Source: Zasmidium citrigriseum (lineage: Eukaryota > Ascomycota > Dothideomycetes > Mycosphaerellales > Mycosphaerellaceae). Taken from it: a stretch of 64,000 nt of DNA. Position 1 is the stretch's first letter, and each line of letters begins with the position of its first letter. A model generated the notes under the pieces. The model saw only the letters and a list, made by a program, of their open reading frames with translations, did not search any database and had not been told where the DNA came from. Shown here one piece after another: positions 1 to 64,000 of the stretch. The position numbers and the translations under genes are program-made. The DNA is taken from contig NHNW01000005.1 in NCBI GenBank assembly GCA_002786025.1, forward strand, positions 992,001-1,056,000, read 5' to 3'.

Positions 1-332
1 GGGTGCAGTGTCCTTTCGTGCTGAAGCTGAATTGGTGTTGTGGGCGCAATGCAGAGCATCCTTGACTGCAGCATCCAGACAAGTCCTCGGAGAAGTCGTA
101 AAAGATCCTAATCTCTAGTCGTATCGGCTCGTGTAGCGTGCGTGGATTCGGTCGTGAGCCTGATGCAACGCATCATTCACAGACATGGCCCGCAAAGGTC
201 AATGTTCTGCATCAGCCAACACTCGCTCGATACCACGTGTACCCTTCTCCGGAGCCACGTACTTGAAACGCTTGTTCTATGCTTGCTTGCCCCGTATTCG
301 ACGGCCGCTTCTTGTCTTTCCCAGCTGCAAGC
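1..332. other. 3' flank of the NACHT gene, no gene seen
   Basis: This stretch lies downstream of the stop of the minus-strand NACHT gene. The open frames here overlap one another in several frames and none has recognisable composition or motifs. It probably holds the 3' untranslated region and intergenic DNA. Confidence 0.5.
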
Positions 333-2993
333 CTATAAACGAATGTCATGTGACCATTCGCCACCTGCAGTCGACTCGAAGTATTCGGAACCCCAGGTCT
401 GTGGGACTGTGGCCCCTTTCTCAATGAGCAATTCGGCAATTGACCGGACAGTATCGTCGATAGATCGATCCGGGAATGTAAAGAGCCGGTACTGAAGAAA
501 GTTTTGCAGGGGAATCGTAGAAGCCCTTTTGCTGTCGCTGTAACTTCCCAGCGCCTTGAGCAGTGTGTCCGGGCTCACGCCACGGTCGAGGATTGAGGAA
601 ATGAAAGGTACCTGAAGCCATTCATGACCAACGGGACTAGAGCCCGGATCACCGACTCTTTTTGACCATCGTCGACCAAAGGCAAAGCGAATTGCGTATA
701 TGAGGCTTTCTTCGTCGCCTGACTGGATCCTGTCCAGCCTTTGGTAAAACGATCGGAGCGAACCTTTGCAGAATCCTAGCTTCGTCATATTAAGATGTCT
801 CGACAGAACGCTGTCAGAGGGGTCTCTGTCGTGGTAGTAGCATCCGGGCGGGCAGTGTTCGTCGATGTATCGCACCTCTAGCTCGTCGATTTCGCCGAGC
901 ACTTGAAGGTCGGGGTCGCTATCTGAAGATATCCAGCTGGCCATGTCGTTCAGGTGTCCGCAGTTTTGATTTGATGAGCTCAGAGGTATCATCTTTGCTC
1001 TTGCTAGGGCGAGCTTCGACGCCGCCGAGTGCTCTTGAAGGTGGTCTGGACAGAGCTCTCGAAGAACGTCGCGGACATCCTTCAAGTTCAAGTAATCGTA
1101 AACAGTCCTGTGTATGAACTCAACCTTAGCATCGTGCCTTAGGAATTCGAGGTCCATGGGCTTTTCCGGTTTCCATTCTTGAAATCTTGGCATGTGCAGA
1201 AAGTCTCGACAGCTCGAGCGGATCAGACGAGCTGTCTCTTCTGCCATCTGCCGTAGATCGTCGACGGAGTAAGTCGTCGGCTCTTGTGCGAAAGCGAAAT
1301 CCGGGCTTGCAAAGTGATCCATATCATCCACCAGAGGCCAAAGGTCCAAGAAGGACAAGTATTCCAAGTGAGAACAATCTGGCCGTTGGGGCAGTCCGGC
1401 TAGCACCAAAGCGGTAGCAGTCACTCGCTGGTAGACTTTGTCCATACGATCCAGAATCACCCTGAAAAATGGAATTAGGTCTCCAGGAAGCTGGTCGACG
1501 CGCGCTTGCATGATGCTGATGCTGTCGCCTTCCTCAAAGCCAGAGATCAGTGATCGGATGACAAGGAATACCCAGAAGAACACGCCGTTGGCCTTCTTCA
1601 CCACTGCTTGGATCAGCTTCTCGGCCTGTGGTGCACGGCGTCGAAACAAAGGCGACCTGTTTCTCTGGGACTCTTCGGCTTTAGTGAGGCTGTCACGAAC
1701 GTAGTGTTCAATGTCTCCGCGGGTCAGGTCCTGCAAATGGATGACGAAGGGAGTGTCATGTATAGCGTTGATAAAGACGTTCCACGGACGACACGATACG
1801 CAGATTTTGATTCTACCTCCGGCCGCAAGCTGTTGCAACACGGAGACAAGCTCGCCGTGGTTGCCATCAAACTCGTCCAGACCATCGATGAAGAACAACA
1901 ACCGCACATCGAACTCTTGCTGTCCTTCTCCACGGTTGAAATGGCTACGGCAGTCCGTCTCGGCGATTGCGCGAGCTGCGTCGAACAGCTCTTTTTCGCT
2001 CCATGGTTGCTCAGGCCGCCGACTCCCATTCGATCTCTCTGGACAAGCAAAGGCAAGCAGGTCAGTGCACTCGGACAGGATTTTATAGAGGATGCCTTGT
2101 AAAAGACCTTGAACCGACTTCTGTTTGGCGGTGCCCAAGTACCAAAAGAAGAACTCCGCGACCATGCACTTCTGACCCTGCGATGTCCACGAGCCTAGCA
2201 GAGAAGCAGTTTCGGGATTGTGTACCAGGGACTTCATGAAAGTTGACTTGCCTGATCCTGGCTTGCCCACGACCCAGAAGAGACCAGATTCTTCGACCAG
2301 CCAGGCTCTCAACTTGCTGTCGGGATCGTTCAATGCCCATGAATAAGTGTCTTGATGCGCCATGGGAATCGCATCGTGTCGAGACTCAAGATCTGCAAAG
2401 TGAAGGCTTTCAACTATCCGCCTTTGTGTCTCTTTGGCTTCGGTCCTGTCCGTGGCCGCTTGGTATAGGTCTTGGAAAGTAGTCCGGATGACTTCGCGAG
2501 TGTGACTTTTCAGGTCCCCATGGAGCTCAGTCTGGGTCTCTGCAATGTGTTGCAAGATTATGATGGATAGCTGGCTGGTGAGACTTTGTAGTTCGGTCTG
2601 CTTCCGGTCAATCTGCGATCTTTTGGAGATGGCTCTTGCGGCTTGTTTAGCGCTGTAAAATGATCGTTTGACTCCTCTTCTAGCCCGTGAGACTTTCAAG
2701 TCGCCCAAGAGTTGCAACATTTCGCCAGCCTTTTTGTTGATATCCTTAGCCCTCAGAAGAAGAGGGCTGACTTGAGCTGCTGGCTCCTGTCTCCAAGCTT
2801 TGGACGTGAGGATCGATTGCGTGAGTGCTCCATGCTCACGGGTCAGCCACTCGATCTCTATGTTCTCTTCAAGGGCGTCTTCGGAGGCTGTGAGTTTGGC
2901 GGCATGGTACAAAACCTTCCCAGAAAAGTCTACGATCTGTAGAACGCTGGAGACGGCGCCGATTGCTGCAAGGGCAGACAAGGGATCTGCCAT
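333..2993 (-). CDS. NACHT-domain STAND (NLR-like) protein
   Basis: A single uninterrupted 886-residue frame. The first 40 residues (MADPLSALAAIGAVSSVLQI...) are the hydrophobic start seen in the fungal N-terminal domain of STAND proteins. A helical linker follows. The nucleotide-binding core has a P-loop GKPGSGKST near 243-251, a Walker B segment FFIDGLDEF near 367-375, and the sensor-like CVSCRPW near 398-404, which is the usual NACHT order. The C-terminal 400 residues show no ankyrin, WD40 or TPR repeats that I can see, so the sensing part is unidentified. Proteins of this class act in fungal allorecognition, programmed cell death or response to non-self; that role is inferred from family only. 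The start is the first ATG of the frame and gives the canonical N-terminus. Confidence 0.88.
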   Translation of the reverse strand: MADPLSALAAIGAVSSVLQIVDFSGKVLYHAAKLTASEDALEENIEIEWLTREHGALTQSILTSKAWRQEPAAQVSPLLLRAKDINKKAGEMLQLLGDLKVSRARRGVKRSFYSAKQAARAISKRSQIDRKQTELQSLTSQLSIIILQHIAETQTELHGDLKSHTREVIRTTFQDLYQAATDRTEAKETQRRIVESLHFADLESRHDAIPMAHQDTYSWALNDPDSKLRAWLVEESGLFWVVGKPGSGKSTFMKSLVHNPETASLLGSWTSQGQKCMVAEFFFWYLGTAKQKSVQGLLQGILYKILSECTDLLAFACPERSNGSRRPEQPWSEKELFDAARAIAETDCRSHFNRGEGQQEFDVRLLFFIDGLDEFDGNHGELVSVLQQLAAGGRIKICVSCRPWNVFINAIHDTPFVIHLQDLTRGDIEHYVRDSLTKAEESQRNRSPLFRRRAPQAEKLIQAVVKKANGVFFWVFLVIRSLISGFEEGDSISIMQARVDQLPGDLIPFFRVILDRMDKVYQRVTATALVLAGLPQRPDCSHLEYLSFLDLWPLVDDMDHFASPDFAFAQEPTTYSVDDLRQMAEETARLIRSSCRDFLHMPRFQEWKPEKPMDLEFLRHDAKVEFIHRTVYDYLNLKDVRDVLRELCPDHLQEHSAASKLALARAKMIPLSSSNQNCGHLNDMASWISSDSDPDLQVLGEIDELEVRYIDEHCPPGCYYHDRDPSDSVLSRHLNMTKLGFCKGSLRSFYQRLDRIQSGDEESLIYAIRFAFGRRWSKRVGDPGSSPVGHEWLQVPFISSILDRGVSPDTLLKALGSYSDSKRASTIPLQNFLQYRLFTFPDRSIDDTVRSIAELLIEKGATVPQTWGSEYFESTAGGEWSHDIRL

Positions 2994-3927
2994 TTGAACA
3001 AGTCGTTTTGGTGGCGTCTCTCCGAGTCCCTGTGCTACTGTGCTTTGTCGAGTACCCAGATTTACCGATGCCTTCGATCAAAGATGTCTTCGGGAAAGTG
3101 CCACTGGCTTGTAACAAAAGGCACAGAACTGCGAGTTGTCGAAGCTGACTGGGGGTTGAGTCGCAGAGGCAGCAGAGAGCACTGGGATCTGACCATCGGA
3201 AAACATAAAATGTGCGTGCGGTCCCAGATATTGTGTAGTAAGGCTCGCGACGTGAGGCGGCCTCCTGTGGCGGCGCATGTGTTGTCAAGCGCTGGGCAGA
3301 CATGCATGCACTGCCAAGCTCTGCAAGTACATGTAGGTACAAGCCACAGCCTCACTCACTGCGGCGAGCTCGACCAATCTGGGAGCGTGAATCGCATCGC
3401 AATCGGACTCGAAAGATTCAATCATGGCCAAGAATAGTCGTTTTTGGTTGCAGCCTCAAAAGCTGGCCACGGCACGCATGAATGGTATAGCACAGGTTGA
3501 ATCTGTCGTTTGACGGATATTTGATTGGTTGCCTTTAAGGCCAGTGTCGACATGACCAGAGAGCGAGACTGAAGTAAGTTTTGCGTGCAAGATGTAGCTC
3601 AGCCCCGCGGCGCAGTGCAGATATGTGGATGCTGCCTGACAGCAGATTGCTCGGGTCGAATGGAAAGCCACTCTTTCACCTTACAGCGCTGAGGTCCTCG
3701 AAGAAAGTAGATCGTCCAGAGGATTGCTTGCGACTCCAATTCGTGATCGAACAGGTGTTCAATGAACTCGAAGCCTGATATGATGAGATTCGATAATCCA
3801 TGAGGTCGGTGAGACGTACTACTCCTGCAATAGGCGGAATGGAGTAGATATTTGTGAGCATCGTTTCGTTTCGTTGCAAGTTCGACGACTGTCGCCCTGA
3901 AGGCACGTCATATCTTTCAGACCCTTT
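2994..3927. other. Intergenic region between NACHT gene and COG5, no gene seen
   Basis: About 930 bases. It contains the promoter of the NACHT gene and the 3' flank of COG5. The longest frame (plus strand, about 147 codons from 2994) has no recognisable motif and overlaps competing frames on the other strand. I call nothing here. Confidence 0.5.
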
Positions 3928-5196
3928 TCACCTGCCCAAAGGCCCAACAACACTCCCAACCATCACCGCCGCCTCCCTCTCCCAATTCCCCTGCTTCTTC
4001 GCCCCGCGATACCCGCGATCCACACACTCCCTCACCGCCTCTCTCACCCGATCGCGATTCGTTCTCAAAGTCCTCGCACTAACCCCTCCCTTCTGCAGAA
4101 TCTCCTGCACCCTGCTCGACATCTGGCCTGCCATGCTGCGCCAGAAGTACGAAGGCAGAGAGCCGGTATCCAGATGTCGGAGGAGCGGTTGGAGGAAGTT
4201 TTCGTCGGGTGGGGGTGTGGTGAGAAGGGGGTGCGGGGGTGGTTTTATCGATTCGAGAAGAGTTTCGAGCGCGGTGATGTTTTGGCAGCGGGCGGAGATT
4301 TCCATAAGCGTGCGTTCGAGCGTTGGGAGGGTAGCGAGGGCTCTGCTCAAAGCAGCGAGCGAGGATGTGAGAGCTGTTTGTAAGTAGTTCTGCAACGCCT
4401 GCACCAAAAGCGTCGGCTCAAACCCCCCATCTTTCTTGATCGGACTCAACAACCAAAGCGTCTGCATCGCACTCGTCGCCCTCGCTTTCATCTCCTCCGC
4501 CTGTGCAAAAGTCTTCTCCCCGGCCCCACCCGCTAGGCTAAACTCCCTCACAACGCCCTGCGCCCGACTAACAAGCCCCCTCTCGCTCGGACTGACCAAA
4601 TCCTGCCGCACCGTAACAGCAGCCTGAACACGACCCAACTCCGCCTCAGTCGCAAACAGTCCCCTCAACTCCAGCAAAGTCCTGCTTGCAGGAACCATGG
4701 CCCGAGCCCCACTCCCCTGCCGCGCACTCGGCGGCGAAGAAACCTCCTCCATCTGCCCCTCCAACTGCCGTCCCAGCTGCACAACCCTCTGCACCCCTCG
4801 CCCAAGTCTCAACGTCCTGACCATCCTCTCTGCCACCAAACGCACCTGTTCCGCAGCTTCATACCTCTCGCCCACTTCCCTCTCCAACCGTTTATAACTC
4901 TCATTCAGCGCCGCGACTTGCTCTTCTACAACCTCGAGCACCCTCTGTCCAGATTCATTCTTCTCTTTCGCGTGGCTGATGATTGGGAGGGCATTCTGGG
5001 TCGTGAGACTGTCGATGTTGGTGTCGACTTCTTGGACGTCGAAGAGGACGCGGGAGAGCGGCGTGGAGAGGTCAAGGGGTGTGTCGGAGGCGTTGTTGGT
5101 CTGGAGGACGAGGGTGTTGGCGTAGGCGGAGGGGGAGAAGGAGTCGGAGAGGAAGGTTCTGGTGTCGAGGTAGGATGACGAGGCAGGATCAGCCAT
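3928..5196 (-). CDS. COG5: Conserved oligomeric Golgi complex subunit 5 (Cog5)
   Basis: A single exon of 422 residues. The N-terminus (SSYLDTRTFLSDSFSPSAYANTLVL) matches the opening of fungal Cog5 proteins, which tether retrograde vesicles at the Golgi as part of the eight-subunit COG complex. Residues about 40-150 form the predicted coiled coil (VQEVDTNIDSLTTQ..., then EVVEEQVAALNESYKRLEREVGE). The rest is helical, with LSPIKKDGGFEPTLLVQALQ near the middle, typical of COG helical bundles. Fungal Cog5 is near this length and shorter than the animal protein. The start codon at 5194-5196 gives the conserved N-terminus. The assignment rests on remembered family similarity, not on a search. Confidence 0.82.
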   Translation of the reverse strand: MADPASSSYLDTRTFLSDSFSPSAYANTLVLQTNNASDTPLDLSTPLSRVLFDVQEVDTNIDSLTTQNALPIISHAKEKNESGQRVLEVVEEQVAALNESYKRLEREVGERYEAAEQVRLVAERMVRTLRLGRGVQRVVQLGRQLEGQMEEVSSPPSARQGSGARAMVPASRTLLELRGLFATEAELGRVQAAVTVRQDLVSPSERGLVSRAQGVVREFSLAGGAGEKTFAQAEEMKARATSAMQTLWLLSPIKKDGGFEPTLLVQALQNYLQTALTSSLAALSRALATLPTLERTLMEISARCQNITALETLLESIKPPPHPLLTTPPPDENFLQPLLRHLDTGSLPSYFWRSMAGQMSSRVQEILQKGGVSARTLRTNRDRVREAVRECVDRGYRGAKKQGNWEREAAVMVGSVVGPLGR

Positions 5197-5550
5197 GTTG
5201 TATGGTATGGCGAGGATTCGTTGTGGTTGTTGGAGGGTTCGGGGTGATGAGGTGACGTTGGAAGTTGGAAGTGGGGAGGATTTGATTAGGGAGCTTAGCT
5301 AAAACTTAGTGAGGTCGCACGTCAAATTTGTCTTCCGCAGATCGCGTGTAGAGAAAATTGACGCAATCGGATTGATTGCTCAAGACTGCATTGACATATA
5401 TTGACAGAGTCTATCGAATCTCCGTGCTTCAAGTGCAGGCCTGAGTGATGAGGTGAGGTCAAAATAGAGCGACATGCAGAGGACGCACGGACTGCAGGTT
5501 CACATGAAGGTCCATCATCATCGCCATCGAGTTTGCCGTCCAAGATATCG

Positions 5551-6051
5551 TCAATTCAGATTGCTGCTCTTGCCCAGGAAGAGCGTAGGTTCCGTGATAA
5601 CAATACTTTTGATTCCTTTCCATCGACTGCCCGTCAACAGTAAGCAGCCAACATCTATTATACATACAACACTCAAAAGACGTGTCCTCCCGGCCATGGC
5701 AATGATCGCAACATGAAAGCGTGAGTCCAACACCAACTTTTGCCTTTCCAAACACCCAAGCTTCGTCAAGCCTTCAAAGGCAGGACAAATTGAAATGCCT
5801 GCCACACATTCATAATCCTTTCCGGACAGTCTCCACGGACCCTCACATGTTGAAAAGCCAAGTTCTTGCTTCTTGATGTTGTGATCCGAAAAACGCAGAA
5901 CCAAGCCCCCTTCAACAAAAGCACTCAAACATGTTACCTCACCCGGCGAAATGGCCCAAGCAATGATGTTGTGATCAAAGCACTGAGCATCTCCCGGGCT
6001 TGAACTTGCCTTGAACAGTACCTTTTCTTCTTTGGCCTTGCCTTGCTTTTC
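5551..6051 (-). other. Possible exon or gene remnant, unrecognised
   Basis: A minus-strand frame is open from just after a TGA at 6052-6054 to 5551. It has no ATG start and no visible signal peptide, and lies directly downstream of the EMG1 stop. The inferred peptide looks coding-like: it contains an imperfect internal duplication (CFDHNIIAWAIS... and FSDHNIKKQELG...), scattered cysteines and even composition. It could be an internal exon of an unannotated small protein or a decayed gene. I do not recognise the family. The flanking 5197-5550 shows only the COG5 promoter. Confidence 0.22.
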
Positions 6052-6124
6052 TCACACAATCGTCATCTTGGTATGTCTTGGCCGGGATCCACGGATTGTC
6101 CAGCAGGAAAGTATTAATTATGGC

Positions 6125-7566
6125 TTATATGATGTCCCAGACGTCCTCGGCCGCGTGGCAGAACTTGCTGCAAGCGACACTGGCCGACAGCGAGTAATTG
6201 CTGATGGAGATGGCGTCGTCCTTATATTGATCGGCGAAGTTGTCCGTGCCCTTTGCCATTGCACCAACAAAGACGCATATGCTCTCTTTCGACCCCAGAT
6301 CTTGAACATAGTCGCGGACCCGCACGACAGGCGCGTCGAAAGAAAGGGTGACTTTGCGGCAGTTTGGTGGCAGGTGGTCGGTGATGGGATTCTTAATGAC
6401 TTTGAGCAGCTTCTCTTGCGACGTCGTGGAGCGAATGGACAGCTTATGTAGGAGCTGGACCATGAGACCGGCGAAGCGCTTGAATGTTCGGGGGATGCGG
6501 ACGGTGGGGGAGACTTCGATTAAGACGCCCTTTGCGGTGTGAATGTAGATCTGCAGCTTGCCGGCCTTGTTGAGGGGTGAGTCGAGGAGGGTGAGGAGAC
6601 ACTAAACGTTGAGGTGAGTATGAGATTGTGACAGGCGCTGTTGAAGCCTTACCTGGTGCGTGATGTCGGGTCGCGCATCGCTAATGTCGCGATTCATCTT
6701 GCGCATCACCCCGATGTGTTCGTCGCTATTGAGCAGCGAGTACTTATCATCTTTCATGCCATTGCGACCGCCGTGCGCCGCCTTGTACGTCTCCAGACTG
6801 GCGTTGGACAGGACCACGATCAGGCGCTTGGTGTCCTTGTCGGCCGACGGGATAGGCACAGCCTGTTCGGACACCAGCTGGGGCAAAGTGGGCGGCGGCA
6901 GCGACTGGGTCTGGGTTCCTGCAGCGAGAGTCGGTATGTTAGCCATGCTGCAAGGTCCTTGTTGAAAGACGACGATGCAAGGCGACGAGCGCGACGGAGA
7001 GTGTTGATGAGATGATGCTGAGTGGTTGCGCAACAGCAGCAGGTTGTATCATCAAAAGCAAGCAATGTGTTGTGTTGTGTGGTGGTGATGGAGGGGAGCG
7101 ATGTGAGATGTTGGGGGCGAGAAGCAGGAGCAGCGCTGGCCGACGGCGAGGGCAATTTTTATCTCGTTGCGGAGAGCTTCCCTGACCGCCAGATCGGGAC
7201 ATCTCGTGCTGCTATCGAGCCAGGCGCTGCCCAAGCAACAGCGAGCTGCTGCAGGTACGCACACCACACGCCCGCCATACGCGCGATGCAGGAGCTCGGC
7301 AGTCACGATAAGGTCAGGCCAGGCGATAGAGGAGGGGTCTGGTGCTGGTGCTGGTGAGGGGAGGCGGAGGGGTGGAGGGGTATAAAGCAAAGCAAAGCAA
7401 AAGTGGTTCGCATATGAGGGGACGTACTGGTGCGCTTCGTGTCTCTGCCGGACGTCGACGGCCGTCTGCCAATGTACTCGGTCGTGGCCGACGCCTCCAG
7501 CAGCGACTGCTCGAGCTTTTCTGCCTCGGGCGAGGACGATCCAAGACGCGCGATATCCGGGGCCAT
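6125..7566 (-). CDS. EMG1: 18S rRNA pseudouridine N1-methyltransferase Nep1/Emg1
   Basis: Emg1/Nep1 is a SPOUT methyltransferase that methylates a pseudouridine in helix 35 of 18S rRNA and is needed for small-subunit assembly in the nucleolus. Exons read on the minus strand: 7566-7428, 6918-6653 and 6601-6125, giving 293 residues. The body is a close match to yeast Nep1: [77 protein letters not shown] and the C-terminal [23 protein letters not shown] block. The 51 nt second intron is certain because the domain continues across it in frame. The 509 nt first intron is inferred from a GTACGT donor, a GCTAAC branch site and a CTGCAG acceptor that keep the frame. If it is not used, an in-frame ATG at 6944-6946 would give a 256-residue protein close to yeast length. 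Confidence 0.9.
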
Positions 7567-9976
7567 GGTGCAAATAATGGACGAAGAGTGGTTGGCTGGC
7601 TGGCTGGTTGACTGGCGGTGGTGCAGAGTCACAAAGCTGTTTGGTGCGTTGGGCAAGAAATATTGAAGATTGGTGCTCTGGTGGTGGCGGCGGCGGAGAA
7701 ATCAGACGGAGTCGGAGTAATCGGAGGGTGCTCTGGGATGGCCTGGGCTTGCCGGCGATGGTAACGGTGACGGGTACGGCGACTTCACGGCGAAGCAGTA
7801 GGAGTTGGCGCGTTGGCAGCGATTTTATACGGAGGGCCAGCCGAGTCGGAGCGGCTGTGGAGAGTTTGTCGCAGCTATTTTGATGAGAGGAAGATCAGAG
7901 AGCGGCGGGCCGGCCACTTTTTGAACCACAAGCAATTGGCATGCCCGGGTTGCGAGCTAGGGAAAAGCTGGCGACAAGCTGCTGCGAGAGAAGACTTTTC
8001 GCTGTGCTGCACGCAAAATCCTGGGCCTGCCTGCTTGCTGCTTGCTGCCCGCTGGTGGACTTGCGAGCGAGCGCGGAGGCGGACGTCACCTCTCACGGCA
8101 ACAGCCCACTGCACTGCATCCAAGCCCCCATCCCAACCATGCAAAGTCTCCCACTCCACCATACAGACCACGCCGATCCTACGCGGTACCTCTGCAAAGT
8201 CTGACTCTTGCTGCGGGTACATGAGGAACTGCTGGCGAACCGTCTGGAGTAGCGCAGCCGACTCCAGCAGGTTCATCATCATCACTGGTGGCCACCGCGG
8301 CAACAGGATCGCCTAGAGCCCGCATCTCCAAACGCCCTCGCACGAATGGATTACCCGATGCTCACCAGCCAACCTTTCACATGATGCCCGAGGGATGCTC
8401 CTCCAAGCAAGCCATGCCGTACGACCACACTTTTGAGCCCGGCAACAATCGGGGACCGACTAGAACATCCAGCCGTCACTCGCGAATCCTCCATGAACCA
8501 TTCAGCCCCGATGAACGCCTGACAATATTAACAATACTGACACTCGCAGCACAGATCCATTCGACATGCACACACACCACGAAAAAAATTATGCCATCTC
8601 CAATGCGGAGCTCCCAATTAAACTTCCAGGCTAGAGAACAGCACCTCATGCTCAAAGAAAACCAACCGCGAAAAGCAAATCCTCAATCCACCAACCACCT
8701 ACGCCCTGCAACATTTTTTGCGGCTGATCACGAGCACCACTGACGCACTGGATAATTTCGAAACACCAATGATACCGACAAGACGTCCGCGCTTGCTTCG
8801 CTGCAAGGTCCACGACGCCAATGCTTGCTTGCATTATTACATGCAGCTGGGCTGACCCACTTATCTCATAGCACCACTTTCACGAGTCGTGGTGGACATG
8901 TACTGGATACTCACTAACGGAAGAACTCGCAAACGATGCTGCAAGCGAATTGCAAATAGCAGTGACATGCCACCGCGGAGCCTCAGCATCGTCATCAGAA
9001 CCACGGTTCACATCGGCATACAGTTCGTTATGCCGCAAGAATTCACTCTCGATCTTTTAACGAAGACGAATGTACCTGCCTATTACAGAACACTCTCACC
9101 AAAACCACAAATTCGAAGTCTTCCATCACCCAGCCACCCCAATCACCATTCCAACCACCTCCCTCCCCCATCTCCAACATCACCCGCAAGTACCCACGTA
9201 CCCAAAATCCCTCTCCACATTTCCTCCAGTAGCATGAGCAGCTATAGCAGCCTAAGTTCAACCTCCCCTCTTTTGCCCATCCCACGCACGCCGTCTCCCC
9301 CACCAACCCATTGATGGAACTGCTGCTGCGACATCGCTCATAGCCACCAAAAAGTCTCTCAACTCAACGCTATGTAGGTATGTACACATAGCTTTACGTT
9401 ACACAAAGCTCGGTTGTCACTGTCTACATCATACCCAGACAAGGGTAGGAGAGGTCAGCAGAAAGGTCAGTCTCATTGCAAGGAGCTTTCGCCAATGGCA
9501 TCTTCAGAGAAGAATTGAGAAGCATTGTAGTAATTCCCTTTCATTCATTGCATTTCACGTATCTTTTATGTGCGTTCGTTCCCTCACTCACACAACAAGA
9601 ATAACACTCCCCGTTTTTTATTCAAAATGCCCCCAGCGCCTTGCAATGCCCCATCCCCGCGTCCGTATGAATAACGCACAATCACAATTCCAAGACGTAG
9701 TCCCATCCCAAGTTCCATCGTAATCGTCGTGATCTTCTCGTTCACCAGCAGAAGAGCCTCCCATGCCTCAGTCATCTGGAGGTCGAACATCCATAATGCC
9801 CTTCTAATGCTTCATCCCATCTATTCCCGCCGTAGTAATGTCTCCGAACGAAGCCATGCACAATGTCGCTCCGCCCATTCCATCGTCCCGGCTCGCCCAA
9901 TGTAGAGCGTATGTCTCCCGCCCATCGCAAAGTGTATCACTTCCGACTTTTCAGTCCCATCAGTACTAGGGCGGTC
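7567..9976. other. Long gene-poor interval
   Basis: About 2.4 kb between the divergent 5' end of EMG1 and the 3' end of the C2H2 gene. It holds the EMG1 promoter and leader, with a short GGCT-type repeat near 7590-7610 and GGC/GGT-rich sequence near 7680-7700, and the 3' flank of the next gene. Open frames up to about 165 codons exist on both strands but none shows a domain, plausible splicing or coding-like composition. An undetected non-coding RNA cannot be excluded. Confidence 0.5.
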
Positions 9977-11744
9977 CTATCTCAACTCCAGCTGAAACGG
10001 TTTGAAGTTCGAATCCATCGCGTGGCATCGCGGACAACTCGTCATGCGACCTCGGCTTTGCTCTGCGATGATGGCGTCGGTACAGCTGCCACACAAGCCA
10101 CAGATGCAAGAGGTGCAGGCGAAAGACTCCTTGAGCAGACTGGTTCTCCTACAACCAGCGCAATAAAGCTGCACCACGTCACCGCTGCCGGCCATGTTTC
10201 CTGAGCCACCGCCGGCGGGCGTGAACATTGGCGAGGAGGTTGAATCAATAGAGGAAGGGTTCATAATCTGAAACTGGGAGCCAGAATCCGCCGAGTTGTG
10301 GTGCTGGTGAGATACACTGCTCAGGCTGCTGTCGACCGAAGGGAAGTGCTGAAGATCCAGGCCAGTATGGTCCGCTGATGGCGGCGTCAATGCTCGATTC
10401 AGTGGTGAAGCTTGAAACGATTGGAACTGAGAGCCCATGGCAAAAGGCGGCAGGCTGGTCCGGGATGGGTTGACTGGTGGCGACTGGTAAGGTGACGCCG
10501 GTATCTGTATTCCTCATTAGTTGTCATACGTTCAAGCATTGGAAGTAAGATGTACTCACCGGTGTCAAGTCTCTTGAGCCCTCCTCTTCCGTAGCGCTGG
10601 CAGCAGCGTCTATCAAATCTTCCCATCGCTTGCCGTAGTGGAAGGCCGGATTGCCCGGCTCAGCCGAGAAGGCCTTTCTATCGCCACTGCTACGCTTGAG
10701 CTCTTTTGATCTCTTACGCTCGTGCTTGGCGAGTCTTGCCTGCTGCGAAAGACTCGACTTTCTAGGCCTGTTAGTATTTCCTCTAGAGAGGCTTCGTTGC
10801 ATAGGTGCCAGCCCTGCAGATCGGTCTTGTGGCGATCTCAAGCTATTGTGAAGTAAGCCAGGGTGCTCGTGACCTGATACTACTGGGTAGTCTGACTGGT
10901 CTTGCATGAAGGTCGTTTCCTCGAGCTGAGGATCGACATAGACGTGATTCTTCATGTCGGCGTCGTGATAGAAGTTCTGAAGGCGATCGGCTTCAGTGAG
11001 AGTAGGTGACAGCTCAAGGGAAGGGTATATCACCTGCTGGATGCCATCCCCTCCCCATTCTGAGTCTGGCCTGTGGTAATGCAGTTGGGCGAGGGCAGCA
11101 GCAGCAGAGGCGGCGGGAATGAGCGAGCCCCGCCGATACTCGTCAGACGAGCGCTGCTGGGCCTGCATATTGTTGTATATGGTGGCCGCCGCTGCATCAC
11201 CGGCCGTATAATAGCCTCCATCATGTTGACCCAGAGCGTGGTATCCTTCAAAGGATGAGCTCAGGCCCGGATCAAGGTGGAAGGCGGGTGACAGACCTGA
11301 CGGATCAGAGTGCTGTTGTATGTGGTGGACGTGGTTGGCATGGTTGGGGTCTTGGGCAGGGCGCTCATGGGGCGGCGATGTGATCATCAGCTCGAAAGAT
11401 TCCTTCGTGGCCGGCAGCTTGGGGATGTAGTATTCGGGATGGGCGCGGCGGATATGCTCCTGCATGGAGCGGTATCGCTTCTCCTGTTGGGCGAGACATG
11501 GTCAGCACAATGGCGTGTGGGAGGGTAAGGCTGCGATATGGCAGCACAGCTGAAGACTCACGCCAAGGCATCTCTTTCTGCACTGGGAGCCATCCTGGTT
11601 CTGCAGCGGACAAGTGACCTGGGCGCACGTTAGCAAGACCGCTCTCACAGACAGGATAGCGGTATGGCGGCGTCGCACCTCGTTGTTGACGTCTGTCACG
11701 GAGAAGGACGAGGTCAACGTGTTGCCGCCGGTACGCGGAGGCAT
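9977..11744 (-). CDS. C2H2 zinc-finger protein with C-terminal Cys-rich (RING-like) region
   Basis: Four exons on the minus strand: 11744-11679, 11618-11562, 11483-10560 and 10504-9977; 524 residues. Introns of 60, 78 and 55 nt have GT...AG ends, and the first two have clear GCTAAC or GCTGAC branch sites. Residues about 23-70 form one C2H2-type unit (Cys25, Cys35, His51, His56) split over exons 1-3, followed by the motif YYIPKLPATKESFELM, which I recognise as conserved in a filamentous-fungus-only family. The middle is low-complexity (His-, Ser-, Gln- and Ala-rich). The last 70 residues carry CxxC pairs (YCAGC, CTSCICGLC, CPRC) that could bind two zinc ions. It may be a nuclear regulator; function is unknown. 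A longer start 21 codons upstream is possible, but the ATG at 11742-11744 fits better. Confidence 0.82.
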
Positions 11745-13314
11745 GCTGGGCCCAGGCAGGCAGCTTCGCAGCTCTTTGACGCTGACCTCTCGTCGCTTTG
11801 CACACAATGACCCTGCGCGCCGGAGAGCTCGAGCTCAGGTGGTCCAGCGATTCGATGCGTGGCGACGGGTGGGCTCCAGCTGGACAGGCAGCTCTCGAGC
11901 TTGGGGTGCGCGAGCTTGTAGCTGTTCAAGCTGTGTGAGGTGCGAGCAAGCAGCAGCAGCAGCAGCAGTGATTTCGGTCGGGCTGCGGCGTGATCTGGGA
12001 GCTCGTGCTCCACCAGCGCTTCCCTGTAAGAATACGGCGAGCTGGGCAATTGGGCCTGCTGCTCGATGCTGCTGCTCTGGCGGTGGCGGGCGGGCGCTGG
12101 ACTGGCGGCGGACGACGGGCAGAGGAGCGTATTGCGACGAGAGAGTGTGCCCCCGCTGTGGAATGAGTGATTGAGAGGCGGGGTCGCCCTCACAAAAAGC
12201 TCGCCAACAGCGCCGGCGCCAATCACACGCCAGCAGCGACGATTAGATAAGACCCGGCCCGACAAGACCAGCAACGGGACTTCTTCAAAGAGCAACAACA
12301 ACAGCAACAGATGGGCGAGGTGCACGATGAAACGACTCTCGCTCGCTCGCACGGCACGTCGCTATCAGCGCTGCTCACCACCGCCAGCCTTGCCGTGCTC
12401 GGCCAGCATCAGCGCCCGCAGCATCTGCTGCATCTCCCTCGGTTGCGTTGAGACGAGCGTGAAAGAGAGGGTCTGGCCCGCGCCAAGGGTGCCGGGCTCA
12501 CCCGTGCTTTTAAAACACCACCACTGGATCAACACAGTAGGACTGGTCAGCAGAAATGCCTTCTCGACTCAGCAAGATATTCCTTTGCTAGGAGAGATGA
12601 CAGAGAAGCGAGGGATGTGAAATTGAAGTTGAGAAGAGCACGGTAAAGGGAGATTGATTCAGGTTCAGCAGCCCCATCCGTCGGTCTTGGTCCTCGTGCA
12701 GGCTGGGGCTCGCATGATAATCGGACGCCGGTTCGTATAACTCGTCTCTTTCTTGCAGCGACAGTCTCACGATTTCGAAAGCAAAAGGCTGGATACCAAG
12801 GCATTGAGTCCATGATCTGTTAAACGTCAAGTCCTCTGGCAATGTGCCACAGGTATCATTTTTCTGGCGAGGAGTTGACAGAATGCTGGCTATGACCTGG
12901 AGTCTGGTTACCCCTCCACTCATACCCACATCGCTTCCACCTGCGGCCAGTCCGAGAGCGATCGCACGTTTCGACGCCAGAACATGGCCAGAGCATGTGA
13001 AGGCAAGGCCACGCGCGTTCGAGATGCACATCGCGAGCTGTACAAAGAGCTGGACAACGGACATGTTCAACTCATAACCCACCCTTCCAATGGCAACCAG
13101 ATGACGTTGCTGTGCTATCTTCTTCCCGGATTCCTGGCGGTGACGTGAATCAACAACTCGGATAGCTGCGCAATACCAGGATCGGTTCCCCCAATCGCCT
13201 CCTCATTCCGCCATCATCTCTTCAGTTCAAGATGCCAAGTACGACGAGAGAACACTTTGGTGATCTCTTCCACGCGCTGGACTGGGACCGGTGACCAAAT
13301 CCCAGCGCGTCAGG
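11745..13314. other. Intergenic region, GC-rich promoter of the C2H2 gene
   Basis: About 1.57 kb between two divergently read genes. The part near 11750-12350 is GC-rich with a CAG run and is likely the promoter and leader of the C2H2 gene. A minus-strand frame of 164 codons at 12588-13082 has no motif and I do not call it. The part just before 13315 is the promoter of the next gene. Confidence 0.5.
11949..11968. repeat. AGC trinucleotide microsatellite
   Basis: Six uninterrupted AGC units plus two bases, about 200 bases upstream of the C2H2 gene start. It is not inside a recognised coding exon. Such a run is likely to vary in length between strains. Confidence 0.85.
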
Positions 13315-14604
13315 ATGTCCTTAACCGTGCGGCAGTTGAACGCAGATTCCACCTTTCTGCTCACCTTTACGCCGCCCTTCGCTCCTCCGAATCATAAACG
13401 CAGATTCCCAGGCACTTTCACCATCCTCGTCGATCCCTGGCTGAACGGGCCTTCCTTCGTGGGTCATCCCAAGTTTGCGACCAACAAGCATAGCAAGCCT
13501 GCGGCGATCAGCTCGTTGGCTGAGCTCGAAGAGGATGTGGATTTGATCGTTATCAGCCAAGACAAATCCGATCATCTGCATAAAGAGTCGTTGTGTTCAT
13601 TGCCCAGGAATAGTAAGATACGGATCGTAGCAACGCCAAAGGCGGCGAGAGAGATACAAAGGTGGCAGCACTTCCAGAACGATGGCATCCTGCATGTCAT
13701 GCAACCGTATGATGCGAAGAGACCAGAGACGATCATCAGGATACCCATCGATGCGTATTCTTCTGCGAGTGCGGAAGGAGAGCTTACGATAAGCAATGTC
13801 GTTCAAAAACGAGACTTGACTGCTCTTCATAACGCCATTGGGATAACGTACTGTCCGCCAGGGACACTTCTCACTTCGCCAGATGGCAGCACCGTCAAGC
13901 TCTCAGACATGCCCATGATGTCTCCCTCACGGCCTGGGACAGCCGCAGATAGCCCTGCTTCTCCATCATCACCGAAATCGCCAACATCGCTCAGGCATCG
14001 ATACATTCGAAGCTCCCTCGACGGCGTCGACTTCGTGCAACCCTCGAGACCGCGATCGCCTGACAGTGACGACGAATACGATGCTACGAAACCGCCGAAA
14101 TCTCGAGGTCGAACCGATTCACCCCAAGGCCGACCAAGCACCAGTGGCTCGAGACCACCAATGTCTCGAACGGTTAGCAAGAGACAAGACAACTTCGAGA
14201 AAGTAATGAGCGTCGTATACTCGCCTCACGGTGTTGCTCCAGGCACAATCAAATCCTACGCGAGCAACCACCTCTCCGTCCTTCGAGGCGCCTTGCCAGT
14301 AACAGTCCTCATTCACAGTCTCAACATGGAATCAAACCCCTGGTTCATGGGCGGGCTGATAAGCGGAGGAGCACCTGGAGGTGTCAAATTGGTCGAAGAG
14401 CTGGATGTGAAGTACTGGATCGGAGCTCACGATGAGATTAAGGATAGCAGTGGAGTGGCTGTGGCCTGGATTCAGAAAACGAGATATACTGCTGAGGATA
14501 CGACGAAGATGTTGAGACAGAAGGAGGGGTTGGGTGCTGGGAGGGGAATGGGTACGCAGGTTATATCTATGGAGTGTGGAGAGGTGAGGAGGTTTGTTGG
14601 GTGA
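13315..14604 (+). CDS. Degenerate metallo-beta-lactamase-fold protein, fungal family
   Basis: A single frame of 429 residues from the ATG at 13315. The start MSLTVRQLNADSTFLLTF and the strand ILVDPWLNGPS are typical of a filamentous-fungus family with a metallo-beta-lactamase fold. Where true enzymes have HxHxDH this protein has SQDKSDH (residues about 81-87), so the first two metal-binding histidines are replaced and hydrolase activity is doubtful. A Ser/Pro/Arg-rich disordered insert spans about 205-300. The fold resumes with VVYSPHGVAPGTIKSYA and YWIGAHDEIKDSSGVAV. The C-terminus is uncertain: an alternative intron from 14583 with donor GTGAGG and an acceptor near 14660 would replace the last five residues by a basic tail of about 25. 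No substrate can be proposed. Confidence 0.8.
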   Translation: MSLTVRQLNADSTFLLTFTPPFAPPNHKRRFPGTFTILVDPWLNGPSFVGHPKFATNKHSKPAAISSLAELEEDVDLIVISQDKSDHLHKESLCSLPRNSKIRIVATPKAAREIQRWQHFQNDGILHVMQPYDAKRPETIIRIPIDAYSSASAEGELTISNVVQKRDLTALHNAIGITYCPPGTLLTSPDGSTVKLSDMPMMSPSRPGTAADSPASPSSPKSPTSLRHRYIRSSLDGVDFVQPSRPRSPDSDDEYDATKPPKSRGRTDSPQGRPSTSGSRPPMSRTVSKRQDNFEKVMSVVYSPHGVAPGTIKSYASNHLSVLRGALPVTVLIHSLNMESNPWFMGGLISGGAPGGVKLVEELDVKYWIGAHDEIKDSSGVAVAWIQKTRYTAEDTTKMLRQKEGLGAGRGMGTQVISMECGEVRRFVG

Positions 14605-14923
14605 AGAGATTGGGTCTCTGGACAGCGCTCAGAGACAGGTCTACCTTGATGCTTACAGATCCTGACAGAGCGACGACCGTCAAAATCTCAGCAGTTGAAG
14701 ATGAGACGGAAATCCAATCGCAAGGCATGTCGCGAGGCTATTTGGAAATGACGGACGTCGAAGCTCCTCACATGAAAGCGCTAGATGCACCAGCATTGTG
14801 ACTCCGGCCGCGTCATTTACGAGCAGGAGGGATGAGAATCATCGAAGGAATGAAGGGACGAAAAAAGGAGATGGAAGTATCTCAGTGAGAGTACGAACTC
14901 CCGGAATACAAAGTATGTCTCTA

Positions 14924-16549
14924 TCAAGCAGCAAAGACGAATCGAGGATTCTCATCTCCCAAGGCTAGGATGTCCTCTTCAGAAAGCCCCTCCATGACCT
15001 GATCCCGCCGTCCACTCGCCCTCTTCTTGTTTTCGAAATTGAAGTAGAAGTACATGATTGCGTAGAGGATCGCGCCGAATGCCACGAGGGACATGGAGAC
15101 TGCGTGACCGGTGATGTAGCGAGGGCTATCGGTTGAGGGATACAACTGCAAAATGTCAGATCTGGAAAGCATGAAGAATCAAGGAATAACTCACAAACGG
15201 CGCCATAACCCCACTCACATTCCCAATCGTCAACTGCAACCCCGTCCCCGTCGTCCTCTTCCCATACCTCGGATTATTACTCGGCAACCAAGCCAACGGG
15301 ATCCCCACCGCAACATACAACCCCATAGCAACAAGAAAGCACCCAGCGTAATGAACCCCCGAATTCGAGTCCGAGATCAGCAGAGCGTACCCAATAATCG
15401 CAATCATCGCGAACAAAATCGTCACAGGCCCCCTCGACTGCCTCCAGTCCGAGTACCGCGAAGCCGCCATGTACGTGATGGCTCCGAGGGCGTAGCAGGG
15501 TATCGTCAGGACCTGGACTATTGCTGTCGAGGATTCCGGACGGATACCTTTGATTATTGTGGGCAGGAAGGTGCTGTACCCGTACAGCATGGTATCGACG
15601 CCGAATTGGCCGGCGCAGAAGATCCAGATTTTCCAGTCGCGCAGACCTTTGCGGACGTCGGCCCAGTCGAAGATATCCGTATGGCCTGTCTGTCGAGCGC
15701 GGCGGGCGAGGATGAGTTCCCTGTCCTCGGCGTTGAGATAGTAGGCTGTTTCTGGGTCGTTGGCGAGGAGCCAGAGACAAGAGATCCCAAGAACGACGGT
15801 GGGAAGACCTTCGATGATGAGAATCCACCGCCATCCGCTCTGCCCCGCGACCCCATCCATGAAACCTATCCCGTAAGCGAGCAGCCCGCCACAGGCGCCT
15901 GCGAGGGCGGCGGAGACGAAGAGGTAGCCTATCCGGAGGGCGAGTTCGTGTTTCGTGTAGAAGAAGGTGAGGTAGATTGCGCAGCCGGGGAAGAGGCCGC
16001 CTTCGACGAGACCCAGGAGGAGGCGGCATGCGATCAGACCGCCGTAGGATTGGACGATTCCTGTGAGGGTGGCGATTATGCCCCAGGAGGTTGTTATGAA
16101 GGCTATCCAGCGGGAGGGGGAGACGTCTTTTGATGGGTTGTTAGTTGAGGCGGTGGCGAGTTGGAGGGAAGAGGGACGTACAGTGTTTGAGGATGAGGTT
16201 TGAGGGGAGTTCGGAGAGGATGTAGGTTACGAAGAGGAGGGAGACGGCCGTTTGGTATTGGTTGCCTACGAGGTTTAGGTCTTCTTCGAGACCGTAGAGG
16301 CGGGCGTTGCCGATGTTGACTCTGGAAGTAATCGTCAGCCTTTGAAAAGAAGTGAAGTTGGTTGGTGATTGGTGTTTACCGATCCAGGAACGAAAGGAGG
16401 TAGAGCAGCATCACCATTGGAACGATATGGAGGTCGAGTTTCCGGACTAGCTTTCTTTCTTTTGCTGGGTCGATTTCGATGAGTCTTTCTTCTGAGGCAT
16501 CGCTTTCTGGGAGCGTCTTTTCGACGTCGGTTGAGAGTTTGTCGTCCAT
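14924..16549 (-). CDS. MFS transporter, anion:cation symporter (Dal5/allantoate permease-like)
   Basis: Four exons on the minus strand: 16549-16380, 16321-16182, 16126-15195 and 15145-14924; 487 residues. The introns (58, 55 and 49 nt) have GT...AG ends and the frame and family signature run through each junction. Signatures of the Dal5-type family are visible: a charged cytosolic N-terminus, KLDLHIVPMVMLLYLLSFLDR(VNIGNAR) at helix 1, CRLLLGLVEGGLFPGCAIYLTFFY around helices 4-5, and GWRWILIIEGLPTVVLG after helix 6. About 12 hydrophobic segments are present, with a central loop of the form LNAEDRELILARR. It should be a proton-coupled plasma-membrane carrier of a small organic anion such as allantoate, a vitamin or an amino-acid derivative; the substrate is not predictable. 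The 5' leader seems to carry an intron (see 16602-16654). Confidence 0.9.
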
Positions 16550-16601
16550 TGTGTCGATCGGCTTCGTTCAAGGCCTCGATTATGCCAGCTTAGTTCAGGG
16601 T

Positions 16602-16654
16602 CTTTATACTCGTTAGCAAGGTGTAGGAAACATGTGGAAGAAGTAGTAGCTTAC
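16602..16654 (-). mobile_element. Probable 5'-leader intron of the MFS gene, introner-like copy A
   Basis: Read on the minus strand this 53 nt segment starts GTAAGCTACT, has a TGCTAAC branch-like site and ends in AAAG, 53 nt before the MFS start codon. It therefore looks like a spliceosomal intron in the 5' untranslated region. Its first 32 nt are identical to the first 32 nt of the insertion in the tRNA-Ser gene at 17201-17254, in inverted orientation about 550 bp away. The last 20 or so nt are only loosely similar. Shared intron sequence of this kind is what introner-like elements of fungi show. Splicing here is inferred from signals only. Confidence 0.55.
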
Positions 16655-17128
16655 CCTGAAGACATCAAATGTCGACAGACCGTGATGAAGATCTCTTGAA
16701 AGAACAACGAACGAAGAAGATGTCCACAACACCTACTCTTCAATGATCTGACACACACCCAACAATGTGCTTCGCTTAACGAGATGATAGCGTTGATGCA
16801 GGCCAAGTGATAGGATATCGCAAAGATGGGGGTCGACTTTGATCAGCAGCGTGACGTTCGCCTAGAAAATTTGTGGCGGGAGGTTCGGTCAATTGACAGC
16901 ATTGATTACGAGAAGTCGCCGACCTTTTAGGTCTTTGAAAAAGAGTCTTGTCGTAGTAGTGCGTTGTTTGGAAGGTCGTCGTTGCCGTCATTCTGAAGGC
17001 CAAATCGATCCCTAGGAGCCTTTCACATGTCAGACCCATTCGACCCACCATCGTTGCTCCATGCCATCCCATGATTATTCGTGGTCTTATATGATTGTTT
17101 GCAGCCGTGATAAGAAATACACACCGTT

Positions 17129-17282
17129 GCTGAGGTGTCGGAGTGGTTAACGAGTCAGACTTGAACACCCCCGTGGTTCTAGATATCTGATGCCTTCGGG
17201 GTAAGCTACTACTTCTTCCACATGTTTCCTACGCCTTTCTAATGCATATCTCAGCGCGCAGGTTCGAATCCTGTCCTCAGCG
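17129..17282 (+). tRNA. tRNA-Ser (TGA) with two insertions
   Basis: The acceptor stem GCTGAGG (17129-17135) pairs fully with CCTCAGC (17275-17281), followed by discriminator G. The D stem is TCG/CGA. The anticodon stem TCAGA (17155-17159) pairs with TCTGA (17186-17190) around anticodon TGA (17162-17164). A 19 nt intron sits after the base 3' of the anticodon (17166-17184), the normal position for a nuclear tRNA intron. The variable-arm stem GCC-TTCG-GG(C) is then broken by a 54 nt GT...AG insertion (17201-17254). Removing it exactly restores the GCC/GGC arm of a class II tRNA. The T arm has B box GGTTCGAATCC at 17261-17271; an A box lies near 17136-17147. Whether the gene makes functional tRNA depends on removal of the second insertion. 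Confidence 0.88.
17201..17254 (+). mobile_element. Spliceosomal-type intron (introner-like copy B) inside the tRNA variable arm
   Basis: This 54 nt segment begins GTAAG, has TTCTAATG as a plausible branch site and ends TCTCAG, the full signal set of a short fungal spliceosomal intron, yet it lies in a Pol III gene. The first 32 nt are identical to copy A at 16602-16654, and the two bases before each donor are GG in both. The six bases preceding those also resemble each other (TTCGGG and TTCAGG), which may reflect insertion-site preference. The tRNA is restored precisely when the segment is removed, so it is an insertion and not part of the tRNA. Confidence 0.75.
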
Positions 17283-17287
17283 TTCCA

Positions 17288-17296
17288 TTTTCTTTT
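17288..17296 (+). terminator. Pol III terminator of tRNA-Ser
   Basis: Two TTTT runs (17288-17291 and 17293-17296) begin five bases after the discriminator base, followed by a third at 17298. This is the usual RNA polymerase III stop signal. Confidence 0.75.
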
Positions 17297-17988
17297 ATTT
17301 TGGACTTGTTTTGATGTTGTGAGGTCGAGAAATCGATATCAAGCCGATCAAGCGGAGATCCGAGATATGACGCAACCCTGCGAGCTCTTCTGGGGCTTCT
17401 TTTTGCGCTCTCTGCGATGCTCTGCACCCCGTTGAGCTGTTCTGAACGTTTCATATTGATATGTTGAAGATTGGGTCGTTGACGAAGAAAATACCCCTTT
17501 GCCAGCCTTACAGCCTTATACCCACCCAACATGGAAGGACCCCCCTTTTTGATGATATGATCGATTCCAGCGATTGAATAGGTCTTTATCACGCAGACTA
17601 CAAGCTACATAACGTATTGAAGAAGTGGTTGTTGAAGGATGGTGTTCGGAATTTTGGTTCAGCTCCTCGGCTGTGAAGCGGTGACGACCTGATCACCAAC
17701 GCTACTTCCCACCACAAACCACTCTTCTTTGTCCCAAGCTCCATTAAATCGCGCTCTCCGTCGCGTGCACATGCACACATGATACCAAGCAAACCGCTTG
17801 AAACGATCCCGGGAATGGAGCGAGGATGGCCCAGGTGAGGGAGCTCTCGCGTTTTGGTATGGAGTGAGGTCTGTCGCACCCCACGCCTGCCGCATCGAAC
17901 TCTGTAAACTGCTTTCCTTTTGCACACTATCTCCTTCTCATACCTCAAAGACTACCTAAGAGACTACCTCCACTACTGATGGGTCCTC
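17297..17988. other. Intergenic, promoter of the TRP channel gene
   Basis: About 690 bases between the tRNA gene and the TRP-channel start codon. The minus-strand open frames here have no recognisable features. The last 100 bases are CT-rich on the plus strand, as in many fungal leaders. The 470 bases upstream of the tRNA (16655-17128) hold the MFS promoter and nothing else that I can identify. Confidence 0.5.
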
Positions 17989-20301
17989 ATGGATGACGAA
18001 CCAAATCCCACACCGCCGGGGCGGACGACCAGCTTCCTCGAAATCCAACGCAGAACCACCGAACCCAGCGAATACCAATCCAGCGCCGCCGGCGACAGCG
18101 AACGACCCAACAGCGACAATGGCTCCGCACACATTCGCATGGAATCGCCTGTACGACCGCGTCTACCCAAGCGGAATACAAATCGTGGCGCGAGCTCCAA
18201 GAGCATCAGCGAGGCATTGCGGATGGCGCGGTCAAGAGAAGAGCAAGAGACCTTACTAGGCGAGCACGAAGAGGCGGATGATGATGGCTGTTATCCTCCT
18301 CGAAAGAACTCAGACCCGACAGTTCCCAATCCTCATGCTGGACTGCCGGTTTATACCACGATTCACAAGATCAGAAGATTGGTCATCGCGAGTATCGACG
18401 ATCCGTACAGCAACGAGCAGCTTAAGAGTCCGCGGATGAATGTTGCGATTGTCAGACCTCTGATCGATCATCTCTATGATCCGGATGATGTATCGATCGT
18501 GTTTTGCTTGCTGGTCAATCGAGCACAGTTTCTGAGAGAGCAGTCGTATCAGGCGCATCATCAGACGGTCAATATCACGAGAGCTTCGCTGTGCGAAATT
18601 GTGGCGGGGAGGATACTGAGAAGATTCGATGAGGATCATGAGGGACGGGAGGGACTTCTTACATTGGCACATGTGTTGGTGGCTGGGTTTGAGCCTTTTC
18701 AGAATGGACCGCCGGATATAGTGCGTTTGCATCGGACTCAACCTCACTGGACGGTGCGGTGGAAGTTGGCGAGGTCGGAGTATCAGCGAATGCTCACGGC
18801 GCTAGAAGTGGCTATTGTCACGGAGGCGAAGGGGTTCCTGGCAACATCAGCATGTCAGAAGATCGTCGAGAACGTCTATCGAGGCCGAATCATCTACACG
18901 CCCACATCCTTCATCGACATCCTCCCGGACCACTACAAAAACCGCGGCATAACCCTCTACGACCCTAGAAGGGCACCCATCCTGAACCAATACCGCTTGA
19001 TCGTTCCTCGGACACGAAGCATAATCGAAACATGCCAATTCCTCATCCTCCTGGCCCTTTACCTCGCCATGATGACAACCAAAGCCCGCAACACAGGCCC
19101 CGACCACCTCAAATTCCGGCCCCTAGAACTCATCTTCGTCATCTACGCCATGGGCTGGAATCTGGACGAAATCGCCTCGATAACCGAACACGGCTGGACA
19201 GTGCACACCGAAAACCTCTGGTCCTTCCTCGACATCGCCTTCGTCATAATCTTCTGGGCCTACTTCGGCGTGCGAGTCCACGGCCTGACACACAACAGCA
19301 AAGACTACGCCGTCTTAGCCGACCAAATCCTCTCCATGGGCGCGCCCGTCCTCCTCCCTCGACTCGCTTTCTGCCTCATGTCCGAAAACATGCTCTTCAT
19401 CTCCCTCCGCGCCATGATGGCCGACTTCACCTTCCTAACCGTCCTCGCTTGCTGGTGTTTCGGCGGTTTCATCCTCGCCATGGCCTGGCTCAGCGAAGGC
19501 TAAGAAGGCTTCCTCAAACACACCGTCATCACAATTTCCAAATGGATGCTCTGGATCTGGTTCGGGCTCGACGGGACAGGGATCCAACGATCCGTCGAAA
19601 TGCACTGGTTCCTCGGTCCCCTCTTGATGATAATGTTCGCCTTTCTGGGGAATACCCTCTTCCTGACTATTCTGGTCGCCATGCTGAGCAATACTTATAA
19701 TAATTTATCCCGCAACGCGACGGCCGAAATCGAATTCCGCCGCGCAGTCCTCACCTTCGAAGGCGTCAAATCCGACGCCATCTTCGCCTATCGTCCGCCT
19801 TTCAACGTCCTCGCCCTCCTCTTCCTCCTGCCCCTAAAATTCCTGCTAACCCCCCGCTGGTTCCACAAAGTCAACATCACCCTCGTGCGCATCCTCAACG
19901 CGCCCATCCTCCTCCTAATCTCCTGGTACGAACGCGCATACCTCTGGCGTCGCACCCCGTCCTCGCACCTCCACCGGCATACCACTTTCTTGAATATGTG
20001 GGAGAGGTTTGGCGCGCATGGGGATTTGCAGGCGGTGTTTGAGGTTGATCCGCCGCAGAGTGTGCTTGATGAGATGGGGGATGTTGATGATGTGTTGGAG
20101 GATTTTGTGGATAGTATGGATTATATGACGGCGCTCAGGGCCCGGAGGGGGAGTAGGAGTGTTAGTGAGGCTAGTGGGGTGTTTGGCGGGATTTCGAGGT
20201 CAAGGAGTAGGATGAATGGGTTTCGGAGACGGGGGACGAGGGAGGGGTTTCCAGAGCCGGAGGGGACGGATGGGAATGCGGCGGGGAGTGAGGATGTGTA
20301 G
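17989..20301 (+). CDS. YVC1-like vacuolar TRP cation channel, interrupted by in-frame TAA
   Basis: One reading frame of 771 codons encodes a fungal TRP channel related to yeast Yvc1, which releases calcium from the vacuole. The long cytosolic N-terminus is followed by the conserved block VYTTIHKIRRLVIASIDDPYS, then LRLVAGFEPFQ-type sequence and hydrophobic segments from about residue 345 (IIETCQFLILLALYLAMM, LSMGAPVLLPRLAFCLM and others). After the stop, the pore-side part KWMLWIWFGLDGTGIQRS and the last membrane helix LFLTILVAMLSNTYNNLS follow in the same frame. A TAA at 19501-19503 sits between two copies of GAAGGC (19495-19500 and 19504-19509), so it may stem from a 9 bp imperfect duplication. 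The C-terminal 266 codons are otherwise intact. Either the gene is freshly inactivated, the base call is wrong, or readthrough occurs. Protein to 19503 alone would lack the pore. Confidence 0.82.
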
Positions 20302-20653
20302 ATGCAGTTTGAGCGTTCTTGTATGAATTGAAAAGTTTTGGACAAGTCTTGTGTTGTTGGAATGTGTTTCCGGTGGTATGAGAGCTATTGGTACAGTAAC
20401 CCGCTGCGCTGCGTATCTACAGATGCCCTTCGCTACGCCCGATCCTGTTGTGGCGGGCGCGACATCTGTACAGAAGGACCTCCTTTTGCAAAGCATTCAT
20501 CATCGAAGCTCGCGGGGTTGGGTATAATCTTCCTCCTCCCCTTGGTCATGTTACATCATCATGAAATTCGTCATCTGTGGTTGAGGGAATGCCAGCCCGG
20601 CTTTTCTGCGATCAACGCTCGCCACGGGCTGTGGAGTTTCGTATGTCGTCCAT

Positions 20654-22701
20654 TCAGACTACGACAGTCTGACTCTCGCCTTTGCGGTGGGAGAAGAAAC
20701 GTCTGATGCTCAGCGTTCGCGAAGCTTTGGAAGAGTGTGTCGGTCGTGGAGAGTTGTCTGACGTCGATGTCTCCCATGCTTTAGAGTTCGGAGTGTTATC
20801 TTTACTCTTCATGCTGGCTTGGGAAGGTGTCAGTGGCCCGGTATCTTTTGGAAACAGGCCGAGACGCGAGCCTGGAGGTGTGCCGTGTCCTGCGGCGTCT
20901 TCCTTCTCTGGTTCGAGTGGCAGGTCTTTGTCCGTGTCGGTGGTAAAGTCGGTAGGCGATGAAGTGCTGCGTTTCCGATCCTTTTCTGGCGTTGGATCGT
21001 ACGCCGAGTCGATTGGTCGGGATATTGGTGCGGTTTTGGGGGTATTCTTGATTGGCGGTGGAAGGTTGCGAAGTTTTCTAGAAAGCCGTCTGGAGAAGCC
21101 GTTGCTGTGATATGTTAGCATCATCGAATGCGAGTAAGAGATAAGACATACGTTATTGAGGGCACCTCTACCTTCTCTGCACCTGCCTGAGGTACAAGCT
21201 TGATTTGGGTGCCAGGCTTCCCTGAGCCAACCGGCTTTCGTGGAATCTTGTTCGGCATCTTTACCGCGATGTTCCCCTGACTTCTTGATCGTCTGACCTG
21301 AGTTGGAGTCTTCGGTCGAGTGGTCTTCATCATCTCGCTCGCGCTCTGGCTTTGCGATCGCCCAGGTTTCGTCGAGGCAGCATCTGGTGGGTTGCTTCTC
21401 AATGGTCCAGAATGTCGCAAGAAATCTCCAAGCTCCCGAATGTTGTCGCGTGACGAGCCCCTGGCATTCCTAGGTCCAGCAGCCTGAACGGCAGAAGCAG
21501 TTCGTGGCCGTGAGCGTGTGGGAGATTTATTCGTACTTGACGAACTTCGAGACCCAGGCTTAGGCGCCGCACGACGAGGTTGCTCATATCTGGTCTCAAA
21601 TGGCACTGGATGCGGCTTCGACATGGTCACACTAACAGCACCACCACTCGTGTCTGGTTCCTGAGGCAGAGGTTTGTCTAACCACGGCCCGGGCTTTCGG
21701 TAGACGACAGCCTCCTTTGCGAACTTGGACCGTACCCCTGGAGAAGTGGTTCCTGACTGCTGGGTCGCTGGCGAGTCAGTCCTACTTTGCGGTTTGTTTC
21801 TCCTACTCGCAGCTCCAGCCAATTTGTTGATTTCCCCAATTACGTTTCCAAGAGAGACGAGATCGTTGTTGAGGTTCTTGCTTTTCGTCAACAGGTCGTT
21901 CAGGTACTTCAGCCAGCCTTGTTCGTTGCCACGCATCGCCGCGAAGACATCAGCAATCTCAATGTTGTCCAGCGGCCAATTGTTCTCAACGTTGGTCAAA
22001 TAACTGCCCAGCTCTTTCGTCGATTCAATCCCGCTCGTGATGTCGAAGACAGCATCGTTCATCGCCTTGGCCGTTCTCCCAATGATCTTCTCAATCTGTT
22101 CATTCCCATGAAGCAAATCCGTGCGAAACTTCTTTTCATCCAGCATGACCTCAAACACTTCCATATGTTGCATGGGTAACTTCAAATATCGAACGCGTTC
22201 TTCGATGTCCTTGATGGCCAGGTCAAAGTCCTCGGAGGTTCGCTCGAGAAACGAATCCACTTCGTTGACATGGTTCTGCAAGATGCGAACGACTTCCTCA
22301 TTTGACTTCGCAGATTCCTGTTGTAGAAGGTGCATGCCAAAGACGATTTGAGCCATCAATTTGAGGAAAGGATGATGCTTGGCGTCCGGTTTCTGTTTCC
22401 AACGAGTCTTGCGAACATCTTCGTAACGTTGCGCTTCGAGCAGCTTACGGCGTCTCATCTCGGCGTTCTGGTCGACTGAAGTGGATGATTGTTCGTTTGG
22501 GTCGGTGGAAGTGGACTCGACAATTGACTCTTCAAATGCACCCTGAAAGGAGGGGATGGGGTGCACGGGAGGGGCCATGGCTGGGTCGTTGTCCTCGTCA
22601 ATATCGGGGTCGGTATCGCTGGTGCCATGATCCGAGTCCTGCAACGACAGCGAGTGAAACTCGTCCTCGTCGTCAGTCTCGTGGTCGTGTAGGGTTGCCA
22701 T
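20654..22701 (-). CDS. Conserved filamentous-fungus protein with coiled coil, function unknown
   Basis: Two exons on the minus strand, 22701-21152 and 21104-20654, with a 47 nt intron that has donor GTATGT, branch GCTAAC and acceptor CACAG. The product has 666 residues. The N-terminal 80 residues are acidic and disordered. Residues about 85-275 are helical, with RRRKLLEAQRYEDVRKTRWK and LMAQIVFGMHLLQQESAKSN, and look like a coiled-coil dimeriser; I recall this region as conserved across Pezizomycotina. The rest is Ser/Pro/Arg-rich and probably a phosphorylation target, ending in a basic stretch. No catalytic motif is seen. The gene is convergent with the TRP-channel gene, 352 bp apart. Confidence 0.78.
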
Positions 22702-23491
22702 GCCTTTGGCGGAGGCGCCGGCCAGCGGCGACGAGCCTGGCAGCAGGAGAGTGTGAAACAGCGCAGGGTGTGACTCGAGGGCGGTGGGATATGCAAGATA
22801 TGCAGGAGATATTGCATATGGCTAAAGCTGGACGCAGCTCAGCGCACATTGGCCGGCAGAGAATGGTTCGCGAAGGCGCATGACAGGGACGGGCAGCGCG
22901 GCGTGGGTGAGAGAGTCGTCGAGGAAGAGGACAGAGGAGGAGGAGTGCGACATCAGCAGCGCCATGGATGGATGAGCGTGCTGGCACATGGTGGTACAAA
23001 ACGGCGGCGGCGGAGGAGGGGATCAAACCACAAACCACGACGCCAATCCTTTCTCAGCATCGACGCTTCCGACATGGGACCTCCCTCGACAATACCTTGC
23101 AAACGCCAGAACATACCGACCTCACCTGTCTGACCAGACTCATACTCCCGGAGGCTTCTACTACTATTCTATACCCTCAACTTCATAGCAGTCCGGTCGC
23201 TCGCCATACTGCCGCCGTCTCGCGCACTGCGTGACTCTATTTCGAGAGCTCACTGCAGCTGGCAAGCCACCAAAATTCGTGTTTCAGAACCATCTCACCT
23301 GCAGTGCCGCTACACACTACTACAGCACTACCTCGCCCGTCGTCACGAGACTGCATTCGCTCTTCGTGTTGTTGTGGGAGAGACTCTGCAGATCGTCCAT
23401 CGCGACTGCCCGAACAGCACCCAGCCCGCCAAGCATCGGAAAGAGCTTGAGCGCGTCGTCAACACGCGTCTGAGCGTCTCACTCTGTCCAC
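22702..23491. other. Divergent intergenic region
   Basis: About 790 bases between the start codons of two divergent genes, so it should contain both promoters. Several overlapping short frames are present without coding character. No TATA box or clear dyad was recognised. Confidence 0.5.
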
Positions 23492-24505
23492 ATGCCCATC
23501 CAACACCATTTCAACGGCGAGGCCGACGTTCTCAATAAGACGGTCATCGAACGCAACGATGTGAGGAGGAACCTTGCCGCGCTACAGAAAACCCTACAGC
23601 GCATCGAATCCGTCCCAACCCAGGTCACCGCAGAGATCAAGTTGAACGTATCCGGCCCAGTGCCGAGAGAGCACATCTACACCATCGCCATCACCGACTC
23701 TCAGTTTGATCCCCAAGTCTTTGCGCGCACGAAAACTCCTGCAAAGCCCTCGAAACGCGGATCGTCAATTGTGGGATCTGCATCTGCAAACTCGCCACCC
23801 CCTTCAAGTCATGGGTTCGATGATAGCCGATTGACGAACGTGGAGGACGGCGATGTGGTCGAAGTGCGTCCTCCGAAACGGCCACGCGTTGAGACCGAGG
23901 AACCTGTTTCAGACGACCCGGTCCAGCAGCGTCTTAACGAGATTTTAAGCTTTGTTAAGAAATGGCACGATGAGTGGAAAGCTCAAGGTGGATGGTTGTT
24001 TGACAACTTGAATGGCAGTACTAAGATCGCCAACGAACGAAACGCTGACCTGGACAAGAAACTTGAGGGCATGCAAGACATTCTGGGACAGAGCATGAAC
24101 TCTGCGAATGCGACGACCATGTCAGAACTGTCCAATATCACAAAGCTAATACCCTGGCTGGAACACTGTCGCAAAACGCATGCCGACAAAGTCCAAGCGA
24201 GGGAAGAGAAGTGGCGATCTTCAAGTGCTTCCTTTCACGACCAGTCACGCAGGGACAGAGAGGCGGCGGAGAAGCGGTTGGAGGAGAAGTTGGAGGCACA
24301 GCAGAAGCTATTAATCAAGATCGCAGAGTCGAATGGGGTCGATGTTGATTTGGACGAGCTCATGTCAAGACGAAGCAGGGAGTCCAGTCTTGGGGCCCAG
24401 CTAACTGCAGAGCTGAACATGGAAGCAACACGAGCAGGCGAGGCCAGTGGGAGTGCGAAAAAGAATCGTGGCCACCAGCAACAGCCCATTGATATTGACG
24501 ACTGA
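23492..24505 (+). CDS. Conserved hypothetical protein with coiled coil
   Basis: A single exon of 337 residues that I cannot assign to a family. The N-terminal 75 residues (FNGEADVLNKTVIERNDVRR, then LAALQKTLQRIESVPTQVTA) look folded and possibly helical. A disordered segment with a basic patch PPKRPRV (about 127-133, a candidate nuclear-localisation signal) follows. Residues about 225-285 are rich in Arg, Glu and Lys (RRDREAAEKRLEEKLEAQQKLL) and likely form a coiled coil. The end is acidic (PIDIDD). The gene is convergent with the D-serine dehydratase gene, 38 bp away. A nuclear structural role is possible but only a guess from composition. Confidence 0.7.
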   Translation: MPIQHHFNGEADVLNKTVIERNDVRRNLAALQKTLQRIESVPTQVTAEIKLNVSGPVPREHIYTIAITDSQFDPQVFARTKTPAKPSKRGSSIVGSASANSPPPSSHGFDDSRLTNVEDGDVVEVRPPKRPRVETEEPVSDDPVQQRLNEILSFVKKWHDEWKAQGGWLFDNLNGSTKIANERNADLDKKLEGMQDILGQSMNSANATTMSELSNITKLIPWLEHCRKTHADKVQAREEKWRSSSASFHDQSRRDREAAEKRLEEKLEAQQKLLIKIAESNGVDVDLDELMSRRSRESSLGAQLTAELNMEATRAGEASGSAKKNRGHQQQPIDIDD

Positions 24506-24543
24506 AGCGCAAAACTTTTGGAGTCGACATCTATGACTAAATT

Positions 24544-25953
24544 TCACCATCCGCGCCACCGGATCCACACGTCCTCAATACGCTCAGGATCAGGCTTGTC
24601 TGAGTCTACCACCAGATACCATCCGAAGTTCACACTGGCTATACAAGCGTGATTCGGCCACACCAGAAGCTTCTCTCCAACTTCGAGCTTACGAATATTA
24701 TCAGTCGGGCCCTCCCAAACAAGGTTGCCATGCTCCTGAGAAATTCGTCCAACTATCCAACCAGTCTTTGAGGTCTCAGGGTCATAGACCTGCCCCTCCT
24801 TCGCCGGCCACGGTGTGACGACTCCCCAACCTGGATATGACTTGCAAGGTTCCCGTCCAAACACGATACCACCTGCCGCTATCAATGCCTCGGGTTTCTC
24901 GCCACGATCAGGATAATCACTTGCAACTTCAGTCAAGATCCTCATGCCGAGATCTTTGAATGAGAGAAGGCTTTGCTTCGGGTTAGAGGCAGCATGCTGG
25001 GGTCGGGCGCGAGTCGCTAGCTGCTGCATGTCCATGACAGGGTAGACTCCAGCGTGGAACTCGACCGCAAAAGATTGCTTGCATTTCTCAATGATGGACC
25101 GGTACTGCTTCGTGCTCTCGCCGTCTTCAAGGAGGTTCTGAATGGCAGTCGTCGTTGGGGAAGCGCCAAGTGAGAGGACGACTTTCGGTGCGTTTGGATC
25201 GCTGCTGATACTCGCGCCAGTGCACTTCAGGAACTCCAAAGCACCCTCTTCCAACCCTTGCAGCTCCTCGGCCATGAATTTCAATGCTTCCTCAGGGCTC
25301 GACACGCTGTAACTGTGTCCCATATGAGTGTAAACTCCCGCGAGAGTTGCTCGCTTTGAGGCCTTCAGAGCGTAAGCAACATCCGCGAGCTGTTTCGACT
25401 TGGCAGCAACGCCTTCTCGGTGATATCCCACGTCGACATTCATCCAAACGGGAATCTTTCCAGGCCACGTCTTTTCGTCCACAGAGTCCAGAACCTTGAT
25501 GTGAGATGGATGATCCGCAAAGACGCCAACAGTCCCCTCTCCCAGAATTCTCGCTATCGCCGCCAGTCGTGGAACCGCCGACGGCGACAAAGGCAGTCCA
25601 TACAAAATATTGACCTCCTTTCCATCCGCTTTGCACTCAAACAACCACGGCGCCAGCTGCTCAATCTCCGCCAATGTAGATGCCACAAACTTGACAGATC
25701 TCGAGTCTTTGCCCACTTGCAGCTGGGCGAGCTGAGTCGTCTTGTGCGTTTTGACGTGAGCTCGAAATCCAACACCAAGTTTCTCCGCCGTGTCGAGCAT
25801 TAATTTGCAGTTCCTCCTAACCACTGCGGCATCCAGGATTGCGGCTGGTGCTTGGACATCTTTGATTTGCTTTCCGAGGAATTGTAGTTTTAGTGATGCT
25901 TCTGAGGGGCTTGGATAGAGCGTCGAGGCTGTGTATGGTAGGCCGGAGTCCAT
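24544..25953 (-). CDS. DSD1: D-serine dehydratase-like PLP enzyme (DSD1 / fold-type III)
   Basis: A single exon of 469 residues. The N-terminal TIM-barrel has the alanine-racemase-like start PAAILDAAVVRRNCKLMLDT and the motif FRAHVKTHKT, where Lys68 is the likely lysine binding pyridoxal phosphate. MNVDVGYHREG and GVYTHMGHSY are further barrel motifs. The C-terminal beta domain has LLVWPNHACIASVNFGWYLVVD, which holds the His and Cys that bind zinc in eukaryotic D-serine dehydratase. That enzyme deaminates D-serine to pyruvate and ammonia and detoxifies D-amino acids. A D-threonine aldolase activity cannot be excluded from sequence alone. It is transcribed divergently from TAN1. Confidence 0.88.
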   Translation of the reverse strand: MDSGLPYTASTLYPSPSEASLKLQFLGKQIKDVQAPAAILDAAVVRRNCKLMLDTAEKLGVGFRAHVKTHKTTQLAQLQVGKDSRSVKFVASTLAEIEQLAPWLFECKADGKEVNILYGLPLSPSAVPRLAAIARILGEGTVGVFADHPSHIKVLDSVDEKTWPGKIPVWMNVDVGYHREGVAAKSKQLADVAYALKASKRATLAGVYTHMGHSYSVSSPEEALKFMAEELQGLEEGALEFLKCTGASISSDPNAPKVVLSLGASPTTTAIQNLLEDGESTKQYRSIIEKCKQSFAVEFHAGVYPVMDMQQLATRARPQHAASNPKQSLLSFKDLGMRILTEVASDYPDRGEKPEALIAAGGIVFGREPCKSYPGWGVVTPWPAKEGQVYDPETSKTGWIVGRISQEHGNLVWEGPTDNIRKLEVGEKLLVWPNHACIASVNFGWYLVVDSDKPDPERIEDVWIRWRGW

Positions 25954-26352
25954 GTTGTCGTTGTACGATGGGACAAGTGTTCACAGCGAAAGATGAAGTG
26001 AAGTCGAAGATATAGTTCTTGTTGCCCGCAGTTGGCCGGCCGCCGCGGAAGAAGTCTGGCAGCGAAAACAGTTATAATGACTGATGAAGCTATTGTGGAG
26101 GCTTGTACTGAGTCACTCACGCCCTACGAGGTATGATTGAGGCCAGAGTGATGAAGTGAAGTCGAAGTTTCCTCCCCGCCGACATCGTTGTCGTCGAGTG
26201 GAACAGGCTGAAAGTTGACCCGCCAAGCTTCGATTTGGAAGCCCCACTTCGTCACCTTCTTCCACTGCGACAATCTCGCACACGTGAACAACTCCGGCGA
26301 CTCGACCGAACCTGATAACCAGCACGGCGGCATCTTTCCGTCACCCACACAC
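25954..26352. promoter_or_regulatory. Divergent promoter region DSD1 / TAN1
   Basis: The 399 bp between two start codons facing apart must hold both promoters. A short sequence GATGAAGTGAAGTCGAAG occurs twice, at about 25993 and 26149, in the same orientation. No TATA box was seen. Confidence 0.5.
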
Positions 26353-27493
26353 ATGATGGATCAGGGCACGAAACGCAAGGCGGACGACGCGCCAGCCAAT
26401 GCCGAAAAGCGGGTCAAGGTGAGTGCGGTGGCAGATTTCAGATTTTTTACCCCGAGATCCCCAAACAAGACCGTTCGCTTGTGGCGGTGCTAATGTCTCG
26501 TGCCTTATTAGACGAAGAAGCAATGGCGCGTGCCGAGAAAGGGCGGCGAGTTGCCGAAGAGTATTGAGCCTGGCGATAGTGGGATTTGGGTTACGTGCAG
26601 TAAGGGCAAGGAAGGGAAGTGTATTGGGGAGATTATGGATCTTTTCAATGAGTATGCGGAAAGACTCTATCCTCAAGCGGAACAGGACGCCGACGAGGAT
26701 GAGGACGAGGAAGAGGATATTGAGAAGGCGATTAAGGCTGAAGTCAAAGAGATCCGCAAGCCTGGAGCTGCTCGGTTGTTCACGCCGGTGAAGATCAATG
26801 TTCAGTGCGGTAAGTGACTTTATCACATGTCAAAAGCCGTCAGACAGCGAGCTAATATTGGCCGCAGTCATCTTCATCAAGACGATAGCACCGGTCGAGC
26901 CCGTGTCGCTGGTCAAGACGATCTGCGAAGAAGCAATGGCGAACAGAGAGCGCAAACGCACGAGGTTCGCTCAACGAATGTCTCCAATGACACTCATGGG
27001 CCGAGCATCAACGGAAGGACTGGAGAAGGTGGCTCAGGACGTCCTCGCACCACACTTTCACCAAGAGCCTTTTCAGAAGCGAACGGTATGTTCCTTTGCC
27101 TGCCTTGCTGCCCGAACTATCGTGCATTCGTATTCGCAATGCTAACACATATCGGGCAGTTCGCTATTCGGCCCACGCTCCGCAACCACAATATCTTGAC
27201 GCGCGACAGTGTGATCAAGCAGGTGGCGTCGATAGTAGGACCGGGCCATCAGGTTGATTTGAAAAACTACGAGCTCCTGGTTGTGGTGGAGGTCTACCAG
27301 GTAAGTGGCTGTTATAGAGTTTCGAGCTGCTCGTCGCCACGTGCATGCTTGCTGTATTTTAGCAAAACTTGAAATGCTGACTGAAGCAAAGCATATCTGC
27401 GGTGTCAGCGTTGTCGACAATGACTTTGAGCGGCTCAAGCGGTTTAACATTTCGGAGATTTTCGACCCTACGCCAAGGGAAGATGCGAAGTGA
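26353..27493 (+). CDS. TAN1: THUMP-domain tRNA acetylation factor Tan1
   Basis: Five exons: 26353-26418, 26512-26809, 26868-27085, 27160-27300 and 27392-27493, giving 274 residues. All introns have GT...AG ends and plausible branch sites, and family sequence continues across each. Tan1 works with the acetyltransferase Kre33/Nat10 to form N4-acetylcytidine at position 12 of tRNA-Ser and tRNA-Leu. Visible signatures are the Lys-rich start, SGIWVTCSKGKEGKCIGEIMDL, an acidic insert, and the C-terminal THUMP part with FAIRPTLRNHN, VDLKNYELLVVVEVYQ and ICGVSVV. The length is near that of the yeast protein (289). Its substrate class includes the tRNA-Ser found at 17129, but linkage is probably accidental. 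The second ATG at 26356 is equally possible as start. Confidence 0.9.
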
Positions 27494-28988
27494 AAAGGAC
27501 GGCCATCGAAGACGTGAAGTGAAGATTGCCTGTTGAAGAAATGATGGACATCTCGTGGCCGTCTTCAAGTACTTCTTCGCCCGCAGTCCCTCGGTCGTAC
27601 CTATTTCAGGTACCTGTCCTCGTGCTGAGCGTGGTGGTGGGGGCCACCGCAGATGCCATCGACATGTCTGCTACATCCGCATCGGTCACGACAGGCGACA
27701 TGTCAGGCGAGGAGGATCTTCGGCTGCACCGTTCCGTGCACCGGGCGAGTGGTACTCGCTTAATGGAACGAGGCGCGCTCCTGCCGCAAACCTTACGGCA
27801 GCCGATGACCTAGGTGTATGCCTGTTGGTGGTTGTAATGGCTGTCTTCGCAGCAGGAATCGTTTCCTTCGATCATACGCTGCGATGGAACGAACGAGCTT
27901 CAGCGGCACGGAATGCATATTCTCTCCTGCAAGCCTTCGCATGCATCGCAAAACCAAGATTTGATGGGCCTTCAATCAATCTCGCGATCGGGGACATTGC
28001 CTTGTCAATCTCTGTGTCGCCAGCCATGTGTCTGCAACGTGGACACCCGGGATGCCTTCCGATCCAGCCAGATTCAGCCCTCTGTGGATGAGGCACAAGG
28101 GTGTACAGCAGCGCATGGGTGGCACCTGTCTGCTCCCAAATCCAACACATCGCATGTAACCATCCCCGTCCCTGCCTCTCGCCGGGTCGCACAAGATCTC
28201 GGGGCTTCATCGATATCAAGTTGATGCAGGAGCAACGGCTTTCCGACCGAACGACCAGATTTATTACCTCTCATCTCCATCTTCATCTCGTTCGCCTTTC
28301 TCCAGCCGGCCCCACAATCCTCGCTCGCCTCCCCAAACTCTCTCGGTTTCATTGGCCGGTTCTGATCGCCGCTAGCTCGTCTCCGGCGCAATAGACGAAG
28401 CGCTGACGACTTGCCTCGCCTGTCGCCGAGTCTATTCGACGCCGGCCGTCCTTCTAGACGACACCACAACCATGACGGTCGACACACACGCTTGCTGGCG
28501 CTGCGAGATTTTTTCGTTTATGATCTCCTTCCTATACGGGCCGCGGGCTGCGGGACCTCACGCCTCGGAGCCCACCCAGCATGCGAGATTTATTGATTGA
28601 TTTGATCTTGATCGAGGCTAAACGTGTTGGTTTGCTGCCCACTGACATCTTCTACTTGGGGCTTCGACCACACAGATTGCCGGGTAAGCGGTATGGCGTA
28701 CATTGCCAGGCAAGCCCTTGACTCTCCGTGGCGGTCGTGATTAGAATGCAGCCGTCCTTGCCTCCTACTTCTCGTCCTTGTCCCGTGTACGGTCATATTC
28801 GGTATGCCGCAGCAGTAGTCGTCTGACATCAGGACCCGACCACCACCACCACCATCATCAAGATCCATCCTTCCATACGAGCTCTTTGCCCACTGGGAGA
28901 TGTCCGGAGGAAGGACCAGCATACCGCCTCACGACGTTTCAGACCTCTTCGCCGTCTCTCGGCGCTTCTCGTCCAGAAAGAATACAAA
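27494..28988. other. Intergenic region, no gene seen
   Basis: About 1.5 kb between TAN1 and the APH-like gene. Plus-strand frames up to 178 codons start near 27526 and 27555 but lack motifs, and they overlap equally long frames on the other strand. A run of CCA/CAT repeats near 28840-28860 lies upstream of the next gene. Confidence 0.5.
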
Positions 28989-30086
28989 ATGACGGCCGTC
29001 CTGGAGCAACCCGTTCCCGTCTCCCCACCAGTCTTCCGCTTCAAAATGGCCGCTCCTAGCTCATCACGATCTCCTGACAGAGGCTCTGTCCAACAAGTCG
29101 CCATCAAAGCCCTGCAGACCCGCAACGTCAAAGTGGAACGAATGGACGGCAGCGTCTTTCGAGCTTTCCGTCTCCAACCCCCTAACGACTTCTTCTACGT
29201 CCTGCGCTGTCGGCCCTCGTCATACGTCCGTCTCCTCCGCCACGAAGAGGAAAGACTCCAGACCGAAGCCCTCGTCCTGCAAACTCTCCGTGGACGGACA
29301 GACCTCCTCGTCCCCCGCCTGATCGAATACCACACCACCACCGTCCCCATCGGCAGCCAGTACCTGATCAACGGGCCCTTCAAAGGCTCCGTCTTGTCAG
29401 ACATAGAACCTACGCTCTCCCGCCAGGCCCTCGAGAGCATCGACAGAAGTCTAGGACAATATGTCCGCCACCTCGCCTCCATCACGGGTCCTGCTTTCGG
29501 CGCCGTCCGCCCTTCAACGCCCCCTTCCAACCCTCCTATCTCAACGCCAAATCCCCCCTGGTCAAGAGTCTTCACCTCCCTCCTCGAATCCGCGCTCCGC
29601 GACGGCGAAGACGCCCTCATCTCCCTCCCCTACGACTTCATCCGCGACCAAGCCCGTCGACATCGCGCCGTGCTCGACCAGATCACCACGCCTCGTCTCG
29701 TCATTTTGGAAATGTGCGCGGATCGGAATGTGGTTGTTGATACGGGGAGGGGGACTGTGAGTGGGCTGCTGGATTTTTCGACGGCGATTTGGGGGGATGT
29801 GTTTTTGAGCGATTGTTTTTATCGGACTAGTTTTGGGTTTGCGGAGGGGTTTGGACGGTTGCCGAGGGATAGTGCGGAGGAGAGGTTGAGGCAGTATTTG
29901 TGAGTATTCTTGATTTGATCGATTGAAGGGGGCTTGGCTGACTGATGTGACAGATATGTGATGTATCACTCCCTCTTGGCTGTTGTCAGGCAGTGCTATC
30001 GACCGAGCGAGGACGGGAATGAGTTGGAGGCGAGGAAGAGTCTTACCACGGCGTTGGCGCAGTTGGCGAAGTTCTCGAAAGGCTGA
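28989..30086 (+). CDS. Aminoglycoside-phosphotransferase-fold protein with degenerate active site
   Basis: Two exons, 28989-29899 and 29954-30086, joined by a 54 nt intron (GTGAGT...GACAG with a GCTGAC branch site); 347 residues. It resembles the APH/choline-kinase-like family common in fungi: EEERLQTEALVLQTL as the helix with the conserved glutamate, YLINGPFKGSVLSDI near the hinge, and GLLDFSTAIWGDVFLSDCFY where active enzymes have the metal-binding aspartate. The catalytic loop, normally HGDxxxxN, reads LEMCADRNVV (about 240-249): His and catalytic Asp are absent. It may therefore be a pseudokinase or bind a ligand without phosphorylating it. No substrate can be named. The start is supported by a clean upstream leader. 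Confidence 0.8.
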
Positions 30087-31461
30087 TGGGATTCAGAGGC
30101 ATGAGTGGAATGATGGGACATCGCTTCTCGGAATCGGGTCCTACGAAGGAGAGGCTTTTTCGGCACCGTACGGCTTCCCGGCAGCCGGAAATCAGACACA
30201 TACATGGACCTATGTTCCAGGCACGACGATTCCGGTTTGAAAACGAAGGATTCGACATCTGGGATGTCGTCCAGTTGGGAGGGGGATAATGGCCGCTCGG
30301 TTCGACCGTTTCGGTCGATATCCATCCGAGTACAGCCATGGCGTTGCGGCTGAATACACAAGACGGCTTAACCAGCCGTCTCGGCTATGGGGACAAAGAG
30401 CTGGAGGCGTGCGGCTGGGAGGAAAGGTGTTCATAGGAAGCACGCCGGACTGTGGTCGAACATGAGGTTAGACGATTCTTAATGAGGTATGAAAATCCTC
30501 GGAATCCGCGCAAAGACTTCTCGCTTTTGTATCGGCAAATCTCATGATCTCGCGCGCACTCTCGTTGTCGGCGTCTGCTTCGTGATATTGAAGAGGATAG
30601 GTGTTCTTTTGAGCTCGGTATCGTATGGTATATTGTCGTGAATTCTCGCATGTTTCATCCGTCCAAACTCACGGCTTCGTTCAATGTCGTGATATAGTCA
30701 CTGATAGCATTACTTTAGTCCTTAGAAAGCATTGTGGTCCTGGAGGTGGTCTTGAAGTTCATACACGTCTCCATGAGGCTGACCTCGGATGCATACGGAT
30801 CATTTGGCCATATGGTCTCGGTATCAGCTTAGCTGAGACATCTGAATGAAACCCGTGCCGAGTCTTGATAGTCTCACGGGCCCTCGTTCAGCCCATGTGC
30901 TGAAAGGATACGTGTACCATGAACACTTGCAGTGGCACTTGCAGTGGAGAGAAAAGACCTTCATATGTCGATGATCAGGAGTCTGGACTGGTCTTGTGTC
31001 AACAGTTTGCAGGTGAAGAAGTCACTGTGGCAGCAGAGTTTAAGGTAGTCGATGGCCAGAGCTTTCGTCGGCTAAATCCCGGGCCCGTGGGGGTTGGTGA
31101 ATAATCAAGGCTTCATGAGCGTTGAACATTGATTTTCCTCGACTTTAAAGGGAGAAATGTGAATTTAAAAGCAGCCAATGTGGTGAATAGTATTCAAAAG
31201 GCAACTGACCCATGCTAAGAGTGGTTGCCAGGGCTTGTGAGAGCGTATGGAGCGTGGGGCTAAATCTGGAAGAGGACAAGTATCCGCACGTGTCAAGGGT
31301 CCGGTAGCTCCCACGAAGACCACTTGTAATCTCGAGCTTCTCGACTTTCTTTCTGATTTCCACCACTCTCGACTCCTCGTCTTCCACCACCGCAATCGCC
31401 TTCGACAGTATCTGGAGTTGATAACGAGTCTCGGTCCTTTACATTCTGCATCGCACACAAG
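30087..31461. other. Intergenic region with hairpins, promoter of PDI
   Basis: About 1.37 kb. The first 300 bases, downstream of the APH-like stop, contain three perfect short hairpins (listed separately). Further on there is a direct repeat of CACTTGCAGTGG (30927-30950 region). The end holds the CT-rich leader of the disulfide isomerase gene. No convincing coding frame was seen. Confidence 0.5.
30253..30381. repeat. Three perfect short inverted repeats
   Basis: CGACATC-TGG-GATGTCG at 30253-30269, TCGACCG-TTT-CGGTCGA at 30302-30318 and AGACGGCT-TAACC-AGCCGTCT at 30361-30381. Stems are 7, 7 and 8 bp with loops of 3, 3 and 5 nt, and the stems differ in sequence. They lie 170-300 bases after the APH-like stop and may fall in its 3' untranslated region. 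Confidence 0.7.
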
Positions 31462-33161
31462 ATGCGCTACTCATACAGCTTGCTGGGCCTCAGCGCCCTG
31501 GCATTCGCTAGCGACGTCGTGGACCTGGGCAAGGACAGCTTCGACAACTTCATCAAGGGGCACGATCTCGTTCTGGCCGAGTGTAAGTCGCAGGATACTG
31601 TCAGCTGACCCATCAAACTCATGCTAATCACACAATCCTCCAGTCTTCGCGCCCTGGTGCGGACACTGCAAGGCCCTCGCCCCCGAGTACGAAGAAGCCG
31701 CCACAACACTCAAAGAGAAGGAGATCTCGCTCGTGAAGGTCGACTGCACAGCCGAGTCCGACCTCTGCCAAAGCTATGGCGTCGAGGGATACCCCACCCT
31801 CAAGGTCTTCCGCGGCACCGAGAACATCTCCCCCTACTCGGGCGCCCGGAAAGCAGACGCCATTGTCTCCTACATGACCAAGCAATCCATGCCCGCCGTC
31901 TCCCTCCTTACCTCCTCTTCCGCCCTCGACGAGTTCAAGACCGCCGACAAGGTTGTCTTGGTCGGCTTCTTCGCCGCCGATGACAAGACCTCCAACGCCA
32001 CATACCAAGAGATCGCCGATGAGCAGAGAGATACCTACCTCTTCGCTGCTACCAACGACGCAGACCTCGCCAAGGCTGAGGGCGTCAAGCAGCCGGCCAT
32101 TGTTCTGTACAAGTCTTTCGATGAGGGCAAGAATGAATTCACGGACAAGTTCACCAAGGAGGCTATTGTTGAATTCGCAAAGACCGCCGCTACTCCTCTG
32201 ATTGGCGAGGTCGGCCCAGAGACCTACGCTGGCTACATGGCTGTAAGTTGCTGAATTGTCGAGAATGTCTTGAAAATGGAGTGCTGACAAATTGACCCAG
32301 GCCGGTATCCCACTTGCCTACATCTTCTCCGAGTCCGCCGAGGAGCGTGAGCAGCTCAGCAAGGACCTCAAGCCACTCGCCGAGAAGTACAAGGGCAAGG
32401 TCAACTTCGCTACCATCGACGCCAGCGCCTTCGGCCAACACGCCGGTAACCTCAACCTCGAAGTCGGCAAGTGGCCGGCTTTCGCCATCCAGGACACCTC
32501 CAAGAACCAGAAGTTCCCCTTCGAGGCCGCCGGTGATGTCAAGGAGCTCAGCGAGAAGAAGATCGGCAAGTTCGTCAAGGAGTTCATCGAGGGCAAGGTC
32601 GAGCCAAGCATCAAGAGCGAGCCAATTCCAGAGAAGCAGGAGGGCCCAGTCACCGTCGTTGTGGCCAAGAACTACCAGGACCTCGTCATCGACAACGACA
32701 AGGACGTTCTCCTCGAGTTCTACGCTCCATGGTGCGGACACTGCAAGGCTCTCGCTCCCAAGTATGACGAGCTGGCCGGTCTCTACAAGGACTACGCCGA
32801 CAAGGTCATTGTTGCCAAGGTTGACGCTACTGCCAACGACGTCCCAGATGAGATTCAGGGCTTCCCTACTATCAAGCTCTTCAAGGCTGGCGAGAAGACC
32901 GAGCCAGTCGAGTACTCCGGTGGCCGTACTGTTGAGGACCTCGCCAACTTCATCCGTGACAACGGCTCCCACCACGTCGATGCTTACACCGAGGCTGCTG
33001 AGGGTACTGAGGGCGTCGACACCAGCGGCATGCCCGAGCAGGCTGCGGCGGCTACTGAGGGTGTCAAGGAGAAGGCTAAGAAGGCTGCCAAGGACGCCGC
33101 TGAGGCAGTAAAGGAGGCCGTCACTGAGGATGATGAGGCCGATGTCCATGATGAGCTTTAG
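31462..33161 (+). CDS. PDI1: Protein disulfide isomerase, ER-retained
   Basis: Three exons, 31462-31582, 31644-32242 and 32301-33161; 526 residues. A signal peptide (MRYSYSLLGLSALAFAS) precedes the first thioredoxin domain with active site APWCGHC at about 44-49, whose first exon junction lies just before it. Two inactive thioredoxin-like domains follow, then the second active domain with APWCGHC at about 383-388, an Ala/Glu/Lys-rich acidic tail and the ER retrieval signal HDEL. This is the a-b-b'-a'-c layout of classical PDI, which forms and reshuffles disulfides in secretory proteins. Codon use is strongly biased towards C-ending codons, in line with high expression. Confidence 0.97.
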
Positions 33162-33464
33162 ATGATACCTTTCATATGATGTCGGAAAAGCGAAAAAAGA
33201 AAATGAAGCTCTAATGATCTGATCTGGCTGCTGGATCTGGCCGGGGCACGAATTGAGGCTTACGGGGTTATTGATCATGGGGCTGGCGTTTTTTGTATCT
33301 CTTGTATTATGGATGTTTCAACTACCTTGTCTCATTTGACTCCTTTGCTGTCCCTTGGTGTAAGCCGCTCACCAGCTCTATGGCTGCAGTCTTCGTCTTT
33401 GCAGCACACGAGGCTTCTGGTATTGCCTCTGCTCCCTCTCGATCTTCTCCATTTGCTCATCGGC
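33162..33464. other. Convergent 3' intergenic region
   Basis: 303 bases between the stop codons of the disulfide isomerase gene and the minus-strand F-box-like gene. It should contain both 3' untranslated regions; no other feature was seen. Confidence 0.5.
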
Positions 33465-34319
33465 TCAACGATCCTTGCACGGTAACAAAGGATTGAACAT
33501 CGTCACTTCAATGGCCTTTCCCAGACTCTCCGCTCCGCTCTTGACATGCCCAAGAAGTGCCTCCGGAAAGGCTCTAGGAGTCGAGTGGGGTCCGTGAATG
33601 AAGAGGCCTTCCGGGTGACCAAGCCGACAGCATGAAAAGTCGATGTGAATTGAGCGAAGCTTTGGCAACAGAGCGATGTCTGTAAGCTCGTTGAACTCGA
33701 AGACTCCCAGACACACACTATGGTCGAGTTCGAGATGGAGTCGGACATGCTTGATGTTCGGCATGGTCGCTGCGATTTGATCCCACAGTGGAGTGAAGTC
33801 AGGCTTGATATCGGCCTCGTCCTCGTCAATCGACATGCCGAGGTCACTGATGCTCTGATACAGCACCAAGCCTGTGATGTGTCTCATGCCAGAAGGTGGC
33901 AAAGTCCTGACCAGCTCCTTCAGAACATAGTCGGCTGCTTGGGATGCACGATACTCTGGTAAGGGGGCACGGGCCTCGAGATTCTGGTAGAAGACTGGTG
34001 TAGCCTCTTGGTGGATGAGCTTGTTGGTGCGTAGAATCGAAGGATGAAGCGGTCCGGAGCAGGTGCAGACGACAGGACGAAATCCTGGTTGACTGATGAT
34101 GTTGTTGTGCGGGTAGGAACAGCAGTGCACGTATGTCTCGCAGCATTGCAGGTAGTAAGTGTCCTTGGTTGGCTTCTCTGGTGCCTCACTTCTCTCCCGA
34201 TCGCCAGAGAAGACGTATTCGTAGATTCGCACGCGCAGTTCCGCAGGTAAACCCATTAGCGACGGTGGCTCTTCGTTCTCGCCGGGCGTATGAGCTTGCA
34301 CGCCACTGTCGGTGGCCAT
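33465..34319 (-). CDS. F-box/2EXR-like protein, tandem paralogue 1
   Basis: A single exon of 284 residues from the ATG at 34317-34319, chosen because the paralogue at 35087-36016 starts in the same way (MATDSGVQA and MAAEGGLQA). The start of the domain, MGLPAELRVRIYEYVFSGD, is the LPxELRxxIYE motif of fungal F-box-like/2EXR proteins. A cysteine-rich insert (CCETYVHCC ... VVCTC) follows, then LRTNKLIHQEATPVFYQN, the second family signature. The C-terminal half contains MPNIKHVRLHLELD and LLPKLRSIHIDFS, suggesting short leucine-rich-like repeats. Function is unknown; F-box proteins recruit substrates to SCF ubiquitin ligases but that link is not shown here. The frame extends upstream without an ATG. 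Confidence 0.8.
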   Translation of the reverse strand: MATDSGVQAHTPGENEEPPSLMGLPAELRVRIYEYVFSGDRERSEAPEKPTKDTYYLQCCETYVHCCSYPHNNIISQPGFRPVVCTCSGPLHPSILRTNKLIHQEATPVFYQNLEARAPLPEYRASQAADYVLKELVRTLPPSGMRHITGLVLYQSISDLGMSIDEDEADIKPDFTPLWDQIAATMPNIKHVRLHLELDHSVCLGVFEFNELTDIALLPKLRSIHIDFSCCRLGHPEGLFIHGPHSTPRAFPEALLGHVKSGAESLGKAIEVTMFNPLLPCKDR

Positions 34320-34433
34320 GGTCGGCGGTGTCGAGGTTGATATTGGCGAGATCGTGTGCGGAAGAGGTGAAGTTGCAACAAAGTTTTGGAAGGCGCGGGA
34401 AAGTTTCGGGCAAACATCTGAGGAAGGAGCGAA

Positions 34434-34480
34434 GCGCAGCGCACGGGCCACGAATTTTCTGGCATGTGAAATTCACTTGG
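34434..34480 (-). promoter_or_regulatory. Conserved 47 bp upstream block, copy 1
   Basis: This block lies about 115 bp before the start of paralogue 1 and matches 36304-36350 upstream of paralogue 2 at 46 of 47 positions. It includes the perfect dyad GTGAA-A-TTCAC at 34466-34476. It may be a transcription-factor site, a leader element or an upstream short frame. Confidence 0.6.
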
Positions 34481-35086
34481 CAAGAACGTCCGATGTCTTG
34501 ACGATAAGCAGATCTTTGCTCAGGTACAGTCCTCCCAATCTCTGTGGATATTGACAGCTACTTTCATGCTCTTACCCTCATCGTCACCTTACTCTCACGC
34601 AACGACAACGAGACTACCTCCTTCAGCGATTCGTGTGGTCGGTCAGGGTCGGGTGCAAAGATTGCATTGAGGACAAGGTCGCGGAATGTTCTGCCTCCCT
34701 TTGACGACAGTGCGGTGAGCTATGAAGAGAATACGACGAAGGCCATGGACCTCTTCACTCCTGGACTTAAAGTCATGACAAGCTCCACTCTGTGACTGCA
34801 CATACATGCCAGTCTCTGGTAAGTTGATGAAGGCCGGAATTGCTATCTTCACAATCTTCATGTCCCACGACACTAATTTACTGCAGAGCTCGCACGTATT
34901 GCTAAGGAGCAACAAGGAAATGAGCTCGTTCTCTTTCCCTCCCTGGCTATCGTGTTATTAATACATTGTGGTAAACCGCTGCTGTGGCACTGTCGCTCCT
35001 GACTGGTGCCGTCGAGGTCGCAACAGTCTTCTCCGCCTGCCCAATTGGCATCTGGTCCCCGTCTCTAGACCGCTAGACTCTGATCT
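34481..35086. other. Intergenic region between the two paralogues
   Basis: About 600 bases from the upstream block of paralogue 1 to the stop of paralogue 2. Small frames only; nothing recognised. Confidence 0.5.
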
Positions 35087-36016
35087 TCAGATCACGGTCA
35101 CTTCCAGCTTCCTTCCCAACTTGGCTGCCTCCTGGTTGATCGAGGACGCGAACATGTATGAGAATTCCTCCATCTCGTCCTTGGTCATGCCGTCGTACAG
35201 GATTCTTGGGCAGGACAGCTCTAAACCCACGGAACGTAGCTTCGGAAGCCGAGCGACGCCGGCGAATTGGTCGAATTCGAAGCATTCGAGGTCGATGGCC
35301 TTGCTGATGTCGAGATGGATGCGCAGATGCTTTATATTCGGCATGGTGCTCTTGAACTTGTCCCACATAGGCGCGAAGTCAACAGAGACCTCGTCGCCAG
35401 AGCTGACCTTCACGCCCAGATCATGAGCCATATCCTGCAGGAGAATTCTTGAGATGTACTGCAGACTTGACTGTGGCAGGAACTCGAGAAGGGGATCCAC
35501 AACCGCGCCAGCGGTGTCGTCGCAATGCATGTTGTTAGGGAGCCACGTTCTGAGTTCAACATTGCTGTAGAATATCGGCATTGCTTCTTCGTAGATTAGC
35601 TTGTTGGTAGAGAGGATTTCTGGATAGACACGACCGAAGCAGGAGCAGACCCGTCCGCCAAAGTCGTCAATCCGACCGTTGCGTGGGAGGCATACACACG
35701 CGCAGCAGTGAGTGCATCTTATATCCGCGTCTTCGTCTTGGTCTTCGTCTTGGTATTCGTGATCGCAGATCCATTTTCGAAATCCCTTCTCGTCGTATTG
35801 TACGCCAAGTGTGTTGAGGTGAGCATGTCCATTTTCGGTCGCTTCGGCCTTCTCGTCGCTGGAGGTGGAGGTCTTCTTGGTCGACACCCAGTCGCCTGAG
35901 AAGAGAAACTCGTATACGCGACCCCTCAGCTCCGCCGGCAATCCCATGAAGGACGCTCGTGGTGGCTCGCTGTCTCCGCCGAGTGGGTTTGCTTGCAAGC
36001 CACCTTCGGCAGCCAT
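35087..36016 (-). CDS. F-box/2EXR-like protein, tandem paralogue 2
   Basis: A single exon of 309 residues in the same orientation as paralogue 1, about 770 bp upstream of it. The same landmarks occur in order: FMGLPAELRGRVYEFLFSGD, an acidic stretch ending in a cysteine-rich insert (RCTHCCACVC ... RVCSCFG), LSTNKLIYEEAMPIFYSN, then MPNIKHLRIHLDIS and RLPKLRSVGLELS. The acidic linker EDQDEDADI is absent in paralogue 1. By eye the two proteins share roughly 40 percent of residues in the alignable parts. Position and order support tandem duplication followed by divergence. No function is known. Confidence 0.8.
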   Translation of the reverse strand: MAAEGGLQANPLGGDSEPPRASFMGLPAELRGRVYEFLFSGDWVSTKKTSTSSDEKAEATENGHAHLNTLGVQYDEKGFRKWICDHEYQDEDQDEDADIRCTHCCACVCLPRNGRIDDFGGRVCSCFGRVYPEILSTNKLIYEEAMPIFYSNVELRTWLPNNMHCDDTAGAVVDPLLEFLPQSSLQYISRILLQDMAHDLGVKVSSGDEVSVDFAPMWDKFKSTMPNIKHLRIHLDISKAIDLECFEFDQFAGVARLPKLRSVGLELSCPRILYDGMTKDEMEEFSYMFASSINQEAAKLGRKLEVTVI

Positions 36017-36303
36017 GGTTGGCGATATTGAAGTTGATTGCGGAGAGAGTGGTCTTGCCGTTGTGAAAGGAGAGGGGACATGAAGAGTCGAAGCCGGAAC
36101 AGAAAGTTCGCGGGGAACCTGGTACAGCGTCTTTGCGCATCGGAGTGATCACTCTGTAAGCGAAAGGCAAAATATCCCACATAAATCCAGGATTGCAGCC
36201 AATAGTCACGCCGAATACCTCTTGAATCCCCTTGTCGAACTCTAACAGGCGAGCACTCTCATGCGAAAAGACGTTGTAGTCTCGGCGAAGAGGAAGGCGC
36301 GAT

Positions 36304-36350
36304 GCGCAGCGCACGGGCCACGAATCTTCTGGCATGTGAAATTCACTTGG
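36304..36350 (-). promoter_or_regulatory. Conserved 47 bp upstream block, copy 2
   Basis: Counterpart of 34434-34480, about 288 bp before the start of paralogue 2, with a single mismatch. The dyad GTGAAATTCAC is at 36336-36346. The sequence between the block and the start codon is longer here and only partly similar. Confidence 0.6.
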
Positions 36351-37003
36351 CGGGCATCCCCATCGAAGTTCACACAACCTGGAACATTAGACGGTATAAG
36401 GACGACATCTTTTCCAGGATCTCATATCTCGCAAAGAACGAGAACATCCGAACGACCGACTTCGCGACTGTGCGATTCAATATTGAGCACAGGACTCGAG
36501 ACTGACACTCGACTTGGACTGATCTCAAAAGAATGGCGGGCCGAGCAACTCCGCATACTTCATCGATGGCACCGAGTGGCTCGCAAATAACAAAGAAGTG
36601 GACGTAGCTGGACATTACACCAAGTTCTCAAATAAGAGAATCGACAGCCATATTCAATATTTCTACCGCAATATTGCTCAAGATGGCTTGTGGGCTCTGC
36701 AAACCTTCCCATTCTGAGCTCGGTGTGAACAATGTCCTCAGATCTCGGACTGGACTCCATCCGATCGACAAGTCGAATGAGGAGAATCGACCACACCAGA
36801 AGGTTTTGTCCCTGCGTCCGCATACGCCATCGTTCGCACTACCAATTTCTTGGCCACTGGTGGCTTCAAGAAAGCGTATAAGTCATAAGTTCAAGCTCTA
36901 CACTCAACTTCACGTCTTTCCATCAGACCAGACAGTCCCTCCAACAACCTTCACTAGCCAATATCGCGACTAAATCACTGATCAATCATCTACATCTATC
37001 ATC
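36351..37003. other. Intergenic region, promoter of the SnoaL-like gene
   Basis: About 650 bases upstream of the secreted SnoaL-like gene, shared with the distal promoter of paralogue 2. No gene seen; the last 100 bases before the start are CT- and A-rich as in fungal leaders. Confidence 0.5.
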
Positions 37004-37501
37004 ATGCGCATCACCACTTTACTGCTAGCCACCATTGGCATAGCAACAGCCCAACTCACCACCTGGGAACAAATCCACCAAACCCTCCACCGCTACGCCC
37101 CAGCAATCGACACAAAAAACTTCGCCCAACTCGACCGCGTCTTCGCTCCAGACGCAACCGCAAACTACACCGGTCCCCTCTCCAACTTGAAAGGCCTTCC
37201 AGCCATCAAAGCCGGACTCGCAGCATCCGTCACCGGCCTGCAAACCCAGCATCTCCTCGGCACGACCGTCATCGATATTGATGGGATTTTGGCGAGAACC
37301 GCGAATAGCACGACGTATTTCCAGGCTGCGCTGTTTGCTGATTCGGGGAATAATTTGACGACGTTGTATGGGTTTTATGCGGATCGTCATGCGGATCGTC
37401 TTGCGAAGGGAAAGCAGGGATGGAGGATTGAGAAGCGGCAGTTGGTGTTTCAGGGGACTTCGTCTCAGATGAATGCCAATCCGGGGCCGCCGATGATGTG
37501 A
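37004..37501 (+). CDS. Secreted SnoaL-like (NTF2-fold) protein
   Basis: A single exon of 165 residues. Residues 1-16 (MRITTLLLATIGIATA) form a signal peptide with likely cleavage before QLTTW. The mature part starts TWEQIHQTLHRYAPAIDTKNFAQLDRVFAPDA, the typical first helices of SnoaL-like/NTF2-superfamily proteins, and continues with LKGLPAIKAGLAAS and a curved sheet ending in WRIEKRQLVFQGT. Potential N-glycosylation sites NYT, NST and NLT fit secretion. Family members include small hydrolases, isomerases and ligand carriers, so the activity cannot be named. Confidence 0.82.
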   Translation: MRITTLLLATIGIATAQLTTWEQIHQTLHRYAPAIDTKNFAQLDRVFAPDATANYTGPLSNLKGLPAIKAGLAASVTGLQTQHLLGTTVIDIDGILARTANSTTYFQAALFADSGNNLTTLYGFYADRHADRLAKGKQGWRIEKRQLVFQGTSSQMNANPGPPMM

Positions 37502-37724
37502 GCTTGGAGTTGAATCGATGGTACTATGCTTTGGATCTGAGAGCATCACCAGTCGAGATGGATAGGCGAAGGACATAGCAATACTGAGAGTTTCGATGGG
37601 GACTCGTCAACTTCCCTACGTGTCCGCTACGTGTCCGTTATCATTTGTTCTCTTCGAACTTGCTTTGACTTGTGGAGCCTGAAGGTCTCGAAGGCCTCGA
37701 GAGCTTCTTCAAGGACACTGGAAG

Positions 37725-38066
37725 CTAGGGACCAGGATCGATGAAAAGGCGCATTGTTTTGCAGCCATATGGTATGAGCTTTTGATGCCATTCCTCTTTA
37801 AAATGCTCCCGGCAGCGACGACGGTGGCCAACCATTCGTGCTCGTGTTCCATACACAGACTCGAAACGATACGTGGAAAGCGCAAGCAGGATTGAAAGGT
37901 ATTCTTGTCGTCGGTCGATACCCATCTTGGTCGTCCTTGGCTGACAGGTCCTGTCGAGAATGACTAAAACTCGAAGGCATTCGTAATCTAAGCCGAGGGT
38001 ATATCGGAACGCGATAGGAGGATTCGAATGTTGCCGTCTGAACCGCTTGCGCCATGTTCCTCTGCA
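37725..38066 (-). other. Possible terminal exon of an unrecognised gene or gene remnant
   Basis: A minus-strand frame open from about 38066 to a stop at 37725 encodes a coding-like stretch (LGLDYECLRVLVILDRT, EYLSILLALSTYRFES, KEEWHQKLIPYGCKTM). It is preceded by TTGCAG, which could be a splice acceptor, but no convincing first exon with an ATG was found upstream. It may be the 3' part of a short, fast-evolving fungal gene or a relic. I do not recognise the family. Confidence 0.25.
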
Positions 38067-38404
38067 AGATAGAGCTTTGCTTTTTGGCGAAGTAGGTGAC
38101 GTCTCTGTATCGGGGTATCAGTGCCTTGATTTACAACCCGAATGAGGAAGGTCGTGAGGCTATGCTGGGGAGGTGTGCTTACAAGTCTCAAGCTTTGCCA
38201 CGCATGCGATGACATAGCTTGGCCATCCTTCTGGTGTAGCTCCCGTTCGGTGGAAGCACCACAGTGCCTCGTGGTTGCATGCGAACACTATGTATGTGGC
38301 GCTTCTGGCGGGATTGGTATAGATAAAAGAAAGATAAAGTCCCGAGAGTTCCCTCGAAAGTTTCCTCTGTAAAGCAGTCAGCATACAAAACACCAAATAA
38401 CGCA
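38067..38404. other. Intergenic region, promoter of the small hydrophilic protein gene
   Basis: About 340 bases. It is either upstream sequence of the candidate exon at 37725-38066 or simply the promoter of the gene at 38405. No clear signals. Confidence 0.45.
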
Positions 38405-38860
38405 ATGGCATCCAACGACCACAAAGTCACCACAGCGGCCTCCAAAGCCAACGCCAAGATCGAACCCTCCACCTTCGGCGGCTTCGAAGCAATGGAAACC
38501 AACATCGCCGCCAACCCCGCCCCTCCACCACCCGACCACAACGACCCGCTCCACGACAAAGAGCACCACACCGCGCAGCACAAAGACAAAGAGTCCTTGC
38601 TCGGAAAGATCAAAAGCCACCTCCCAGGTCATAGCAAGGAGCAGCATCCCGAGGGTAAGGAGGGCAAGCGTGAGTCGATATCTGACTCAGGGCCGTATAT
38701 TTTCGCGTTTGACCCGAAGCAGGGGAAGGAGGTGCTGCAGAAGAACCCGCATTGGCCGAATGAGGATAGTTGGAAGAGGGAGAAAAATGTTGAGGGGCAA
38801 TGGGCTTTCGGGAGTATGATGGGGCAGCAGAATAAGGATTTTGGGGGGACGACTGGGTAG
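38405..38860 (+). CDS. Small hydrophilic, disordered fungal protein
   Basis: A single exon of 151 residues. Composition is rich in His, Lys, Glu, Asp, Asn and Pro with no membrane segment, no cysteine and no signal peptide. The N-terminal part contains STFGGFEAMETNIAANPAPPPPDH and the central part GKIKSHLPGHSKEQHPEGKE. The C-terminal third (GPYIFAFDPKQGKEVLQKNP, then HWPNEDSWKREKNVEGQWAFG) is more ordered and possibly the conserved part. Such proteins resemble hydrophilins or stress-related small proteins, but no function is known. The leader is clean and the ATG is the first in frame. Confidence 0.68.
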   Translation: MASNDHKVTTAASKANAKIEPSTFGGFEAMETNIAANPAPPPPDHNDPLHDKEHHTAQHKDKESLLGKIKSHLPGHSKEQHPEGKEGKRESISDSGPYIFAFDPKQGKEVLQKNPHWPNEDSWKREKNVEGQWAFGSMMGQQNKDFGGTTG

Positions 38861-39057
38861 ATGTCGAGGGAGGGTGTGTGACTTTTCGTTGGTGATCTTC
38901 TAACGGCTGTATGTTCTTAGCGATTTTGATGAGCAATTGAATGCACGAGATTTGTGCTGTTGATCGGCTTGCTTTCTTTCCCGTGTCGATGGAGTTCCAT
39001 GGAATCACATGTCAAAGCAGGTGCAGTGAGTGGGCCTCCTCACTGCTGTTAGACGAT

Positions 39058-41298
39058 TCACACAAGATGGATGAGCCTTTGCTTCGGCTCACTCTCGTCG
39101 ACAATAGACCGCTTGACGATGGCCAGTCCAAGCCTTTTGCACGTTACGCTGCCTGGCTCCTGAGAGACGATCAATGACATGTAATACTCCCCTTTGAATT
39201 TGAAGTCCTTCAAAGGTCTCTTGCGGATCCAAAGAGCAATGCTGTTCCCGAATATGCTGGCCAAAGGGACACAAAGAGTCGTAGGACGTCCTGATGACGC
39301 TGGGTTTGGCGAAGATATCCAGGGGTTCAGGGTTGGCTCCATTCCGTACACGATACCGGCCAGATCCTTGTTGCGGTAGAGCACATCAACGTCCTCGTCC
39401 CAGCCGTGGTCATGTTTTGCTTGGACGGAAAAGCCTTGTGTTGGAAGCGTAAGAGCCTCGAAATGTAATGTGCCGAGGGCTTGTTGGCATTTGTCTGAGG
39501 CAATGCATGGCATAGGGGGTCTTGATACCACGGCGTTGGGCGCCATCTTGTGCTGACGGGAAACGTCGATGGTAATGTGATTTATCTCGGGCAGAGTATT
39601 TGAAACTGTGGCAACGAGACCACTCAATGTACCAACAGCGAAGTAGCGCACCATTGAGCGTCCTCTGTCCTCAAAAGACCAGAAAGGTATAGCCTGTCGA
39701 CGGATCAATTGAGCTGGCATACTGACTGAAGTCCATGACCACGAAGGAGCCCAATGTGGGATTGGACGTGATCCGTCTGCGGTCGCCCAGAACAGACACA
39801 TCGGGAACAAGACCGAAGGCAGGCCATGGAGGACAGGAGCGCCCGTAGACGTCATGATCAGCGCCGAGATGCCTTCAAAAGCCTGCGCGATGTCCCGTGT
39901 GTAGCTGAGCGAGCAAAGAAGATAGAGGCTGACCAGCTCGTTATAGGGTTTCAGTACATTGAGAAAGAAACCTTCTTGAGGATCGTGGTTGAGCACACGC
40001 ATGTTGGCCGCGTTGCGCATTTTGGACGCCGCCGCGAGCGCGGATAATGACACGCGGTCGTAGATGACATTTTCGGCCGTTAGATGTCCTGTTTGAGATC
40101 GATGTCCTCGCGCAGCCTGTACAATACTGCCACATCGAAATCGGAGGCAATCCGCCGTGATTGTGAGTGTCCTTTGGGCCAGACATCCTTCTTGGAAGCA
40201 CCAGGCTCGAGTGTGATACGTGGTCCGTCCAGATGAAGTCTTGGATGAGAATTCCACGCCTCGTACTCTCTTTTCTGGTGGCGGACGGGCAAACAGCCCG
40301 AAGTTTGGGTTGTTTCCCAATTGTGCAACGATGACCAAAGAGCTTTGGTGGTAGATATCCCCCATCTTTCTGATCTGGGTCGCGACTTCCTGCCCATCGC
40401 CCTGGCGTATACAAAGTGCGTCGATCCAGATATAACGGACCTCGCAGCTTCTCGTGAACCCTATAGCATCGTCGAATGTTCGAGGAATCCTGTCTCCCGA
40501 AAGAGCTCCCTGTGAGCATAGCTCGGCCTCGTTATCCTGAGTGAGCTGTAAGAAGCTGGCTCCACCGTTCACGTAGCTCAGCGCGAAGTAGGGCTCAAAT
40601 CTCGCAGAGGCTGAAAGTGTGCTCGCCCTCACGATTTGCCTCTCATAGACGTCGATGAAATGCGTGACTGTCTGCCCATGATCTACTCGGGCAGGACCAT
40701 GATCTCTTCCAGAGGGGCAACGATCGACATCGTGCGACGAAATGCAGTCTGATAGCCATGCTTTGGCTCTATCTGCTGCATCGCGAGCCGTGATCGAAGA
40801 CGGGATTTCGATGTCTGCCGTCTCATGGATTGTCTTTGTGTATAGCAAGTTGCTGTACATGCTGTCGTCTTGTTCATAGTCCGCCAGTTGTGCTAGAGCT
40901 TCGGTATGCCGTTCGATCTGATACACGCCACGGTCCAAGCACACAAGGATTATTTGCCTTGGATGGCCATCGTGTAGCTCAACCGCATGCCGTGCAATCT
41001 GGCAAAAGGCACAAGGTGTCTCGTCCATCGTCTCCTCGAATGGTCCCAGAGCAAATAGTACGTGACGCCCTCGACCAAGCACGAAACGGTCGCTCAGTCT
41101 GGCCAGCTTGGTACGCAGAGGCAAAGTGGCGAAATGCAATGTCCTGCACTTCTCGCACAAGAAGTCATCGTGCTCGTCGTGGCGGTCCTTTGGTGTTCCA
41201 TTGGGTCCTGTGTCGGCAGACAATCTTGCAAAGCCTTTGAACGCAACAGTCGTAGGCTCAGGCTCAGCTGGAGGCATAAGCTGCCTGGAGTCCATCAT
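39058..41298 (-). CDS. HET-domain (heterokaryon incompatibility) protein
   Basis: A single exon of 746 residues. An N-terminal segment with CEKC (48-51) and CAFC (96-99) precedes the HET domain at about 237-390. The three HET blocks are visible: FALSYVNGGASF (in place of the usual ALSYVWG), YIWIDALCIRQGDGQEVATQI with MGDIYHQSSLVIVA, and RAWCFQEGCLAQRTL. HET proteins trigger cell death after fusion of genetically unlike hyphae, and many have unknown partners. The C-terminal 350 residues show no known repeat. It lies 36 kb from the NACHT gene. The first of two consecutive ATGs is taken as the start. Confidence 0.93.
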   Translation of the reverse strand: MMDSRQLMPPAEPEPTTVAFKGFARLSADTGPNGTPKDRHDEHDDFLCEKCRTLHFATLPLRTKLARLSDRFVLGRGRHVLFALGPFEETMDETPCAFCQIARHAVELHDGHPRQIILVCLDRGVYQIERHTEALAQLADYEQDDSMYSNLLYTKTIHETADIEIPSSITARDAADRAKAWLSDCISSHDVDRCPSGRDHGPARVDHGQTVTHFIDVYERQIVRASTLSASARFEPYFALSYVNGGASFLQLTQDNEAELCSQGALSGDRIPRTFDDAIGFTRSCEVRYIWIDALCIRQGDGQEVATQIRKMGDIYHQSSLVIVAQLGNNPNFGLFARPPPEKRVRGVEFSSKTSSGRTTYHTRAWCFQEGCLAQRTLTITADCLRFRCGSIVQAARGHRSQTGHLTAENVIYDRVSLSALAAASKMRNAANMRVLNHDPQEGFFLNVLKPYNELVSLYLLCSLSYTRDIAQAFEGISALIMTSTGAPVLHGLPSVLFPMCLFWATADGSRPIPHWAPSWSWTSVSMPAQLIRRQAIPFWSFEDRGRSMVRYFAVGTLSGLVATVSNTLPEINHITIDVSRQHKMAPNAVVSRPPMPCIASDKCQQALGTLHFEALTLPTQGFSVQAKHDHGWDEDVDVLYRNKDLAGIVYGMEPTLNPWISSPNPASSGRPTTLCVPLASIFGNSIALWIRKRPLKDFKFKGEYYMSLIVSQEPGSVTCKRLGLAIVKRSIVDESEPKQRLIHLV

Positions 41299-41648
41299 TC
41301 AGAATGTCTTTGCTGAAAGAAATATCCAAGTGTCTGAACTGCCTTTGAGGCCGTAGACATCTGATGTGGTGGCTGTGCTCGCAGTGGTTGATTGGTCGGT
41401 CCATGCAGCTCCAGTCGATCCTGTAAAGTTAGACTCGTAGTCTGTAAAGATGCAAAATGGGAAAGGGCTGAGGAAGTTTTGAATCTTGCTTTTTTGGTCT
41501 TACATGCAGTGCAGTAAACGCACCTCTCATCTCTCCTAGACCCAAAACACCTCGCTGTCCAGTCGCGGCAGCTTTCTCGTAGCAGCAACTCCTGAATCCC
41601 GTCCCAATTGAACTCCCGACTCCTTCGCCAATGCATCATGTACAGCGT
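41299..41648. other. Intergenic region between HET gene and GAR1
   Basis: 350 bases holding the HET promoter and the GAR1 3' end, both on the minus strand. Nothing else recognised. Confidence 0.5.
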
Positions 41649-42319
41649 CTAGTATCCCCTGCCTCTTCCTCTCGGTGCGCCGCGACCTCCGCCCCTGCTG
41701 AAGCCACCACTGCCTCCGCGACCACCGAATCCACCCCGCGCTCCTCCGCGGCCTGGTGGGCCACCACGTCCGCGCGGTGCGCCTCGTCCACCTCTTGGAG
41801 CGCCGCGACCGCCTCTACCTCCCACTCCGCCAGCACCTCTTGGCTTCTTGACCTTGGGCGCGCCTGGCGGAGGCTTGGGCTTGGGCAGGAACTTCTCGAG
41901 TGGCAAGAGCTTGTCGCCTCCGATGTAGAATTTGTCGCCGTTCTTGAAAGACGTCGCCTGGATACCCTCTTGCGGCTTGATAGTGAAGTAGACTTGGTTC
42001 AGCGGGCCGAGAATCTCGTCGACTTTGCCGATGGGCGTCTTGTTCTCGAGGTAGATCGGGGCGTTGAAGTAGGGGATCTTGGGGTTGATCGATTCGCAGA
42101 CCATCTCGCCCTCGGTTGCGTGCATGAAGCTGCCCATCTCTGTGTGAAATGTTAGCATGTCCCTTCCCACTCTTCTTGCCATGCCACATTCGTACCGTAG
42201 ACTTGGTCTGGTGGACCGTATGACTGCTGAAAACCACCACGACCGCCTCTTGCGCCACCTCTGAATCCACCGCGACCGCCGCGATCACCGCCGCCTCGAC
42301 CTCCACCGCGGAATGACAT
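41649..42319 (-). CDS. GAR1: H/ACA ribonucleoprotein subunit Gar1
   Basis: Two exons on the minus strand, 42319-42196 and 42139-41649, with a 56 nt intron (GTACGA donor, GCTAAC branch, CACAG acceptor); 204 residues. Gar1 is one of four core proteins of H/ACA snoRNPs that guide pseudouridylation of rRNA in the nucleolus. The product begins and ends in Gly/Arg-rich (RGG) tracts that flank the conserved core: [40 protein letters not shown], then [16 protein letters not shown] and [19 protein letters not shown]. Length matches yeast Gar1 (205). It is transcribed divergently from the RNA methyltransferase gene. Confidence 0.96.
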
Positions 42320-42747
42320 TTTGGCTTCTCTTTCGACCTCTCTTCACTCTCGCATCCACTAGCGCCGCTTTGGCTGAAAACGAATGTTAGTGACTGCCCG
42401 AATTCGCGATCGAGTTCCGGGCACTGGTGACGGCGTGTACGGCTGGTGTCGAATGTACTCAAGGGTGTGGTCGAAGAAGAGCAGGAGCTTCCGTCTCGAA
42501 TTTCTTCACACCGAGGGAAGCTACGCCGAACTTTAAATTTAGCGCTGGTGCCTCAGGCACGAAATGTCGACTTCACGTCTTAGGCAGCAAATCGTTTTCT
42601 CGATGGAAATCAACTCCTGCAAGGTTTCCCTTGCGGCATTTCAATCACAAGAAGGTTCGTCGATAACCGAGAAGCAGACTGCAATGTCACGACCACAGAA
42701 AAGCAGCCTTCATCTTTCCTCCCCGAGATAGAAAAAGCCAGGTCAAA
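42320..42747. promoter_or_regulatory. Divergent promoter region GAR1 / NSUN methyltransferase
   Basis: 428 bp between start codons of two genes of RNA modification facing apart, so a shared regulatory region is possible. No TATA box or dyad was recognised. Confidence 0.5.
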
Positions 42748-43920
42748 ATGACCAAGACTCGTCGAAACGGAGCCGCTTCCGCTGACGATGCCTTCAACCG
42801 CCACTATGCAGCTATATGGGGCGAAGAAAGATGGAATGGCTCGCTATATCCGGCCTTACTACAGCCAACTCGATATGCCTGTCTTCTAAATCGATACTCG
42901 CCACTGGATAACGCCGAACGGGCAATCGAGAATGCAGAAGTTGAGAATCGACCACTTAAACTCCCAGAATCAGCGGAAACTTCAGTCGATGGCTTGCGAC
43001 CCAATGTCATCGTAGGATACACCAAAGACGGATCAATATCAGACGTACCATTTCCTCCCCCTGACACCTCAGCCCGAGTCTCATCCCACTGGAACCTCGA
43101 CGGCGCCTCAGTCCTCGCAGCCACCCTCCTCAACATCCAACCCCAAGACAACATCCTCGACCTCTGCGCCGCCCCCGGCGGCAAATCCATAGTCCTCTCC
43201 CAGCGACTCTGGCCACACATGCACCTCGACGCCTCAAATCTCAAACAAAAAGTCCTAACAGATAAAATCCGCACGGGAAGCCTGCACTCCAACGAAGCCG
43301 ATGGAGCTCGGAATCGACGACTCGCAGAGAATTTAAAGGCGTATTTGCCGAAAGTGCTGTTCGATTCGGGACAGATTAAGGTTTTGAGGGTTGATGGGTC
43401 GAAGCCGAATGCGGAGTATGAGCTGAGGGTGAAGACGCCGACGGGGACGACGGGGTATGATAAGGTTCTTGTTGATGCGCCCTGTTCGTCGGAGAGACAT
43501 ATCATCCATGCCCATGCGAGAGCCGTGGCAGCGGGCAGAGTTGCAGATGAGATGGCGAATTGGAGACCCGGGTCCTCGAAGCGATTGGCGAAGACGCAGA
43601 TTGATCTCTTGATGACTGGGCTCAAAGCTGCTAATGTTGGTGCTACGGTTGTGTATGCGACGTGCTCGATTGAGCCGACGGAGAATGATGGGGTGGTTGA
43701 GAAGGTGCTTGCGCAGGTGGAGAAGGAGAGGAAGAAAGGTATTAAGTGGAGTGTGAAGGTTGGGTTTAATGCAGGGAGTGGTGATGCGGAGCTGGAGTCT
43801 GAGATTGAGAAGAGTTGGGCTGAGAGTACGAAGTATGGCTGGATTGCTTTGCCAGATCATCCTGGCGGCGGGAAATGGGGACCGCTCTTCTTTGCGGTCT
43901 TGACCAAGACCAGTTCATGA
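42748..43920 (+). CDS. NOL1/NOP2/Sun-family RNA m5C methyltransferase (NSUN3/4-like)
   Basis: A single exon of 390 residues. The SAM-binding motif LDLCAAPGGKS is at about 137-147. Motif IV is VDAPCSSERH (243-251), with Cys247 in the position of the release cysteine. Motif VI is VVYATCSIEP (301-310), with Cys306 as the probable catalytic nucleophile. The short N-terminus without a PUA domain and the DRH/ERH after the PCSS motif point to the NSUN3/NSUN4 branch, which methylates mitochondrial rRNA or tRNA. No clear mitochondrial presequence is seen, though the first 12 residues are basic. The substrate is therefore open. Confidence 0.88.
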   Translation: MTKTRRNGAASADDAFNRHYAAIWGEERWNGSLYPALLQPTRYACLLNRYSPLDNAERAIENAEVENRPLKLPESAETSVDGLRPNVIVGYTKDGSISDVPFPPPDTSARVSSHWNLDGASVLAATLLNIQPQDNILDLCAAPGGKSIVLSQRLWPHMHLDASNLKQKVLTDKIRTGSLHSNEADGARNRRLAENLKAYLPKVLFDSGQIKVLRVDGSKPNAEYELRVKTPTGTTGYDKVLVDAPCSSERHIIHAHARAVAAGRVADEMANWRPGSSKRLAKTQIDLLMTGLKAANVGATVVYATCSIEPTENDGVVEKVLAQVEKERKKGIKWSVKVGFNAGSGDAELESEIEKSWAESTKYGWIALPDHPGGGKWGPLFFAVLTKTSS

Positions 43921-44314
43921 ATCAACAAAATATCGGGGGGAACATCTGAAGATCGTTGATGAGAGGAGTGTTTCATAGCGTGTCTTCACAGAGCACCTCG
44001 AGGAAATCTACTTCTAGTCCACCCTGGCCGTACAAGATGGCCCCCAAAGACATCCTAATGCGTCCCTATCATACATCACCGGTAAGCCCTCGTCTCGGAG
44101 CTGGCAAAGCCATTTGAGTTGCTTCACTTCAACCCTTTCTCCCTGCCAGTCCGCGGCTACTTTCCAAAGATACCTCGTCGCCATGGCTTGCGTGTACCGC
44201 GAAACCAATAGCCAATATCGATGGCAACTTTTTCGTCTTCACTCAACTACTCCCAACTCGCATCCAATGCTGTTTTAGTTAATCCTTCCAAGGCTTGATT
44301 CAACACCTTAGAGT
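43921..44314. other. Convergent 3' intergenic region
   Basis: About 390 bases between the stop codons of the methyltransferase gene and the minus-strand rhomboid gene. Only short frames; nothing recognised. Confidence 0.5.
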
Positions 44315-45244
44315 CTAGCGCCGCGAAGCTCTCCGAAGGATCGCAGAAATCCCACCAATTCTACTCAAGAACACAGCGTAGAACGCAGCCCCAAAAACAG
44401 CTCCACCCAGATGTGCAGAATGGCCAATCCGACTGGTAGCAGAGTCGAGGTAATACGAGTCGATCGCAAAGTAGAGCCCGGTAATCACCCAGAGAGGTAC
44501 AGCAACCGGAATGAAGAATAGGTTCATCGGCGTGGTGGGAGCCAGACAAGTCGCAGCTGCTCCCATTCCCATTACCATACCGCTGGCGCCAAGAGCGACG
44601 TGAATTTGACGGACGACTGTTGAGTTGTTCATCCGCGCCCAGAATCCATCGTCCTTTCTCGGTTGACGTTGAGGTTGGACTTTCGACCGTATGTGATAGA
44701 GCCATGCGAACGAACCCGCAGCAGCGCTCCCAAGTGCCAAAGCAATGACCTTCGCAGGACCGACCCCAGGGATAAAGCTCATGATACTGCCGAAAGCATG
44801 CAGTCCGACCATGTTGAAGATGAAGTGACTCGGATCGCGATGCGAGAAGGCGGAGGTGATCAGGGTCCATGTTCGGCCGGCTTGAATGTTGCCTTCTTGC
44901 AAGGTGGCGTTCTCGAATAGCTGTCGTTCGAGCTTCCTGTCTTTATTCGCCTGAGCGTACTGCCAGGCTCCAAACACGGCGGTGTTGAGGCCGATGATGG
45001 TCCAGATGACTGGCATGACGCCTGGTGTTGGGCGTGGGTAGAACATGCCCTGGCTGAAGGAACGGCGGGAGAGAGAATCGAAGATGCTGGGTCGAGGTCT
45101 TGATACTGATGACTGAGAGAAGAAGGAAGCCATTTTTGAAGAGGTTTGGAAGCTACGCGCTTGCCTTGAGGCTCCCGGCGCTTGAAGTTGGCTTCTCAGA
45201 CGAGCAAGTATGCTCTGCGCCGCTCGGGGTCTTGCAGCGTGCAT
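44315..45244 (-). CDS. Rhomboid serine protease, probably mitochondrial
   Basis: A single exon of 309 residues. The N-terminus is rich in Arg, Ala and Ser without acidic residues for about 50 residues, as in a mitochondrial presequence. The rhomboid core shows GRTWTLITSAFSHRDPSHFIFNM (the WR...HxxxN region of the second helix), the catalytic GASG with Ser221, and HSAHLGG with His278. Six or seven hydrophobic helices are present. The order and the presequence suggest a relative of yeast Pcp1 or PARL, inner-membrane proteases that cut Mgm1-type dynamins and cytochrome c peroxidase; that assignment is inferred. It is transcribed divergently from DHH1. Confidence 0.88.
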   Translation of the reverse strand: MHAARPRAAQSILARLRSQLQAPGASRQARSFQTSSKMASFFSQSSVSRPRPSIFDSLSRRSFSQGMFYPRPTPGVMPVIWTIIGLNTAVFGAWQYAQANKDRKLERQLFENATLQEGNIQAGRTWTLITSAFSHRDPSHFIFNMVGLHAFGSIMSFIPGVGPAKVIALALGSAAAGSFAWLYHIRSKVQPQRQPRKDDGFWARMNNSTVVRQIHVALGASGMVMGMGAAATCLAPTTPMNLFFIPVAVPLWVITGLYFAIDSYYLDSATSRIGHSAHLGGAVFGAAFYAVFLSRIGGISAILRRASRR

Positions 45245-46050
45245 CTATTTTGTCAGGTCAGGTCAGATGAGATGTTTCGATGAAGATGATGTTACGAGAT
45301 AGACGGAAGAAGAGATGATGAAAAGGCGGAGACAGTGCTGTATATCGTCCTCGCAGGGGCCATGCCGCTGTTACACAAGGTGGATACCAGAAATGTGATG
45401 AGGGAGGCGCAGTCGTGATGCAACGAGAACAGATTTCAACATACGATTGTCGCTAGGAGGCGTCTGCGATGTCAGAATGTCATGGAAGCGATGTCCCCAT
45501 TAGTGGTCAGCACATGTGACGATGAAGAGGACGTGGAATTGAGTTCGGGACTGTTTCTGCGTGAATGCCTGGCGCGGGGCGCATTGACCTCCACGGCGGC
45601 TTCAATCTTCAAGCCAGATGCTTGCTGTGCACCTCACACACACCACACTCCAATCCAAGACCTAGGATCACGCCTCCGCCCACCAACCCGAAGCTATCTG
45701 AATACCACGACCGCCGTGCCAGTGCCGGTGCCATTGTAGACCGCCGGACTGCATCTTGACCACAGGCCAAGACCATACTGATCCTTGTGCCCTCAGGTCT
45801 TTCACACCTCCAGACTCTGCACGCACGTCAGTGCTGCCTCGAACGCACCTCCACTACATAGCAGCCCAATTGGCGACTCTCAGCGGGCACGCTGCCGAAC
45901 AACACCCTCCTCTTGCTGGCGCCTCAAAGTGTTTCTACAGCCTTCCACAGCTGACCAGGCACACTGCTTGAGCCGACTCTTTGGCACGACGACCGCACGA
46001 CAAAAGAGCACATTGAGTGCCACACACACATCTCACCCACAACACGCGCA
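45245..46050. promoter_or_regulatory. Divergent promoter region rhomboid / DHH1
   Basis: About 800 bp between two start codons facing apart. The part near 45580-46020 contains C- and CA-rich tracts on the plus strand, compatible with a long DHH1 leader. Short frames only. Confidence 0.5.
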
Positions 46051-47604
46051 ATGGCGTCCGAGCTGGCCAACAAGCTCGAGGCGACCTCACTCGACGATGC
46101 ATCAGCTTCAGGTGACTGGAAGTCTGGGCTGAACGCCCCGCCGAAAGACGGCAGACAACAGACGGAGGATGTGACAGCCACCAAGGGCTTAGAGTTTGAA
46201 GAGTTCTATCTGAAGCGCGAGCTTTTGATGGGCATCTATGAAGCGGGGTTTGAGAAGCCCTCACCCATCCAAGAAGAGACGATTCCTGTTGCGCTTTCTG
46301 GTCGCGACGTATTGGCACGTGCCAAGAACGGCACTGGAAAGACGGCGGCCTTTGTCATACCCACACTTGAGCGCATCAACCCCAAATCCGACAAGATCCA
46401 GGCTCTGCTGCTGGTGCCAACCAGAGAGCTGGCCCTCCAAACCTCGCAAGTATGCAAGACTCTTGGCAAGCACCTTGGAATCAACGTCATGGTCACCACT
46501 GGAGGCACTGGTCTGCGAGAAGATATCATTCGACTGAGCGACCCGGTCCACATTGTTGTTGGCACTCCGGGGCGTATTCTGGATTTGGCAGGCAAGGGGG
46601 TTGCCGATCTTTCAGAAGTCAAGACATTCGTCATGGACGAGGCCGACAAGCTTCTTTCGCCTGAGTTCACGGTCACTATCGAGCAATTGCTCAAGTTCCA
46701 CCCCAAGGACAGGCAGGTCATGCTGTTCTCCGCTACTTTCCCCGTGGTGGTGAAGGATTTCAAGGACAAACACATGAGCGATCCCCACGAGATCAATTTG
46801 ATGGACGAGCTTACGCTCCGTGGTATCACGCAATACTACGCTTTCGTTGAAGAGAAGCAGAAGGTGCACTGCCTCAATACGCTCTTCAGCAGACTCCAGA
46901 TCAACCAGTCCATCATCTTCTGCAACAGCACCACTCGTGTGGAGCTGCTCGCGAAGAAGATCACCGAACTTGGCTACTCGTGTTTCTATTCGCACGCGAA
47001 GATGCTGCAACACCATCGCAACCGCGTTTTCCACGACTTCCGCAACGGCGCTATGCGCAACCTCGTCTGTTCTGACTTGTTGACCCGTGGTATTGACATC
47101 CAAGCGGTCAACGTGGTTATCAACTTCGACTTTCCCAAGAATGCCGAGACCTACCTCCACCGTATCGGTCGTTCTGGCCGCTTTGGACATCTCGGTCTCG
47201 CCATCAATTTGATCAATTGGGACGACAGGTTCAATCTCTACCGCATCGAGCAGGAGCTCGGCACTGAGATTAAGCCAATCCCTCCATCTATCGACAAGAA
47301 GCTTTATGTCTACGACACCCCCGAGAACATTCCTCGACCAATCAGCTCGGCCCCAGCACAGAGGCAGCAATCAGGACAACAGGGCAGGCAGCAGGGCAAC
47401 GGACAGGACTTGCAGAATCCTGCCAATCGCACCACTGGTGGATACCGCGGAGGCAGAGGAGGTGGATACGGCGCTGGCAGAGGCCGTGGAGGACCTCGCA
47501 ACGACCAGAACGGATTCCAGGGACAACAGAGGCAGGGCGGCTACCAACAGCGGCCAAATCAGCAGCAGATGGCGCCGGCTGGTCCGCCCGCGGCTCAGGC
47601 CTAG
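46051..47604 (+). CDS. DHH1: DEAD-box RNA helicase Dhh1 (DDX6 family)
   Basis: A single exon of 517 residues. The Q motif is [11 protein letters not shown], the P-loop AKNGTGKT at 91-98, then [21 protein letters not shown] at 196-199 and SAT at 227-229. The second RecA domain shows [49 protein letters not shown] and [13 protein letters not shown]. Together these are specific to the Dhh1/DDX6/RCK branch, which represses translation and activates decapping in P-bodies. The C-terminal 80 residues are Gln/Gly/Arg-rich and disordered, a usual extension in filamentous fungi. An intron-free gene with a long leader. Confidence 0.97.
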
Positions 47605-49157
47605 CAGGCTTGAGCTTCCGAATGACCAATCTAGCGCGATCTGTAGGAGTATGACGGGCGTTTTGGGTGGAGTTTCAAACAGAAAGGCGGACTGCTGGCC
47701 GGCGTGCCAGCTGGAGTTTTCAAGGGCATGACTGATGATACCCGGTTCTTACGTTCCGGTGTGTTTTACGTTTCGAACGAGATGTGGATCTACGGCCTGA
47801 CGACCCCGGCTGGTAGACGACTGCATCGCTATCCTTCTACGATCTTCCTCTCGACACACAAGCACTCTACCGATTCTCGGCCTTTCGGCTCTACAGGACG
47901 CGGATCCTCGAACCCCCAACATCACAACAATCGACTTTCACGAAGAAGTATAACATTACACTGCTGGATTTCACTGGTCTTGCCGACCCACAAGACCAAC
48001 CACACGACCACTTCGACAACAGCTTTCACCCATGGACGAAACTGCCACTGTCTGCTTTCTGAGTGCTACTGCATGGCTCACATCGACCACGTTGATCACA
48101 TCTTCTTCACTCTCTCAGAAGGTGCCGGATCAGTCCAGATGACGGATCTCTTGGAGCTTCAACTTCTTTGCGAGAAGCATTGCTACTGTATTTCGACTTG
48201 AAAAGACTTTCGAAAATTGTTCTTGCAGGGAAGGTTGTGGTGAAGGGAGAACGGTCTGGTAGAAAGAAATCAAAAAAGCTTTTTGGGAGGAGCAGGTTGA
48301 GCGGTGGGGGACGAATTTGCATGGTCTTGCTGGAGGAATCTCTGGATTTCGCTGGCTTTTGCTATGTACGCTGCTCAATGGCAAATAATTTTTCCTTTCA
48401 TCTATCGTCGCCTTCGTTTCGTCTGTAAGAAGTGCGCTGTGTCCATTGGGGTGGATTACCTCCCCAGCTGCATCCCAAGCCCGAGAAGCCAGATCTAGAC
48501 CACCGTTACCGCCAACGCGCCCAGCCAACTCGAATCGCAGCCAGAGCGTCTTGTGGGAGTCGAACTGTTCATTGTAGCAGGTGATGGCGCTCCTGTTCAT
48601 CGATGCAGAGATGTTGAAGAGGAGATTCGGGATTGTGGAAAGAATGATGGGTGGTGCCACCTCTTGCGACGCTTGCGCTGCTCCCTTGTTGATGCCAGGA
48701 AAGTCTAATCGAAAACTTCTTACCTTGGTGGCAGGCAGCGATGCATTGAAGAGTCATCAGAACAGACTAAACCTGATGATCACATGGCCAAAATCGGATT
48801 GAACACGTGCAATAGTAGTAACAGTTTGATGCGAAGGCAAGGAGAGGCAGGGCAGACCGCGTGACCTTCGCATGGAAAACGGTGGTGGACTGAGCGGCAA
48901 TCGTTGCAAGAGTGTGCTGAAGGCAGGCGCTTGCAGCCAAACAACAACATTTTGCATCTCCAGCGTCGCGTAGTAGAAACAATGCCGAGGAGAGAAATGG
49001 CATTGTAGTGAGAGTGCAGCACAGAAAGGAGCATGGCCATCGCCAACGCACTCTGGACTCGAAGTCTGCTGCGGTGTTGTTTTGATTGGCCTGCTTTGGG
49101 CTAGCTCGCGACTTCCCTGCGCGTGATAAGCTGGAAAGCGCAGCCAGGAGCTCCTGC
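47605..49157. other. Intergenic region DHH1 to histone H1, with a possible minus-strand gene remnant
   Basis: About 1.55 kb. On the minus strand a frame is open from 48753 to a stop at 48130. Its upper part (SFRLDFPGINKGAAQASQEV, then IILSTIPNLLFNISASMNRS and KTLWLRFELAGRVGGNGG) has coding-like composition, but there is no ATG near its start and the lower part looks random. It could be an exon of an unrecognised gene or a relic. The rest holds the DHH1 3' end and the upstream region of histone H1. Confidence 0.25.
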
Positions 49158-49163
49158 TATAAA
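49158..49163 (+). promoter_or_regulatory. TATA box of histone H1
   Basis: TATAAA 154 bases before the H1 start codon, followed by a C-rich leader. Spacing is compatible with a leader of roughly 100 nt. Confidence 0.45.
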
Positions 49164-49316
49164 TTCGAAGGACCCCACTGCTCCCGCAGCTTCGCTGCCG
49201 TTTCCTCGACTCCCAAGACCACCACCACAACAACGCGTCGACAAACCCCGTACATTACTACGATCAATCGATTCTCCGGCCCATCGACTATCTCGTCAAT
49301 CGATCCAACTTCCAAA

Positions 49317-50540
49317 ATGCCTCCCAAGAAGACTGCAACCGGCGCCTCCAAGAAGGCTACCACCGCCGCCCACCCTTCCTACCAAGGTGCGTCTTCACCG
49401 TCGACTCCTGATCGCAGCCTTTGTCGCGGCGACTTGGGTCAGCTTCTATCGTGTTCGCCAGTCACTGACGAGTATATCCTGCAGACATGATCAAGGAGGC
49501 CATCATCAGCGTAAGTTGACCTCTCCCGGCGCAAACAGTTTGGTCGTCCTCGTGATGGTCAGATTGCGACGTGCAACACGTTCGATTGCATTCTATGCGC
49601 CATGAACGAACAATTGTTTTGAAACTTTGACTGACGCGTCTTCTGATGCAGTTGAAAGAGCGTCAAGGTTCTTCGTAAGTCATCACCACCACCTCGCCGT
49701 CGCCGGCGCTACCCAGTTTGGCAAGAGCTCGGCGCGGTCAAGACTCGACCATTCGCTAACACGGTGCTCGCACAACAGTCGCCAGGCCCTCAAGAAGTAC
49801 GTCCTGGCCAACAACAACCTCGCCGGTACCACCGATGCGTCATTCACGTCGCTTTTCAACAAGGCCCTCCAGAAGGGCACAGAAACCGGCGTGTTCGCGC
49901 GCCCGAAGGGTACGTCAAACCGAACGATCATCACAACTCCCCTTTGCCTTGTCGATTCAACGATTGATGTTCTGAGACTCTCCGTCTCATCGACATCATC
50001 AATCCAACACATCTCGCCCGAATACCTCACGTCTTGTCATCACCTTACTGACGTTGCTGCCGCCTTTAGGTGCCTCCGGCACAGTGAAGCTTGCTGCACC
50101 AGGCAAGACCGCCGACAAGCCCGCCGCGAAGACCACCAAGGCCCCTGCTGCTAAGAAGACTGCCACCAAGACTGCTGCCACCAAGAAGGCTCCTGCGAAG
50201 AAGACAGCAACGAAGACCACCAAGGCCAAGACTACCACGAAGAAGGCCCCAGCCAAGAAGACCACAACCAAGAGCAAGGCCAACACTGGCAAGGCACGCA
50301 AGACCCCAGCTGCTGTATGTTCTACCATTTCGACGTACACTTCGTCATCGCCCAAAACTAACATCGTCACAGGCCCCTGCCGTTGAGGAGAAGGCTCCTG
50401 TTGTTCTTGGCAAGACCAAGTCTGGCCGCGTCACCAAGTCGAGCAAGCCCCAACCTGTCGCCAAGACGATTGCACCCAAGAAGAAGGCTGCTGCAAAGAA
50501 GGCAACGCCCAAGAAGTCTGCGACGCCGAAGAAGGCATAA
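49317..50540 (+). CDS. Linker histone H1
   Basis: Six exons: 49317-49386, 49485-49510, 49652-49674, 49779-49909, 50070-50314 and 50373-50540; 220 residues. The reconstructed protein begins MPPKKTATGASKKATTAAHP, then the winged-helix globular domain: SYQDMIKEAIISLKERQGSS, RQALKKYVLANNNLAGTTDA, FTSLFNKALQKGTETGVFAR. The tail is rich in KKAPAKK and KKTATKT units, as in linker histones that bind DNA entering and leaving the nucleosome. Exons 2 and 3 are only 26 and 23 nt. All junctions have GT...AG and keep the frame. The intron-rich gene contrasts with core histones, and is usual for fungal H1. Confidence 0.94.
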
Positions 50541-51478
50541 GCAGGTTCCCTTTCGGTTGTTGTTGATTGTCAAGAATACTATTGTATGACGACCTCGGAG
50601 TGTACGTTGACGCCGATGTCACCTCCTTTTGTGGCCGATGCCAGTGGTGGTCGGCTTGAGGAGAGGGACGTGACGGATGGGGCGTAAGGGCGTCGAACGA
50701 GAGTCGATTGATGTGTGATACCAAGTGCGTATGGTTTCTTCAAGGGCTTCGGGTGTGCAAGGGATGGCTTTTGTTGGATGTGTTAATGGCGTGCCACTGA
50801 GATGGAAGGCGTTTACGGCTGTTATGAGAGATGTCACTATGGGACCGCGTACATAGGCTGACACGAATTTCCCATTTTCCCATGCTTGAGCTTCATCCTC
50901 CATCTATTCATCATTGACATTCGATGTCTTCAAAGTCGCAATTGAGGACTACAGTGAACGCCACCAGTTCTGTAGACATGTCATGTGAAGTTATACTGCC
51001 AATTCCAGCAATCAGAAAAATCACCGGCATCACATGTCGTCGCTCGTATAGCTTCACACGTGTGCCAGTGGTTTGTTGACGCGGGTCGGGCGGTCGGGTG
51101 CGCTTGGGCCACCAGCCGGGAGTTAGCCATCCGGTCTTGGGCTTGGAAAGCGACGACCACCGCCTGCAAACACGAAGCGGCCGCAGCGCAGCACGACTCT
51201 CACACACGCAACCACCCACCACATAGCGCCCTCCTTCTTCTTCTGCGGGCATCGACGGGTCTATCGCAGCATACATTGCTCTCCTGCCGCCGCACCAGCG
51301 ACCGAGCCAGCACCAGGGCCCGGCAGGGAGCTATTCTTGGGCACCGACAAACACTCTGGCGACCACGGCAGCGATTCGACCCCGGGAAGGGGACAGCGAT
51401 GTGGCCGCGCCCGCTGGAGCTGCTGCGACGGCCCTGAGGAAGAGCACCGAGCTGGATCTTCATGCCGGCCACATTTTC
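50541..51478. other. Intergenic region and leader of MSS4
   Basis: About 940 bases between histone H1 and the MSS4 start. The MSS4 reading frame stays open upstream of 51479 for some distance but without an ATG, so an upstream exon or a non-ATG start cannot be excluded. Nothing else recognised. Confidence 0.5.
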
Positions 51479-54468
51479 ATGGTCCACCAGTCTGGAGACA
51501 GAGACATGCCGGCCGCCCTGGCCCATAGCAACAGCGGAGATGGCTCGAGCCTCACGACCACGACGACCACCACGACGACTACGATCACGAACCGCCGAAC
51601 GTCGAACGAGCTGGGGAGGAGATCTTCGGAGTTGACCTCGCCGGCGGTGGAGAATCTGCCTGGCGGATGGCCGCATACACCAGGGGTGAATGGCGGCCTG
51701 AACGGCAGTGTGAAGGAGGGCTTTGGAGGGAAGGACGGCAGTATACTCAGCGTGCCGAGCAATGCCAACGGAAGTGAAAGAGCGCCCAGTGCGAAGAGTA
51801 TAGCGCTGAGCATGAAGTCCCGGCGCAGCGCGAGCAATCTGAACGCTACTGAGGGCGAGAGGAGGTCTGGCGAGGCCGTGAAAGAGAACACCAGCCGGCT
51901 GGGCGCGGCAGAAGAGGGATACTTCACGGGCATACCGAATGGCAAGCCTGCTGGCCCTCCCAGGAGTCCGCTCAGCAAACCAGTGCCGATGACTAATGGC
52001 GACGTTCCCACCACGCCAGGACGAAGTGTTAGCCATGGAGCACCGGTGAATACAGCGCTGGCTCCAGTCGAAGAGAGCTCGCCGCGCAATGCACAGCTTG
52101 GCGGCATGCTCAAACCTCCCCAACATGGTCATCACCACCACCGCGCGTCTTCACCTCCTGCCTTCAATCCGGACGCTGCTTCCCCCATTGTGCAGCAACG
52201 ACCTGATCGCCTTGTTCAGAGACACACATTGGAAGTTCCGAAATTGAGCACAAGCTCGAGAAGTTCGAAAGATGGAGGTGATCCTAATGGGATGAATCTG
52301 GATGGACAAGCCCTGTCTGCCACTGGCCGTTTCTCACCCAACACACCTACTCGAAGAAGAGCTTCACTACAACTCACCCGGCGAGCCACGAGGTCGGTTC
52401 ACTCTGATATGCACTTAGATGACGTACCGCAAGATGAGGACGCTGCAAGATGGGCAGAACACATCAAAGCGAAAAGGGCATCGAAAAAGCAAAGAGCAGA
52501 CACCGATGACGAGCGCGTGGTCGTCGGCACCAAGGTCGACGAGAACCACGTTAATTACGTGACGGCATACAACATGCTCACTGGTATCCGCTTCACCGTT
52601 TCCAGGACGAACGCCAAGCTGGACCGCGAGCTAACCGACGCCGACTTCGTGGCCAAGCACAAGTTCAGTTTCGACATAACAGGCAACGAACTGACGCCGA
52701 GCGCCAAATACGACTTCAAATTCAAAGACTACGCGCCTTGGGTTTTCCGTCATCTGCGGGCCATCTTCAAAATCGACCCGGCCGAGTATCTCATGTCCTT
52801 GACTTCTAAGTACATTCTATCGGAACTGGGATCGCCGGGCAAGAGTGGTTCATTCTTCTACTTCTCGCGAGATTACAAGTACATCATCAAGACGATCCAT
52901 CATGGCGAGCACAAGTTCTTGCGGAAGATTTTGAAGGATTACTACCAGCATGTCACCGAGAACCCGAATACGCTGCTGTCGCAGTTTTATGGCCTGCACC
53001 GTGTCAAGATTCCTTTTGGCAGGAAGATTCACTTTGTGGTTATGAATAACCTTTTCCCACCGCATCGGGACATTCATCGGACGTTTGATCTCAAAGGAAG
53101 TACGATAGGCCGTGATTTCCGGGAAGAGGACCTGGAGAAGAACCCACGAGCGACGCTGAAAGACCTCAACTGGTTGCGAAGGAATCTACATCTCGAGTTT
53201 GGCCCGACGAAGAAGGAGGCATTTGTGAAGCAGATGCAGAAGGATGTGGAATTACTGCAGAGGCTGAAGATTATGGATTACTCGCTTCTCGTGGGTATTC
53301 ACGATCTGGAACGCGGGAACGAGGAGAATCTGCGCGACAAGACATTGCAAGTGTTCCAGCCTGGCGGTGACAAGCAGGAAGACCAGGGCCAAGTCTCACG
53401 ACAGCTTGCTAGAACGCCGAGCAAGCTGGAGAACGCAAAGAGGGCGAAGGAGCTTCGAGAGATGGTCAAGAAGGAGAGACCGAAGCCGATGGACCAAACG
53501 CTCGACAAGATGCCTGAAGAGTCTCACAAGAGCTCGTTCTTCTTCTACGCTGATGATGGGGGCTTCAGGGCTACGCATGAAGATGACACGCCTGGAGAAG
53601 AAATCTACTACCTGGGCATCATCGACTGCCTGACAAGGGTCAGTATTAGAAAATGATGTCTGACAAATGTTAGCTGACTCGTGAATAGTACAACTACGTC
53701 AAGAAAGCCGAGCATTTCTGGAAAGGCATGGGCGGTCATGAATCGCAGATATCCCCTATACCACCCGACCGATATGGCGATCGTTTCGTCAGATTCATCT
53801 CTGGCATCACGATGTCACGAGAACGCGCGGAGAAGCAACGACTTTCGGCAGCACTCGAAGCAGCCGGCGCCAACATCATCATTCCCGACGGCATTGAAGG
53901 CACTGTCAACGACCCGGCTCTTGGCGGTATCAATCTCCACCGAGATCCTCTCGATCCACCGGGCACAGAAAAGGTAATGAACAAAGCTGAACACATTGCG
54001 GAGAAGAGCAGACGACGAGGATCCCGTGAGGAAGATGTACCAGAACGCTCACTCGGAACAATAAAAGGAGAAAACAATGCCACACTGCCGATCATAGGCG
54101 AGGCAGCTGAAAGTGCTAGCAATAACAGTCGGACACCTTCGAGACACGTCACGCCCGAACCCAGCAAGGAAGACGTTCACCATCGATCCGTCCTCGGCAA
54201 CGCAGAGATGCCACCAGAAGCCATCGGCGAAGTCCCACCACCGACACCACCGAAAATGGACGGCAGCATCGACCGCCGCAGTCTCGAAGAACGCCGAAGC
54301 TGGGGCGGCAAACCTCCACCCACGCCGCCGAAAGACGATCGCAAAAGTCGAGCCATGGACAAAGATCTTCCATTACCGCCGCTCGTGCCCCAGGCCAGCA
54401 CACAACTCTCCGCGAGCCCTTCTCGCATGGGCGAGAACGAGTTCGGACTCTCGATGAAAAGGAGCTAG
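51479..54468 (+). CDS. MSS4: Phosphatidylinositol-4-phosphate 5-kinase Mss4/Its3
   Basis: Two exons, 51479-53638 and 53689-54468, joined by a 50 nt intron (GTCAGT donor, GCTGAC branch, AATAG acceptor) inside the kinase domain; 979 residues. The enzyme makes PI(4,5)P2 at the plasma membrane and controls actin and endocytosis. A disordered N-terminus of about 350 residues, with a run of ten threonines, precedes the kinase: YNMLTGIRFTVSRTNAKLDR, FKDYAPWVFRHLRAIFKID, SGSFFYFSRDYKYIIKTIHH, the active-site DLKGSTIGR, and IMDYSLLVGIHD. After the intron comes YNYVKKAEHFWKGMGG and PPDRYGDRFVRFI. A Pro-rich tail follows. The start is the first ATG of the frame. Confidence 0.95.
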
Positions 54469-55483
54469 GGACTCCTGAAGAAGGCTGTTACCAGGACGGC
54501 AAGCATGAAGACGATGGCGGCCACGACCGCAGCTCAGGACCCGCCGACGAACGAGGAACCTAGATCGAAGTGCGACTGTCGCCGGGACTCGCAGTGTTTC
54601 ATTTGTACGAAGGATGACGACTGAAGTGTGCTCTGTCGCACGTTGATTCTTTTTTACTGTCAGAAGCTATGGGGTTTTGTTTGGATTAGCGGGATTGTGT
54701 TTTCTTGTTTTGCTCGATGTGAGGGAGATTGTGCTCCCGTTCGATTTCCATTGCTGGCCTCGCAAGAGCGGGCCTGGAGTTTCTTTTACCACCGCTGTTG
54801 GGACTCGCGGTTTTGTGTTGTGTTGTGCATTATGAAGGAGAGAGACCTTCGGGACGAAGCAATCTCCTTGCGTCTGTGTTGTTTATTGTTAGCGAGCAGC
54901 ATGATACCAAAACCATGGATGCGAACTTTTTTTGTTGCTGTTTTGTTGGCGTGGAAATGCGTCTATGAGACGATGATTGTGTTTTGGAGGAAGAGGGGGA
55001 GAGAGGGGGGAGAATGTACATTTAGATAGGTCTTGAATTGAAGGATGGAATGATCGTCCTTGAATGCTTCCCTCTCGTCTTCGTTAAATTTCTCTGGTCG
55101 TGTTTGGGTTTATTAGATGTTGGAAAGATGATTGCGAAGCGGCGTTGGTTCGCGGGGGCGAAAGAATGGAGTGTGGTTTGGGCATGTGATGGAGCTTGCG
55201 TATGCGAATACTCGTGTTGCTCAGAGCTGTGCGGCTGGAGGGAAGGAAGCATCTGATTGGTCACGCTGGAGAAGACGCTAAGGGGTGTTTCTGACGGGAA
55301 GACGACAGGGGTGGAAGTGAAAGAGGATCCGTGCTCAAAGCATAAATTCGATTGGAGTTGAAAAGACGATGAGATGATGTCTCCAAATGCTATCTGTATA
55401 TCCGAGCAGAAACAGACATCAAATCAAGACACCACCGCAATGCAAAGATCACCTCTCATTCATCCCCCCCGCCCCTTCTCAAT
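54469..55483. other. Convergent intergenic region
   Basis: About 1 kb between the stops of MSS4 and the minus-strand BTB gene. It is T-rich after 54640, as expected of 3' untranslated sequence. Short frames only. Confidence 0.5.
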
Positions 55484-56596
55484 CTACCCACAAGCCTCCC
55501 CCTCCGCATGCTCATGATACCTCGCACACATCCCCCGTCCCATCCAAGGCTTACACCCACTAACATCACTCCCCATAAGACTACCCCCCTCTCCCGCATG
55601 CCGTCTCAGACACTCCCCACAAAAAGCCTTATCACAAGCACAGCACTTATCCCCACTCACCCCCGGCTTCAGAACCTCTTTACACCCTTCACACGCCTTG
55701 GACGTACTCCAGGACCTCGGTCGCCAGGCTACGAGACTGTGCCGTTCTATGGCTTCCGGACCGGGACGTTTGAGTCTCACGACGAGTTCGCGGAGGAAGC
55801 GCGGATGCCAGTCATCTTTATGTGTTTCGAGCAACTTGTCGGTTTTTTTGTAGGCGAAGAGGTCCAGTATGAGCGTGCGGAGGGGCGAGGTATCCCGAAT
55901 CGTGTCGTAGAGGATCCAGGTATCGCTGGGTGTAGGGACGGAATTTGTGCTTTCGGAGAGGCGCGCTATGGTTGTGAGGATGTGGTTCGATAGGGGTGTG
56001 GTCAGGAGGCGGTCGGAGAGGGAGTAGAGGTCGAGGAGGAGGAAGTATTTCGGGCTGCCGGCGCTGTTGCGCAGGTCGCCGTCCAGGGCGATGTCCAAGA
56101 GGGAGGGGTGCGTTATGTGGTGCGTTGAGGGTAGGGGTGGGAGGTGTGCGCCGCGGGGGTAGGGCGTGCGAGGCGGGGAGGGGTCGGTTGTTGTGGGTTG
56201 TGTGGTGAGGGTTCCTGTGTAGAGCCATTGGAGAAACCATTCGAAGGATTCGGGTTTTTCTTCGGGGAGACGGACGGTTTGGTCGAGGCCTTCGGCGAAG
56301 GTGCTGTTCAGGGCGGCGGCGAAGAAGGGTGAGGCGGCTGTGAGGAGTTCTTTGTGGATGAGGTATTGGGTTTGCGGGCGTGTGCGGTCGTTGGCTTTGC
56401 CTACGACTACGGTGGCGACGCCGGAGAAGTTGCGGAAGGCGGTGCGTAGGAGAGGTCGGTCTGGGGATCGTCCTGGTCTTGGTGAGCGGCGTGGAGGCTC
56501 GACGACGCCATGCTGGGTTGATGAAGAGGTGTCTGAGGGCGCTGGCGAAGGTATCTCGATGGCAGGCACGCCCATGTGATGCACCGACGTTGCCAT
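55484..56596 (-). CDS. BTB/POZ-domain protein with C-terminal cysteine cluster
   Basis: A single exon of 370 residues. The BTB fold spans about 55-150: FSGVATVVVGKANDRTRPQT, YLIHKELLTAASPFFAAALN, FAEGLDQTVRLPEEKPESFE, FLQWLYTG. This is the arrangement of the large fungal BTB family, in which the domain dimerises and may bind Cullin-3. A Pro/Thr-rich loop is inserted after the BTB. Near the end, CEGCKEVLKP and CCACDKAFCGECLRRH suggest a small zinc-binding site. No substrate can be proposed. The protein opens with a Ser/Pro-rich disordered segment. Confidence 0.85.
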   Translation of the reverse strand: MATSVHHMGVPAIEIPSPAPSDTSSSTQHGVVEPPRRSPRPGRSPDRPLLRTAFRNFSGVATVVVGKANDRTRPQTQYLIHKELLTAASPFFAAALNSTFAEGLDQTVRLPEEKPESFEWFLQWLYTGTLTTQPTTTDPSPPRTPYPRGAHLPPLPSTHHITHPSLLDIALDGDLRNSAGSPKYFLLLDLYSLSDRLLTTPLSNHILTTIARLSESTNSVPTPSDTWILYDTIRDTSPLRTLILDLFAYKKTDKLLETHKDDWHPRFLRELVVRLKRPGPEAIERHSLVAWRPRSWSTSKACEGCKEVLKPGVSGDKCCACDKAFCGECLRRHAGEGGSLMGSDVSGCKPWMGRGMCARYHEHAEGEACG

Positions 56597-57501
56597 GCTA
56601 CGCGGCCGGGTCGATACTGGTTCTGGGGTCGTTGGATTGGGAGGCAGATGGCGGAACCAGACCGGAGTCTCGATACGATCCAGCTTTGCTGATTGTCGTT
56701 GATCACTTGATCGAGAGGATAGCCAACGAAAGATCGTGTGGGAAGCGCTTCTTTGTCTGCGAACCCGTCGTACCGAGATAGGCGGACGAACGACCCAGGA
56801 CCAGGATTGACGGCAGTGATCGTGTGATCTTCAAGAAGTGGACGAGCGAGAGAAGTCATAGGAAATCCAACACGCAAGCAGAGCACAGCAGCCGCATCGT
56901 GGTGCTGCTGTATGTCTTTGTCGCGAACGGCAAATGCAGCATTGCAACCGGAAGCGGCCACCATAACCCGCCCAACACACCCATCAAGATGTCGCAAACA
57001 GACAATGAGACATGCGGGAGAGCACTTACTTGTTAAGCAAAAGAAAGGGGACATCCGTACTTCAACATCTTGCTTGTCTGAGTACTCCTGAGAAACTGCA
57101 GCCGCTCAAAGTCAAGGTGTCGTGAGTGTTTGCTCGTCGGTGTCGGCGCCTAGCAAGCTTTGCTGTGGAATGTGGCCGCACGTGGCGACACACAATCCAC
57201 CAAAGTGCATCCCGAAGCTTTTCGAACCATTCCTCATTACCAAACGCCATTTCCGTCCCATTCCATGCTAATCGTAGGGTCTCGTCACTGATGCCAGAAA
57301 CAGCCAACCAAGAGCAGCCTTCTGATCGACCTCCTCCTTCGCACACCCGCGTAAGAACCCCTAGTCCTCGCGCGAGGTTTGTCCTTCCGGCTTTCATCAG
57401 TAATCCGTAAAGCATACTCGAGTAATTTTACAAGGAAAACGCCGTCGCTGGAAATGTCACGTTGCTCTTCGCTGCTCGCTGCTCGCCGTCGCCGCTGGAA
57501 C
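56597..57501. other. Intergenic region, BTB gene promoter
   Basis: About 900 bases between two minus-strand genes. It holds the BTB promoter and the 3' end of the KH gene, including a possible alternative last exon of the latter near 57420-57500. No further gene recognised. Confidence 0.5.
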
Positions 57502-59049
57502 CTATCGGGGCATGATGGAGTTAGAATTCTTACTTGACTCACCCAGACGAGAGTACAGCATGTACAGCGCCATTTGGTTGCACTCCTGCGTGCCGGTGAT
57601 GGTGACAAGACGCTCGTTGTTGTTGTCTTGCGGCTCGTTGATCTTGATGACGCTGCCGCTGAGCTGACGGATTTCGTTGATCTTGGCTCCACCCTTGCCA
57701 ATGATGGCACCGACCATGTCATTGGGGATGAAGATCTGCTGAGTGATGGGCTGGCCTGGAACCATTCCCTGCATCGGCTGCTGTGGTGGTCCGGCGTGAG
57801 CACCTGGCTGAGGTGCGACTTGACCGTAGGGCTGGGCTTGCTGTGGGCCAGCGCCGACGTAGGGAGCACGTGGTGAGGCGGCGCCGTAGTGAGCAGGCAT
57901 CTGTGGCTGCTGTTGCTGAGGCTGTCCGTGCATGTTGTAGGCTGGCTGGGCGTATGGGTTGGCGGCGCTGCGTGGTGGCTGCTGGTGCTGACGGTTGCGA
58001 TAGTTGTCTGGGTTACCCATCTGACCGCCAGCGTGCTGTGGGACGTATGGAACGACCTGCATGCCGCCAGGGACGACACCTTGTGGACCGCCATGACGGC
58101 CAGCGTAGTTGGAAGCGGCCGGGCCACCGAAGCGATCGGTCAGCTGCTCCTCCAGGGTGAGTGCGACATAGTATGTAGCAATGTGAACAGCGTCTGCCAC
58201 GCCGAGAACGACAAGGGAGCGCTCGGTGGAGAGGGGAAGGCAGGACTCGGATGCGTTGAGGCGAGCGCCAGACTCCTGTTGAATCTCGCGAATGCGCACG
58301 CCCTGCTTGCCGATGATGGATCCAATAAGGATGTGTGGGATGAGGAGGCGGAGTGGGTAGGTCTTGGACTGGGGATTGGAGGGCTGCTCCAGAGGCTCTT
58401 GGTTGAGGGTGCGGATGATGAGGCCAAAAGCCTTGGCAACGTAGTCGGGCTTACCACTGACGGTCAGGATGCGCTCGACGGCACCGCGGTTGTACTCGCT
58501 GACGGTGCACTTGGCGCCAGACATGCGACGGATTTGGGTAACATTCTCGCCGCCCTTACCAATGACGGTGGCTGCCTCAGCGCTGGAGATGATGGCGCGA
58601 ACGTGGAGGAACTTGGACTCGTCCTGAGGCTGGAATCCACCCTGTGGAGGCTGAGCAGTCGTCAAACCGTTGGCGCTGGCCGGTGGAAGAGTGGGTTGGT
58701 CCTGGGGAAGAGAAGCATCGGCGAGGGTGCCGTTCGTTGGGGCATCTGGAACGACAGTGTCGCCCTGCTTGTCCGTGGCCTCATCCTCCGTCTTGAAGTC
58801 GACTGGGTCGGCATCCTCGGTCTTGACAGCTTCGCCGTCTGCGGTTGGCTCGTCCTTGGAGACGATCTCGTTGATGGAGCCGACAGCATCGGAGGAGAGC
58901 TCCTCAGTGGTGGCACCGTCCTCCTTAAGCACCTTGTCCAAGGCAGGACGCTTGGCGTCTGGCTGGTCGGTGGGGCCAGATGGAGAGGATGGCTCCTCGA
59001 GTGGGCGCTTCTGGGTCGCGACGGGGGTGTCGGGCGTAGTCTCAGCCAT
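57502..59049 (-). CDS. Three-KH-domain RNA-binding protein (Pbp2/Rnc1/hnRNP K-like)
   Basis: A frame of 515 residues with three KH domains. The GxxG loops are VIGKGGENV (about 162-170), IIGKQGVRI (245-253) and IIGKGGAKI (449-457). The first two are adjacent; the third is separated by about 130 residues rich in Gln, Pro, Gly and Ala. The N-terminus is acidic and disordered, with KRP motifs. This is the layout of poly(C)-binding proteins such as yeast Pbp2/Hek2 and fission yeast Rnc1, which bind mRNA and control its stability. The end is uncertain: the last 15 codons contain donor GTGAGT, branch TCTAAC and acceptor GATAG of a possible 41 nt intron that would replace GESSKNSNSIMPR by a longer tail. 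Confidence 0.9.
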   Translation of the reverse strand: MAETTPDTPVATQKRPLEEPSSPSGPTDQPDAKRPALDKVLKEDGATTEELSSDAVGSINEIVSKDEPTADGEAVKTEDADPVDFKTEDEATDKQGDTVVPDAPTNGTLADASLPQDQPTLPPASANGLTTAQPPQGGFQPQDESKFLHVRAIISSAEAATVIGKGGENVTQIRRMSGAKCTVSEYNRGAVERILTVSGKPDYVAKAFGLIIRTLNQEPLEQPSNPQSKTYPLRLLIPHILIGSIIGKQGVRIREIQQESGARLNASESCLPLSTERSLVVLGVADAVHIATYYVALTLEEQLTDRFGGPAASNYAGRHGGPQGVVPGGMQVVPYVPQHAGGQMGNPDNYRNRQHQQPPRSAANPYAQPAYNMHGQPQQQQPQMPAHYGAASPRAPYVGAGPQQAQPYGQVAPQPGAHAGPPQQPMQGMVPGQPITQQIFIPNDMVGAIIGKGGAKINEIRQLSGSVIKINEPQDNNNERLVTITGTQECNQMALYMLYSRLGESSKNSNSIMPR

Positions 59050-59988
59050 GGTGTAGGTGATTCTTGGGCTCTCGGGCGGGGTATGAAGAGAATTTGCTGG
59101 CCAAGGAGAAGAGCTGCTCAGAGCGTCTGCAAGACGTGGATTGTCTGTCTGACTGCGCTAACGTACACTGGGTGCAGGTGTCGAGCTGGAGCGGGGGCGG
59201 GCGGGCTTGTGTGCAGTGCAGAAGCGTGAGCGGAGGCAATGTGGTGGTGTGGTATGCTTGAAGGAGGCGGTCAAGGAGCGTGAAGGCCGCGGGTGAAGCG
59301 GTGGTGGTAGAAAGAGATGCCGCCTAACGCGTGAGCGCTCGGGTGAGGTTGAACGACAGTGAAGTGGTGGTGGTGCAGGTGAGGTGAGGTTGTCGCGTGC
59401 AGACGTCGGGCGATGGTGGTGACGGTGGGTGTGCTGGTGGAGGAGCGCGAGAGGAGTGGGCGGGCAGGTGGTGGTGTAGTTGTTGTTGGAGTGGGAGGAT
59501 CGGGCGAAACAAGCTTGGAAAAGAAAGGCCTCGTCCGCCAAAGTCAACTTGCCGTGATGCGTGTCGCCAATTGGTAGCTGGAGCAGGGTTGCTGGTGGTT
59601 TCGAGTCGTTGTCGAGGTCGCGCACAGGGAAGGAGCAGAGATGGAACTTGGCAGTCGCACGTACCTGGACTAGCGTCAGATCACGTGATGAGCTTGCGTC
59701 TCAGGGATGCAGGAAGCGAGCTCTTCGGACCTCACCTCTCCATTCACATTCGTGGTTGTAGTGTTTCTCAGAGAAGACGATTTGCTCAACTGCTTAAGTC
59801 GCAGAATTTAATGCACAGATGCTGTTGGGCACATGTGGAAGTCGCGTGACTTCCTTTTGGACCTTTTCGCGACTGCCTCTAGTATTTCAGGTAGGTGTAC
59901 GCACGCGACTGCTTTGACTTCGCGATTCCACTTCAATCTCATCCACCAAGCCGACAAGCCAAGGACCTTGGGGTGCTATACAAGCAAA
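59050..59988. other. Divergent intergenic region
   Basis: About 940 bases between the KH gene and the first F-box-like gene of the cluster, both reading outward. GT- and GGT-rich tracts near 59200-59500 belong to the KH gene promoter or leader. No gene recognised. Confidence 0.5.
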
Positions 59989-60862
59989 ATGGCGACTTTC
60001 GCGCCACCTGATCTGTCTCGCCCTTCCGACAATGACAGCAGTACGGCGGAATCTGAACATTTCCGCTTCCTCGACTTGAGCGCTGAGTGTGAGTTGTGGT
60101 GAACCATTTTGCGCCTTTTAGAATCGAGACTGACTGGGCTTGTACTTTGCAGTGCGAAACGAGATCTACGAACTTCTTCTCAAGCACAATGGCGATGGTG
60201 TGTTGATCCGCAAACCTCGCCAGGGCTCGGGTGTGAAAATCGTGCCGTTCACCGAGGCCACACCACGCAATAATGTCGCCATTCTCGTCCTCAATCGCCA
60301 GCTCCACGCCGAAGCGACTCCTATCCTCTATCGTAACAATATCATCGCTGACGGTCACTCGTGTGTATTCTCTGTCGACTTGCCGCAATCAGCTTGGTGC
60401 TGACACTTCGCTCATGAACCTAGTCTCCCTCTTTTCCTCAAGCAAATTGGGCCATCAGTGGACTTGCTCCGCCACGTAACCATCGACTTTTGTAGTAAAT
60501 CAGCAGTTCGCCATATGCTGGTCAGCTTGAAGAAGGCAACACACCTCGACCGCCTCGACTTCAGCTACTATGCTCGATTCTACATCGGCAGCGCAGCTTG
60601 TATGGCGCAAGTGAGTAGCAGTGGGTAGATTTCAAGAAGCCTTGCCTTGCTAACATGTTTATAGGAGCTCGGTCCGTGGTTTCGTGCTTTCCACAAGATG
60701 AGGAAAGCAGAAAGCAGTGACGGTCACGGCAGTGCCAGCGACGTGCTCCATTTCCTACCTTTGGCATGGGCTGCTGAAGTGGACAAGGCGAAGGACGCCG
60801 ATCTCGTTGCTAGCTACAACGAACAGGTCAAGGCCCTACTGCTGGCATCTTTGAAGGAGTGA
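59989..60862 (+). CDS. F-box/2EXR-like protein, cluster member 1
   Basis: Four exons, 59989-60088, 60153-60360, 60424-60610 and 60665-60862; 230 residues. Each intron (64, 63 and 54 nt) has GT...AG, a CTGAC or CTAAC branch site and keeps the frame. The family signature is FRFLDLSAELRNEIYELLLKH, split by intron 1, followed by VAILVLNRQLHAEATPILYR. The rest, IGPSVDLLRHVTIDFCSKSA and LKKATHLDRLDFSYY, resembles the leucine-rich-like second half of these proteins. The last exon is unlike the other members. It has three introns where its neighbours have one. Function unknown. Confidence 0.78.
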
Positions 60863-61577
60863 AGCCCGAGCGAGGTGGATCGCTGCTGATAGACACACCA
60901 GCTGGGCTCCCATAAGCCGAAGTCGCATAGTCTTCAGAAATGCAGCTCATGGCCATGCGATCTTCTAATTTACTCATTCTTCGCCCATGTCGCTCTCAAT
61001 GCAATATCCGCCATATCAACATCACTCACATCGTGAACTCACGGTAACCACCGTGACGACCACGTTCATCGACCGGCGAAGGGAAGTGATTAAGATTCTC
61101 CACATTGAACTTCTTCCAGCAACAGCGTCCGGCCATGAAACACAAGCAACAACGACGGGACAGGCGAAGAAGACTATGCCGGGATGGACCGTCCATGAAG
61201 GAACTTGGGGACTTCACTTCTCACTATTCGATATGGCGAATTTGCTACAGTGCACTGCTTCCCTGCTTCGCGAAAAATCAAGTATATGAGGACTTGAATT
61301 CTCAACTTTGCGCTCTTGCCTTCTGGGGGCACCTTCCTCGCATGTGAACGGGCGCTAGTGCGGTTGACAAGGGTGTACCCCTGCAAACTGATCGGCACCT
61401 TCCCTAAACACTAATCGCCGTGCAGGCTTCAGGCCTCGGGCTTCAGGCTTCCATCGTCTCGCGCGAACTTCATCATGTGCAACATCTATCGACAATACAT
61501 CCGCGACATGAAGCTGTGAGAAACCCACGATATCAACCTGAGCAGCGATATGGATACTGATCTGTCACAGGGCGAAG
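60863..61577. other. Intergenic region between cluster members 1 and 2
   Basis: About 715 bases, containing the 3' end of member 1 and the promoter of member 2. A tandem GCTTCAGG motif occurs near 61425-61450. No gene recognised. Confidence 0.5.
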
Positions 61578-62325
61578 ATGCCGCAACAGCCTGAGGGTAC
61601 CTTTCGCTTCCTCGATCTGCCCGCAGAACTCCGATGCATCGTCTACCGTCACTTGCTCAAAGCCCGGTGTGTCGTGGAAGTCAAGTCGGGCTATCGTGAT
61701 CATCGCAAACGTGGGCGTGCAATTGCTATGCTTGCCGATGCATGTTTCCCCGACATTTATGCTGAGATCATCTTCGTCAACAAGCAAGTCTACAATGAAG
61801 GTGGGCAAGCTGCGGACCGACTCGTTCCCTCAGGGCGGTTACTGACAGACTTCAGCGGTTCCCATTCTCTACAGCGAAAACGCCTTCATCGCTGGATCGC
61901 CCACTGCTGTCACTTTCTTCATCAACACCATCGGCGCATCAATCCGGCATCTGCGGCACGTCGGCTTTGATCGCACCTATCCACCGATCAAGACTCCCTT
62001 CAGGACCATGATCTCCGGCTTGAAGTCCGCGAAGAACCTGAGGACTCTCGAAATCCCATGCTCGCTTGTCGACTCCACGAACCGATTCAGACCTTACTAC
62101 CACAATGCGGAAGCACTTTTTGACGATCTCATGCCTTTGATATGGCATTTGAATCTGAGGAAAAGGAACAAGAGTGAGAAGATTAGGACTGCGTATGATG
62201 TTCTCTCGGTCCGCGTCTCGTGCGGTGGATACCAGAATGGTCCGAAGCCTATGATCTGGAGGAAGCATGCGGAGCACCTGGAGGGAGAGCTTGCGAAGAT
62301 GATGAAGGAAATCAAGATGAAGTGA
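61578..62325 (+). CDS. F-box/2EXR-like protein, cluster member 2
   Basis: Two exons, 61578-61800 and 61856-62325, joined by a 55 nt intron (GTGGGC donor, ACTGAC branch, TTCAG acceptor); 230 residues. The signature FRFLDLPAELRCIVYRHLLK is followed by IIFVNKQVYNEG and, after the intron, AVPILYSENAFIAGS, the same place that is continuous in member 1. FFINTIGASIRHLRHVGFDR and LKSAKNLRTLEIPCS follow. The intron is in phase 1 at exactly the position of the member 3 intron. No catalytic motif is present. Function unknown. Confidence 0.8.
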
Positions 62326-62848
62326 CATCTGACGATAAGGGGTCGCGGGAAGAGATTCCTTGACGGTCAGATTCGTTGCTGTCGTTGGCTTTGAGAGAGG
62401 TGTGCTGTGAGACTTCTCAATCATATATCTAACTCGCATCCGCTGTACCATTTTAAGTGACTTCGAACGACGGACTTACAAGTACCTGCCATAATGTACT
62501 CCTCAGTCATAGCTGCCGATTGTAACGGTCTTCGCCGCGCTAGCAAGAACCCCTGCAGGTGCGACTTCCTTCTTTCTTCTTCTTTCCCATCCACGACGAA
62601 CCACACCTCATCTCTCATCAAACTCCCGATCTCTGCACTCTCGTCACGCTGACCGGAAACACTCGTTGGAGCTCACCTCAAACACCGCCGAAATGTCAGG
62701 ATTCGCACAGCATCATGCAAATGAACGAGACTGACGTGACTCATGTAGGACGAGGGCCGACCAGAAGAAGCGCAACCGGAAGAAGTCCAATCAACACCCC
62801 ACGGAAGGTCAGCAACAGAAGCGGAACAAGAAGAAGAAGGCGAAGACG
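62326..62848. other. Intergenic region between cluster members 2 and 3
   Basis: About 520 bases. Just upstream of member 3 the same frame stays open for some 45 codons without ATG and would encode a strongly basic Lys/Arg/Gln-rich peptide, so an upstream exon is possible. Nothing else recognised. Confidence 0.5.
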
Positions 62849-63781
62849 ATGAAGCCAAATACTATCAAGTCGGAGAATGTGGAGCAGAGTGATCTGAGGC
62901 AAGAGGATGTCAAACAGGAGTACATACCGGAAGCGGACATCATGGGGGCATACTTGAAGCAGGAGGACATGAAGAAAGAGGACGAGCAGCAGAAGGAAAT
63001 CAAGCAGAAGGATCTGAAGCAGGAGGCAGTCGAGCAAGAGCATTTCGACCAGGAGCATGTCGAGCAAGGGACCGGCGAAGGCAACGTGGACCATGAACAG
63101 CAATTCCGTTTTCTCGATTTGCCAAAGGACGTACGCTACAACATCTATCGTCGTCTGCTCTTCAGAGAGGGCGGCATCCGTGTTCAATGGAGTCCTCAGC
63201 GCCGCAGCACGAAGTATGCAGTCATCGCACCCCACGCCGAGTCGAGGCTGTTCCCTGCAATACTGCATGTCAATCGTGAAATACACGACGAAGGTCAGTA
63301 ATTGAGGTGTGATTCTCAGCTCTGCGATCGCTGACACGACGAAGCGACTTCCGTCCTGTACGGCGCCAACGCTTTCTCTGGCGACTTCGCCGACCATGTT
63401 GTCCGCTTTGTCACTGCAATTGGCATCAATGCTCGTCACTTGCGTGATATTCGGTTTGAACGATTTGGTCAAGGTCAGAGGAACCGATTTCGCGACTTGC
63501 TCAAGGCGTTGAAGCAAGCCACGAAATTGACTAAGCTCCAGGTCCCTTACGCAATACTGGACACTTTCAATGAGCAAGATGCATATCGGCAGAAGACGAT
63601 GGCGCAGACGCTCTTACCACTGTTCAAGATGCTGAAGGACCACCAGCGCAACGAGGCGGATGGCGAGGTGCGCACTGTAGAAGACGTCTTCTCGGTCATT
63701 GGTGCCCAAGACTGGTCAAAGAAGCAGAGGAAGAAGTTCGAGGGTGCAGTGAAAGCGAATTTAAAGAAGCTTTTGAAGTGA
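62849..63781 (+). CDS. F-box/2EXR-like protein, cluster member 3, with charged repeat N-terminus
   Basis: Two exons, 62849-63293 and 63345-63781, with a 51 nt intron (GTCAGT donor, GCTGAC branch, GAAG acceptor); 293 residues. The first 85 residues are an imperfect repeat of a short charged unit (LRQEDVKQEY, LKQEDMKKED, LKQEAVEQEH), likely helical or disordered and absent in the neighbours. Then follow QFRFLDLPKDVRYNIYRRLL, ILHVNREIHDEG and, after the intron, ATSVLYGANAFSGDF with FVTAIGINARHLRDIRFERF. The C-terminus is basic. The start is the first ATG of the frame; a basic upstream extension is possible. Confidence 0.78.
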
Positions 63782-64000
63782 TCGTCGAATCGATCAGATT
63801 CCTTCGCCCTTATTGGCGATGAACTAGGACGCGAAGCTGGCATGTGAATGAAGCTTGTTTTGACGCTAGCGTTGCTTGCGAAACTCAAATTCGAACGATT
63901 CTCTTCTTTGCCGCCCTCGCTCTTCCCAAATCTACAAGTCGCATCACCACATCAGTCGTCTTGGTCAATCATGTCACTGCCGTCAGTAATCCCAGGACCT

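Follow-up and report, generated by a model that had tools for sequence, protein, structure and literature searches.

We found that the window, i.e., the whole 64-kb stretch of DNA analysed here, very probably contains a working tRNA-Ser(UGA) gene of RNA polymerase III (Pol III) that carries both a 19-nt intron of the endonuclease type and a 54-nt U2-type spliceosomal intron. The 54-nt intron is one of at least 18 of its kind in 13 tRNA genes of the same genome, and the arrangement of these genes suggests that ordinary tRNAs can probably be made in this cell only with the help of the mRNA-splicing machinery. In the textbook division of labor the spliceosome serves Pol II transcripts and the tRNA endonuclease serves tRNAs, with U6 (and U3) as exceptions; we know of no textbook describing a need for the spliceosome in making ordinary tRNAs. 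One genome was examined throughout, a 44.4-Mb assembly in 148 contigs with the window located on contig 94. A D-serine-dehydratase-like protein encoded in the window shares 83% identity with Zasmidium cellare, 74% with Dothistroma septosporum and 65% with Zymoseptoria tritici, with one further sequence at 89%; by this one protein, the organism is probably a Dothideomycete close to Zasmidium.

Scanning of the window with cmscan (Rfam 15) returned a sole match at the gathering score, a full-length tRNA at 17129-17282 on the plus strand (model positions 1-71, 44.2 bits, E 3.9e-06). Relative to the model, the alignment has 19 extra nucleotides in the anticodon loop and a further 64 nt within the variable region, the latter corresponding to the variable arm plus the insert. 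ARAGORN with bacterial defaults found nothing; when introns were allowed, it reported a Ser(TGA) of distorted shape, score 100.7, whose intron would be 71 nt long. Removal of 17201-17254 led ARAGORN to a regular Ser(TGA) with a 19-nt intron at 17166-17184 (score 105.5), and removal of both segments yielded a complete tRNA-Ser(UGA) with a 13-nt variable arm. A preliminary description of this DNA had proposed that the gene folds as tRNA-Ser(TGA) with 19 nt and 54 nt removed, which both programs confirmed, and had suggested a covariance-model check, in which the Rfam model gave a full-length tRNA with both insertions. The features of the locus are as follows.

17129-17282, plus strand: tRNA-Ser(UGA) gene in three exons (17129-17165, 17185-17200 and 17255-17282), from cmscan and from our own scorer and ARAGORN on the spliced sequence.
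17129-17135 and 17275-17281, plus strand: acceptor strands GCTGAGG and CCTCAGC, read from the sequence.
17155-17159 and 17186-17190, plus strand: anticodon stem, with anticodon TGA, read from the sequence.
17166-17184, plus strand: canonical 19-nt tRNA intron at position 37/38, an expected substrate of the tRNA splicing endonuclease (cmscan, ARAGORN).
17201-17254, plus strand: 54-nt spliceosomal-type intron GTAAGC...CTAAT...CAG, in the 3' strand of the variable-arm stem between GG and C, placed by the variable arms of sister tRNA-Ser genes.
17239-17243, plus strand: CTAAT resembling a branch site, its A (17242) lying 12 nt before the end of the intron, read from the sequence.
17258-17274, plus strand: T arm with the B box GGTTCGAATCC at 17261-17271 (sequence and B-box pattern).
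17288-17296, plus strand: two T runs resembling a Pol III terminator (TTTT at 17288-17291 and again at 17293-17296), read from the sequence.
16606-16673, minus strand: inverted, diverged partial copy of 17182-17249 (tRNA exon 2 plus intron), 87% alike (DNA search).

The complete cloverleaf, U33, B box and terminator are those expected of a functional nuclear tRNA gene, and the promoter box and terminator that had been described as intact are indeed present. So are the GTAAG donor (here GTAAGC), the CTAAT and the CAG end. Once both introns are removed, the hairpin GCC-TTCG-GGC forms the variable arm, TGCCTTCGGGCGC, whose 13 nt equal the length of the arms of Ser-AGA (TCCCTTCGGGGGC) and Ser-GCT (TTCCTTCGGGAGC); the claim that exact removal restores the GCC/GGC stem was thereby borne out. 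Because the sister-gene arms match and the splice signals are in place, the junction of the 54-nt insert is fixed. The fold score alone does not single it out: among 3,775 distinct products of a blind deletion scan, the GT-AG removal scored 63.75 and two other nearby deletions 65.5, since the variable arm tolerates differences in length.

The genome-wide survey combined Rfam tRNA matches, for which 63 of 1,309 candidates were scored, with B-box patterns, where all but 20 of 133 places were covered. It identified 13 tRNA genes with 18 GT..AG insertions outside position 37/38 (17 firm and 1 tentative), up to three per gene and scattered over the cloverleaf. The 12 genes outside the window lie on ten other contigs, and many of the introns fall inside stems. 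The positions, in our own numbering, are listed below.

Ser-UGA: variable arm.
Ser-CGA: 64/65.
Leu-CAA: 63/64.
Leu-CAG: variable arm.
His: 52/53 and 63/64.
Gln-CUG, two genes: both 28/29.
Arg-UCU: 4/5 and 62/63.
Pro-CGG: D loop and variable loop.
Gly-CCC: 9/10.
Val-CAC: variable loop.
Glu-UUC: 69/70.
Arg-CCU: 4/5, 53/54 and, tentatively, 68/69.

The Ser-CGA gene on contig 1 illustrates the arrangement, with an insert GTATGT...CTACTAACGTTCTTCCAG that breaks the gene between the T stem and the acceptor and whose exact removal restores pair 49:65 and a 7-bp acceptor. A 37/38 intron of 12-45 nt, by our own scorer, is also present in 10 of the 13 genes, the exceptions being Val, Glu and Arg-CCU. 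The survey is blind to introns that interrupt the B box, so the 13 genes are a lower bound and an avoidance of the B box by introns cannot be claimed. By our own scorer, 14 nuclear tRNA genes of the surveyed set need no such removal to fold; for two further loci (L111 and L153) this holds by ARAGORN only. Contigs 41 and 51 were excluded, having been taken as mitochondrial from their tRNA clusters; contig 51 has its own tRNA-Ser(tga). Four loci (L045, L099, L109 and L139) and a tRNA-like family lacking U33 stand outside the gene counts. A further candidate, L103 (contig 72:126413, minus strand), was rejected and left out of all counts: removal of a 54-nt GT-AG insert at 4/5 makes an acceptor stem, but the T arm misfits. 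With a second GTGAGC..CTAAC..CAG stretch, it is possibly a decayed tRNA gene.

Several tests were applied to the intron removals. Once the introns were removed, ARAGORN gave a single call with the expected anticodon for every one of the 13 genes, reporting for the spliced His gene an odd 4-nt intron in the anticodon loop. Unspliced, seven of the 13 were not found on the gene strand, and four received a wrong anticodon, three of these also a wrong amino acid (Gln was named as Gly and as Leu, Pro as Leu, and Leu-CAG as Leu-TAA); only Ser-UGA and Val were given the right anticodon. The Rfam model alone gave partial matches for Glu (4-67), Arg-UCU (8-63) and Gly (9-63). In deletion scans blind to splice sites, for which the other intron of two-intron genes was removed beforehand, the exact GT-AG deletion was the unique best in 7 of 13 runs, each among 3,879-5,328 distinct products and with 1 to 4 slip-equivalent positions. 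These runs comprised Ser-CGA, His a and b, Gln 1, Leu-CAA, and Arg-UCU a and b, all with introns in stems. For each intron, GT..AG would fall at given ends with a chance of k/256, and the product over the seven, from which Glu is excluded, is ~2e-16.

Because the seven introns were not drawn at random, scans with decoy signals weigh more than this figure. Over 133 non-redundant loci including the window (295 kb, both strands, score of at least 52), the real splice signals retrieved 11 genes vs 1, 1, 0 and 0 with four decoy signal sets, and 0 genes were retrieved in all five Markov shuffles. With relaxed signals, the window being represented by L009, 12 genes were obtained vs 0, 0 and 1 for decoys. 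The decoy matches were Leu-CAG and Gly-CCC, both already among the 13 genes.

The exact ends are less constrained for other introns. Where the intron lies in a loop or a variable arm (Ser-UGA, Leu-CAG, Pro a and b, Val), fold score leaves them unfixed. Other deletions were equal or better in the blind runs of Ser-UGA, Gly, Gln 2, and Pro a and b; Glu had four tied products without GT-AG as the unique best, and L103 gave no product. The thirteenth gene, Arg-CCU, was pieced together and is in neither signal scan. Its upstream part was predicted beforehand to hold a GT donor 45-65 nt before CAG/GCT and a C before TAAC; the prediction came out in part, with GTAAGT, 52 nt and CTAAC present and with the exon ending in GGCT instead of GACC. 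This end pairs with GGTC only through two G-U pairs, and G-U pairs in the acceptor stem number four in all. At the third Arg-CCU intron, the GT-AG deletion scored 62.0, and a 60-nt deletion without GT-AG ends scored 63.5.

A blind scan of 114 B-box places, which cannot score multi-intron genes or introns over 80 nt, found 13 places intact without deletion, 74 that yielded no product scoring 50 or higher, and 23 that needed a single deletion to be restored, with GT-AG listed best in three of these. The other 20 restored places include four listed genes (Gly, Gln 2, Glu and Pro), in which competing deletions score equally or higher or removal of a second intron is required, and 16 places off the list. 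Several of these 16 are tentatively read as members of the U33-lacking tRNA-like family, where the deletion would merely supply the anticodon-loop U, and others as low-scoring chance.

The survey also brought up tRNA-like and repetitive sequences of other kinds. One tRNA-like family (GCTGATC...GGTCAGC or similar, with A and B boxes) occurs at L116 (contig 78:192000-199500), L015, L053, L100, L101, L114 and L131, with five members within 1.5 kb on contig 78; several lack U33 and have odd anticodon loops, and one U33-lacking member was called His(gtg) by ARAGORN. The family may represent repeats derived from tRNAs or a different Pol III RNA. L099 (contig 69:270091) and L139 (contig 101:211846), two tRNA-like genes of closely similar sequence, have the form GGGGAAG...CTTCTCC, and a 37/38 intron does not resolve their anticodon loop. 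Four loci (L107, L138, L143 and L144) are alike in having GGTRACTAT, a pyrimidine-rich run and GCGGCGGCG-like repeats followed by a B-box-like motif. AT-rich repeats with the B-box-like GGTTCGATTCC, several of them paired ~207 nt apart, were seen at L132, L137, L141, L047, L049, L064 and L083 and look like mutated repeats. The motif GGACTCGAG follows the terminators of several tRNA genes (3' flanks of L092, L118 and L125) and is also found inside the Glu intron (L098).

If the introns had inactivated their host genes, other intact genes would supply the tRNAs. Ordinary copies do exist for Gly-CCC and Glu-UUC (ARAGORN, L111 and L148), the survey was partial, and the uncounted L103 looks decayed; nevertheless, we consider it very unlikely that these are dead genes, given that their exon stems are nearly perfect and that splice signals are kept while introns diverge. 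The two Gln-CUG genes have a common intron position. Their 5' exons are identical at 27 of 28 positions and their 3' parts, 37/38 introns included, at 48 of 58, whereas the spliceosomal introns agree at 51 of 81 positions in a lenient alignment and the flanks at 34 of 68 and 39 of 68; donor, branch site and acceptor are kept nonetheless. The T stems, CCCGG/CCGGG vs CGCGG/CCGCG, differ by a compensatory change, as expected if both genes still make folded tRNAs. In addition, a whole-gene DNA search and the B-box pattern revealed no second nuclear Ser-UGA gene in the genome, which answers the earlier suggestion to count the other tRNA-Ser(TGA) genes, and a DNA search with the spliced tRNA-His, of which one candidate was scored, revealed no second His locus. 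UCA accounts for 36 of 2,278 codons in five window ORFs. The preliminary description had left a choice between an insertion that kills the gene and one that requires an unusual processing route; with stems intact and no other nuclear Ser-UGA gene, killing is disfavored and the processing route fits far better.

U6 is a Pol III gene, and one U6 gene of this genome has such an intron and served as a positive control. This U6 snRNA gene (contig 72:164780-165045) is split after GCATGGCC by a 56-nt intron GTAAGT...GCTAAC...TTAG with the branch A 12 nt from the end, followed downstream by CCTGCACTAAGGATGACAC and a T run. Further U6-like matches lie on contig 117 (full length, unsplit, 42.2 bits, below the cut-off of 44) and contig 59 (30.7 bits). 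Introns in fungal U6 are known (PMC5832005), and together with the U6 intron found here this indicates that at least one Pol III transcript of the organism is probably already a substrate of its spliceosome. The statement that spliceosomal introns are not expected in Pol III genes has accordingly lost some of its force, fungal U6, including the one here, being a place where they occur. The U6 case also argues against the possibility that the tRNAs are cut from longer Pol II transcripts whose introns are spliced as in mRNA or ncRNA. Such precursors would agree with the resemblance of the tRNA intron signals to those of mRNA introns read from window frames, e.g., the 58-nt GTAAGT..CTGAC..CAG at 32243-32300; these mRNA introns come from 11 clusters identified by reading frames without protein alignment and serve as an illustration, not a statistic. 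The B boxes and the T runs after many genes speak against Pol II precursors, weakly since the survey selected for B boxes, and this explanation has only a slim chance of being correct.

The anatomy of the introns points to the spliceosome. Sixteen of the 18 introns are 52-59 nt long, and those of the Gln pair are 71 and 78 nt. Donors are GTAAG in nine, GTATGT in three, GTGAGT in two, and GTAGGT, GTACGT, GTTAGT and GTCAGT in one each. The branch motif CTRAY occurs in 17, with TTAAC in Glu, so that all 18 have the YTRAY branch site of U2-type introns, 10-12 nt from branch A to the intron end. The presence of GT, AG and the branch motif is partly by construction, these having been search conditions, but the narrow ranges were not imposed, a branch spacing of 7-30 nt and a length of 45-95 nt having been allowed. 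All 18 have GT-AG ends, which were the unique best in 7 of the 13 blind runs, where ends were free. Removal restores a functional exon, with the exact ends of loop introns resting on signals or sister genes. Depletion of TTTT inside the 18 introns was not significant (1 vs 3.9 expected, 6.3% of shuffles), and selection against Pol III terminators inside introns was thus rejected.

This anatomy also bears on whether the tRNA splicing endonuclease removes the inserts, as for the ectopic tRNA introns of Cyanidioschyzon merolae, where multiple introns are cut through bulge-helix-bulge motifs (PMC3978253). Introns at 37/38 accompany the inserts in 10 of the 13 genes; however, the near-fixed branch-site distance and narrow length are foreign to endonuclease introns, and the chance that the endonuclease is responsible is slimmer still. 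A simple check for the bulge-helix-bulge motif (central helix of 4 bp, 3-nt bulges at both junctions) gave all four pairs at 1 of 18 junctions; it does not separate the two kinds of intron, since none of the ten 37/38 introns used as positive controls showed the helix either. The 54 nt could also be an assembly error, or could stay in mature tRNA-Ser and enlarge its variable arm, variable arms being the part of a tRNA that best tolerates changes in length. Both ideas are almost certainly wrong in view of the 12 other tRNA genes on ten other contigs, many with introns in stems, and of a 154-nt precursor that folds no better than shuffles (z -1.08). Each of these four alternatives explains less than a spliceosomal intron in a working Pol III tRNA gene, and the earlier suggestion of a spliceosomal intron has good support from the recurrence of such introns in a dozen further tRNA genes.

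The alternative suggestion of an introner was not borne out. The 54-nt insert has one other copy in the genome, partial and inverted, and a high-copy introner family was rejected on this ground. Beyond the splice signals, similarity among introns is weak, the interiors being slightly more alike on average than in shuffles (10.66 vs 9.96, sd 0.16), with no pair beyond shuffles (29 of 200 shuffles reach the maximum). The inverted copy at 16606-16673 starts within the 37/38 intron, near its end, spans tRNA exon 2 and takes in the greater part of the 54-nt intron; its 34-nt core is identical and its flanks are 71% and 76% alike. The presence of tRNA exon sequence makes descent from the tRNA gene most likely. 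GTAAGC and CTAAC are retained, as is an AG located 11 nt past the A, delimiting a possible 53-nt intron at 16602-16654 on the minus strand. A minus-strand ATG lies near 16550, downstream of this possible intron, in a frame taken for a transporter gene from reading frames alone; the copy may be a 5' leader intron of this putative transporter-like gene.

Spliceosomal introns in small structured RNA genes are known. U3 and U6 are the only such RNAs described as often interrupted in PMC5832005, which concludes that U3 introns are normal spliceosomal introns. Like those of fungal U6 snRNA and U3 snoRNA, the introns reported here are short, run from GT to AG, have RCTRAY branch sites and interrupt small structured RNA genes; unlike them, they are hosted by 13 tRNA genes, with up to three introns each and usually an extra endonuclease-type intron. 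Eukaryotic tRNA introns away from 37/38 have been described in C. merolae and in the Guillardia theta nucleomorph, and in C. merolae up to three tRNA introns per gene were missed by a standard tRNA finder (PMC3978253). The C. merolae introns have bulge-helix-bulge motifs, are cut by the tRNA endonuclease and measure 11-69 bp, whereas those described here have GT-AG ends, branch sites, and narrow length and spacing. They also differ from canonical nuclear 37/38 tRNA introns in position, length, GT-AG ends and branch site. Introner-like elements of Dothideomycetes represent spliceosomal intron gains in related fungi (PMC4457414). An introner-like element would be present in many near-identical copies, unlike the 54-nt insert with its one partial copy and the introns with their weak interior similarity; the terms tRNA, non-coding RNA and Pol III are absent from the main text of PMC4457414. 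In a 2026 review on non-canonical splicing, the splicing of tRNAs is presented as spliceosome-independent (PMC13149111). Among titles and abstract beginnings in the open-access literature no report of spliceosomal introns in tRNA genes was found, which is weak evidence of absence, and such introns in tRNA genes are on this basis apparently new.

Based on the sequence signals, we propose that Pol III transcribes the tRNA-Ser(UGA) precursor and that the spliceosome would remove the 54-nt U2-type intron as a lariat from this nuclear transcript. The variable arm, which is read by seryl-tRNA synthetase, could form once this intron is removed, and the tRNA endonuclease and ligase would remove the 19-nt intron at 37/38, in what we infer to be the order of the two reactions, leaving a presumably functional mature tRNA. 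It is likely that the spliceosome is an obligate tRNA-maturation machine in this organism and that a large share of its nuclear tRNAs, including those of what may be the sole His and Ser(UGA) genes, needs two splicing systems.

One transcript here apparently needs both splicing systems and, if this is true, spliceosome activity would directly limit the tRNA supply. Old questions can thereby be put to the test: are Pol III transcripts, which lack a cap and a poly(A) tail, freely accessible to spliceosomes, by what route do introns enter structured RNAs, and how does the surveillance of tRNAs separate intermediates from dead ends? Because the standard finder missed or misnamed 11 of the 13 unspliced genes, the tRNA sets of related fungi may be wrong. 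If the spliceosome matures tRNAs here, tRNA-borne introns may also seed introns elsewhere, for example in a gene leader, as with the inverted copy at 16606-16673.
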